40,723 nucleotides of DNA from an uncultured Anaeromyxobacter sp. (GTDB lineage: Bacteria; Myxococcota; Myxococcia; Myxococcales; Anaeromyxobacteraceae), in assembly GCA_903874275.1 (NCBI GenBank), contig CAIQRS010000173.1, positions 1 through 40,723 of the forward strand, in the 5' to 3' direction. Below are positions 1 through 40,723 of the stretch, piece by piece. Both the position numbers and the translations under genes were made by a program. Every line of letters begins with the position of its first letter. The stretch's first letter is position 1. The notes under the pieces were generated by a model. It was not told the DNA's origin. It worked only from the letters and a program-made list of their open reading frames with translations, and ran no database searches.

Positions 1-670
1 CGTGGCCTACGACGGCGACGCCGACCGGGTGGGGGCGGTGGACGAGAAGGGGAACGTGCTCTGGGGCGATCAGCTCATGATCCTCTTCTCCCGGGCGCTG
101 CTCGCCGAGAACCCGGGCGCGGCCATCGTGGGCGAGGTGAAGTGCTCGAAGACCCTCTACGACGACATCGCGGCCCGCGGCGGCCGGGGCATCATGTGGA
201 AGGCCGGCCACAGCCTCATCAAGGCCAAGATGAAGGAGGAGGGAGCGCTGCTCGCCGGCGAGATGAGCGGGCACATCTTCTTCGCCCACCGCTGGTTCGG
301 TTTCGACGACGGCATCTACTCGTCGGGGCGGCTCCTCGAGCTCGTGTCCCGCACCGATCGCCCGGTCTCGACGCTCCTCGCCGACGTGCCGAGGACGTTC
401 TCCACCCCCGAGATCCGCTACGACTGCCCGGAGGAGATCAAGTTCGAGCTGGTCCGCCTGGCGCAGGAGTGGTTCGCCTCCCGGCACGAGGCGGTGACCA
501 TCGACGGGGTCCGCGTGATCTTTTCCGACGGGTGGGGCCTGGTCCGCGCCTCCAACACCCAGCCGCTCCTCGTCCTCCGCTTCGAGGCCCTGACGGCCGG
601 GAGGCTGGCGGAGATCCAGGCGCTGGTGACCTCGAAGGTGGATGAGTTGAAACGGCGTCTCGGCGCATAG
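1..670 (+). CDS. Phosphomannomutase/phosphoglucomutase, C-terminal part (5' end outside window)
   Basis: Interconverts hexose 1- and 6-phosphates (mannose or glucose) in the cytoplasm, feeding nucleotide-sugar and polysaccharide synthesis. The window opens inside the gene, just before the metal-binding loop AYDGDADRVG (DGDADR carries the Mg ligands of the alpha-D-phosphohexomutase family). The sugar-specificity loop GEMSGHIFF follows at about residue 87 of the visible part, and the phosphate-binding loop RASNTQPLLVLRFEA lies near the C-terminus. About 222 residues are visible, so the N-terminal half with the phosphoserine is missing. GEMSGH fits PMM/PGM rather than phosphoglucosamine mutase. 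TAG stop at 668-670, followed by a 300-base gap. Confident on family; sugar preference cannot be read here. Confidence 0.93.
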   Translation, partial: VAYDGDADRVGAVDEKGNVLWGDQLMILFSRALLAENPGAAIVGEVKCSKTLYDDIAARGGRGIMWKAGHSLIKAKMKEEGALLAGEMSGHIFFAHRWFGFDDGIYSSGRLLELVSRTDRPVSTLLADVPRTFSTPEIRYDCPEEIKFELVRLAQEWFASRHEAVTIDGVRVIFSDGWGLVRASNTQPLLVLRFEALTAGRLAEIQALVTSKVDELKRRLGA

Positions 671-885
671 CGCCGGGACGCAATGCTCGACGAAAGTCAG
701 GCTCCTCGGCTCTTTTCGACGTATCGACGATAAGTGAATACGCACTCACAGTCATCGTTCACGCTTCGAGATTGACCGTCCAGCCGGCCGCCACGGCGCC
801 TTCCCCCTCGCGGCCCGGCACGATCCAACCGGGTACAGCGCCACCGATCTCCGGCGACCACCGCAAGAAAATGTCGGCCGTATCC
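671..885. other. Intergenic region, no gene seen; short operator-like palindrome
   Basis: No convincing ORF on either strand. It is visibly richer in A/T than its surroundings between about 700 and 775. The only symmetric element I can point to is TATCG-A-CGATA (722-732), a perfect 5-1-5 palindrome of the size bound by dimeric regulators. TTGACC at 772-777 has no matching -10 downstream. This stretch separates the phosphohexomutase from the promoter of the lysine-rich small gene. Confidence 0.4.
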
Positions 886-914
886 TTGCAAGGTCGATCT
901 GCGTTCGCTAATCT
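886..914 (+). promoter_or_regulatory. Putative sigma-70-type promoter of the lysine-rich small gene
   Basis: TTGCAA (886-891), 17 bases, then TAATCT (909-914). The -35 is a fair match, the -10 a weak one (3/6), and the spacing is ideal. Transcription would start near 921, giving a leader of about 50 nt that contains the 937-953 inverted repeat and the ribosome binding site. Predicted from sequence only. Confidence 0.4.
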
Positions 915-936
915 GCACTCGTCTTCGTAGTGCGTC

Positions 937-953
937 GTTGGTAGTTGACCAAC
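937..953. promoter_or_regulatory. Inverted repeat in the leader of the lysine-rich small gene
   Basis: GTTGGT (937-942) and ACCAAC (948-953) are perfect inverted arms around AGTTG. The element lies just downstream of the predicted start of transcription and 7 nt before the Shine-Dalgarno sequence. It could be an operator or a small RNA hairpin controlling access to the ribosome binding site. Confidence 0.4.
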
Positions 954-970
954 TGTCAGGGAGGTAACAC

Positions 971-1045
971 ATGGCTGCCAAGAAGAAGGCTGTGAAGAAG
1001 GCTCCGGCGAAGAAGAAGGCTGTGAAGAAGGCCAAGAAGAAGTAA
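971..1045 (+). CDS. Tiny lysine/alanine-rich basic protein (24 aa), histone-H1-tail-like
   Basis: A 24-codon ORF with a strong ribosome binding site (GGAGGT, 959-964) six bases before ATG. Thirteen of 24 residues are lysine, all encoded by AAG; the rest are Ala (7), Val (2), Pro (1) and the start Met. The protein is two copies of a KKKAVKKA-type unit: a perfect 23-base direct repeat (980-1002 and 1010-1032, period 30) covers most of it. It resembles the basic tails of histone H1-like and HU-type nucleoid proteins, so nucleic acid binding is the obvious guess, but there is no folded domain. The gene has its own predicted promoter, operator-like repeat and two downstream hairpins, which argues that it is expressed. 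Function unknown. Confidence 0.6.
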   Translation: MAAKKKAVKKAPAKKKAVKKAKKK

Positions 1046-1057
1046 CGATGCCTTCGT

Positions 1058-1077
1058 GGCGCGAGGAGACTCGCGCC
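1058..1077 (+). terminator. Hairpin 1 after the lysine-rich small gene (GNRA loop)
   Basis: Perfect 8-bp stem GGCGCGAG / CTCGCGCC around the loop GAGA (1066-1069), a GNRA tetraloop. It begins 12 bases after the TAA stop. No real T-tract follows, so it may act as an intrinsic terminator, an RNA 3'-end stabiliser, or both together with hairpin 2. Confidence 0.5.
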
Positions 1078-1084
1078 GGGTCTT

Positions 1085-1106
1085 GCGGCCGCCTCCGGGC
1101 GGCCGC
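1085..1106 (+). terminator. Hairpin 2 after the lysine-rich small gene (C(UCCG)G loop)
   Basis: Perfect 9-bp stem GCGGCCGCC / GGCGGCCGC around TCCG (1094-1097). C(UCCG)G belongs to the extra-stable UNCG tetraloop class. It lies 7 bases after hairpin 1 and 17 bases before the GTG of the NFACT gene. A short T run (GTTTCG) follows. Probable terminator separating the two transcription units. Confidence 0.5.
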
Positions 1107-1123
1107 AGCCGTTTCGGGCTCCC

Positions 1124-2587
1124 GTGTCCCTCCGCTCCGGCGAGATCGCGCTCCTCATCGAGGAGCTCCGCCCCCTGGTGGGGTCCCGCGTCGACGCGGT
1201 GCGGGTTCACTCCGAGCGGCTCGTCACCCTGGAGCTGCGCGGACCGGCCGGCGACGCCACCCTGCTCCTCTCCGCCGAGCCGGACCTCACCCGCATCCAC
1301 GCCGCCACCTGGCGCCCCCCCTCCCATCCCGAGCCGCTGGCCTTCCAGGTCGCGCTGCGCCGCGAGATCGGTGGCGCCCGGCTCGCGTCCATCGAGGCTC
1401 CCGGCGGGGATCGGCTGGTGGCATTGCGTTTCGAGCGACCGGCCGGCCCCGTGTCGCTCCTGGCCGAGCTGGCCGGGCGGAACGGAAACCTCTTCCTCGT
1501 GGACGGGGCCGGCGTCGTCCGGGCCATGGCCGGCCGGAACCTTTCCCAGCGACGGGCGCTCCTGCCGGGCGCCCCCTACCTGCCCCCGGAGGCGCGGGAC
1601 GGCGACGGCGAGCCGCCCCGCTTCGCGCCGGTGGGCGGCGCGCCTTTCCCCGTCTCCGCCGCGGTCGAGGCCTTCTACCGGAGGCTCGAGGAGGAGCGCG
1701 CCCTCTCGGCCGCGCGCCGCCGCCTGCGCGAGCCGCTGCGCGCGGGGGTGGCCCGATCGCGCCGGGCGCTCGAGAAGCTCGCCGACGAGGCGGCACGCGT
1801 GCCGGCCGCCGAGGCCGACCGCCGCGCCGCCGACCTCCTCAAGCAGAACCTCCACGCGGTCCCGCGCGGAGCCCGGGAGGTCGCCGTCACCGAGTGGACC
1901 GAGGACGGCCCCAGCCGGGTGACGCTCGCCATCGACCCGGCGCTCACGCCGCGCGCCAACATGGAGCGCTTCTACCGGCGCTACCGGCGCATCGTCGAGA
2001 GCGCCGCCCGGGTCGAGGCCCGCGTCGCCGAGGTGAGGGCCAGGCTGGCGGCCACCGAGGCGCTGCTCGCCGAGCTCGAATCCGCCCCGCCCGAGGCGCT
2101 GCCGCGGCTCGAGCGGGAGGCGCGCAAGCTCGGCGCCGCACCGCGCGTGCAGCGCCCGCCCCGCCGGCGCGTCGAGAAGCCGGCCGCTCCCTACCGCACC
2201 TTCCGGTCGGCAGCCGGCCTCCTCGTCCTGGTCGGGCGCGGCGCCGCCGAGAACGATCAGCTCACCGTGCGGGTGGCCAAGGGAAACGACGTCTGGTTGC
2301 ACGCCCGCGGCCGCACCGGCGCCCACGTCGTGCTGCGGCTCCAGAAGGGGCGCGCCCCCGACCAGGAGAGCCTGCTCGACGCGGCCCACCTGGCCGCCCA
2401 CTTCAGCGACGCCCGGGGCGAGGCCGCTCCGGAGGTGGTCTACACGCGGGCCAAGCACGTCCGGAAGGTGAAGGGCGCCGCGCCCGGGGCGGTGACCTAC
2501 AGCCAGGAGAAGGGGATGGCGCTGCGGGTCGAGCCGTCGCGCCTCACGCGGCTGCTCCTCGGGGAAGCCGACGGGGAGCCTTCGTGA
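1124..2587 (+). CDS. NFACT/RqcH-type ribosome quality control protein
   Basis: 487 residues from GTG. In bacteria, RqcH (Rqc2/NEMF homologue) binds stalled 50S subunits and adds C-terminal alanine tails that mark nascent chains for degradation. The N-terminal NFACT-N/FbpA domain (about 1-190) has the family strings RNGNLFLVD and LLPGAPYLPP. A charged, likely coiled-coil middle region follows (about 200-345). The C-terminal NFACT-R domain (about 360-485) has NDVWLHARGRTGAHVVLR and YTRAKHVRKVKGAAPGAV. It is slightly shorter than typical RqcH (about 550-570). The coding frame matches the family from the first residues after GTG 1124; no clear Shine-Dalgarno sequence precedes it. Its stop overlaps the next start (GTGA), so the two genes are translationally coupled. 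Confidence 0.85.
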   Translation: MSLRSGEIALLIEELRPLVGSRVDAVRVHSERLVTLELRGPAGDATLLLSAEPDLTRIHAATWRPPSHPEPLAFQVALRREIGGARLASIEAPGGDRLVALRFERPAGPVSLLAELAGRNGNLFLVDGAGVVRAMAGRNLSQRRALLPGAPYLPPEARDGDGEPPRFAPVGGAPFPVSAAVEAFYRRLEEERALSAARRRLREPLRAGVARSRRALEKLADEAARVPAAEADRRAADLLKQNLHAVPRGAREVAVTEWTEDGPSRVTLAIDPALTPRANMERFYRRYRRIVESAARVEARVAEVRARLAATEALLAELESAPPEALPRLEREARKLGAAPRVQRPPRRRVEKPAAPYRTFRSAAGLLVLVGRGAAENDQLTVRVAKGNDVWLHARGRTGAHVVLRLQKGRAPDQESLLDAAHLAAHFSDARGEAAPEVVYTRAKHVRKVKGAAPGAVTYSQEKGMALRVEPSRLTRLLLGEADGEPS

Positions 2588-3336
2588 CCGCGGCGGGGGG
2601 GCAGCTCGATCTCACCTTCGACGCCCGCGAGGCGCCCCGGCCGGACCGCGTCGCCGCCGCCGAGCGGCTGGCCGACGAGGTGGCCGCCCGCCTCGGCGAG
2701 CCGGTCCGGCTCGTGGTGCACGACAACCGGCACACCATGGTCTCCTTCCGCCGCGAGCGGACGGCCATCCAGCTCCGCGTCCACCACCTCTTCCTCGGCT
2801 GCCCTCCGGAGGTGATCGAGGCGCTGGCCGGGTTCGCCCGGCCGGGGCGGCGCGACGGCCGCCGGGAAGCTTCGCGCGTCATCGACGGCTGGGTCCGGAT
2901 TCACCGGGGGCGGATCTCGCCGCCGCGCACCGGGCGACTCCAGGCGCGGGGGCGGGTCCACGATCTGCAGGCCATCCTCGACCGGCTCAACGCCGATCAC
3001 TTCGGCGGGTCGGTCGAGGCCAAGATCGGCTGGGGGCGGAGCGGGGCCCTGCCCGGGCGCACCTCCATCCGCACCGGGGTCTACCTGCACGCCGCTCGTG
3101 CCATCCGCATCCACCCCGCGCTCGACCGGGAGGAGGTGCCGGCGTTCTACGTGGAGTTCGTGGTCTTCCACGAGATGCTGCACCAGGTGGTCCCGCCGGC
3201 AGAGCGGGGAGGGCGGCGGAGCATCCACGGCCGGGAGTTCCGCAGGCGCGAGCGCTCCTTTCCCGGCCAGGTCCGCGCGGCCGCCTGGGAGAAGGCCAAC
3301 GTGCACCTCCTGCTGGCCGGGCCAAGACGACGGTAG
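2584..3336 (+). CDS. SprT-like zinc metalloprotease-domain protein
   Basis: 250 residues. GTG 2584 overlaps the TGA of the NFACT gene (GTGA). The zinc site is HEMLH (residues 196-200) with a third ligand probably H215 in HGREFRRRE, as in SprT/YgjP-type metallopeptidases. The N-terminal ~120 residues are Arg-rich and include LNADHF at 135-140, typical of the SprT-like fold. Proteolytic substrate unknown; SprT-like proteins are often linked to DNA-protein crosslinks or stress. Coupling to the RqcH-like gene hints at a joint quality-control role, which is inference. The zinc-ribbon tail of some SprT proteins is absent. Confidence 0.75.
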   Translation: MTAAGGQLDLTFDAREAPRPDRVAAAERLADEVAARLGEPVRLVVHDNRHTMVSFRRERTAIQLRVHHLFLGCPPEVIEALAGFARPGRRDGRREASRVIDGWVRIHRGRISPPRTGRLQARGRVHDLQAILDRLNADHFGGSVEAKIGWGRSGALPGRTSIRTGVYLHAARAIRIHPALDREEVPAFYVEFVVFHEMLHQVVPPAERGGRRSIHGREFRRRERSFPGQVRAAAWEKANVHLLLAGPRRR

Positions 3337-3359
3337 TCTTGGCGCCGCCCGGGCGGCGC
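3321..3359. terminator. Two overlapping hairpins between convergent genes
   Basis: Arms GCCAAGAC (3321-3328) and GTCTTGGC (3336-3343) pair perfectly with the SprT-like stop codon in the 7-base loop. Directly overlapping is the perfect palindrome GCGCCGCCC / GGGCGGCGC (3342-3350 / 3351-3359). The two share bases 3342-3343, so they compete at the base of the stems. The position, between genes converging from both strands (stops at 3336 and 3362), suits a bidirectional terminator. Confidence 0.5.
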
Positions 3360-3361
3360 TC

Positions 3362-5632
3362 TCAGGCGGCCGTCGCCGTCGCCGGCTCGCGCCGCAGCCG
3401 GCGGCTGCGCATCCAGAGCGCACCCACGAGAACCGCGAGCGTCCCGAGCGACACCGCCGCGCCCAGCGTCACCCAGCGGTTCCGGTAGGTGAGGCGGAGC
3501 TCATGGGTGCCTTCGGGGACCGGAACCGCCTGGAAGGCGAAGTCGGCGCGGAGGATGGGCGCGGGCTTGCCGTCCACGGTGGCCGTCCAGCCCGGGTAGA
3601 AGGGATCGAGGATCACCGCCAGCCCGTCGCGCGGCGCGACCACCGTGGCCTGCAGCGACGGTCCGTCCACCCGAATCTCCTCGGCTGCCACCGGCCCCTC
3701 GGGTGGGCCCGGCGGCGGGAGCCCCGGCGGCGGCTCGGCGAGGACGGCCCGGTCGCCGGCGGCGGCGCGGAGCAGCGGCCCGGTGACCTCGACGTCGGGC
3801 GCCACCTCCCACGACCCGGTCCAGAAGACCCGCGGCAGCGCCGGCGCGCGGAACCCGGTCAGCGGACGCTCCCACTCCCGCATGCCGACGAAGAACCTGG
3901 CCAGCGCGGGCTGGGGCTGGTCGGAGACCACGACGGGCGTGGCGAGGAGGGGCCAGAGGCGCGAGGCGGGGTTGGCCGAGGGGAAGGTGGCGTCGCCGTC
4001 CATGGCGCCGAGCCGGACCACCTCGTCCCGCCTCGTCCCCTCGAGGAGCTCCCGGACGCGGCTCACCGACATGGGGCCGTAGCCCATCGTCCCCTCCCAG
4101 CCGTTTCGCAGCGGGGAGTTGATGGAGCCGCCCCACTTGGCGACGACGGCCACCCGGCGCGGCGCCGGGGCCGGCGGCATGAACTTGGCGAAGTCGCGGA
4201 GCGCCGGCCGCTCGGCCACCGCCGGCGAGACGTCGTTGAAGCGGGAGAAGAGGTACCAGGGCTCGTAGAAGGCCAGCGCCACCATGGCGACGCCGGCCAC
4301 CGCTCCCCGCAGGCCGCGCCAGGCCGCGGCCACCCAGAGCGCCCCGAGCCCGGCCATCATCAGGGTGAACCAGGTGGTCGTCCGGGTCGTCGCCGGGTCG
4401 AAGGGGAAGCCCGGGAGCCGGGGGAGGAGGAGCGCCAGCGCGGCGACCGCGGCGAGGACCGCCAGGCTCCGGGCCAGCCGGGCGCGGGTCGGGTCGCGCC
4501 GCAGGGCCTCGAGCCCCTCGGCGGCGAGCAGCGCCACGGCGAAGGCGGTGACGAGCAGGCCACGGGTCGGGACCCGGAAGCTGCCGTAGCCGGGGAGGAT
4601 CTTGTAGAACAGCCAGTGAAGGTGAAGCGGGGCGCCCTCCCCCAGGGCGAGCCAGGGACCGAGCAGCGCCAGCACCGCGAAGAGGATCACGCCCCGCCGC
4701 CGCGCCGGGGCGGCCGCGCAGAGCGCCAGCGCCGGGATCCCCACGTACCCGGTGGCCTCCCAGAGGTTCAGGCCCCAGCGCCCGTCCCCGTAGGCGTGGG
4801 GGAGCACGTAGAGCGCGAGGCCCCAGGCGTCGGGCCAGCGCCAGCTGGTGACGAAGGAGTAGTCCACCACCACCGAGCGCGGCCCCATGCGGGTCAGCTC
4901 CAGCGTGGGGAGGATCAGCACCGAGGCGAGGACGAAGCCGATGGGCACGATGGCCACCGCCCATGCGGCGTCGGAGCGGCGCGTGGGCCAGAGGTCCACC
5001 GCGATGCGCAGCGCGTAGAGCCCGGCCACGATGCACCCGAAGTGGGCCATCTGGGGGGAGCCGCCCAGCCAGGCGAGCGCGGTGGCGACGGCGGCGAGGA
5101 GGAGCCAGCGGGAGCGGCGCTGCGCCGAAAATCCCTCCAGCCCGGCCAGCATCCAGGGCCAGAAGGCCGTGGTGGCGGCGAAGTTCCAGTGGATGATGTG
5201 GACGGTCTGCTTGGCGCCGAGGGCGAAGAGCACCGCTGCGAGCAGCCCCGAGGCCGGGGCCAGGCCGCGCAGCCGCATCCAGGCCGCCATTCCCCAGCCG
5301 GCGATGGTGAGGTGGAGCAGCGTCGCGATGGTGAGCGCGCGGGGCGCGTCCCAGGGGAGGGTGAGCCAGGTGGTGGGGGCGAAGACCGCTGCCTGCGGGT
5401 CGGCGACCAGCGGGTAGCCCATGTGGAAGCCGCGCTGCCAGAGCGGCAGCTCGCCCTGCCGGAGCGCGCTGGCCACCGCCTCCCGCACGCCGAAGAAGAA
5501 GTAGCGGAGGTCGGAGCCGGAGAAGGCCATCCCGGGCCGGGCCGCCGTCCAGTGGAAGGCCACCACCAGGACGGGGACGGCCGCGAAGACGCCCCACCAC
5601 GCCCACTTCCGCCGCTTCTCCTCCGACGTCAC
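3362..5632 (-). CDS. YfhO-like integral membrane protein
   Basis: 756 residues from GTG at 5632, which overlaps the upstream TGA (GTGA). A short basic N-terminus (SEEKRRK) precedes the first membrane span (about 10-28). Many more hydrophobic segments follow through about residue 480, then a soluble, probably extracytoplasmic region of about 220 residues, and a final span at about 720-741 ending in a basic tail. This layout and the strings near GSDLRYFFFG and DPQAAVFAP match the YfhO family (GT-C-like fold, implicated in glycosylation of teichoic acids or surface polymers in other bacteria). Paired with a GT87-like gene, it probably transfers a lipid-linked sugar to a surface acceptor; substrate unknown. 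Confidence 0.8.
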   Translation of the reverse strand: MTSEEKRRKWAWWGVFAAVPVLVVAFHWTAARPGMAFSGSDLRYFFFGVREAVASALRQGELPLWQRGFHMGYPLVADPQAAVFAPTTWLTLPWDAPRALTIATLLHLTIAGWGMAAWMRLRGLAPASGLLAAVLFALGAKQTVHIIHWNFAATTAFWPWMLAGLEGFSAQRRSRWLLLAAVATALAWLGGSPQMAHFGCIVAGLYALRIAVDLWPTRRSDAAWAVAIVPIGFVLASVLILPTLELTRMGPRSVVVDYSFVTSWRWPDAWGLALYVLPHAYGDGRWGLNLWEATGYVGIPALALCAAAPARRRGVILFAVLALLGPWLALGEGAPLHLHWLFYKILPGYGSFRVPTRGLLVTAFAVALLAAEGLEALRRDPTRARLARSLAVLAAVAALALLLPRLPGFPFDPATTRTTTWFTLMMAGLGALWVAAAWRGLRGAVAGVAMVALAFYEPWYLFSRFNDVSPAVAERPALRDFAKFMPPAPAPRRVAVVAKWGGSINSPLRNGWEGTMGYGPMSVSRVRELLEGTRRDEVVRLGAMDGDATFPSANPASRLWPLLATPVVVSDQPQPALARFFVGMREWERPLTGFRAPALPRVFWTGSWEVAPDVEVTGPLLRAAAGDRAVLAEPPPGLPPPGPPEGPVAAEEIRVDGPSLQATVVAPRDGLAVILDPFYPGWTATVDGKPAPILRADFAFQAVPVPEGTHELRLTYRNRWVTLGAAVSLGTLAVLVGALWMRSRRLRREPATATAA

Positions 5633-6810
5633 GCCGCCACCTCCCTCGCCGCGGCGCCGGCGGAACGACCGGTGGCGCGGAGCTGGACCACGAGCCAGGC
5701 CGCGAAGGCGGCGTAGACGGCGGAGCGGAGCAGTTCCTCCGCGTAGTACCAGCCGTCGAAGAACCAGAAGATCGCGCGCCCGGAGCGGACCTCGAAGGCC
5801 AGATGGTGGTCCACCATCGACACCCCGGCGAGGGCCACGAAGAGCCACCCCGGCCCGGCCACCAGCGCGCCGGCGGCGAAGGCGTAGAGGGCGTACTGCG
5901 GGCTCCACACCTTGTTCGTGGCCACCCAGGCGACCAGCACGAGCGCGGTGCCGAGCCGGACGGCCCGGGCCCGGGAGGAGGGGGCGGAGCGGTAGGCCAT
6001 CGCAGCCGCGGCGACGGCCGCGGCAAGAACGATCGCCCCCGCGAACACGTTCAGCACCGCAGGATCCTTCACCCCCACGACCTCCCACACCGAGTTCTCG
6101 GCGGACCGTGCGCCGTTGAACCGCCAGAACCAGGCCCAGTTTGCCGGCGCGGCCAGCGCCACCGGGAGGTTCACGAGCAGCGTCACGGCCAGGAACGCTC
6201 CCCCGGCCCGCGCCAGTTCCCCGAACCGCCGGCGCCCGGCCAGCTCCCCGATCGCCGCCGGCAGCAGCGCCACCGGCCAGAGCTTGGCCGAGACCCCCAG
6301 CGCCGAGAGCACCCCCGCCGCCGCCGGCCGCTCCCGCTCCGCCGCCAGCACCGCGGCGAGGAGCAGCGCGATGGGGATGAGGTCCCAGTTGAGCGCGCCG
6401 AAGTAGGCGATGGCCGGCGTCCCTGCCAGCCACCACGGGCTCGCGCCGGGGAGGCGCCGCAGGAGGGCGATGGCGGCGAGCAGGCAGAGCCAGAGCCCCA
6501 CGACGCTCACCGTGAAGTGCACGATCTGTCCGCCCGGCAGGAAGGACGGGGCCCAGAGGGCCGCCCCGAGCAGCACCGGGTACTCGATGCGGTCCTCCAC
6601 GTAGGGCAGCGGCCTGCCCCCGTGCAGGTAGCGGTCGCCGGTCATGGCGAGCAGGTCGGAGTAGGCGTGGGTCCGGAAGGCCCAGGGGCGGTAGGCGACG
6701 CCGGGGTGCTCGACCCCACGGACGAGGAACGCCCACCCCAGAGCCATCCAGGCGGTGGCGACGAGATAGGGGGCGGCGCTGCGGAGGCGTTCTCTGCCGG
6801 ACTGCGACAT
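5629..6810 (-). CDS. GT87-type (DUF2029) polyprenol-phosphate-sugar glycosyltransferase
   Basis: 393 residues, largely hydrophobic, with about ten predicted membrane spans. It resembles the GT-C family GT87 (alpha-mannosyltransferases using polyprenol-phosphate mannose). The first extracytoplasmic loop carries acidic and aromatic residues (AYSDLLAMTGDRYL, YVEDRIEYP), where GT-C enzymes hold their catalytic aspartate. Later strings ALNWDLIPIALLL and NKVWSPQYALY are typical of the family. It is the first gene of a two-gene operon with the YfhO-like gene (4-base overlap). No Shine-Dalgarno sequence precedes ATG 6810. Sugar donor and acceptor cannot be read from sequence. Confidence 0.75.
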   Translation of the reverse strand: MSQSGRERLRSAAPYLVATAWMALGWAFLVRGVEHPGVAYRPWAFRTHAYSDLLAMTGDRYLHGGRPLPYVEDRIEYPVLLGAALWAPSFLPGGQIVHFTVSVVGLWLCLLAAIALLRRLPGASPWWLAGTPAIAYFGALNWDLIPIALLLAAVLAAERERPAAAGVLSALGVSAKLWPVALLPAAIGELAGRRRFGELARAGGAFLAVTLLVNLPVALAAPANWAWFWRFNGARSAENSVWEVVGVKDPAVLNVFAGAIVLAAAVAAAAMAYRSAPSSRARAVRLGTALVLVAWVATNKVWSPQYALYAFAAGALVAGPGWLFVALAGVSMVDHHLAFEVRSGRAIFWFFDGWYYAEELLRSAVYAAFAAWLVVQLRATGRSAGAAAREVAA

Positions 6811-6848
6811 CGGAGGCGGGATGATTAGCAGGGAGGCCGGCGGCGGTC

Positions 6849-6854
6849 TACCAT
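6849..6854 (+). promoter_or_regulatory. -10-like element for a possibly leaderless dedA mRNA
   Basis: TACCAT followed by exactly 6 bases and the GTG start at 6861. No ribosome binding site lies between. Same arrangement as upstream of argC, the 60-residue gene and the MFS gene. Confidence 0.4.
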
Positions 6855-6860
6855 GCCCGG

Positions 6861-7493
6861 GTGAGCACGCTCGAGCGCGTGGTGGCGGCCCTCACCGAGG
6901 CGCTCGCGCGGACCGGCCCGGCGGCGCCGGCCATCCTCTTCCTGGGCAGCCTGATCGAGTACGTCTTCCCGCCGTTCCCCGGGGACACGCTGGTCGTGCT
7001 GGGCGCGTGGTACGCGGTGAACGGCAAGATCTCCTGGCCGGTGGCCTACGGCGCGACGACGGCCGGGGCGGTGGTCGGGGCCTGGATCGACTACCGCATC
7101 GGGGTGGCGCTGGGCAGGGCGCTCGAGCGCGGCGCGGCGCGGCGGGGACCGATCACCCTGGAGCACGTGCGCAAGGTCGAGGCGGGATATGCCCGGTGGG
7201 GGGCCTGGTTCCTGCTCGCCAACCGCTTCCTTCCCGGGGTTCGGGCCTTCCTCTTCGTGGGGGCGGGGGCGGCGCGGTTGCCGGTGGGGAAGGTCCTCCT
7301 CTGGGGCGGCATCTCGGCGGCGGCGTGGAACGCGCTGCTCCTCCTGGTGGGCGCCTTCCTGGTCCGGAACCTCGACGAGTTCGTGCACCTGCTGGAGCGC
7401 TACACCGCGGTGGCCTGGGTGGGGATGGCGGTGGGGGCGGCCGGGTTCCTCGCCTGGTACGCGATCGGCGCGATCCGGAGGAGGAGGGGATGA
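6861..7493 (+). CDS. DedA/VTT-family membrane protein
   Basis: 210 residues, about five membrane segments. DedA proteins move or scramble lipids, including the undecaprenyl phosphate carrier, across the inner membrane. The family signature EYVFPPFPGDTLVVLGAW (about 34-51) holds the conserved acidic residue and the re-entrant loop; the second conserved block is RFLPGVRAFLFVGAGAARLP (about 122-141). GTG 6861 is chosen because the frame opens there and a -10-like hexamer lies 6 bases upstream. It diverges from the GT87/YfhO operon, which also works with polyprenol carriers. Its TGA overlaps the next ATG (ATGA). Confidence 0.85.
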   Translation: MSTLERVVAALTEALARTGPAAPAILFLGSLIEYVFPPFPGDTLVVLGAWYAVNGKISWPVAYGATTAGAVVGAWIDYRIGVALGRALERGAARRGPITLEHVRKVEAGYARWGAWFLLANRFLPGVRAFLFVGAGAARLPVGKVLLWGGISAAAWNALLLLVGAFLVRNLDEFVHLLERYTAVAWVGMAVGAAGFLAWYAIGAIRRRRG

Positions 7494-8473
7494 GCCCTCT
7501 CCTGCTCGCGCTGCTCGCGCTGCTGCCGGACGCGGCCTCGCGCCTCTACCGGGTCGAGATCGGCGGCCAGGCGGTGGGGGTGGCGACACTCTCGGTGCGC
7601 TGCGAGAGGGCCCGCTGCAGCGGGCTCTTCGAGACCTCGTTCCGGCTCCCCGAGGCGGGCGGCGGCGGGGTGGCGCGACGGACGGTGAAGGTGACCACCG
7701 ACCGGCAGGGGATGCTCCTCGACGCCGAGGCGGGCGGGAAGCGCAGGAAGGGCGCGGGCGACGGGGTGGCCTCGATCCTGGCCGAGGCCTTGCTCGCCGG
7801 GGCGGCGGAGGGGGAGCGCCGCTGCCTCGACGTGGAGGACGCCGAGACCGGCCGGCCCGGGAGGGCGTGCGCCACCCGGCACGGCGCCTGGCTCGAGGGG
7901 GAGGTCCTGGGGGAGCCGGTTCGCTTCCGCGCCGCCGCGGGGGGACTCCCCGACGAGGTGCTGCTCCCCGCGCAGGAGACCCGCTTCGTCGCCGACCCGG
8001 CTGCAGCGGTCCCGTCGCGCGCGCCGGCCACCTTCGGGAGCGCGGTGCCCGCCCCTCCCGGCGCCGAGCTCGAACGGGCGCTGCTCTTCTGTGGGCTCGC
8101 GCCGGAGCCGGAGGATCCCGCGCCGCCACCGGCCGGTCTGCCGCGCGACTTCCCGGAACGGGGCAACTGCCAGCAGATGTCGGAGGCCTACCTGCGCTCC
8201 GCCCGGGAGGACGGCCTCGAGGGGCGTCTCGTCGTCGGCGTGGCCTGGGACGGGAGGCGCTTCGTCTGGCACGAGTGGGTGGAGGTGGCGGCGGCACGGC
8301 GCTGGGTCGCCGTGGATCCGAGCTTCCGGCAGCTCCCCGCCCAGGCGCCGCGCTTCGCCGTGGCGCGGTTCGCTCCGGGTGACGAGGCCGGCCGGGCCGA
8401 GGCGGGGAGGAAGGTGCTCTCGTGCTGGGGGAAGGCGAGGGTCTCCACATCGACAGCGCCGTCTACGAAGTAG
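7490..8473 (+). CDS. Transglutaminase-like (papain-fold) protein, probably secreted
   Basis: 327 residues; ATG overlaps the dedA stop (ATGA) and follows GAGGAGGGG. A hydrophobic N-terminus (SPLLLALLALLPDAAS) looks like a short signal peptide or anchor. The catalytic triad of the transglutaminase core is visible: C227 (GNCQQMSEAYL), H261 (VWHEWVEV) and D276 (WVAVDPSF). Residues 20-160 are a beta-rich domain with YRVEIGGQAVGVATL, like proteins annotated as transglutaminase-like with an outer-membrane-style N-terminal domain. The stop lies within the 8456-8480 hairpin. The last ~10 residues (STSTAPSTK) look low-grade, and the 3' 286 bases are shared with the opposite-strand HNH frame, so the tail may have been altered by insertion. 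Confidence 0.75.
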   Translation: MSPLLLALLALLPDAASRLYRVEIGGQAVGVATLSVRCERARCSGLFETSFRLPEAGGGGVARRTVKVTTDRQGMLLDAEAGGKRRKGAGDGVASILAEALLAGAAEGERRCLDVEDAETGRPGRACATRHGAWLEGEVLGEPVRFRAAAGGLPDEVLLPAQETRFVADPAAAVPSRAPATFGSAVPAPPGAELERALLFCGLAPEPEDPAPPPAGLPRDFPERGNCQQMSEAYLRSAREDGLEGRLVVGVAWDGRRFVWHEWVEVAAARRWVAVDPSFRQLPAQAPRFAVARFAPGDEAGRAEAGRKVLSCWGKARVSTSTAPSTK

Positions 8474-9300
8474 ACGGCGCAGGTCTCTCCCGCGACCGGG
8501 TTCCTCGGAGTGAACAGATCCATGTGGGCGTCGCCGTAGACCCTGCGCGCGGCTTCGATGTTGTGCGACCTGCAGAGGATCCTGCAGTTCTCCACGGTGG
8601 ACGCTCCTCCCCTCCCGCGCGGCACCACGTGGTCGATCTCCAGCCTCGCGGTCGCGCCGCACACTTCTCCATCGGCCGTCTTCCACTGGCACTTCCCTTC
8701 ATCCCTCTTCACGACCTCCCGCTTCACCTTGGCCGGCACGCAGGCCTTCCGCTTCGCCTGCCTCTCGATGAGCAACTTCAGCGCAGCGGTGAGGATCTCC
8801 TCGTCGGGCGCGCCGGGACTCCGGTGGGATTCTCCAGCCCGGGCCTTCTTCAGCAGCGCCAGGAACTCCCTCGACACCGTCACGTGGAACCGGCTCGACG
8901 TGCCGGTCATCGGCTCGACGACCGTCCGCTCGACGACGGACCGTTCCACCCCCGTCCGAGGCGCCCAAAGTTCGCCTGGGCGAATTTCTGGAACCGTCTG
9001 CTTCACCTCCGCGACCGGATCCACCGGCCGAGACGTTTGCACACGGGTCACCACCGTCCTCGTCGGTACCAGCGTCCGCGGCTTCAACTCCGCCGCCAGT
9101 TCCAGGGCCTCCTGCTTGGACAGGCCGTAGAATCGCGGAAGCACCGCGGCCAGGTTCTCCTCCGTCGCCACCGAGGCCAGCACCGCCGCGGTGGTGAAGC
9201 ACAGCTTCCCTTCGCGAATCGGTTCCAGCACCTCGGGGAATCGCTGGACGAGCCAGGCGCCAGCGCGCCGGTGATGAGCCGCGGCGCGGGAGAGCTTCAA
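8188..9300 (-). CDS. HNH endonuclease, DUF222-like N-terminal region; 5' end probably frameshifted
   Basis: As read from TTG 9300 it has 370 residues. The HNH core is at about 200-250: C204 and C214 (zinc-type pair), H224 in EIDHVVPRGRGG, N238 in VENCRILC, H246 in RSHN. The ~75 residues after 9300 (FPEVLEPIREGKLCFTTAAVLA and following) match the helical N-terminus of HNH proteins that occur in many copies in Anaeromyxobacter. That homology continues upstream in frame for 62 codons (to about 9489; e.g. FLEALAEFDRRKLFRSLGH), where there is no ATG, GTG or TTG. A good ATG with a GGGGAGGG site lies at 9490 but in another frame. The C-terminus runs past the usual end of the family into the transglutaminase gene. 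Probably a decaying or frameshifted copy. Confidence 0.65.
   Translation of the reverse strand: MKLSRAAAHHRRAGAWLVQRFPEVLEPIREGKLCFTTAAVLASVATEENLAAVLPRFYGLSKQEALELAAELKPRTLVPTRTVVTRVQTSRPVDPVAEVKQTVPEIRPGELWAPRTGVERSVVERTVVEPMTGTSSRFHVTVSREFLALLKKARAGESHRSPGAPDEEILTAALKLLIERQAKRKACVPAKVKREVVKRDEGKCQWKTADGEVCGATARLEIDHVVPRGRGGASTVENCRILCRSHNIEAARRVYGDAHMDLFTPRNPVAGETCAVYFVDGAVDVETLAFPQHESTFLPASARPASSPGANRATAKRGAWAGSCRKLGSTATQRRAAATSTHSCQTKRLPSQATPTTRRPSRPSSRAERR
8456..8480. terminator. Hairpin at the transglutaminase/HNH convergence
   Basis: Perfect 11-bp stem: GCGCCGTCTAC (8456-8466) and GTAGACGGCGC (8470-8480) with loop GAA. The transglutaminase TAG lies in the right arm. The hairpin is also inside the open frame of the HNH gene on the other strand. 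A terminator for the + strand transcript is likely; no long T-tract. Confidence 0.45.
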
Positions 9301-9514
9301 CCCCTTGTGGAGATAGGCGAAGAGGTCCGCGTGGCCGAGGCTGCGGAAGAGCTTTCGCCGGTCGAATTCGGCCAGGGCCTCGAGGAAGGCGCCCAGCGAG
9401 ACGAACTCGACGCGGAGGAGGTCGATGAGTCGGGTATGGAAGGAGCGGGCCTCGAGAAGTTCGGTGTCGTTCGTGAAAGTACTGTCTCATGCGATTTCCG
9501 GCCCTCCCCAAGCA

Positions 9515-9544
9515 CACGAGAATGCGTTTCCCAGCATTCTCGTG
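9515..9544. promoter_or_regulatory. Perfect 11-bp inverted repeat upstream of the HNH gene
   Basis: CACGAGAATGC (9515-9525) and GCATTCTCGTG (9534-9544) flank GTTTCCCA. The arms contain far more A/T than the surroundings. It sits 24 bases upstream of the out-of-frame ATG (9490) of the HNH gene and just before its GGGGAGGG ribosome binding site. Candidate operator, leader hairpin, or end of a mobile segment. Confidence 0.45.
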
Positions 9545-9744
9545 AGAGGAGATCTCGAACCTCGCCCGGCGCGGCCAGGACAGGCAGACGGGGCTCCTGC
9601 GCAGCGACAGGAGCATTCCTCGCGTGACGAGTTGCCGGAACGTGAAGTCGTCGCGAAACGCGTCAAGCACTTTCGACGCGCATCCCATGAACGCCCCATC
9701 TGCCCGACGGTCCGCGGAACGGACGGTACAGCCCGGCGACCCTT

Positions 9745-9765
9745 CCGCGGAGCGTTGCTCCGCGG
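9745..9765 (-). terminator. Probable terminator of the 60-residue gene
   Basis: Perfect 9-bp stem CCGCGGAGC (9745-9753) / GCTCCGCGG (9757-9765) with a 3-base loop, starting 7 bases after the stop (9773-9775) on the - strand. No marked T-tract; terminator role inferred from position. Confidence 0.5.
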
Positions 9766-9772
9766 CGTGGAG

Positions 9773-9955
9773 TCAGCCGGCCGCCAGGGCCTTCTTGATC
9801 TTCCCCACGTCGCCCTTCGCGTAGTAGCTGCAGGCGCCCTTCTTCGCTGCGGGCTTCAACCCGATGGCGGCGATGGCCTTCTTCACCTTGGCGTCGGAGA
9901 CGGAGAGCTGGACGGCGATCTTGGAGGCGGTGAGCAGGTCGGCGGGATCGGGCAT
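9773..9955 (-). CDS. Small putative DNA-binding protein (60 aa)
   Basis: Sixty residues, basic, with LLTASKIAVQLSVSDAKVKK looking like a helix-turn-helix (about 7-26), then AIGLKPAAKKG and a C-terminal element CSYYAKGDVGKIKKAL resembling the wing/helix of MerR- or excisionase-like small winged-helix proteins. No other domain. Stand-alone gene on the - strand, with a -10-like TAACAT ending 6 bases before ATG and a hairpin after the stop. A regulatory or nucleic-acid-binding role is likely; the target is unknown. Similar short proteins, to my memory, exist in other deltaproteobacteria, which needs a database check. Confidence 0.6.
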   Translation of the reverse strand: MPDPADLLTASKIAVQLSVSDAKVKKAIAAIGLKPAAKKGACSYYAKGDVGKIKKALAAG

Positions 9956-9961
9956 GGGTGC

Positions 9962-9967
9962 ATGTTA
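9962..9967 (-). promoter_or_regulatory. -10-like element for the 60-residue gene (possible leaderless start)
   Basis: Read on the - strand: TAACAT, six bases (GCACCC), then ATG at 9955. No Shine-Dalgarno sequence. No recognisable -35. Confidence 0.4.
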
Positions 9968-9992
9968 CCCCGATCCGAAGCGCGCCCCCGCC

Positions 9993-11144
9993 CTACGTCC
10001 GCACCCGTCCGTGGAGGAACCGCACCAGCGCCTCGGCCTTGGGCACGAGCGACCCCAGCTCGATGTACTCGTCGTGCGTGTGGAACCCCGCGCCGCGTGG
10101 CCCGAGCCCGTCGATGGACGGCACGCCCGCCGCGCCGGTCACCGATGCGTCCGACCCGCCGCCGGAGAGCGGCGCCTCGCCCGCCCCCAGCCCGGCCTCC
10201 CGCTGACGCTCCCCGTACTCCGCCGCCAGCGCTGCCGAGGCCTCGGTTCGCACCAGCGCCGGCCGGTTGCCCGGCCGGGTGAGCTCGATGCGCGTCCCCT
10301 CCACCGCCGCCTCGCGGGCCGCCGCCGCGATCCGCGCCAGCACCTCGTCCCCGTCGGCCGGCACGAGGAAGCGCACGTCCACCTCGCACCTCGCCCCGGC
10401 AGGAACCGTGTTTCGCGTGGTGCCGCCCTCGAACCGTCCCACGCTAACCGTCACTCCTCGTGAATAGTCGGTGAGCCCCTGGACCCGGTCCACGAAGCGG
10501 GAGAGCGCCCACACCGCGTTCTTCCCCTTCTCGTGGTCGCCGCCCGCGTGCGCGGCCACCCCGTGCGCCCGCGCGTCGAGCGAGGCGATGCCCTTCCTCC
10601 GGGTGACGATGAGGTCCCCGCCGCGGCCCGACTCGAGCCCGAGCGCCGCCACCGCACCCCGAACCTTGGCGACCGTGACGGGCTGCGAAGCCGGCGAGCC
10701 CACCTCCTCGTCGGCGACGAAGATGCCGCGCACCGCCACCCGATCGAGCAGCCCCGCCTCCCGCAGTGCACGCAGCGCGAAGATCCCGACCACCAGGCCG
10801 CCCTTCATGTCGAGGACGCCCGGGCCGAGCGCCCGCTCACCCTCCACCCGGTAGCCCTCGAAGGTCCCCGGCGGGAAGACCGTGTCGCAGTGGCCGATGA
10901 GGAAGGTGAACGGCCCGGGGGCCGGGCCGGCGAAGGAGAGGTGGTCGCCGAAGGCGCCGCCGGGGATGCGGTCCACCGCCACGCCGCTCGAGCGGAGCTC
11001 GCCCTCCACCATGGAGGCCACGGCGTTCACCCCGGCCGGGTTCCGCGTGAAGGAGTTCTGGTCCACCAGGCGGCGCAGCATCGCCTCCATCGCAGGGCGC
11101 TGTGCGGAGAGCCACGACACGGCCTTCTCGAGCGAGGGTTCCAC
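9993..11144 (-). CDS. M20-family metallopeptidase (carboxypeptidase G2 / ArgE-like)
   Basis: 383 residues from GTG 11144, chosen because GGAGGT (11152-11157) lies 7 bases upstream; the frame also stays open further upstream, but that would run into argC. Dizinc ligands are visible: H85 (GHCDT), D112 (LDMKGG, bridging), E147 next to catalytic E146 (DEEVGS), E171 (GLESGRGG) and H357 (THDEYIELG). The dimerisation domain lies between about 180 and 290. The general reaction is hydrolysis of an N-acyl or peptide bond next to a carboxylate; closest in style to CPG2. It diverges from argC, so a deacylase role in arginine synthesis is possible but unproved. Confidence 0.82.
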   Translation of the reverse strand: MEPSLEKAVSWLSAQRPAMEAMLRRLVDQNSFTRNPAGVNAVASMVEGELRSSGVAVDRIPGGAFGDHLSFAGPAPGPFTFLIGHCDTVFPPGTFEGYRVEGERALGPGVLDMKGGLVVGIFALRALREAGLLDRVAVRGIFVADEEVGSPASQPVTVAKVRGAVAALGLESGRGGDLIVTRRKGIASLDARAHGVAAHAGGDHEKGKNAVWALSRFVDRVQGLTDYSRGVTVSVGRFEGGTTRNTVPAGARCEVDVRFLVPADGDEVLARIAAAAREAAVEGTRIELTRPGNRPALVRTEASAALAAEYGERQREAGLGAGEAPLSGGGSDASVTGAAGVPSIDGLGPRGAGFHTHDEYIELGSLVPKAEALVRFLHGRVRT

Positions 11145-11190
11145 TTCGCACACCTCCAAGGGGCCGCGTGCCAGCGTGCCCGGGCGGGTA

Positions 11191-11196
11191 TATGGT
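11191..11196 (+). promoter_or_regulatory. -10-like element for a possibly leaderless argC mRNA
   Basis: TATGGT (within TATATGGT) followed by exactly 6 bases and ATG 11203. No Shine-Dalgarno sequence lies before the start. The whole divergent gap between the M20 peptidase and argC is only 58 bases. Confidence 0.5.
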
Positions 11197-11202
11197 TTCA
11201 TC

Positions 11203-12267
11203 ATGGCAGGACGCAAGCGCTTCAGGGCCGCGGTGATCGGTGGCTCGGGCTACGGCGGCGCCGAGATGATCCGGCGCCTTCTCCTCCACCCCGACGTCGA
11301 GCTCTGCCGGGTGGCCTCGGTGGACTTCGTGGGGGAACCGCTGGCTGCGGCCCACCCGTCGCTGGAGGGGCGCTCCGACCTGGTCTTCGAGAACGTCGCG
11401 CCCGCCACCGCCGCCGACGGGATGGACGTCGTCCTCCTCGGCCTGCCCCACAAGGTCACCGCCCAGAAGGTCCCGGAGATCGCTGCCCTGCCCTCCGTCA
11501 AGGTCATCGACATGTCCGGCGACTTCCGGCTCGAGGACGCCGCCGCCTACGAGAGGTACTACGGCCAGCCCCACCCCCATCCGGAGATGCTCGCCGACTT
11601 CGTCTACGGCCTGCCCGAGCTGAACCGGGAGCGCATCCGCCGCGCCCGCTTCGTGGCCTCGCCCGGTTGCTTCGCCACCTCCATCGAGCTCGGGCTCCTG
11701 CCGCTGGCCCGCGCCGGGCTCCTCGAGGGCGTGGTCCACGTCCAGGGAATCACCGGCAGCTCCGGCTCGGGCGTGGTCCCGCAGGCCACCACCCACCACC
11801 CGGTCCGCGCCGGGAACCTGCGGGCCTACAAGCCCCTCTGGCACCAGCACGTCCCGGAGGTGGAGGAGACGCTGGCCGCCGCCGGGGCGCGCGACCTCCA
11901 GCTGCGCTTCGTACCGGTCTCGGCGCCGCTGGTGCGCGGGATCCTCACCACCGCCTTCCTGGAGCTGCCCGAGGAGTGGACCGGCGAGCGGCTCGCGGCG
12001 CTCTACCGCGACGCCTTCGCGGGCGAGCCGTTCGTTCGCATCCCGGCCCGGCGTCTGCCCGAGGTGGCGGCGGTCTCCGGCTCCAACTTCGCCGAGGTGG
12101 GCGTGGCGGCCGGGCCGGCCTGGCGCGGGCGGAGGACGGTGACGGTGGTCGCGGCCATCGACAACCTGATCAAGGGCGGGGCCGGTCAGGCCATCCAGAA
12201 CATGAACCTCGTGCTCGGCCTCGACGAGCGGACCTCGCTCGAGGACCCCGGCCCGTGGCCCCCGTGA
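11203..12267 (+). CDS. argC: N-acetyl-gamma-glutamyl-phosphate reductase
   Basis: 354 residues. Reduces N-acetylglutamyl-5-phosphate with NADPH to the semialdehyde, step three of arginine synthesis. The nucleotide loop is IGGSGYGGAE (12-21). The catalytic cysteine is C156 in SPGCFATS and the partner histidine is probably H216 in WHQHVPEVEETL. TGSSGSG (184-190) matches the substrate loop. ATG 11203 is the only start that begins directly before the Rossmann strand. With argB 1.5 kb downstream it forms a partial arg operon interrupted by a VOC gene. LysY of the LysW lysine pathway is homologous, but no lysW is seen, so ArgC is preferred. Confidence 0.92.
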   Translation: MAGRKRFRAAVIGGSGYGGAEMIRRLLLHPDVELCRVASVDFVGEPLAAAHPSLEGRSDLVFENVAPATAADGMDVVLLGLPHKVTAQKVPEIAALPSVKVIDMSGDFRLEDAAAYERYYGQPHPHPEMLADFVYGLPELNRERIRRARFVASPGCFATSIELGLLPLARAGLLEGVVHVQGITGSSGSGVVPQATTHHPVRAGNLRAYKPLWHQHVPEVEETLAAAGARDLQLRFVPVSAPLVRGILTTAFLELPEEWTGERLAALYRDAFAGEPFVRIPARRLPEVAAVSGSNFAEVGVAAGPAWRGRRTVTVVAAIDNLIKGGAGQAIQNMNLVLGLDERTSLEDPGPWPP

Positions 12268-12275
12268 GGACGATC

Positions 12276-13763
12276 ATGACCGTTCACGCCAGGTCAATGC
12301 TGGCCGTCGCCGCCGTCGCCGCGCTGCTGGCCGCCCCGGTCCTCGCGCAGGATCCGGCTCCCGCCGGCGCGGGGGTGAAGATCGATCTCCCGCCGGTGGC
12401 GGCACGCCCCACGGGCCAGCGCCTGCCCGGCAAGGTGATCTGGTTCGACCTGCTCACGCTCGACCCGGCCCGCTCGCGCCCCTTCTACGAGGGGGTGCTG
12501 GGCTGGACCTTCGAGGACCGGGGGAGCTACGCCATCGCCCGGGACGGCGCCGTTCCCGTGGCCGGGATGATCCAGATGCCCGCGCCCGGGCCCGGTGCGC
12601 CGGCGCCGCAGTCGCGCTGGATGCCGCTCGTCTCCGTGCCCGACGTCGCGGCCGCGGCGGATGGCGTGAAGAAGGCGGGCGGGCGCGTGCTGGAGGGGCC
12701 GGGAAGCCTGGGCCGGCGTGGGGCCTACGCGGCCGTCGCCGACCCGCGCGGCGCCCAGTTCGTCCTCGTCACCGCCGCGGGAGGCGATCCCGTGGATGCC
12801 GACGCGCCTCCGCCGGGCTGGATCTGGGCCGAGCTCTGGACCGACGACCCCAGGGGCTCGGCCAGGTTCTACAAGGCGGTGGTGGGATACGAGGCCTGGC
12901 AGGTCGGAGCGGGGAAGCAGGCCACCTGGATCTACGCATCGGGGGGCCGGCCAAGGGCCCGCGTCGCGCGCATGCCCTTCGACAAGGTCCCGGCGCAGTG
13001 GCTGCCCTACGTGGTGGTGAAGGACCTGAAGGGCGCGCTGGGCCGGGTCGCGGAACTGAACGGGCAGGTGCTGCGCACTCCGGGCGCGAAGGGGGCGCAG
13101 TTCGCGGTGGTCTCCGACCCCGGAGGCGCGGTCTTCGTCATGGAACAGCGCCCCGAGCAGCCTGCCGAGGAGTCCGCGAGGACGCCCGACGCGGCAACGG
13201 GCGGAGCGGCCGCCGGTGCCGCCGCTGCACCCGCCCCTCCGCCCCCGCCTCCCGACGCCCCTGCCGATGCCTACGGACTCGACGCCGCGCAGCAGAAGGC
13301 GCAGCAGGAGGCCGCGGCCCAGGCCACGGTGCCGCTGCCCGGCGAGGTGCTGGCCTTCCCGGGGGGCGACCTCGGCGCCGAGATGGTGGTGGCGGCCCCG
13401 GCTCCCTACGTGAACGTCTGGATCGCCCCGCCGGCCTGGGGGCCCTTCTGGGGAGGCGGGGGCTGGGCCTATCCCCCCGGCTGGATCGGGGCACCCTGGT
13501 GGGGCATGCCTCCGGTGTGGGGCGGCGGCGGCTACTACCCCGGGTACCGGCCTCCTCCCGGCCCGCGCGGAGGTTACGGCCCCCGGCCTCCGTCTCCCGG
13601 CTACCGTCCCCCGCCACCTTACCCGCGCGGTGGCGTGTCGGCCCCGGCTCCGTCCACGCGCTCCGCCCCATCACCGTCGGTGCGCCCGTCGGCGCCCTCC
13701 ACGCCCCGGTCCGCGCCGGCGCCCGCCGCACCCCGTCCCGCACCCGCCGCCCCGCGGCACTGA
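12276..13763 (+). CDS. Secreted two-domain VOC (glyoxalase-like) protein with Pro/Gly/Tyr/Trp-rich tail
   Basis: 495 residues. Signal peptide about 1-24 (AVAALLAAPVLA, then QD). Two vicinal-oxygen-chelate domains follow: about 48-165 (WFDLLTLDPARSRPFYEGVLGW) and about 178-295 (WAELWTDDPRGSARFYKAVVGY). An Ala/Pro linker leads to a low-complexity C-terminus (about 370-495) with WGPFWGGGGW-, YYPGYRPPP- and SAPSPS-type runs, suggestive of an extended surface or wall-interacting tail. ATG 12276 is preferred because GAGGA precedes it by 5 bases; GTG 12264, overlapping the argC stop, is an alternative. It sits 8 bases after argC and 10 bases before argB, so it is co-transcribed with arginine genes. 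Ligand unknown. Confidence 0.75.
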   Translation: MTVHARSMLAVAAVAALLAAPVLAQDPAPAGAGVKIDLPPVAARPTGQRLPGKVIWFDLLTLDPARSRPFYEGVLGWTFEDRGSYAIARDGAVPVAGMIQMPAPGPGAPAPQSRWMPLVSVPDVAAAADGVKKAGGRVLEGPGSLGRRGAYAAVADPRGAQFVLVTAAGGDPVDADAPPPGWIWAELWTDDPRGSARFYKAVVGYEAWQVGAGKQATWIYASGGRPRARVARMPFDKVPAQWLPYVVVKDLKGALGRVAELNGQVLRTPGAKGAQFAVVSDPGGAVFVMEQRPEQPAEESARTPDAATGGAAAGAAAAPAPPPPPPDAPADAYGLDAAQQKAQQEAAAQATVPLPGEVLAFPGGDLGAEMVVAAPAPYVNVWIAPPAWGPFWGGGGWAYPPGWIGAPWWGMPPVWGGGGYYPGYRPPPGPRGGYGPRPPSPGYRPPPPYPRGGVSAPAPSTRSAPSPSVRPSAPSTPRSAPAPAAPRPAPAAPRH

Positions 13764-13773
13764 GGAGAGTCCC

Positions 13774-14592
13774 GTGAAGACCGTGGTCGTGAAGATCGGC
13801 GGCGAGATCACCGCCACGCCGGAGATGGACGCCGTCGCCCGGGACGTCCGCGCCCTCCTCGAGGAGGGGCACCGGGTCGCCATCGTCCACGGTGGAGGGC
13901 CCCAGGCCACGGCGCTCCAGAAGAAGCTCGGGCTCGAGACCCGCATCGTGGCGGGGAAGCGCTTCACCGACCCGGAGACCCTCGAGGTCATGAAGTACGC
14001 GGTGGCCGGGAAGGTGAACGTGGACGTCTGCGCCCGCCTCCTCGCGAGTGGCGTCATCGGGGTCGGCCTCCACGGTGCCAGCGGCCACGTCATCGCCGCG
14101 CGCCGCCGCCCGCCGCGCGTCCTGACCGGCGCCGGCCCCGACCCGGTGGACCTCGGCCTGGTGGGGGACGTGGTGGGCTTCAACCTCCCCTTCCTCGGCG
14201 ACCTGTGGGCCCGCGGCTACGTGCCGGTGCTGGCCTGCCTGGGCTGCGACCGGGAGGGGCAGCCGCTCAACATCAACGGCGACACGGTGGCGAGCCAGCT
14301 GGCCGGCGCGCTGCGGGCCGACGCGTTGGTGCTGGTCACATCGGCCCCCGGCGTGCTGCGGGACGTGAAGGACCAGGGCAGCCGCATCCCCAGGATCACC
14401 CACGCCGAATTCACCCAGGGTGTCGCGGACGGATCGATCTCCGGCGGGATGATCCCCAAGCTGGAGGAGTCCTTCGAGGTGCTGAGGGACGGGGCCCGCT
14501 CGGTGGTCATCGTGGGACACCTGGCCCCGGGCGATCTGCGCCGCGCCGTCCTCGAGCCGGGCAGCGTGGGGACGGTGCTGGTCGAGGGGTGA
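13774..14592 (+). CDS. argB: Acetylglutamate kinase
   Basis: 272 residues from GTG, with GAGGAG six bases upstream. Phosphorylates N-acetylglutamate with ATP, the step before ArgC. Amino acid kinase family signatures: KIGG (7-10), VHGGGPQ (about 43-49), the substrate region GKRFTDPETLEVM, LGLVGDVVGFN, and the ATP-side loop INGDTVASQLAGALRADALVLVTSAPGVLRD followed by GGMIPKL. Length fits ArgB without an N-terminal arginine-sensing extension, so strong feedback by arginine is less likely. Third gene of the argC-VOC-argB unit; converges on the MFS gene with a 20-base gap. Confidence 0.9.
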   Translation: MKTVVVKIGGEITATPEMDAVARDVRALLEEGHRVAIVHGGGPQATALQKKLGLETRIVAGKRFTDPETLEVMKYAVAGKVNVDVCARLLASGVIGVGLHGASGHVIAARRRPPRVLTGAGPDPVDLGLVGDVVGFNLPFLGDLWARGYVPVLACLGCDREGQPLNINGDTVASQLAGALRADALVLVTSAPGVLRDVKDQGSRIPRITHAEFTQGVADGSISGGMIPKLEESFEVLRDGARSVVIVGHLAPGDLRRAVLEPGSVGTVLVEG

Positions 14593-14612
14593 TCCGCCTC
14601 AGGGCGCCGCCA

Positions 14613-15860
14613 TCAGGGCCCGTCCCGCTCCTCCTCCGGCTTCACCCTCCGGAAATCGCGCCAGAGCAGCAGGTCGTAGAGGATCTTCAAGCCCCCGGCC
14701 AGGAAGAAGGGCACGCTGGCCAGCGCCGGCACCGCGAAGAGCGGCCCGGCCAGGAGCGGCGCCACCGAGGATCCGATGGTCCGGGCGATTCCGGTGACGC
14801 CGGCCGCCGCCGACCGCTCGTCGGGCGCCACCACCGCCATGGTGTAGGACTGGCGCGTCGGCACGTCCATCTGGGAGATGGAGAAGCGCAGGAGCAGCAC
14901 GCCGATGGCCAGCGGCAGGGTGGGCATGAGCGGCACGAGCAGGAGGAGGACGTTGGAGGGCAGGTGGGTGAACACCATGGTGTTCACCAGGCCGAAGCGC
15001 TTCGCCAGCCACCCCGCCGAGAGCGCCGAGATCCCCGCCAGCACGTTGGCCCCGAAGAAGATGGCGCCCAGGGTGGCCTCGTCGGCGCCGAACCGCGCGT
15101 GGAACCACCAGGCCACGAAGCTCTGCACCACGAAGCCGCCGGCGAAGGCATCGAGAGCGAAGAGGGACGAGAGACGGAAGACCACATTCCTGGATCCGTG
15201 CAGGCCGAGCCCCGGCGTGAGGAACGACGGCCGGTGGTCCCTGCGCTCCGGCGGCGGCGGCTCGACGGCGGGGCCGAGCCGGGTGAAGAGCAAGAGCAGC
15301 GCGGCTCCCAGCACCGCGTACCCCAGCACCACGGCGCGGTTGGCGGCGAGCGGCGTCGCGCCGCCGCCCTGGAGCCCCTGCGAGAGCAACCCGCCGGCCA
15401 GCGATCCGAGCGCGGTGGCGAAGGAGCCGACCAGCGCGTACCAGGAGAAGACCTGGGTGCGCCGCTCGCCCGGGATGGTCTGCGCCAGCGCCGCCTGCTC
15501 GATGGCCAGGAACGGGCCCACCTCGTTGCCGGCCGGGCTGATGATCCCGATGGTGGCGGCGAGGAGGAGCACCCAGAAGGAGGTGGTGGCGGCGAAGAGG
15601 AGCCCGGCGAGGACCATCATCGCCGCGCCGAGGAGCAGCATCCGCCGGCGCCCGATCCGGTCGGCGTGGGTGGTGATCCAGAGGGAGAGGGCGGTGTCGC
15701 CGAGGAGGGTCAGCGACAGCAGCAACCCGATCCGCCCCTCCGAGAGGCCAGCCTCGGAGAGGTAGACGACCAGCACCACCGCCAGGAAGCCGTAGGCGAA
15801 GAGGCGCAGGCTGCGGGTGGCGAAGAGCAGCACGACGTCGCGGGAGGGGCGGGTGACCAC
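14613..15860 (-). CDS. MFS transporter
   Basis: 415 residues from GTG 15860. Twelve-span major facilitator layout, with the cytoplasmic loop motif after TM2 as THADRIGRRRMLLLGA (motif A style) and a weaker copy in the second half (AGWLAKRFGL). SYTMAVVAPDERSAAAGVTGIARTIGSSVAPLLAGPL in the C-terminal half resembles drug or metabolite efflux members. Substrate unknown. The frame is open upstream to 15980, but that would overlap the divergent TfoX gene. GTG 15860 is preferred: a -10-like TATAAC ends 6 bases before it. Confidence 0.82.
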   Translation of the reverse strand: MVTRPSRDVVLLFATRSLRLFAYGFLAVVLVVYLSEAGLSEGRIGLLLSLTLLGDTALSLWITTHADRIGRRRMLLLGAAMMVLAGLLFAATTSFWVLLLAATIGIISPAGNEVGPFLAIEQAALAQTIPGERRTQVFSWYALVGSFATALGSLAGGLLSQGLQGGGATPLAANRAVVLGYAVLGAALLLLFTRLGPAVEPPPPERRDHRPSFLTPGLGLHGSRNVVFRLSSLFALDAFAGGFVVQSFVAWWFHARFGADEATLGAIFFGANVLAGISALSAGWLAKRFGLVNTMVFTHLPSNVLLLLVPLMPTLPLAIGVLLLRFSISQMDVPTRQSYTMAVVAPDERSAAAGVTGIARTIGSSVAPLLAGPLFAVPALASVPFFLAGGLKILYDLLLWRDFRRVKPEEERDGP

Positions 15861-15866
15861 GCCCCG

Positions 15867-15874
15867 GTTATAAG
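15867..15874. promoter_or_regulatory. Shared, symmetric -10 element between the MFS and tfoX-like genes
   Basis: TTATAA (15868-15873) is self-complementary and offers a -10 in both directions. On the - strand TATAAC is followed by 6 bases and the MFS GTG (leaderless). On the + strand TATAAG would start transcription near 15881, leaving a leader with GAGGAGGT (15891-15898) before the tfoX-like GTG 15904. The divergent gap is 43 bases. No good -35 in either direction. Confidence 0.5.
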
Positions 15875-15903
15875 CGCCGACGGACCCGTCGAGGAGGTAC
15901 ACC

Positions 15904-16302
15904 GTGCCCGAATCCCCCGGCTTCGTCTCCTTCGCCGTCGAGCTGCTCTCCCGCGTCGGCCCGGTGCGGGCCCGCGCCATGTTCGGCGGCCACGGCGTCT
16001 ACTGCGGCGATCTGATGATCGGCCTGGTGGACGACGACGAGATCTTCCTCAAGACCGACCCCGAAACCCGGCCGCGCTTCGAGGAGGCGGGGTGCCGGCA
16101 GTGGGTCTTCACGGGCGGGGGAAAGGAGATGAAGTCGAGCTACTTCCGGCCACCGGACGAGGCCCACGAGTCGCCCGAGGACATGGAGCCGTGGGGGCAG
16201 CTCGCGCTCGAGGCGGCGCGGCGGGCGGCGAAGGCCAAGAAGGAAAAGGCCTCGAAAAATAAGGGAAAATTGGCGAGGAAACCGGCGGGTCGGCGTCGTT
16301 GA
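15904..16302 (+). CDS. TfoX N-terminal-domain protein with lysine-rich tail
   Basis: 132 residues; GTG with GAGGAGGT five bases upstream. The TfoX-N fold is recognisable from VRARAMFGGHGVYCGDLMIGLVDDDEIFLKTD (about 22-53) and the ending SYFRPPDE. TfoX/Sxy acts in competence regulation in gamma-proteobacteria; stand-alone N-terminal-domain proteins elsewhere have no proven role. The last ~25 residues (KAKKEKASKNKGKLARK-type) are strongly basic and not part of the domain. Codons at the tail are richer in AAA/AAT than elsewhere in the window. Confidence 0.8.
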   Translation: MPESPGFVSFAVELLSRVGPVRARAMFGGHGVYCGDLMIGLVDDDEIFLKTDPETRPRFEEAGCRQWVFTGGGKEMKSSYFRPPDEAHESPEDMEPWGQLALEAARRAAKAKKEKASKNKGKLARKPAGRRR

Positions 16303-16321
16303 CGGATTGCCATATCGCAGA

Positions 16322-16327
16322 TACGTT
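16322..16327 (+). promoter_or_regulatory. -10-like element for the antitoxin gene
   Basis: TACGTT, 7 bases before ATG 16335, with TTGACG (16299-16304) 17 bases upstream as a possible -35. No Shine-Dalgarno sequence. TATC-GCA-GATA (16314-16324) is a short inverted repeat overlapping it, where an autoregulating antitoxin could bind. Confidence 0.4.
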
Positions 16328-16334
16328 TATCCAC

Positions 16335-16559
16335 ATGAAGACCACGCTGAACATCGACAACGGCGTGATGCGAAGCCTCAAGATGCGTGCCGCACGGGAG
16401 GGCCGGACCATGTCGGAACTGGTCGAGACCGCGCTGCGGCGCCTGCTCGACGAGCGCCCCGCGGAGAAGGACCTTCCGCCCCTGCCGGTGATGATGGCGC
16501 GGGAACTGGTGGACCTCTCCGACCGCGACGCGCTCTACCGCGCCATGGAGGAACCGTAG
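16335..16559 (+). CDS. VapB-type ribbon-helix-helix antitoxin
   Basis: 74 residues. MKTTLNIDNGVMRSLKMRAAREGRTMSELVE-type sequence (written here in part) is a classic ribbon-helix-helix DNA-binding domain at about 1-42: beta strand KTTLNID, then two helices with the RTMSELVETAL turn. The C-terminal 30 residues would wrap the toxin. It directly abuts the PIN gene (TAG then GTG, no gap). It is expected to neutralise the PIN RNase and to repress the operon. Confidence 0.85.
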   Translation: MKTTLNIDNGVMRSLKMRAAREGRTMSELVETALRRLLDERPAEKDLPPLPVMMARELVDLSDRDALYRAMEEP

Positions 16560-17030
16560 GTGTTCGTCGTGGACACCAACGTGCTCGTGTACGCGGCCAA
16601 CGCCGGCTCCCCGTTTCACCCATCGTGCAAGGAGGCCCTCGAGTCGTGGCGGCGCGCCCCGGGCGCCTGGTACGCCACCTGGGCCATCCTCTACGAGTTC
16701 CTCCGCGTGACGACCCACCCGCGGGTGCTCTCGCCGGCGTGGACGGCCGGGCAGGCGTGGAGCTTCGTGGAGTGCCTGCTGGCCTCTCCCGGGTTCGGCG
16801 TGCTGGTCGCGACCCCGCGCCATGCCGCCGTCGCCGCCGAGGTGCTCCGGGAGGTTCCGCACCTGTGCGGAAATCTCGCCCACGACGCCCACACCGCCGT
16901 CCTCATGCGCGAGCACGGCATCCGCCGGGTCTACACACGGGACACCGACTTCCACCGCTTCCCCGGGGTGGAGGTGATCGATCCGGCCGCCCTCCCGCCG
17001 GAAGGCCACCGCCTACTTCGCGGCCAGTGA
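16560..17030 (+). CDS. VapC-type PIN-domain ribonuclease toxin
   Basis: 156 residues from GTG, with GGAGGA (16547-16552) seven bases upstream inside the antitoxin gene. The PIN active-site acids are all present: D5 (FVVDTN), E46 (YEFLR), D109 (NLAHDAHTA), and D128/D130 (YTRDTDF). VapC toxins cut specific tRNAs or rRNA when freed of antitoxin. Its last 18 bases overlap the 3' end of the convergent GlcG/HbpS gene. Confidence 0.87.
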   Translation: MFVVDTNVLVYAANAGSPFHPSCKEALESWRRAPGAWYATWAILYEFLRVTTHPRVLSPAWTAGQAWSFVECLLASPGFGVLVATPRHAAVAAEVLREVPHLCGNLAHDAHTAVLMREHGIRRVYTRDTDFHRFPGVEVIDPAALPPEGHRLLRGQ

Positions 17031-17507
17031 ATCCACCCCGGCCTTGGCGCAGACCCCGTCCTGCGCCGAGGTCGCGCCGCTGATGCCGATGGCGCCGACG
17101 ATCTTCCCGTCCACCACGATGGGCAGGCCGCCCTCGAGGGGGGTGGCGCCGGGCAGCCTCGTGTAGTTCACCTTGCCCCCCAGCACGACGTCCTCGAAGG
17201 CCTTGCTGGCCCGCCGGAAGGCCGCCGAGGTTCGCGCCTTCTCGATGGAGGCCTCGGTGCTCCCGTTCTGCGTGTTCTCGACCCGCTCGAAGTAGACGAG
17301 CACGCCGCCGGTGTCCACCACCGCGGCGGCGACGTTCCATCCGTTCTTCCTGGCCTCGGCGAGCGCGGCGGCGGCCACCTTCTTGGCCGTCTCGGTGGTG
17401 ACGGGCGCGCCGTAGGGGGTCGGCGCCGACTGGGCAACGGCTGCGGCCGGAACCGCGAGGAGGGAGGCGAGGAGCGCTGCGGAGAACCACTTCGTGGCGA
17501 CGTGCAC
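17013..17507 (-). CDS. Secreted GlcG/HbpS-family heme-binding-like protein
   Basis: 164 residues from GTG with AGGAGGT five bases upstream. Signal peptide about 1-25 (ASLLAVPAAAVA, then QS). The rest is a single GlcG/HbpS domain: AAAVVDTGGVLVYFERVENT, then KARTSAAFRRASKAF, and the typical end GGLPIVVDGKIVGAIGISGATSAQDGVCAKAG. Members bind or degrade heme, or accompany glycolate oxidase; no such partner is nearby. Lies 70 bases downstream of the AstA-like gene on the same strand, possibly with its own promoter. Confidence 0.83.
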   Translation of the reverse strand: MHVATKWFSAALLASLLAVPAAAVAQSAPTPYGAPVTTETAKKVAAAALAEARKNGWNVAAAVVDTGGVLVYFERVENTQNGSTEASIEKARTSAAFRRASKAFEDVVLGGKVNYTRLPGATPLEGGLPIVVDGKIVGAIGISGATSAQDGVCAKAGVDSLAAK

Positions 17508-17577
17508 GGACGACCTCCTGATGAGGGATGCCGCGCTCGATACACGCCCCGACCGTGACGCGCCCGTCCCGGATGGG

Positions 17578-18609
17578 TCAGGCGAAGGGCACGAGGTCGA
17601 TCACGTCTCCCTGCGTCACGCCGAGCGCCCGGGCCGCCTCGGCGGGGATCCGCACCCGCCCGTCGTCCACCCGCGCCCGCGTCCGCACCGCCCGGAAGCG
17701 ATCCGGCCCGGAGGGGCGCACCACCCCCGCGAGCACCTCCGGATCGCGCCGCGAGGCCTCGAGCGGCTCCTCCGCCACCTCGAGCCGCCGGTGCCCGCGC
17801 ACCAGCGAGATCTCGGTCAGCTTCGCCTCGTAGTGCGGGCCGCCGTCGAACGGGTCGATGCGATCCACGAAGCGGAAGCCGATGCGGGCCAGCATCCGCC
17901 GCGCCCCCTCGGTGCTCCGCCCCACCTTCCCGAGCTGCTTCTGGACCCGGGGCGGGAGCAAGGTCGCGTAGAACTCGCCCCCCGGGAAGAGCTGCTGGAT
18001 GAACTCCTTGCCGCGGCGGGAGAGCTTGTCGGCGTCCTGGTAGTCGAGGCCGGTGAAGCGCCGTCCGAAGCTCTCCCAGAAGGCGCTCCGGCCGTCCTTG
18101 GCGAGCGGCGGCATGAGCTCGGCGAGCACCGTGTCCCGGAAGCGGTCGGGAAACATCGCCATGAAGAGGAAGCGCACCAGCGAGAGCTGCTTGCCGGGCC
18201 GGTCGGGGCCGCGCCGCGACCGTGGGTCCACCACCAGCCCGCCGATCTCGGTGGGCCCGTCGAAGTGGAAGCCGATGGAGAGCACCTGGTGCCGGAAGTG
18301 GCGGTCCAGGGTGGAGGAGTAGCTTTCACGTTCGGTGACGTCCAGGAAGGTGCAGGGGGACTCGCGGGTGCCGTGCTGGGCGATCACCATCGAGGTGCCG
18401 AGCACCCGGCCGCGGCGCGGGTCCTCGAGGACGAAGACGTAGCTGCGGCGCAGCGGGTCGGCGATGCGCCCGGCGAAGCTCCGCACCGACCGCTCGATGA
18501 TGCCCGAGAGCGCCCGTTCGTCGGCCGGCAGGTTCACCGAGTTGAGCACCCGGGCCAGCGCCTTCAGCCGGGGCAGGTCGGACTTCCGGACGTCGCGGAG
18601 CACGAGCAC
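17578..18609 (-). CDS. Arginine N-succinyltransferase-like acyltransferase (AstA family)
   Basis: 343 residues, the family's usual length. AstA moves succinyl from succinyl-CoA to the alpha-amino group of arginine, the first step of the AST catabolic pathway. Family marks: [16 protein letters not shown] at the start, [14 protein letters not shown], the block [13 protein letters not shown] (acyl-CoA side, about 123-135), and [21 protein letters not shown]. The C-terminal 35 residues ([26 protein letters not shown]) look like a swapped-hairpin AbrB-type strand set. No astB, C, D or E is nearby, so the acceptor may not be arginine. GTG 18609 chosen; GTG 18603 is possible. Confidence 0.75.
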
Positions 18610-18622
18610 GGCCGGAGATTGG

Positions 18623-18640
18623 CACGGGCCGGTGCCCGTG
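18623..18640. promoter_or_regulatory. Inverted repeat between the divergent AstA-like and dtd genes
   Basis: CACGGGC (18623-18629) and GCCCGTG (18634-18640), perfect 7-bp arms around CGGT, in a 44-base divergent gap. Candidate operator for one or both genes. Confidence 0.35.
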
Positions 18641-18653
18641 TCATGAAGGTCGG

Positions 18654-19097
18654 ATGCGATCGGTGGTGCAGCGGGTGTCGCGGGGCGCGGTGCGGGTGGA
18701 CCGGCAGGTGGTGGGCGAGGTGGGGCTCGGCCTGGTGATCCTCCTCGGGGTGGCCGAGGGCGACTCCTCGGAGGACGCCGCCTGGACGGCCGACAAGCTG
18801 GCCCAGCTGCGCATCTTCGAGGACGAGGCCGGCAAGATGAACCGGTCGGTGCAGGACGTGGGCGGGTCTGTCCTGCTCGTCTCCCAGTTCACGCTGCTCG
18901 GCGACGCCCGCAAGGGCAACCGCCCCAGCTTCACCGGGGCCGCAGCGCCGGAGACGGCCAGCGCCCTCTACGAGGAGGTGGCCGGCCTGCTGCGCGCCCG
19001 CGGCCTCCCGGTCGCCACCGGGGTCTTCCGGGCCCACATGGAGGTGGAGCTGGTCAACGACGGGCCGGTGACCCTGCTCCTCGACTCGCGGCGCTGA
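18654..19097 (+). CDS. dtd: D-aminoacyl-tRNA deacylase
   Basis: 147 residues, standard length. Removes D-amino acids (and mischarged glycine) from tRNA. Both signature motifs are intact: SQFTL (about 87-91) and NDGPVT (about 134-139), which form the cross-subunit active site of the homodimer. The start [13 protein letters not shown] is typical, fixing ATG 18654; a weak AAGGT precedes it. Followed at 62 bases by the HIT gene. Confidence 0.93.
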
Positions 19098-19159
19098 TGG
19101 GTCCGCGCTATCCTGCACCGACCGTGCGGCCAGGGGGCCGCCCACGAGCGAGGTGACCG

Positions 19160-19504
19160 ATGGCCGACTGCCTCTTCTGCAAGATCGCGCGCAAGGAGAT
19201 CCCCGCCACGCTCCTCTACGAGGACGAGGACGCGCTGGCCTTCGAGGACATCAACCCGCAGGCTCCGGTCCACGTGCTGGTGGTCCCGAAGCGCCACATC
19301 CCGACGCTGAACGACCTCACCCCGGCCGACGACGCGCTGGTCGGCAAGCTGGCCCGCATCTCCGCCGCCATCGCCCGGGACCGGGGCGTGGCCGAGGCCG
19401 GCTGGCGCAGCGTGGTCAACGTGAACCGGGAGGGAGGCCAGCTCATCTTCCACGTCCACATGCACTGCATGGGCGGGCGACCGATGTTCTGGCCACCCGG
19501 CTAG
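19160..19504 (+). CDS. HIT-family (HINT-type) nucleotide hydrolase
   Basis: 114 residues; ATG follows GAGGTG. Starts with CLFCKIARKEIPA, as in HinT purine phosphoramidases, and ends with the histidine triad HVHMHCMGGR (about 97-106). Hydrolyses AMP-lysine, AMP-NH2 or similar conjugates; it may clean up aminoacyl-adenylates, matching the neighbouring tRNA proofreading gene dtd. A 6-bp hairpin GCGGCC / GGCCGC (19126-19141) lies in the leader. Confidence 0.9.
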   Translation: MADCLFCKIARKEIPATLLYEDEDALAFEDINPQAPVHVLVVPKRHIPTLNDLTPADDALVGKLARISAAIARDRGVAEAGWRSVVNVNREGGQLIFHVHMHCMGGRPMFWPPG

Positions 19505-19593
19505 CCCGCGGGGTGTCAAGGCCCCCCGGCCCGAATTTCGTGCCGCGGTGCGGCTTGAAGAGGGGGGCGGTCATCTGGGATCAAAGGTGTCCC

Positions 19594-20361
19594 ATGCCGC
19601 TCCTGCGCGTGAACAACCTGATACTCCACTTCCGGGGGGTGACGGCCCTCTCGGACGTCAGCTTCGAGGTTCGCCGCGGCGCGTTGCACGCCGTGATCGG
19701 CCCGAACGGCGCCGGAAAGACCAGTCTCCTCAACTGCATCAGCGGGGTCTACCGCCCGCAGCGCGGCAACATCCAGTTCGACGGCGCCGACGTCTCGAAG
19801 CTCTCCCCGGCCACCCGGACCAAGCTGGGAATCGCCCGCACCTTCCAGAACATCGCGCTCTTCAAGGGCATGACCGTCCTCGACAACCTGCTCATCGGAC
19901 GCCACGTCCACCAGAGGGAGGGCGTGCTGGCCGGAGGGGCCTACTACGGGCCGGCCCGCCGGGAGGAGATCGCCAACCGGGAGATCGTCGAGGACATCAT
20001 CGAGTTCCTGGAGATCCAGCACATCCGCAAGAAGACCGTGGGCACGCTGGCCTACGGCCTCCAGAAGCGGGTCGAGCTGGCCCGGGCGCTGGCCCTCGAG
20101 CCCCGCCTCCTGCTCCTCGACGAGCCCATGGCCGGCATGAACGCCGAGGAGAAGGAGGACATGGCCCGCTTCATCCTCGACATCAACGAGGACCGGGGGA
20201 CCACCATGATCATGATCGAGCACGACATGGGGGTGGTGATGGACGTGTCTCACCGGGTCACGGTCCTCTCCTTTGGCGAGAAGATCGCCGACGGGACACC
20301 CGAGGAGGTCCAGGGCGACGCGGCCGTCCAGGAAGCCTACCTCGGCCAGGCGCACGGATAG
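19594..20361 (+). CDS. livG: Branched-chain-type ABC transporter ATP-binding protein LivG
   Basis: 255 residues. Walker A GPNGAGKT (36-43), Q-loop ARTFQNIALF, signature region LAYGLQKRVELARAL (the LivG form of LSGGQ), Walker B LLLLDEP with D-loop AGMNAEE, and switch histidine IEHDMGVV. The C-terminal IADGTPEEV is typical of LivG. One of two ATPases of a HAAT-class importer together with LivF. First gene of the long + strand cluster, 89 bases after the HIT gene; no strong promoter recognised in that gap. Substrate may not be leucine, given the neighbouring CoA ligases. Confidence 0.9.
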   Translation: MPLLRVNNLILHFRGVTALSDVSFEVRRGALHAVIGPNGAGKTSLLNCISGVYRPQRGNIQFDGADVSKLSPATRTKLGIARTFQNIALFKGMTVLDNLLIGRHVHQREGVLAGGAYYGPARREEIANREIVEDIIEFLEIQHIRKKTVGTLAYGLQKRVELARALALEPRLLLLDEPMAGMNAEEKEDMARFILDINEDRGTTMIMIEHDMGVVMDVSHRVTVLSFGEKIADGTPEEVQGDAAVQEAYLGQAHG

Positions 20362-20376
20362 GCGAGGGGAACCGAC

Positions 20377-22314
20377 GTGGCCGACATCCTCGATCAGCTC
20401 CTGGGCAACGACACCTTCCCGAAGCTCCTGGTCCGCAACGCCGGGCTCCACCCCGACAAGGTGGCCATGCGCGAGAAGGAGTTCGGGATCTGGCAGCCGT
20501 TCACCTGGCGTGAATACCACGAGCACGTCCGCGACTTCTCGATGGGGCTCGTCGCCCTGGGGATGCAGCCCGGCGACAAGGTGGCCATCATCGGCGACAA
20601 CCGCCCGGAGTGGGTGTGGGCCGAGGTGGCCGCCCAGGGTGCCGGCGGCGCGTCGGTGGGGCTCTACCAGGACTCCAACCTCACCGAGGTGGCCTTCGTC
20701 ATCGACCACTGCGACGCCACCTTCGTGGTGGCCGAGGACCAGGAGCAGGTCGACAAGATCCTCGACATGCTCGACAAGCTGCCCAAGGTGAGGAACGTCG
20801 TCTTCACCGACCCGCGGGGCCTCCGGAAGTACGACCACGAGAAGCTCCTCTCCTTCGAGTCGGTCGAGGAGAAGGGGCGCGAGTTCCTCGAGCACCACCC
20901 CGGCGCCTGGGAGGAGCACGTCCGGCGCGGCAGGGTCGAGGACGTCGCCATCATCAGCTACACCTCGGGCACCACCGGGTTTCCCAAGGGGGCGATGCTC
21001 TCCTTCCGGAACCTGCTCTCCATGGCGCTGTCCCTCAACTCGGTGGACCCCAAGCTCCCCGAGGACGAGTTCGTCTCCTTCCTCCCCCTGGCCTGGATCG
21101 GCGAGCAGATGATGTCGCTCTCCTCGGCGCTGGCGGTGGGCTTCACGACGAACTTCCCCGAGCAGCCCGAGACGGTGATGGAGAACATCCGGGAGATCGG
21201 TCCCCACGTGATGTTCGCGCCGCCGCGCATCTGGGAGAACCTGACCTCCACGGTGCAGGTGAAGATCATGGACACCACCCCGTTCAAGCGCTTCATGTAC
21301 GAGCGCTGGATGCCGGTGGGGCGCAAGGTGGCCGACCTGCGCTTCCAGAAGAAGCCCATCCCGGCCGGACTGGCCTTCCTGCACCGGCTCGGCCACTGGG
21401 CGCTCTTCCGCGCCCTCAAGGACCGGCTCGGCTTCACCCACCTGCGCAGCGCCTCCACCGGTGGCGCGGCGCTCGGCCCCGACGTCTTCCGCTTCTTCCA
21501 CGCCATGGACGTGCCGCTCAAGCAGATCTACGGCCAGACCGAGATCAGCGGCATCTCCTGCATCCACCGCGACGACGACATCCAGTTCCACACCGTGGGG
21601 GTGCCCATTCCCGGCACCGAGGTGAAGATCTCGGCGACGGGGGAGATCCTCTCCCGCAGCGAGGCCATCTTCCTCGGCTACTACAAGAACGACGAGGCCA
21701 CCGCCGGCACCGTCTCCGAGGGCTGGCTCCACTCGGGCGACGCGGGCTACATGGCCGAGAACGGCCACCTGGTGGTCATCGACCGCATCAAGGACGTGAT
21801 GCAGCTGGCCGACGGCACCCAGTACTCCCCCCAGTTCATCGAGAACCGGCTCAAGTTCTCACCCTTCGTGAAGGAGGCGGTGGTGGTGGGCAAGGGGCGC
21901 CCCTACCTCACCGCCATGCTCAACATCGACATGGCCGTGGTGGGGAAGTGGGCCGAGAAGAACAAGATCTCCTACACCACCTACACCGACCTCTCCGCCA
22001 AGCCCCAGGTCTACGACCTGGTGCAGAAGGAGGTCGATCAGGTCAACGAGACGCTCCCGGCCGCGGCCAGCATCCGCAAGTTCGTCCTGCTCTACAAGGA
22101 GCTCGACGCCGACGACGAGGAGCTGACCCGCACGCGCAAGGTGCGGCGCGGCTTCGTCGAGGAGCGCTACAAGGTGGTCATCGACGCCCTCTACGGCGAG
22201 GCCGGCGAGGTGGACATCGACACCACCATCAAGTTCCAGGACGGCAAGACCACGCGCATCCAGACCACGCTCCTCGTCCGCCGGCTGCGCGAGTCGGCCG
22301 GGAAGGCGGCCTGA
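20377..22314 (+). CDS. Long-chain acyl-CoA synthetase (AMP-forming)
   Basis: 645 residues from GTG; GAGGGG lies 7 bases upstream. Activates a carboxylic acid to its CoA thioester through an acyl-adenylate. The AMP-binding P-loop is YTSGTTGFPKG (195-205), then GQTEISG, the hinge region HSGDAGYMAENGHLVVIDRIKD, and LADGTQYSPQFIENRL near the catalytic lysine region. Length and these motifs fit the long-chain (FadD15-like) class. It sits between livG and livH with a 15-base gap upstream and a TGATG overlap downstream, so it is part of the transport operon and probably traps the imported acid as CoA ester (vectorial acylation by analogy; inference). Confidence 0.88.
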   Translation: MADILDQLLGNDTFPKLLVRNAGLHPDKVAMREKEFGIWQPFTWREYHEHVRDFSMGLVALGMQPGDKVAIIGDNRPEWVWAEVAAQGAGGASVGLYQDSNLTEVAFVIDHCDATFVVAEDQEQVDKILDMLDKLPKVRNVVFTDPRGLRKYDHEKLLSFESVEEKGREFLEHHPGAWEEHVRRGRVEDVAIISYTSGTTGFPKGAMLSFRNLLSMALSLNSVDPKLPEDEFVSFLPLAWIGEQMMSLSSALAVGFTTNFPEQPETVMENIREIGPHVMFAPPRIWENLTSTVQVKIMDTTPFKRFMYERWMPVGRKVADLRFQKKPIPAGLAFLHRLGHWALFRALKDRLGFTHLRSASTGGAALGPDVFRFFHAMDVPLKQIYGQTEISGISCIHRDDDIQFHTVGVPIPGTEVKISATGEILSRSEAIFLGYYKNDEATAGTVSEGWLHSGDAGYMAENGHLVVIDRIKDVMQLADGTQYSPQFIENRLKFSPFVKEAVVVGKGRPYLTAMLNIDMAVVGKWAEKNKISYTTYTDLSAKPQVYDLVQKEVDQVNETLPAAASIRKFVLLYKELDADDEELTRTRKVRRGFVEERYKVVIDALYGEAGEVDIDTTIKFQDGKTTRIQTTLLVRRLRESAGKAA

Positions 22315-23201
22315 TGGAATTCTTCCTGCAGCTCGTGCTGAACGGGATCGTGGTGGGGAGCATCTACTCGCTCGTCGGCCTGGGCTTCGTGGTCATCTAC
22401 AAGTCCACCAGCGTGCTCAACTTCGCCCAGGGCGAGTTCCTGGTGCTGGGCGCCTACGTCTGCCTCACCCTCACGGTGCAGCACCAGGTTCCCTTCTTCT
22501 GGTCCTTCCTCATCACCCTGGTCTTCTCGGCGCTGCTCGGCATCCTCACCGAGCGTCTCATCCTGCGCCCCATGATCGGCGAGCCGGTCATCTCGCTCAT
22601 CATGGTGACGCTGGGGCTCTCCTCGCTCCTCAAGGCCATCATCCAGGGCATCTGGGGCACCGACCTGCGCCCCTTCCCCGACATCTTCCCGGCCGAGCCG
22701 GTGCAGATCGGCCCGCTGCCGGTCTCGCAGGGCTACCTCATCAGCCTGGTGAGCGTGACCATCCTGCTCATCATCTTCACGCTCTTCTTCAAGTTCACCC
22801 GGTCCGGCGTGGCCATGCGCGCCACCGCCTTCTCCCAGCAAGTGTCCCTCTCCATGGGCATCTCGGTGAAGCGCATCTTCGCGCTGGCCTGGTCCATCGC
22901 GGCGGTGGTCTCGGCCATCGGTGGGGTGCTGCTGGCCGGGATCCGCGGCGGCCTCGACGGCGCCATGTCCTTCTTCGGCCTCAAGGTCATCCCGGTGGTG
23001 ATCCTGGGCGGCCTCGACTCCATCGCCGGCGCCATCGTGGGCGGCCCCATCATGGGCATCCTGGAGAACCTGGCGGGTGGCTACCTGGATCCGCTGGTGG
23101 GAGGCGGAGCCAAGGAGGTCGCGCCCTTCTTCATCCTGGTGCTCATCCTCAGCATCAAGCCGTACGGCCTCTTCGGCAAGGTCAAGATCGAGCGGGTCTA
23201 G
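22314..23201 (+). CDS. livH: ABC transporter permease LivH
   Basis: 295 residues, about eight membrane spans. FFLQLVLNGIVVGSIYSLVGLGFVVIYKSTSVLNFAQGEFLVLGAY is the characteristic LivH start (shown in Pfam BPD_transp_2; only the first stretch is diagnostic). The coupling EAA-like loop lies near FTRSGVAMRATAFSQQVSLSMGISVKRIF. ATG overlaps the ligase stop (TGATG), so translation is coupled. Forms the channel with LivM. Confidence 0.9.
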   Translation: MEFFLQLVLNGIVVGSIYSLVGLGFVVIYKSTSVLNFAQGEFLVLGAYVCLTLTVQHQVPFFWSFLITLVFSALLGILTERLILRPMIGEPVISLIMVTLGLSSLLKAIIQGIWGTDLRPFPDIFPAEPVQIGPLPVSQGYLISLVSVTILLIIFTLFFKFTRSGVAMRATAFSQQVSLSMGISVKRIFALAWSIAAVVSAIGGVLLAGIRGGLDGAMSFFGLKVIPVVILGGLDSIAGAIVGGPIMGILENLAGGYLDPLVGGGAKEVAPFFILVLILSIKPYGLFGKVKIERV

Positions 23202-23211
23202 GAGAAAACGG

Positions 23212-24255
23212 ATGCGCTGTGGGGACTTTCGCCAGAGCTACGCCGAGGACATGGCCCTCTTCGACTCGCCGTTGCCGCGGGTCCTGCTCACCGGCCTGCT
23301 GGTCTTCCTGCTGGTGCTGCCGCAGTTCGCCACCACCTACTGGCTCGACGTCCTGAACCGCATCTTCATCGCCATCATCGGGGCCATGGGGCTGAACGTG
23401 GTCACCGGCTTCACCGGCCTCATCTCGCTGGGAACCGCGGCCTTCCTGGCGGTGGGCGGATACGCCACGGCGGCCATGGCCGGCAAGGCCGGCCTCCCCT
23501 TCGTGGTGGTGATCCCGCTCTCCGGGCTCATCACCGCCGCGGTGGGGCTGGTCTTCGGCATCCCGTCGCTGCGGCTCAAGGGGCTCTACCTGGCGGTGGC
23601 CACGCTGGCCGCCCACTACATGGTCGAGTTCACCGTCACCCACTGGGAGCACATGACCGGCGGGGTGAACGGCATCTCCATCCCGGCCGCGCAGTTCGCC
23701 GGGATCGAGCTCAAGGACGACCGGGGGATCTACTACCTGGTCTTCCCGGTCATGGTCGGGCTGCTCTTCTTCACCAAGAACCTCTTCCGCACCAAGGTGG
23801 GCAAGGCCTTCGTGGCCATCCGCGACCAGGACATCTCCGCGGAGGTCATGGGGGTGGACGTCTTCCGCTACAAGCTCTTGGCCTTCGCGGTCTCCAGCTT
23901 CCTCATCGGCGTGGCCGGGTCGTTGCTGGCCTACCAGGGGCGCATCATCAGCCCGGAGAACTTCCCCATCACGCTCGCCATCGACTACCTGGGCATGATC
24001 ATCATCGGCGGACTGGGCTCGGTGCTGGGCTCCATCTTCGGCGCCATCTTCATCACGCTGCTGCCCGAGATCCTCCGCCTGGCCACCGACGCGCTCGGCA
24101 ATCACTGGCCCGGCCTCATGGTGATCGTGGCCCCCATCAAGACCGGCGTCTTCGGCCTGGTGGTGATCCTCTTCCTGATCTTCGAGCCGGACGGCATGGC
24201 CGCCCGGTGGCACCACATCAAGACGTACTGGAAGCTGTACCCGTTCTCGTACTAG
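23212..24255 (+). CDS. livM: ABC transporter permease LivM
   Basis: 347 residues, about nine to ten spans. GLNVVTGFTGLISLGTAAFLAVGGYATA and IPSLRLKGLYLAVATLA are the LivM hallmarks, with GKAFVAIRDQDISAEVMGVDVFRYKLLAF as the cytoplasmic coupling loop. GGAG lies 7 bases before ATG 23212, which includes an N-terminal soluble stretch of about 23 residues (MRCGDFRQSYAEDMALFDSP). Second permease half of the importer. Confidence 0.9.
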   Translation: MRCGDFRQSYAEDMALFDSPLPRVLLTGLLVFLLVLPQFATTYWLDVLNRIFIAIIGAMGLNVVTGFTGLISLGTAAFLAVGGYATAAMAGKAGLPFVVVIPLSGLITAAVGLVFGIPSLRLKGLYLAVATLAAHYMVEFTVTHWEHMTGGVNGISIPAAQFAGIELKDDRGIYYLVFPVMVGLLFFTKNLFRTKVGKAFVAIRDQDISAEVMGVDVFRYKLLAFAVSSFLIGVAGSLLAYQGRIISPENFPITLAIDYLGMIIIGGLGSVLGSIFGAIFITLLPEILRLATDALGNHWPGLMVIVAPIKTGVFGLVVILFLIFEPDGMAARWHHIKTYWKLYPFSY

Positions 24256-24308
24256 CAGCCCGGCAGCCAGCCCCCGCGCAGTTGACCGTATGTGAAAGAG
24301 GAGAACAC

Positions 24309-25508
24309 ATGACCCCACGCAAGTCCCTCGTAGCCGTTGCCGCAGCAGCCCTGGCGGCCCTCACGCCCGCCTGGGCCTCGGCCCAGCAGGAGATCAAGGT
24401 CGGCGGCATCTTCGACCTCACCGGCGTCACCTCCGACGTGGGCAAGCCCTTCGCCCAGGGCGTGCAGGACGGCGTCCAGTGGGTGAACGACAACGGCGGC
24501 ATCAACGGAAAGAAGATCAAGCTCATCGGCGCCGACTACGCCTACAAGATCGACCAGGCCCGCGCCCTCTACAAGAAGCTCGTCAACGACGACAAGGTCG
24601 TCATGATCCAGGGCTGGGGCACCGGGGACACCGAGGCGCTCAAGGACTTCGTGGGCCAGGACAAGGTGCCGTACTTCTCGGCCTCCTTCTCGGCCCCGCT
24701 CTCCGATCCGGCCAAGTTCCCCTACAACTTCTTCGTCGCCCCCACCTACACCGACCAGCTGCGCTCCTGGCTCGACTGGGTGAAGCAGGACTACGCCAAG
24801 TCCGGCGGCAAGGGGAGGCCGCAGGTGGCCTTCATGTACGGAGACAACGCGTACGGGAAGTCCCCCATCGCCGGGGGCAAGAAGTACGCGGCCGAGATCG
24901 GCATCGACGTGGTCGATGAGGCCGTCCTGCCCGGCAACCTTCAGGACGCCACCAGCCAGCTGCTCACCATGAAGCAGAAGGGGGTCGAGTACGCCTACAT
25001 CAACGTGACCACCACCGGCGTGTCGCTGGTGCTCCGCGACGCCAAGAAGCTCGGCATGGCCGTCAAGTTCGGCTCGAACCCCTACGGCTTCTCGGAGTCG
25101 CTGGTGAAGCTCGCCGGCCCGCTCGCCGAGGGCGTCACCGGCGTCATGCCCCACGCGCCCTACGGGACGCCGGTCCCGGGGATGACGAACGTGGTGGCCA
25201 TGCACGACAAGCTGCGCGCCGGCGAGATCGGCGACGCCCTCTACGTGCGCGGCTACGCCTACGTGATGGTCTGGTCGGAGGCGCTCAAGCGCGCCGACAA
25301 GGCCGGCCAGCTCAACGGACCGGGCGTGAAGGCGGCCACCGAGACGCTGGCCGACTTCTCCACCGGCGGCCTCTCCCAGTCGGTGACCTACACCCCCACC
25401 GACCACCGCCCCACCATGACGACCAGCATCTACCAGGTCCAGGGCGGCAAGCTGGTCAAGATCGGCGACTACATCATGCCGCGCACCAAGGAGTGGCTGG
25501 GACTGTAG
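24309..25508 (+). CDS. livK: Periplasmic substrate-binding protein, LivK/HAAT family
   Basis: 399 residues with GAGGAG before ATG. Signal peptide 1-25 (ALTPAWASA, then QQ); no lipobox. The mature protein begins IKVGGIFDLTGVTSDVGKPFAQGVQDGVQWVND, the type I periplasmic-binding fold of the Peripla_BP_6 family. Two Rossmann lobes hold the ligand at the hinge; specificity in this family ranges from branched-chain amino acids to aromatic acids and cannot be read from sequence. The larger-than-usual length (typical LivK about 365-375) is mostly in loops. A very stable hairpin follows the gene. Confidence 0.88.
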   Translation: MTPRKSLVAVAAAALAALTPAWASAQQEIKVGGIFDLTGVTSDVGKPFAQGVQDGVQWVNDNGGINGKKIKLIGADYAYKIDQARALYKKLVNDDKVVMIQGWGTGDTEALKDFVGQDKVPYFSASFSAPLSDPAKFPYNFFVAPTYTDQLRSWLDWVKQDYAKSGGKGRPQVAFMYGDNAYGKSPIAGGKKYAAEIGIDVVDEAVLPGNLQDATSQLLTMKQKGVEYAYINVTTTGVSLVLRDAKKLGMAVKFGSNPYGFSESLVKLAGPLAEGVTGVMPHAPYGTPVPGMTNVVAMHDKLRAGEIGDALYVRGYAYVMVWSEALKRADKAGQLNGPGVKAATETLADFSTGGLSQSVTYTPTDHRPTMTTSIYQVQGGKLVKIGDYIMPRTKEWLGL

Positions 25509-25520
25509 GAAGTGTACTTC
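25509..25520. promoter_or_regulatory. Small palindrome directly after livK
   Basis: GAAGT-GT-ACTTC begins on the base after the livK stop. It is A/T-rich for this DNA and could be an operator for internal regulation before livF, or chance. Confidence 0.25.
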
Positions 25521-25531
25521 AAGTGAACATT

Positions 25532-25559
25532 GCGGGTGGGACCTTCGGGTCCCACCCGC
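25532..25559 (+). promoter_or_regulatory. livK-livF intercistronic hairpin, 12-bp stem with UUCG loop
   Basis: GCGGGTGGGACC (25532-25543) and GGTCCCACCCGC (25548-25559) pair perfectly around TTCG, giving the extra-stable C(UUCG)G tetraloop. It lies 23 bases after the livK stop and 11 bases before the livF ATG. A comparable position in other ABC operons protects the upstream binding-protein mRNA from 3' exonucleases or partly terminates transcription. No T-tract, so stabiliser or attenuator rather than full terminator. Confidence 0.65.
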
Positions 25560-25570
25560 TGGGGTACCGA

Positions 25571-26368
25571 ATGCTCGAGCTGAAGAACGTCGAGGTCATC
25601 TACGACGACGTGATCCTGGTGCTGAAGGGGCTCTCCCTCTCGGTGCCGGAGGGGAAGATCGTCGCGCTCCTCGGCTCGAACGGCGCCGGCAAGTCCACCA
25701 CCCTGAAGGCCATCTCCGGGCTTCTCCGGAGCGAGGAAGGGGAGGTCACCGACGGCGGCATCTTCTTCGAGGGGCAGCCGATGCACGAGCTCCCCCCCGA
25801 GACGGTCGTCCGGCGCGGCATCTTCCAGGTCATGGAGGGGCGCCGGGTCTTCGAGGACCTCACCGTCGAGGAGAACATCGACATGGGGGGCTACATCCGC
25901 AACGACCGGGCCGGCCTGAGGGCCGACAAGGAGGCCTGCTACGAGTTCTTCCCGCGCCTCCGGGAGCGGAGGAAGAAGCTGGCCGGCTACCTCTCCGGGG
26001 GCGAGCAGCAGATGCTCGCCATCAGCCGCGCCCTCATGGCGCGCCCCAAGCTCATGATGCTCGACGAGCCGTCGCTGGGGCTCGCTCCCCTGCTGGTCGC
26101 CGAGATCTTCCGGATCATCAAGCGCATCAACGAGGAGCGGAAGACCACGATTCTATTGGTCGAGCAGAACGCCAACCTGGCCCTCTCCATCGCCGACTAC
26201 GGCTACATCATGGAGAGCGGGCGGGTGGTCCTCGACGGCGATCCCGAGAAGCTCCGCTCCAACGAGGACGTGAAGGAGTTCTACCTGGGCGGCGGCGGCG
26301 GCGAGGGCGGCAAGAAGAGCTACAAGAACCTCAAGTTCTACAAGCGAAGGAAGAGGTGGCTTTCATAG
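25571..26368 (+). CDS. livF: Branched-chain-type ABC transporter ATP-binding protein LivF, with basic tail
   Basis: 265 residues from ATG 25571 (the frame is open further upstream, but the preceding bases form the hairpin). Walker A GSNGAGKS (35-42), signature LSGGEQQMLAISRAL (141-155), Walker B LMMLDEP (161-167) with SLGLAPLL, and switch region LLVEQNANLAL. Usual LivF ends near residue 235-240. Here a Gly-rich linker (GGGGGEGG, about 240-247) leads to a basic, aromatic tail (KKSYKNLKFYKRRKRW) absent from typical members. Completes the five-protein importer. Confidence 0.9.
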   Translation: MLELKNVEVIYDDVILVLKGLSLSVPEGKIVALLGSNGAGKSTTLKAISGLLRSEEGEVTDGGIFFEGQPMHELPPETVVRRGIFQVMEGRRVFEDLTVEENIDMGGYIRNDRAGLRADKEACYEFFPRLRERRKKLAGYLSGGEQQMLAISRALMARPKLMMLDEPSLGLAPLLVAEIFRIIKRINEERKTTILLVEQNANLALSIADYGYIMESGRVVLDGDPEKLRSNEDVKEFYLGGGGGEGGKKSYKNLKFYKRRKRWLS

Positions 26369-26429
26369 CAAGGCCTTCAGGCCGCGCAGGAACCAATCCA
26401 CGCATCCGCGGCATCCACGGAAGGCCCGC

Positions 26430-27698
26430 ATGCCCACGCTCCGCCCGTCTCGCATCCTCGATCCGGCCAACGAGTCCCAACCCCCCGAGGCCCGCCGCGC
26501 CCAGCAGGGCGAGCGGCTGCGCCGCACGGTGGCCCATGCCTTCGCCCGCGCTCCCCGCGCGCGCCGCACCCTCGAGGCCGCCGGCATCGACCCGGCCTCC
26601 GTCCACGGCCTCGACGACCTCCTCCGCATCCCCGTCACCCGCAAGGACTCGATCCCCGCCGCCCAGGCCGAGGAGCCGCCCTTCGCCGGGCTCACCGCGG
26701 TGGACCCCGGCCAGCTGGCCCGCATCTTCATGTCGCCCGGCCCCATCTACGACCCGCAGGGCGCCCACGAGGACTTCTGGCGATTCCGCCACGCGCTCGC
26801 CTCGGCCGGCTTCCGCGCCGGCGACGTGGCCCACAACTCCGCCTCCTACCACCTGACCCCGCTCGGCTTCATGCTCGACGCCGGGGCCCGGGCCCTGGGC
26901 TGCGCGGTGATCCCGGCGGGCGTCGGCCAGGCCGAGCTTCAGGTGAAGGTCGCCGCCCACGTGCGGGCCACCGCCTACCTCGGCCTCCCCAGCTTCCTCC
27001 ACGCCCTCCTCACCAAGGCCCGCGAGCTCGGCACCCCGCTCGCCTTCGAGGCGGCCTTCGTCATCGCCGAGATGCTGCCCGAGTCGCTGCGCAGCGAGAT
27101 CCAGGACGGGTTCGGCGTCCGGGTCCTGCAGGGCTACGGAACGGCCGACCTGGGGTGCCTGGCCTACGAGTGCCCGGAGAAGGGGGGCTGGCACGTGCAC
27201 CCCGAGGCCGTCGTCGAGGTGCTCGACCTGGAGACCGGGAAGCCCGCCGGGCCCGGCCAGCCGGGCGAGGTGGTGGGAACCCTCTTCGACGTGGCCTATC
27301 CGCTGCTCCGCTTCGGGACCGGAGACCTGTCGTCGCTGGGGCCGGAGGAGGCCTGCGGCTGCGGTCGGACCACCCCCAAGCTGCTCGGCCTGCTCGGCCG
27401 GGTGGGGGACGGGGTCAAGGTGAAGGGGATGTTCATCCGCGCCGGGCAGATCGACGGGGTGATGAAGCGCTTCGCCGAGGTGACCGCCTGGCAGGCGGTG
27501 GTGACCCGGGACGCCCACCTCGATCGGCTCGAGTACGTGGTCGAGCTCTCCGCCCCCGACGCCGGCGGCGCGCTGGCGGCGCGACTGGCCGAGGCGCTGC
27601 GCGACGAGGTGAAGCTCAAGGCCGACGTCCGGGCCGCCGCGGCGGGCACCATCCCTGCCGGGGCGAAGCGAATCGACGACCGGCGCGTCTGGAAGTAA
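26430..27698 (+). CDS. PaaK-like (phenylacetate-CoA ligase family) adenylate-forming protein
   Basis: 422 residues; GGAAGG precedes ATG. Overall length and C-terminal half match the PaaK family: QGYGTADLGCLAYEC, LRFGTGDLS and GDGVKVKGMFIRAGQI. The canonical AMP-binding loop SSGTTGKP is replaced by FMSPGPIYDPQG (about 100-111), so ATP binding or the reaction may differ. A CGCG cysteine pair (CGCGRTTPKL, about 311-320) is kept as in PaaK. It sits 61 bases after livF and 12 bases before aroH, linking the importer to the aromatic pathway. Substrate could be an aryl-acetic acid, but that is inference. Confidence 0.75.
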   Translation: MPTLRPSRILDPANESQPPEARRAQQGERLRRTVAHAFARAPRARRTLEAAGIDPASVHGLDDLLRIPVTRKDSIPAAQAEEPPFAGLTAVDPGQLARIFMSPGPIYDPQGAHEDFWRFRHALASAGFRAGDVAHNSASYHLTPLGFMLDAGARALGCAVIPAGVGQAELQVKVAAHVRATAYLGLPSFLHALLTKARELGTPLAFEAAFVIAEMLPESLRSEIQDGFGVRVLQGYGTADLGCLAYECPEKGGWHVHPEAVVEVLDLETGKPAGPGQPGEVVGTLFDVAYPLLRFGTGDLSSLGPEEACGCGRTTPKLLGLLGRVGDGVKVKGMFIRAGQIDGVMKRFAEVTAWQAVVTRDAHLDRLEYVVELSAPDAGGALAARLAEALRDEVKLKADVRAAAAGTIPAGAKRIDDRRVWK

Positions 27699-27710
27699 GC
27701 TCACCGGTCG

Positions 27711-28094
27711 ATGCGCGGCATCCGGGGCGCGACCCAGATCGAGGAGAACACCGTTCCGGCCATGGAAGAGGCCGTGGCGGAGCTCTGCGCCGCGCTCTGC
27801 GAGCGGAACGGCATCCGGCCGGAGGACATCGGCTGGGCCATCTTCACGGTGACCCACGACCTCGACGCCGACTTCCCCGCCCGGGCCGCCCGGGTCCGCA
27901 ACGGCTGGCACCAGGTCCCCATGATCTGCTCGCGCGAGATCCCGGTCCCCGGGTCCCTGGCGCGGATCATCCGGGTGCTGCTCCACGTCGAGTCGATCGA
28001 CCGGCCGGTGCGCCACGTCTACCTGCGCGGGGCGCGCGCGCTCCGTCCCGACCTCGCCGACCCGGAGGTCCCGCCGGAGACCGGCGGGAGGTGA
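27711..28094 (+). CDS. aroH: Monofunctional chorismate mutase, AroH type
   Basis: 127 residues. Converts chorismate to prephenate. By alignment from memory with Bacillus subtilis AroH, all active-site residues are kept: R5 (RGIRGA), R61, E76 (SREIPV), R88 (RIIRVLL), Y104 (HVYL) and R112 (LRPDL). The AroH trimeric pseudo-alpha/beta-barrel class is much rarer than the AroQ helical class. Three bases separate it from tyrA, which uses its product. Confidence 0.92.
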   Translation: MRGIRGATQIEENTVPAMEEAVAELCAALCERNGIRPEDIGWAIFTVTHDLDADFPARAARVRNGWHQVPMICSREIPVPGSLARIIRVLLHVESIDRPVRHVYLRGARALRPDLADPEVPPETGGR

Positions 28095-28097
28095 GCC

Positions 28098-28949
28098 GTG
28101 GCCGGTGACCCCAGGCTGCCCCGGCGGGTGGGCATCGTCGGGCTCGGCCTCATGGGCGGCTCGCTGGCCCGGGGGCTCAAGGCCATCGACCCCACCGTGC
28201 ACGTGGCCGCGGCCGAGTCGCGCGCCGACGTGCGGGCGCGCGCCGTGGCCGACGGCGTGGTGGACGCGGTGCACGCCACGCCCGGGCCCTGGCTCCTCGA
28301 CCGGGAACTGGTGGTGCTCTGCACCCCGGTGGCCGACATCGAGGCGCTCATCGGCCCGGTCTCGCGGGCCATGCCGGAGGGCGCGGTGCTCACCGACGTG
28401 GGGGGCGCCAAGGAGCGGGTCTTCGAGGTGGCCCAGCGGGACGGCGATCCGCGCGTCTCCTTCGTGGGAGCCCACCCCATGTTCGGAGGTCGCGGCGGCT
28501 ACGAGGGATCGAAGGCCGACCGGTGGAAGGGGGGGACGGTGGCCGTCTGCACCGACGGTACACCCCCGTCGGCCGTGGCGCGGGTCTCGGCGTTGCACGA
28601 GGCGCTGGGCGCGCGGGTCGCCCCCTGCACCGCCGCCGAGCACGACGCCGCCGTGGCCCTGGTCTCGCACCTGCCCTACCTGCTCGCGAGCGCGCTCTCG
28701 CTCGCCGCCAGGGAGGCCGGGCCGCTGGCCCGCCTGCTCTCCGGGCCGGGGATGAACGACATGACCCGGCTGGCCGGATTCGCCTTCGACATCCAGGGGG
28801 AGGTGGCGCGGCGAAACGCCCACGTCCCGGAGGCGGCGCGATTGCTCGAGCGCCACCTGACGCGGATCCTGGCCGCCATCGCCGACTCGCCGGGCGCTGC
28901 CCGGGAAGCGCTCGAGGAGGCCCGCGGGGCCCGGGAGGCGCTCTTTTGA
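28098..28949 (+). CDS. tyrA: Prephenate dehydrogenase
   Basis: 283 residues from GTG, with GGAGGTG four bases upstream. Oxidative decarboxylation of prephenate (or arogenate) for tyrosine. Rossmann loop [16 protein letters not shown] (12-27), [23 protein letters not shown], and HPMFGG in place of the more common HPMAG. A catalytic-type histidine is in [13 protein letters not shown]. No ACT domain, so feedback by tyrosine may be weak. Stop overlaps the aroA start (TTGA). Confidence 0.9.
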
Positions 28950-30235
28950 AGGGTCCGGTCACCTGCCGCCGCCGCGGCCCGATCCGCGGCTCCTTCGAGG
29001 TGCCCGGCGACAAGTCGGTCTCGCACCGGTCGCTGCTCTTCGCCGCGCTGGCCGTGGGGGAGACCCGGGTGCGCGGCCTCCTGCGCGCCGAGGACGTTCA
29101 CTCCACCTGGAAGGCGGTGGAGCGGCTGGGCGCCCGGCTTCGCGAGGAGGGGGATCTCGTGGTGGTCACCCCTCCCGCCCGCCTCGGCGAGCCCGACGAC
29201 GTCATCGACTGCGGCAACTCGGGCACGAGCCTGCGGCTGCTGGCCGGGGTGCTGGCCGGCGTGCCCGGGCTCTCGGTCCTGACCGGCGACGCCTCGCTGC
29301 GCCGCCGCCCGGTGAAGCGGGTGGTGGAGCCGCTCCGGCGCATGGGGGGCATCCTCGAGGCCCGCGACGGCGACCGACTCCCGCCGCTGGTCATCCGGGG
29401 GCAGCGGCTCCGCGGCACGCGCCACGTGCTCGCGGTGGCCAGCGCCCAGGTGAAGTCGGCCATCCTGCTGGCCGGACTCTCGGCCGACGGCGAGACCGTG
29501 GTCGAGGAGCCGGCGCTCTCCCGCGATCACACCGAGCGCATGCTCCGGCGCATGGGCGCCGACATCTCCGTGGACGGGCTGCGGGTGACCATCCGCCCCT
29601 CCGGCCTGCGCGGGGGCGAGGTGGACGTGCCCGGGGACATCTCCTCGGCGGCCTTCTTCCTCTGCGCCGCGGCCGGGCTCCCCGGCTCCGAGGTGACCGC
29701 GCTCGGCCTGGGCACCAATCCCACCCGCACCGGGCTGCTCGACGTGCTGCGCGCCATGGGCGCGGACGTCGAGGTGGTGAACGAGCGGGAGAGCGCCGGC
29801 GAGCCGCGCGCCGATGTCACGGTGCGTGGATCCGGGCTCGAGGCGGTGACCATCGAGGGAGCCATGGTGCCGCGCCTCATCGACGAGCTGCCGGTCCTCA
29901 TGGTGCTCGCCACCCAGGCCGAGGGGCGCACCGTCATCCGCGACGCCAAGGAGCTGCGGGTGAAGGAGTCGGACCGGCTGCTGGTCATGGGAGAGGCGCT
30001 GGCCGCCGCCGGGGCCCGCATCGAGCTCTTCGACGACGGCTGCGCCATCACCGGCCCCACCCCGCTCCGCGGCACGTCGGTGCGGACCCGCATGGATCAC
30101 CGGGTGGCCATGAGCATGGCCGTGGCCCAGCTCTTCGCCGCCGGGCACGAGGTGGTCCTCGACGACGTGGCCTGCGTGGACACCAGCTTCCCGTCCTTCT
30201 TCCCCATCCTCGACCGGCTCTCGGAGGGCGCATGA
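28946..30235 (+). CDS. aroA: 3-phosphoshikimate 1-carboxyvinyltransferase (EPSP synthase)
   Basis: 429 residues. Joins shikimate 3-phosphate and PEP. Start is TTG 28946, overlapping the tyrA TGA (TTGA), with GGGAGG seven bases upstream; no ATG or GTG is nearer to the conserved start. Motifs: [16 protein letters not shown] (about 19-34), [58 protein letters not shown] and [10 protein letters not shown]. All substrate-binding blocks are intact. Confidence 0.95.
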
Positions 30236-31071
30236 TCTCCGGCAAGACCACCCTCTTCGCGGTCATCGGCTCGCCGGTGGACCACAGCCTCTCCCCGGCC
30301 ATGCAGAACGCCGCCTTCGCCGCCATCGGCTTCGACGGCGCCTACGTGGCCCTGCCGGTCGCCGCCGACGAGCTCCCGCAGGCGGTCCGCGGCGCCCGGG
30401 CGCTCGGGTTCGGCGGCCTCAACGTCACCGTCCCGCACAAGGAGGCGGTGGTGCCCCTCTGCGCCTCCCTCGACGACGTGGCGGCGCAGGTCGGGGCGGT
30501 GAACGTGCTGGCCCGCCACGCCCGCGGCTGGGCCGGCTTCAACACCGACGCACCGGCGGTTCGGGGGCTGCTCACCGACGCCGGCATCGGGCCGCAGTCC
30601 CGGGCGCTGGTGCTGGGAGCCGGCGGCGCGGCCCGGGCCGCCATCTGGGCGCTCGTCGCCATGGGGGCCAACGTCCGGGTCTCGGCGAGGCGCGCCGGCA
30701 CCGCCGACGCCCTGGCCCGCGACATGACCCGGACCCTGGAGCTGCCGGAGGGGTCCATCCGCACGGTGGACTGGCAGGGAGTGGCCCCCGAGGCCATCCA
30801 GTCCGACGCCATCGTGAACGCCACCACGGTCGGCCTCTCGAGCCACGCCGGGGAGCTGCCCGCGCTGGCCTGGAAGACCGGGCAGGTGGCGCTCGACTTC
30901 GTCTACGGGGAGACCGCCTTCGCCCGCTCGGCCCGGGGCAACGGGGCCCGCCTGGTCACCGGGGAGCAGGTGCTGGTGCGCCAGGGGGCGCTGGCCTTCA
31001 AGATCTGGCTCGGCCGCTCCGCGCCCGAGGACGTGATGGCCAAGGCCATCGGGCGGCACGGAGGGAAGTGA
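30232..31071 (+). CDS. aroE: Shikimate dehydrogenase
   Basis: 279 residues; ATG overlaps the aroA stop (ATGA). NADPH-dependent reduction of 3-dehydroshikimate. Substrate site [17 protein letters not shown] (about 13-29) with catalytic Lys in NVTVPHKE and Asp in GFNTDA; nucleotide loop [11 protein letters not shown]-terminal [10 protein letters not shown]. Length standard for AroE. Confidence 0.95.
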
Positions 31072-31073
31072 CC

Positions 31074-32219
31074 ATGGCGTTGCGCTATCTCACGGCGGGT
31101 GAATCCCACGGGCCGGCGCTCTGCGCCATCGCCGAGGGCTTCCCGGCCGGGCTCCACCTCGACCTCTCCCGCGTGGACGCCGAGCTGGCCCGCCGCCAGA
31201 AGGGATACGGCCGCGGCGGCCGCATGCAGATCGAGACCGACCGGGCCCAGTTCCTCTCCGGGATCCGGGGCGGGGTGACGATGGGGACCCCCATCGCGCT
31301 CCTGGTCTGGAACAAGGACCACGAGAACTGGAAGGCGCTCATGTCCCCGGAGGCGCGCGGCGGCCCCCGCTTCACGCGCCCCCGCCCCGGGCACGCCGAC
31401 CTGCCGGGCGTCCAGAAGTACGGCTTCGACGACGCCCGGGATGCCCTGGAGCGGGCCAGTGCGCGGTCCACGGCCGCAACCGTCGCGCTCGGGGCGCTGG
31501 CCCGCCAGCTCCTCGGCCGCTTCGGCATCCAGGTCTCCTCCCGCGTGACCGCCATCGGCGAGCGCTCCGTCCGCGGCGACGGACCGCCCACGGCGGAGGA
31601 GAGGGTCGCCATCGAGGGCTCCGACGTCCGCACCGCCGACCCGGCTCTGGCCGGGGAGTGGCGAGCCATCGTCGATCGGGAGAAGGCCCGCGGCGGCTCC
31701 ATCGGCGGCGCCTTCGAGATCTGGGCCACCGGGCTGCCCCCCGGCCTCGGCACCTACGCCCACCCCGATCGCCGCCTCGACGGACGGCTGGCCGGCGCGC
31801 TCTGCGCCATCCCGGCCATCCGCGCCGTGGAGCTCGGCGAGGGAACCCGGGTGGACCTCCCCGGCGACCGGTTCCACGACGCCATCCAGCACTCGGCCGA
31901 GCGCGGGTTCCACCGCGCCACCAACCGGGCCGGCGGCATCGAGGGGGGCATGACCAACGGGGAGCCGGTCTGCGTCCGGGCCTTCATGAAGCCCATCCCC
32001 ACCATGACCACCCCGCTCGGCACGGTGGACATCGACACCCGCGAGCCGGCCATGGCCCGCTACGAGCGCAGCGACGTCTGCGCCGTCCCGGCCGCCTCGG
32101 TGGTGGGGGAGGCGGTGGTCTGCTGGGAGCTCGCCGCCGTATTCCTCGAGAAGTTCGGGGGCGACGCCGTCGCCGACATCGAGAAGGCGGTCACGGCCTA
32201 TGCCGCTCGGATCGGCTGA
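31074..32219 (+). CDS. aroC: Chorismate synthase
   Basis: 381 residues. Converts EPSP to chorismate using reduced FMN. ATG 31074 is chosen because GGAGGG lies 8 bases upstream; GTG 31068, overlapping the aroE stop, is too close to that site. Motifs: TAGESHG (the FMN/substrate histidine), [46 protein letters not shown] and [15 protein letters not shown]. The 3' end overlaps aroK by 20 bases. Confidence 0.95.
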
Positions 32220-32697
32220 GACCGTCTCACTCGCGGGGATGATGGGCTCGGGCAAGTCCACCGTGGCCCGCGAGCTCGGCCGCCTGCTCGGCCGGCGCGT
32301 CGTGGACACCGACCGGGAGGTCGAGAGGCGCGCCCGCCGCACGGTCGCGCAGATCTTCGCCGAGCACGGCGAGCCCGCCTTCCGGGCGCTGGAGCGCGAG
32401 GTGGTGCGGGGTCTCTCCGGGCCGCTGGTGGTGGCGCTGGGGGGCGGCGCCTTCTGCGATCCCGGGAACGCCGAGCACCTCGTCCGGGTGGGGAGGGTGA
32501 TCTTCCTCGACGTCTCCCGGGCCGAGGCGGCCCGGCGCATGGGCGAGGATGGCGACCGCCCGCTGGCCCGGCGCTGGGAGGAGCTGCTGCGGGCCCGGTT
32601 GTCCCTCTACCGCCGGGCCTCCCTCACCGTCCCGGCCGACGGCGCGACCTCCGACGCGCTGGCCCGCCGCGTGGCCGGGCTCCTGGGGACTCCGTGA
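32200..32697 (+). CDS. aroK: Shikimate kinase
   Basis: 165 residues. P-loop GMMGSGKST (13-21), shikimate-binding [10 protein letters not shown] with Asp, FRALEREV (Arg) and LGGGAF. The lid region is [14 protein letters not shown] 32200 lies inside aroC. Its stop overlaps the aroB GTG (GTGA). Confidence 0.93.
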
Positions 32698-33770
32698 GCA
32701 CCGTCCTCGAGGCCCGGCAGCAGGGGCACGCCTACCAGGTGCTGGTCGGGCCGGTGGCCCGGCGCATCGCCGGGTTCACCCAGGGTCGAGACCGGGTCGC
32801 GCTCGTCACCTGCGCCCGCGTGCTGGCGACGCCGCACGGGAGGCGCGTCGCCGCGGCGCTCCACCGGGAGGGCCGGGTCGCCGCCATCGTGATCCTTCCC
32901 GACGGGGAGCGCGGAAAGACCCTGGCCGTCCTGGAGCGCTCGGCCACGAAGCTGATGCGCGCCGGCCTGACCCGGCGCAGCCTGGTGGTGGGGCTGGGCG
33001 GGGGGGCGGTCACCGACGCGGCCGGCTTCCTCGCCGCCGTCTTCATGCGCGGGATCGACTGGCTCGCCGTGCCCACCACGGTCCTCGCCATGGTGGACGC
33101 GGCGCTGGGGGGCAAGACCGCGGTGAACCTGCCGCTCTCCAAGAACGCGGTGGGCGCCTTCCACCCCCCGGTGGGCGTGCTGGCCGACCCGGCCTCGCTC
33201 GCCACCCTCCCGCCCCGGGAGCTGCGCAGCGGGCTCGGGGAGGTGTTGAAGTACGGGTTCCTCCGGCCGGAACTGCTGCCGGGGCTCGCCGCCGAGGCCC
33301 GGGCCGGCCGGGCCGGTGAGCGCACCATCGCGGCCTGCGCGGGGGTGAAGCTCGAGATCGTGGAGCGGGACCCGCGGGAGAAGGCCGAGCGGAAGCTCCT
33401 CAACCTGGGGCACACCTTCGGCCACGGGGTCGAGGCGGCGGGGGGGTTCAGCCGCTGGACGCACGGCGAGTCGGTGGCCATCGGGATGGCGTTCGCCTTC
33501 CGGCTGGCGCGGCGGATGGGGCGGGTGGGGGAGGCGGAGGTGGAGAAGGTCGAGGCGGTGCTGCTCGGAGCCGGACTTCCCGTGACTGTCTCGCCTTCCG
33601 CTGCGCGGAAGGCTCGACTGCTCATGACCCACGACAAGAAGCGCTCGGCGGCGGGGCTGCTCTGGGTGCTGCCAATTCGCCGGCCCGGCGGCTGGGCGGT
33701 AGAGTGGGACGTCGTCGCCGATCCCGCTGCAGTCCGGGAGGCGGCGCGGGAGATCGGGAGGCCGGGATGA
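32694..33770 (+). CDS. aroB: 3-dehydroquinate synthase
   Basis: 358 residues. Cyclises DAHP with NAD and a divalent metal. Motifs: LPDGERGKTL, GLGGGAVTDAAGFLAAVFMRGIDWLAVPTTVLAMVDAALGGKTAVN (family core; Asp/Lys/Asn), GEVLKYG (metal Glu), LNLGHTFGHGVEA and HGESVAIGM (metal His). GTG start overlaps the aroK stop; TGA overlaps the aroQ ATG. An internal 9-bp perfect hairpin GCCTTCCGC / GCGGAAGGC (33593-33613) lies in the 3' third. Confidence 0.95.
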   Translation: MSTVLEARQQGHAYQVLVGPVARRIAGFTQGRDRVALVTCARVLATPHGRRVAAALHREGRVAAIVILPDGERGKTLAVLERSATKLMRAGLTRRSLVVGLGGGAVTDAAGFLAAVFMRGIDWLAVPTTVLAMVDAALGGKTAVNLPLSKNAVGAFHPPVGVLADPASLATLPPRELRSGLGEVLKYGFLRPELLPGLAAEARAGRAGERTIAACAGVKLEIVERDPREKAERKLLNLGHTFGHGVEAAGGFSRWTHGESVAIGMAFAFRLARRMGRVGEAEVEKVEAVLLGAGLPVTVSPSAARKARLLMTHDKKRSAAGLLWVLPIRRPGGWAVEWDVVADPAAVREAAREIGRPG

Positions 33771-34303
33771 TCCTGCTGGTGAACGGACCGAACCTGAACC
33801 TGCTCGGGGAGCGGGAGCCGGTGCTCTACGGCTCCACCACCCTCCGTGACATCGAGCGCATGGTCACCGAGGCCTGTGCCGCCTACGGTCGCGAGGTGCG
33901 GTGCTACCAGTCGAACCACGAGGGCGCCCTCATCGACTTCGTCCAGGAGCACCGCAAGGAGGCCCGCGGCATGATCGTGAATCCCGGGGCCTTCACCCAC
34001 TCGAGCTACGCGCTGCACGATTGCCTGAAGTCGGTCTCCTTCCCGGTGGTCGAGGTGCACGTCACCAACGTCCACGCCCGGGAGGAGTGGCGACGCCAGG
34101 ACCTCATCGCGCCGGCCACCCGGGGGCAGATCGTGGGGCTCGGTCCGGCCGGCTACTACTACGCCGCGGTCTGGCTCTGCAGCCAGGCCGCCGATCCGGT
34201 CCTCGGCGAGTACGACGCCGACGCCGAGCCGGTCGAGGTCTCGCCCGACGACGTCAAGGCCGACGAGACGCCGCCCCCCGTCGGCGGCGACTACGAGGGA
34301 TAG
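33767..34303 (+). CDS. aroQ: Type II 3-dehydroquinate dehydratase with acidic C-terminal extension
   Basis: 178 residues; ATG overlaps the aroB stop (ATGA). Dehydrates 3-dehydroquinate as a dodecamer. Motifs: VNGPNLNLLGEREP (5-18), catalytic Y21, QSNHEGALID, NPGAFTHSS with N72, H78, and VHVTNVHAREEWR with H98 and Arg. Typical AroQ proteins end near 145-150. This one continues with about 35 acidic, Pro-containing residues (EYDADAEPVEVSPDDVKADE) of unknown role. Confidence 0.92.
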   Translation: MILLVNGPNLNLLGEREPVLYGSTTLRDIERMVTEACAAYGREVRCYQSNHEGALIDFVQEHRKEARGMIVNPGAFTHSSYALHDCLKSVSFPVVEVHVTNVHAREEWRRQDLIAPATRGQIVGLGPAGYYYAAVWLCSQAADPVLGEYDADAEPVEVSPDDVKADETPPPVGGDYEG

Positions 34304-34312
34304 CGGGGCCCG

Positions 34313-35317
34313 ATGCCCCGGGCGGCCGTCCTCCTGCCGGCCCGCGACGCCGCGGCCACCGTGCGCGCGGCCGCCATCTCCATCCTGCGGCAGGGCTTCC
34401 GCGATCTCGCGCTCGTGGCCGTGGACGACGGGTCGACCGACGGAACCGGCGAGATCCTCGAGGCGCTCGCCCGGCGCGACCGGCGGGTCCGGGTGATCCA
34501 CGGGCCGGGGGAGGGGATCGCCTCCGCCCTGAACCGGGGGCTCACCCGGTGCGACGCCGAGGTGGTGGTGCGGATGGACGCCGACGACGTGGCTCATCCA
34601 CGAAGGGTGGAAAGGCAGCTCGCCGCGCTCGAGGCGGATCCCTCGCTCGCCGCGGTTGGCTCGCGCGTCCGGCTCTTCCCGCGGCGCGAGGTGGCGGGAG
34701 GCATGGCCCGCTACGCCGCCTGGCTGAACGGGCTCGTGACCCCGGAGCTGGTGGCCCGGGACCTCCTCGTCGAGGCGCCTCTCGTCCACCCGGCCTCGGC
34801 CATCCGGCGCGAGGTGCTCGCCGACGCGGGAGGCTGGCGCGACGGCGACTTCCCGGAGGATTACGACCTCTGGCTGCGCCTCTCCGCCGCCGGACACCGG
34901 CTCTCCAACCTTCCCGAGGTCCTGCTCGACTGGCGCGAGTCGCCCTCCCGGCTCACCCGGACCGACGGTCGCTACGCCATCGCCCGCCACGTGGCGCTCA
35001 AGGCGGCCTGGCTCGCCGAAGGCCCGCTCTCCGACCGGCGCGAGGTGGCGATGTGGGGCGCGGGCGAGACCGGCCGGGCCTTCGCCCGCGCGCTCGCGGG
35101 GCACGGCATCCGCGTCGTGCTCTTCCTCGAGGTGGACCGCAAGAAGATCGGCCGCGCCGTGCTCGGGACGCCGGTGGTCTCCCACGAGGAGGTGGAACGG
35201 GCGCGCGGGCTCCCGCTCCTCGTCGCCGTCGGGGCCCCCGGGGCCCGGGAGCTGATCCGGGCCGAGCTCGGCCGCAGGGGCTTCGAGGAGATCCGCGACT
35301 ACCGCTGCGTCGCTTGA
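34313..35317 (+). CDS. GT2 glycosyltransferase fused to a C-terminal Rossmann-like domain
   Basis: 334 residues, 9 bases after aroQ. The GT-A domain (about 1-225) has LLPARDAAATV, VDDGSTDGT (37-45), metal-binding MDADD (D88, D90), and the acceptor-side acidic motif PEDYDLWLRL (181-190). From about 244 a second domain starts with VAMWGAGETGRAFARAL, a nucleotide-type glycine loop, followed by LFLEVDRKKIGR and VSHEEV, similar to the N-terminal Rossmann part of PglD-like sugar acyltransferases. Probably makes a surface glycan; donor and acceptor unknown. Its last 19 bases overlap the convergent kinase gene. Confidence 0.8.
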   Translation: MPRAAVLLPARDAAATVRAAAISILRQGFRDLALVAVDDGSTDGTGEILEALARRDRRVRVIHGPGEGIASALNRGLTRCDAEVVVRMDADDVAHPRRVERQLAALEADPSLAAVGSRVRLFPRREVAGGMARYAAWLNGLVTPELVARDLLVEAPLVHPASAIRREVLADAGGWRDGDFPEDYDLWLRLSAAGHRLSNLPEVLLDWRESPSRLTRTDGRYAIARHVALKAAWLAEGPLSDRREVAMWGAGETGRAFARALAGHGIRVVLFLEVDRKKIGRAVLGTPVVSHEEVERARGLPLLVAVGAPGARELIRAELGRRGFEEIRDYRCVA

Positions 35318-38316
35318 GCCGTCTTGGGCGCGAGCCGCTTCTTCAGTGCCTTCGCCTCGGCGAGGCGCGGCAGGTCGGGGTCGGCGCGCTGCCAGAGCCG
35401 GAGCAGCTCGTCCACCCGCTCGCGGGCCCGGACCTTGTCGCCGGTCCGCTCGTAGGCCACGGCCAGGTGGTACAGGATGGCCGGGCGGAAGGTGGACATC
35501 GAGGAGACGAAGGGGGTGAACCCGATCCCCCGCGCCTGCTCGAGGGCGGTGATGGCCGCCTCGTTCCGTCCCCGCGCCAGCTCGACCTCGCCGAGGACGG
35601 CGAGGGCCTTGAAGCGGGGATCGACGTACGGGATCGCCGGCGCGCCCCGGAACCGGTCGGCCGCGACGTCGAGATCCCCCTTCTTCCAGGCCACGATCCC
35701 GTCGAACATGGTCCGCACGTAGGACGGGTACTCCGATGCGTCGGGGCTGGAGAAGATCGCGGGCGCCATCGCCTCCGCGCCCGCCGGATCTCCGGAGAGG
35801 GCCCGGGCGAAGGCCAGGTCGAGCTGGAAGTAGGGGCGCGTTTCCGGACCTGCTCTGTCCACGGCCTTCACGGCGTCACGGTAGTCCAGCGGCGAGCAGG
35901 TGGCGGCCGCGAACCCCAGCATTCCGCCGGCGAGCTCGCGGGCGCCCATCCCCGCCGCCTCCATCGACTGGAGCTCCTTGCGGGCATCCCGCAGGCGCCC
36001 CTGGTGGACGAGCATGTCCACGAGGGCGATGGAGAGGGCCGTCCGCTCCCTGGCGCGGGTCATGATCTTCGGAGGGATCCCGTCCTTCGGCGTCGCCGCC
36101 GCTCCCGGGGCAGGCGGGGGCAGGGCCGCCAGGGCGCCGCGGAGGTGCGCCTCCGCCTCGTGGGCGCCCCCGTCGTAGGCGAGGTACTGGGCCAGCGTCG
36201 GCGGGTAGGTGACCAGCCCGTCCTTCTCGGTGGCCTTCGCGTAGGCCAGGAGAGCCTCCTCGCGCCGGCCCACGGCGAGGAGCGCGCGCCCCACCGACCG
36301 GTAGGCCTCGGGGGAATGGGTTCGCTCGGCCCAGCGCCGCGCCAGCGCGAGGTACTCGTCGCGGCGGTCCAGCCGAGAATAGGCGATGAGGGTGTGCTCC
36401 TCGGCCAGCGCGTAGGCCGGGTCGAGCTTGAGCGCCCGCTCGAAGTAGGGGATGGCGGCCGGCGTGTCGCCGGTGTGGAAGCGGATGTCGCCGGCCCAGA
36501 AGACCGCCTCCTTGTCCTGGGGCCAGCGCTCCGCCCCCTCGTCCCGCAGCCGCAGCGCCTCGCCGTTCCGCTTCTCCCAGGTGGCCTTCCAGGCGAGCAG
36601 GGCCAGCCGCTCCTTGTCGGGGAGCCGGTCGGCGAGCCGCACCGCCGTGTCGATGTGCGCCTGCGCTCCCTGGAGCGAGGCCTCGTCCGACCAGCCCGGC
36701 TTCACGGTCCAGGCGTCGAGGACCGCCGTCTGGTAGTGGGCCAGCGCGAACTGCGGGTCCACCTTCAAGGCCGCCTTGAGCTCGGTCCGTGCCTCGTCGA
36801 AGCGCGCCTGGTCGAGCGACTGGCGCCCCTTGAAATAGTGCTCGTAGGCGGCCAGGTTGGCCGTGGTCACCTCGGCGACGCCCCGGCCACCGGCCAGGTC
36901 GGCGGGGCGCTCCCGCAGCTGCTCGCGCGCCCGGGAGGAGAGCCGGTCGATCATCCCCGGGATGCTGCCCTTCCCCTTCCCGTCCTCCTTGAGCGTGAAG
37001 AGGTACTCGTTGGTGGCCGGGTCGAGCGCCCGCATCTCGATGGCGTAGACGTCGTCGAAGCGGTGGACCGTGGCGAGGAGAAGCGCCTTCACCCCCGCCG
37101 CCTTCCCCACCTCGCGGGCCAGGGACTCGTCGATGCGGTCGGGGACCTCCTTGCCCGTCTGGCGGATCAGGTCGGCGAGGCGGGACCGGGTGAGCACGGT
37201 GAGCCGCTTCGACTGCTCGAGGGAGGTGGTGAGCATCCCCGACAGGCCGTTCAGCTCCGGATCGGAGGTGCCGTTCTGGAAGTCGGCCACCGCCACGGGG
37301 ATGCGCTGGCCCGGATCGAGGTCCCTGACGTGGAGGGCACGGGAGGCGAGGAAGGCCAGGAGCGCGACCAGCCCCACCAGCGCCCCGGCCAGGACCACGC
37401 GCTTCCTGCTCCGGCCCGTCTCGGTGGCGGTCCGCTGCTCGAGAAGGGACTCGAGCACCACGGCCCCGTCGCGGGGGCGGTCGTCCCGGGAGCGGGACAT
37501 CGAGCGCCGCACCAGCATCCGCAGGTCGCGGGGAGCGGCGCCCGCCGGGAGCTCCGGCACCGGGCCGTCGTCGAGCGCCGTGCTCCGCCCCGACTCGACC
37601 GCGAAGGGGCGGCTGCCGGTGAGCATCTCGTGGAGCATCACGCCCAGGGCGAAGACGTCGGTGCGCTCGTCCTCCGCGTCGCGCCTCCACTGCTCCGGGG
37701 CCATGTACGCAGGCGTCCCGCCTTCCGGGCCGCTGCCCGAGCCGAAGACCCGGGAGAGTCCGAAGTCGAGGATCTTCACGGCCCCGTCGTCGCAGAGGAA
37801 GACGTTGGAGGGCTTGAGATCCCGGTGGAGCACGCCGGCGCGGTGGGCGTGGGCCAGGCCACGGGCGATCTCGGTGGCCACCCGGAGCGCCTCGGGGCCG
37901 GGGAGCGCGCCGCGGTGCAGCCGCGCCTCCAGGGTCTCGCCGCGCAGGAGCTCCAGGACGAGCCAGCCCTCCCCCCCGGCGCTTCCCAGGTCGTGGACGG
38001 TGACGATGTTGGGGTGGTGGAGCGCCGCCGCCGCCTCGGCCTCGGCGCGGAGCATGCCCGGGTCCACGCCGCGCCGGGCCCGGACCACCTTCACGGCGAC
38101 GAGCCGGCCGAGCTCCCGGTCACGCGCCTCGAAGACGACCCCGAAGCCGCCCCGCCCCAGCTCGCGCAGCACCTCGAAGCGCCCCCCGATCACCGTCCCC
38201 GCGGCGATGCCAGTGCCAGGGCGCACCTCGGGGGCTTCCGCCAGCTCCTCGAGCAAGGCGGACATCGACCCGGGCTGCGGGCCACCCGATGGCTTGGCGT
38301 CCTCGCCGGCGATCAC
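35299..38316 (-). CDS. Transmembrane Ser/Thr protein kinase with periplasmic/TPR region
   Basis: 1005 residues from GTG 38316 (GGAG upstream; M18 is an alternative). Kinase domain about 46-295: glycine loop GRGGFG (54-59), K76, HRDLKPSN (164-171), DFG (184-186), APE (206-208). All catalytic residues present, so active. One membrane span (about 306-326) follows. Residues 338-460 (IPVAVADFQNGTSDPELNGLSGML) resemble FlgO/CsgG-type domains that precede TPRs in myxobacterial kinases. TPR-like repeats fill about 500-990 (e.g. FERALKLDPAYALAEEHTLIAY). It likely senses an envelope signal and phosphorylates cytoplasmic targets. Downstream of, and on the same strand as, the OPT transporter gene. Confidence 0.88.
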   Translation of the reverse strand: MIAGEDAKPSGGPQPGSMSALLEELAEAPEVRPGTGIAAGTVIGGRFEVLRELGRGGFGVVFEARDRELGRLVAVKVVRARRGVDPGMLRAEAEAAAALHHPNIVTVHDLGSAGGEGWLVLELLRGETLEARLHRGALPGPEALRVATEIARGLAHAHRAGVLHRDLKPSNVFLCDDGAVKILDFGLSRVFGSGSGPEGGTPAYMAPEQWRRDAEDERTDVFALGVMLHEMLTGSRPFAVESGRSTALDDGPVPELPAGAAPRDLRMLVRRSMSRSRDDRPRDGAVVLESLLEQRTATETGRSRKRVVLAGALVGLVALLAFLASRALHVRDLDPGQRIPVAVADFQNGTSDPELNGLSGMLTTSLEQSKRLTVLTRSRLADLIRQTGKEVPDRIDESLAREVGKAAGVKALLLATVHRFDDVYAIEMRALDPATNEYLFTLKEDGKGKGSIPGMIDRLSSRAREQLRERPADLAGGRGVAEVTTANLAAYEHYFKGRQSLDQARFDEARTELKAALKVDPQFALAHYQTAVLDAWTVKPGWSDEASLQGAQAHIDTAVRLADRLPDKERLALLAWKATWEKRNGEALRLRDEGAERWPQDKEAVFWAGDIRFHTGDTPAAIPYFERALKLDPAYALAEEHTLIAYSRLDRRDEYLALARRWAERTHSPEAYRSVGRALLAVGRREEALLAYAKATEKDGLVTYPPTLAQYLAYDGGAHEAEAHLRGALAALPPPAPGAAATPKDGIPPKIMTRARERTALSIALVDMLVHQGRLRDARKELQSMEAAGMGARELAGGMLGFAAATCSPLDYRDAVKAVDRAGPETRPYFQLDLAFARALSGDPAGAEAMAPAIFSSPDASEYPSYVRTMFDGIVAWKKGDLDVAADRFRGAPAIPYVDPRFKALAVLGEVELARGRNEAAITALEQARGIGFTPFVSSMSTFRPAILYHLAVAYERTGDKVRARERVDELLRLWQRADPDLPRLAEAKALKKRLAPKTAQATQR

Positions 38317-38397
38317 GGCACCGCCTCTCCTCGAGCAGACCCCGAGCTTACGTCGAAGGGCGCGACCCAGGAAGAACGGACGGGCGGGCCGGGAATT

Positions 38398-38550
38398 TCA
38401 GGGGCTGATCAGCCCCAGGCGCACCGCGAGCGCCCCGGCGACGACGAGGAGGGCCACCACCACGGCCACGTCCTTCAGGCCGTCGCAGCGGCAGAGCGAT
38501 CGCAGCAGCCGTTCGGGATCCCGAAACGGCCCGACCCGGGCCAGCATCAT
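38398..38550 (-). CDS. Small single-span membrane protein (50 aa)
   Basis: Starts at ATG 38550 with GGGGAGAGG just upstream (an in-frame ATG at 38604 would add 18 residues but has no such site). The C-terminal half is one hydrophobic helix (VAVVVALLVVAGALAVRLGLI) preceded by a basic, Cys-containing stretch (RLLRSLCRCDGLKDV). Located between the OPT transporter and the kinase on the same strand. No family recognised. The ribosome binding site and clean helix support it as real, but it is short. Confidence 0.45.
   Translation of the reverse strand: MMLARVGPFRDPERLLRSLCRCDGLKDVAVVVALLVVAGALAVRLGLISP
38401..38416 (-). terminator. Perfect 16-base palindrome at the end of the small membrane gene
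   Basis: GGGGCTGATCAGCCCC, overlapping the last codons of the 50-residue ORF. It could fold as a short hairpin with an A/T-containing tail (TGAAATTCC) on the - strand, acting as a terminator before the kinase gene, or be a protein-binding site. Confidence 0.35.
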
Positions 38551-38625
38551 GACCTCTCCCCTTTCCCCGAAGGAGAGGAGGGTCGTCCGGGCCGTTTGTG
38601 ACATCCCCGGGGAAAATCCCTGGGA

Positions 38626-40683
38626 TCAGTCGAGCTTGGCCTGCGGCTTCCTGCCGGCCCGGAAGAGCAGGAACCCCAGCCCGGCGAAGCAGGCGACCCC
38701 GAGCAGGGTGAAGCCTCCGTGGCCGATGACCCGGGCGATGGCCGGCTCCATGTTCAGGTTCGAGGAGAGGAAGCGCTCCACGTTCTCGTTCACCTGGAGG
38801 AGCGCCACCACCACGCCGGTGAGGGCGCCGCCGGCGACGAGTCCGGTGGCCATGAGCGAACCGCCCCCGAGCTCGGAGTCCTCGGCCTCCCCGCCCTTGC
38901 GCTTGGTGGACCAGTCGGCGAGCCCCTTCACCACGCCGCCCGCGAAGATGGGGAGCGTGGTGGAGAGCGGCAGGTAGAGGCCGACGGCGAAGGAGAGGGC
39001 CTTCACGCCGCAGAGCTCCATGGTGATGGAGAAGAAGACCCCCACCAGCACGAAGACCCAGTCGAGGTTGAGGGAGAGCAGCCCCTTGATGAGCGTGGCC
39101 ATGAGGGTTCCCTGCGGGGCGGGGAACTTCTCGGTGCCGATGGCGTGGGTGATGCCCTTGGCGAGCTGGTCGGCGCTCGGGGTGTCGAGCACCTTCACCG
39201 TGAGTCCGATGACGACCGCCGAGGCGATGGCGCCCACGAAGAGGGCGATCTGCTGGGCCCGCGGGGTGGCGCCGATGAGGTACCCGGTCTTGAGATCCTG
39301 CGAGGTGGCGCCGGCGTTGGCCGCGGCGATGCACACCATGCCGCCCACCACGAGCGCCATGGGCTCGTAGGCCGAGCCGGTCCAGCCCAGCCCCACGAAG
39401 ACCATGGCGGTGGCCATGAGGGTGGCGATGGTCATGCCGGAGATGGGGTTGGACGACGAGCCGATGAGCCCGACGATGCGCGAGGAGACGGTCACGAAGA
39501 TGAAGCCGAAGACGATGACCAGCACCGCCACCAGGATCTTGTTGAGGATGGTCTCGCCGGGGACGAAGGGCAGCGCCACCAGGACGATCACCAGCCCCAG
39601 GCTGCCGGCGATGACGGTGACGAAGGAGAGGTCGCGATCGGTGCGCTTGGTCTCGTGGGCGGCGGTCTTGTCGGAGAGGGAGCGGATGGAGTCGCGCAGC
39701 GACGTGTAGATGGTGGGCAGCGTCTTCACCAGCGTGATGAAGCCGCCGGCGGCCACGGCGCCCGCGCCGATCTGGCGCACGTAGGCCCGGTAGATGGCGT
39801 TGGCGGTGTTCCCGAAGGTGTGGGAGACGGGGTCCCAGCCGAAGCCGGCCGGGTTGCTGCCCACCTTGACGAGCTGGGCGTAGACGATGTCGCCCGGGAC
39901 CAGGAAGCCGAGGAGTGGGATGAGGCCCAGCCAGGCGAGCACCCCGCCGGCCACCAGCACGCCGGCGATCTTGGGGCCGATGATGTAGCCCACGCCCATG
40001 TACTCGGGCGTGATCTCGCCGTTCACGGTGGCGTTGGGCAGCCACTTGTTGGTGCGGGCGGTGACCCAGGCCGGGGTCTCGGCGATGACGTGGAAGACCT
40101 TCTGCAGGATGGCGTAGGCGACCGCGATGCCCACGCCCTGGAAGGCGGTCTTGGCGAAGTCTCCCCCCTTCTCGCCGGCGATGAGCACCGAGGCGCAGGC
40201 CGCGCCCTCCGGGTACTTGAGCTCCTCGTGCTCCTTCACGATGAGGGAGCGGCGCAGCGGGATCATCATCAGGACGCCGAGGATGCCGCCCACCAGGGAG
40301 AGGGTGAACAGGGTGGCGTAGTTGAAGTAGCCGGCCCCCACCGAGATGCCGTCCGGACCCGTGGAGAGGAAGAGGAAGCCGGGGAGGGTGAAGACCACGC
40401 CGGCGGCGATCGACTCGCCGGCCGAGCCGGCGGTCTGGATGATGTTGTTCTCGAGGATGGTGGTCTTGAGGAGCTTTCGCCCCAGCGAGATGGCGATGAC
40501 CGCGATGGGGATCGAGGCCGAGACGGTGAGGCCGGCCTTGAGGGCCAGGTAGACGGTGGAGGCGCCGAAGAGGATTCCGAAGAGCGCGCCGGTCACCACC
40601 GCCTTCACGGTGAACTCGGGGATGACCTGGTCGGCGGAGATGTAGGGCTTGAATCCGGCCGGGCCGGACGTGGTGTCGCTCAT
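38626..40683 (-). CDS. OPT-family oligopeptide/metal-chelate transporter
   Basis: 685 residues, about 15-16 membrane segments. Starts with [52 protein letters not shown], the usual OPT N-terminus. [23 protein letters not shown] and [21 protein letters not shown] are hallmark loops of the bacterial OPT (OptA/YgiY-like) branch. Proton-coupled import of small peptides or chelated metals. ATG with GGAGGGAG upstream (40690s). It heads a - strand group with the small membrane protein and the kinase. Confidence 0.9.
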
Positions 40684-40723
40684 CGGCTGGGACTCCCTCC
40701 GGGAACGGCGGCAGGCCGCTCCA

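Follow-up and report, generated by a model that had tools for sequence, protein, structure and literature searches.

A lysine-rich mini-gene of 24 codons conserved upstream of the NFACT/RqcH-like gene in Anaeromyxobacteraceae

Can a frame of 24 codons, more than half of which specify lysine, be a gene in its own right, and if so, what would its product do? The question is raised by a locus in an Anaeromyxobacteraceae (Myxococcota) genome of 5.07 Mb, of which the window, the whole stretch of DNA that was analyzed, is contig C173 (40,723 nucleotides). Annotation probably skips a gene for a 24-residue protein that is more than half lysine. A first-pass annotation had described a dedicated transcription unit with a promoter, an operator-like repeat, a strong ribosome binding site, the frame, and two hairpins, and had offered either a histone-tail-like peptide or the RNA itself as the product; missing from its account of 886–1106 was the constant neighbor, an NFACT/RqcH-like gene.

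Layout of the transcription unit

The elements of the locus are collected in Table 1. Read directly, the frame holds 13 lysines in 24 residues, every one encoded by AAG as originally stated, and gives its product a net charge of +13. Because the neighboring genes use AAG at 21 of 22 lysine codons, the exclusive use of AAG is expected for the GC content here; AAA and AAG are moreover mixed in f16, a distant family described below, and the all-AAG usage was rejected as a special signal. Two perfect copies of a 23-base direct repeat (980–1002 and 1010–1032, a 30-base period) lie within the frame; the copies are those described earlier, but they are separated by a 7-base spacer and are not strictly tandem. 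On the 5′ side the neighbor was read, by inspection, as a phosphomannomutase/phosphoglucomutase gene, and on the 3′ side the order is NFACT/RqcH followed by a SprT-like gene. Within the upstream mutase-like frame, ARAGORN called a tRNA-Ala (GGC) at 453–539 (+), which is probably a false positive.

Table 1. Features of the lysine-rich mini-gene and its 3′ neighbor in the window
Feature	Position	Strand	Basis or detail
Sigma-70-like promoter	886–914	+	TTGCAA 886–891, 17 nt, TAATCT 909–914
Leader inverted repeat GTTGGT-AGTTG-ACCAAC	937–953	+	Sequence
Shine-Dalgarno sequence AGGGAGGT	958–965	+	GGAGG(G/T)AA conserved in family
24-codon lysine-rich gene MAAKKKAVKKAPAKKKAVKKAKKK	971–1045	+	Frame and start conserved, single copy
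Hairpin 1, GGCGCGAG-GAGA-CTCGCGCC, 8-bp stem	1058–1077	+	Two congeners with GCAA loop
Hairpin 2, GCGGCCGCC-TCCG-GGCGGCCGC at 1085–1106, UNCG loop	1083–1108	+	Stem and U-tract of relatives
NFACT/RqcH-like gene	1124–2587	+	Pfam NFACT_N 2e-50, NFACT-R_1 2e-14

A strict consensus scan of the window returned neither a promoter nor a terminator, and both were recognized through the relatives. The promoter proposed at first is present, and 20 of 20 family members have one in the same place (TTGCAA, TTGACG, or TTGCGC; 17–18 nt; TAATCT, TAACCT, TAACGT, or TAGTCT). TTGNNN-16/18-TANNNT with a score of at least 7 was found 5′ of the frame in 61 of 65 relatives versus 8% of shuffles, and inverted repeats of 6 or more were found in 42 of 61 leaders versus 14 expected; both counts were made over related sequences, and the loci are therefore not independent. 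The ribosome binding site proved to be as strong as described and is shared by the family. The leader repeat of the window is weak when taken alone (z = −1.0), and its sequence is not conserved, the repeats differing between genera (e.g., GTCCATTC/GAATGGAC). The inverted repeat itself thus stood, but its description as an operator found no support in a conserved sequence; the leader repeats are probably 5′ mRNA stems, and an operator role for 937–953 is possible.

Conservation and turnover of the gene and its terminator

Conservation in relatives, which the first-pass annotation had named as a mark of a genuine unit, was found in all 20 family genomes with sequence cover: each contains a lysine-rich frame of 21–42 residues located 65–100 nt 5′ of NFACT. 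These frames share the Shine-Dalgarno sequence, a MAAKKK or M(A/P)xKK start (e.g., MPAKK), lysine codons that are all AAG, and a terminator hairpin, and the 18 family proteins that were tallied carry net charges of +11 to +17. The genome-wide background was gauged by pattern searches. Of the 24 family genomes, 18 gave exactly one match each to the Shine-Dalgarno-plus-start pattern, always at this locus; the reversed control gave none in the family genomes. Two of the genomes that the pattern missed, G003 and G005, nevertheless carry the gene, its start differing slightly. We conclude that the mini-gene is a conserved single-copy gene, beyond chance. Synonymous sites of the frame were kept at 8/8, 12/13, and 14/14, versus 0.62–0.73 for NFACT, in a few close pairs. 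A 21-codon frame is base-identical in G013 and G008 (L007 1501–1636, L009 625–701), with different leaders, 3′ regions, and NFACT genes, and this identity hints at synonymous constraint.

The two hairpins and their GNRA and UNCG loops were confirmed, and the 3′ region folds with z = −3.4, none of 200 shuffles being equally stable. By comparison with the relatives, hairpin 2 (z = −3.8) is the predicted intrinsic terminator of the mini-gene. When terminator stems were aligned family by family, all 12 distinct sequences of the family proved to keep the 9-bp stem of hairpin 2, in which one G-C pair has become A-U by a compensatory change and three pairs are G-U. Hairpin 1 is confined to the genus of the window (GAGA or GCAA loop) and is absent from other genera. 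A run of four to six T (TTTT to TTTTTT) lies directly 3′ of hairpin 2 in most relatives, which thus display the GC-rich stem and U-tract of an intrinsic terminator, whereas the tail of the window (CCGTTTCGG) was missed by the strict scan; in its genus the U-tract has decayed to CCGUUU (CCGTTT). Other families have at the same position a stem of different sequence (GAACGGCTCGGCG...CGCCGGGCCGTTTT), and the stems of f7 are without a T-run. The stem ends 13–55 nt 5′ of the NFACT start in most loci.

Order-wide, a lysine-rich frame of 21–99 residues lies within 450 nt 5′ of NFACT in 65 of about 90 loci. Most members of f4 have forms of 53–99 residues (e.g., MAAKKKTAKKAASKKTASKKTARK...), and the forms of f7 have 25–34 residues and are richer in Arg and Gly. 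At four f4 loci (L023, L024, L026, and L027) there are valyl-tRNA synthetase-like frames with lysine-rich tails whose DNA resembles the mini-gene; the f4 genomes that carry these frames commonly encode H1-like tails. About 25 members of the order have NFACT without an adjoining mini-gene, the upstream region being different in most of them, and outside the order the mini-gene is directly 5′ of NFACT in 6 of 21 NFACT loci. The unit in f16, a distant Myxococcota family of low GC content (34–40% around the locus), consists of TTGACA-17-TATGTT, AAGGAGG, the frame, a T-run terminator (GGGCAGC...GCTGCCCTTTTT), and then NFACT. Its frames of 20 and 23 codons contain 7 and 9 AAG codons, respectively, and 3 AAA codons each, and this mixture argues for selection on the protein and not on the codons or the RNA. 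In more distant relatives, the sequences of the DNA, the leader, and the hairpins have changed, but the lysine-rich frame persists. The relatives thus bear out the dedicated transcription unit of the first-pass annotation: a conserved single-copy gene linked to NFACT, with the promoter, Shine-Dalgarno sequence, conserved frame, and predicted terminator of an independent protein-coding unit.

Nature of the product and the link to RqcH

The 24-residue peptide gave no matches in Pfam, NCBIfam, or the PDB. Its longer homologues match the Pfam HC2 and NCBIfam histone H1-like models at E values of about 1e-7, all below the curated cut-offs (for HC2, PF07382, the best homologue scores 31.9 bits against a gathering score of 40), which supports the earlier description of the sequence as histone-tail-like; the window peptide, which these models do not match, has the composition of the HC2 type (Lys/Ala/Pro-rich, strongly basic, and of low complexity). 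Low-complexity Lys/Ala/Pro repeats such as those seen here are found in Hc2 (HctB) of Chlamydia and in the H1-like proteins of Bordetella and Burkholderia (PF07382, NF038052/NF038053), although the genomic place of the mini-gene differs from theirs. Hc2 ranges from 165 to 237 residues with its number of repeats (PMC2848022), and the homologues of the mini-gene also vary in length by repeat units. AlgP of Pseudomonas aeruginosa shares a disordered KPAA/AAKK composition with the mini-protein but has a 124-residue N-terminal domain, whereas the window gene is the tail alone; KPAA peptides of the AlgP H1-like tail bind DNA, and AlgP is located on polyphosphate granules (PMC9239181). PAKKA repeats are shared with the mycobacterial Rv3852 family (NF050153), whose model of 145 positions is matched by a 77-residue homologue (L053) at 1e-13, with a score of 51.7 against a cut-off of 100. 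To our knowledge, 24 residues is far below the length of any characterized H1-like protein, and literature searches for small lysine-rich Anaeromyxobacter proteins, for unannotated histone-like small proteins, and for small ORFs found no papers.

On the basis of the H1-tail composition, the HC2/H1-like matches, and the parallels with AlgP and Hc2, we consider it probable that the product is a free, disordered, H1-tail-like polycation that binds polyanions (DNA, RNA, or polyphosphate). The stand-alone gene (886–1108) would encode a histone H1 C-terminal tail without any other domain, predicted to be intrinsically disordered. A short mRNA would start at its own sigma-70-type promoter, be translated from the strong Shine-Dalgarno sequence, and end at the 1083–1108 hairpin, and its expression is presumably high. 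The peptide, with +13 in 24 residues, would most likely bind polyanions without sequence specificity and help to compact or neutralize them. Selection would then act on composition and charge and not on exact sequence, which would account for the drift in length between 20 and 99 residues as AKK/AAKKP units are added or lost. Against this explanation, the peptide is so much shorter than the characterized H1-like proteins, the U-tract of the window terminator is poor, and the lasting linkage to NFACT hints at a role more specific than that of a bulk polycation. The terminator is so near NFACT/rqcH that there is no room for a separate rqcH promoter; rqcH is probably transcribed, less strongly, by polymerases that pass the leaky terminator, and such read-through would explain the long-lived linkage.

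The same linkage might mean that the mini-gene controls rqcH as a leader peptide, with ribosomes slowed at the lysine run altering read-through of the terminator and tuning rqcH to the stalling load. Amino-acid leader peptides with attenuators likewise consist of a short frame rich in one residue, a terminator, and a structural gene; the layout of promoter, short frame, terminator, and NFACT is held across the order and in f16 with no room for a further promoter, and iterated lysine codons, AAG included, are slow for E. coli ribosomes in vitro (PMC4363877). We nevertheless regard such control as unlikely. In f9, an order-level family, frames of 26–27 lysine-rich residues with a Shine-Dalgarno sequence (L159/G031 and L143/G040) have their own promoter and precede an unrelated outer-membrane-like gene, with a clear T-run terminator in L143, and a search for NFACT in the f9 genomes found none; in G115, a 50-residue form is about 3 kb from NFACT. 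Orthology is unprovable for sequence of the f9 kind, but a similar gene retained without NFACT is more than a leader peptide for NFACT, and these cases weaken the leader model. The strict linkage of an attenuator leader peptide to its downstream gene is thus lacking in f9, in G115, and in other phyla, where the tiny genes have other neighbors. In addition, the frame reaches 60–99 codons in many relatives, which is odd for a leader, no conserved antiterminator pairing was seen on inspection, and the f7 stems lack a U-tract.

Alternatively, the basic peptide could be a ribosome/RQC factor that binds rRNA/tRNA on the stalled 50S subunit together with RqcH, replacing the S4-domain protein RqcP. 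In favor of this reading, the rqcH neighborhood is constant, and one in three Myxococcota genomes is reported to encode RqcH while lacking both RqcP and YlmH, an additional factor having been proposed (PMC11317155). A survey by eye of the S4-domain genes (L287–L298) of an Anaeromyxobacter-type genome (G006) and an f16 genome (G150), both of which have NFACT, showed no RqcP, Hsp15, or YlmH; all matches inspected resemble RpsD, pseudouridine synthases, TlyA, or TyrS. In its fullest form, in which the disordered peptide partners RqcH and stabilizes the P-site tRNA or the 50S-nascent chain complex in place of RqcP/YlmH, one promoter and the leaky terminator setting their ratio, we find the proposal quite doubtful, as we do the general role, which seems decidedly unlikely. 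A drifting low-complexity sequence of 20–99 residues is unlike a single-site factor, the 24-residue peptide, having no Pfam match, lacks the S4 RNA-binding domain of RqcP, Hsp15, and YlmH, the gene persists without NFACT in f9, and tiny lysine-rich genes elsewhere do not adjoin NFACT. Viral relatives of NFACT were also sought, and none were found. The other product first suggested, the RNA itself, taken here as a functional small RNA made up of the leader stem and two hairpins with the frame incidental, could draw on the highly stable 3′ fold and on the synonymous sites kept in the frame. It was rejected as very improbable: no Rfam family matches, hairpin 1 is limited to one genus, hairpin 2 is accounted for as the terminator, and the frame, start, and charge persist where all of the RNA sequence has changed, including the AAA codons of f16.

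If the product is the free H1-like tail that we favor, we know of no smaller natural protein of this kind that binds the nucleoid or polyanions, and it would be ideal as a minimal system for complex coacervation. The fixed position of the gene 5′ of rqcH bears on a question posed in PMC11317155, whether a basic peptide serves instead of RqcP in the RqcH lineages that lack it.

Recurrence of tiny lysine-rich genes in other phyla

When 84,980 species genomes were scanned for a Shine-Dalgarno sequence, an M-x-x-K-K start, and a K-K stop at 19–29 codons, about 66 further lysine-rich ORFs of 19–29 residues came to light, in Eisenbacteria, Chloroflexota/Dormibacterota, Gemmatimonadota, Bdellovibrionota, Hyphomonadaceae, Planctomycetota, Acidobacteriota, WWE3, and others. 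A terminator-like hairpin with a T-run follows 21 of 66 of them (32%) versus 8 of 1320 random stretches (0.6%). No common neighbor was found for these ORFs, the neighbors varying by phylum, and linkage to NFACT was seen in Myxococcota only. The complexity of the sequence is too low to support a claim of common descent between phyla, and convergence is possible. A conserved bacterial gene of 20–30 codons that no profile library searched has named, with similar genes in about ten phyla, illustrates how genes of fewer than 30 codons escape annotation. Near-identical ORFs of 21–22 residues occur in Candidatus Eisenbacteria (MAAKKKAAKKKATKKKAAKKKK type; L190, L192, L199, L209, L215, and L231) and in Chloroflexota/Dormibacterota (MAKKKAAKKPAAKKKAAKKKK type; L203, L210, L217, L228, and L248), the latter being followed by a RecA-like gene in L210, L217, and L228. 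In two Gemmatimonadota genomes (L196 and L238), the tiny ORF is about 50 nt 5′ of an FHA-domain-like gene.
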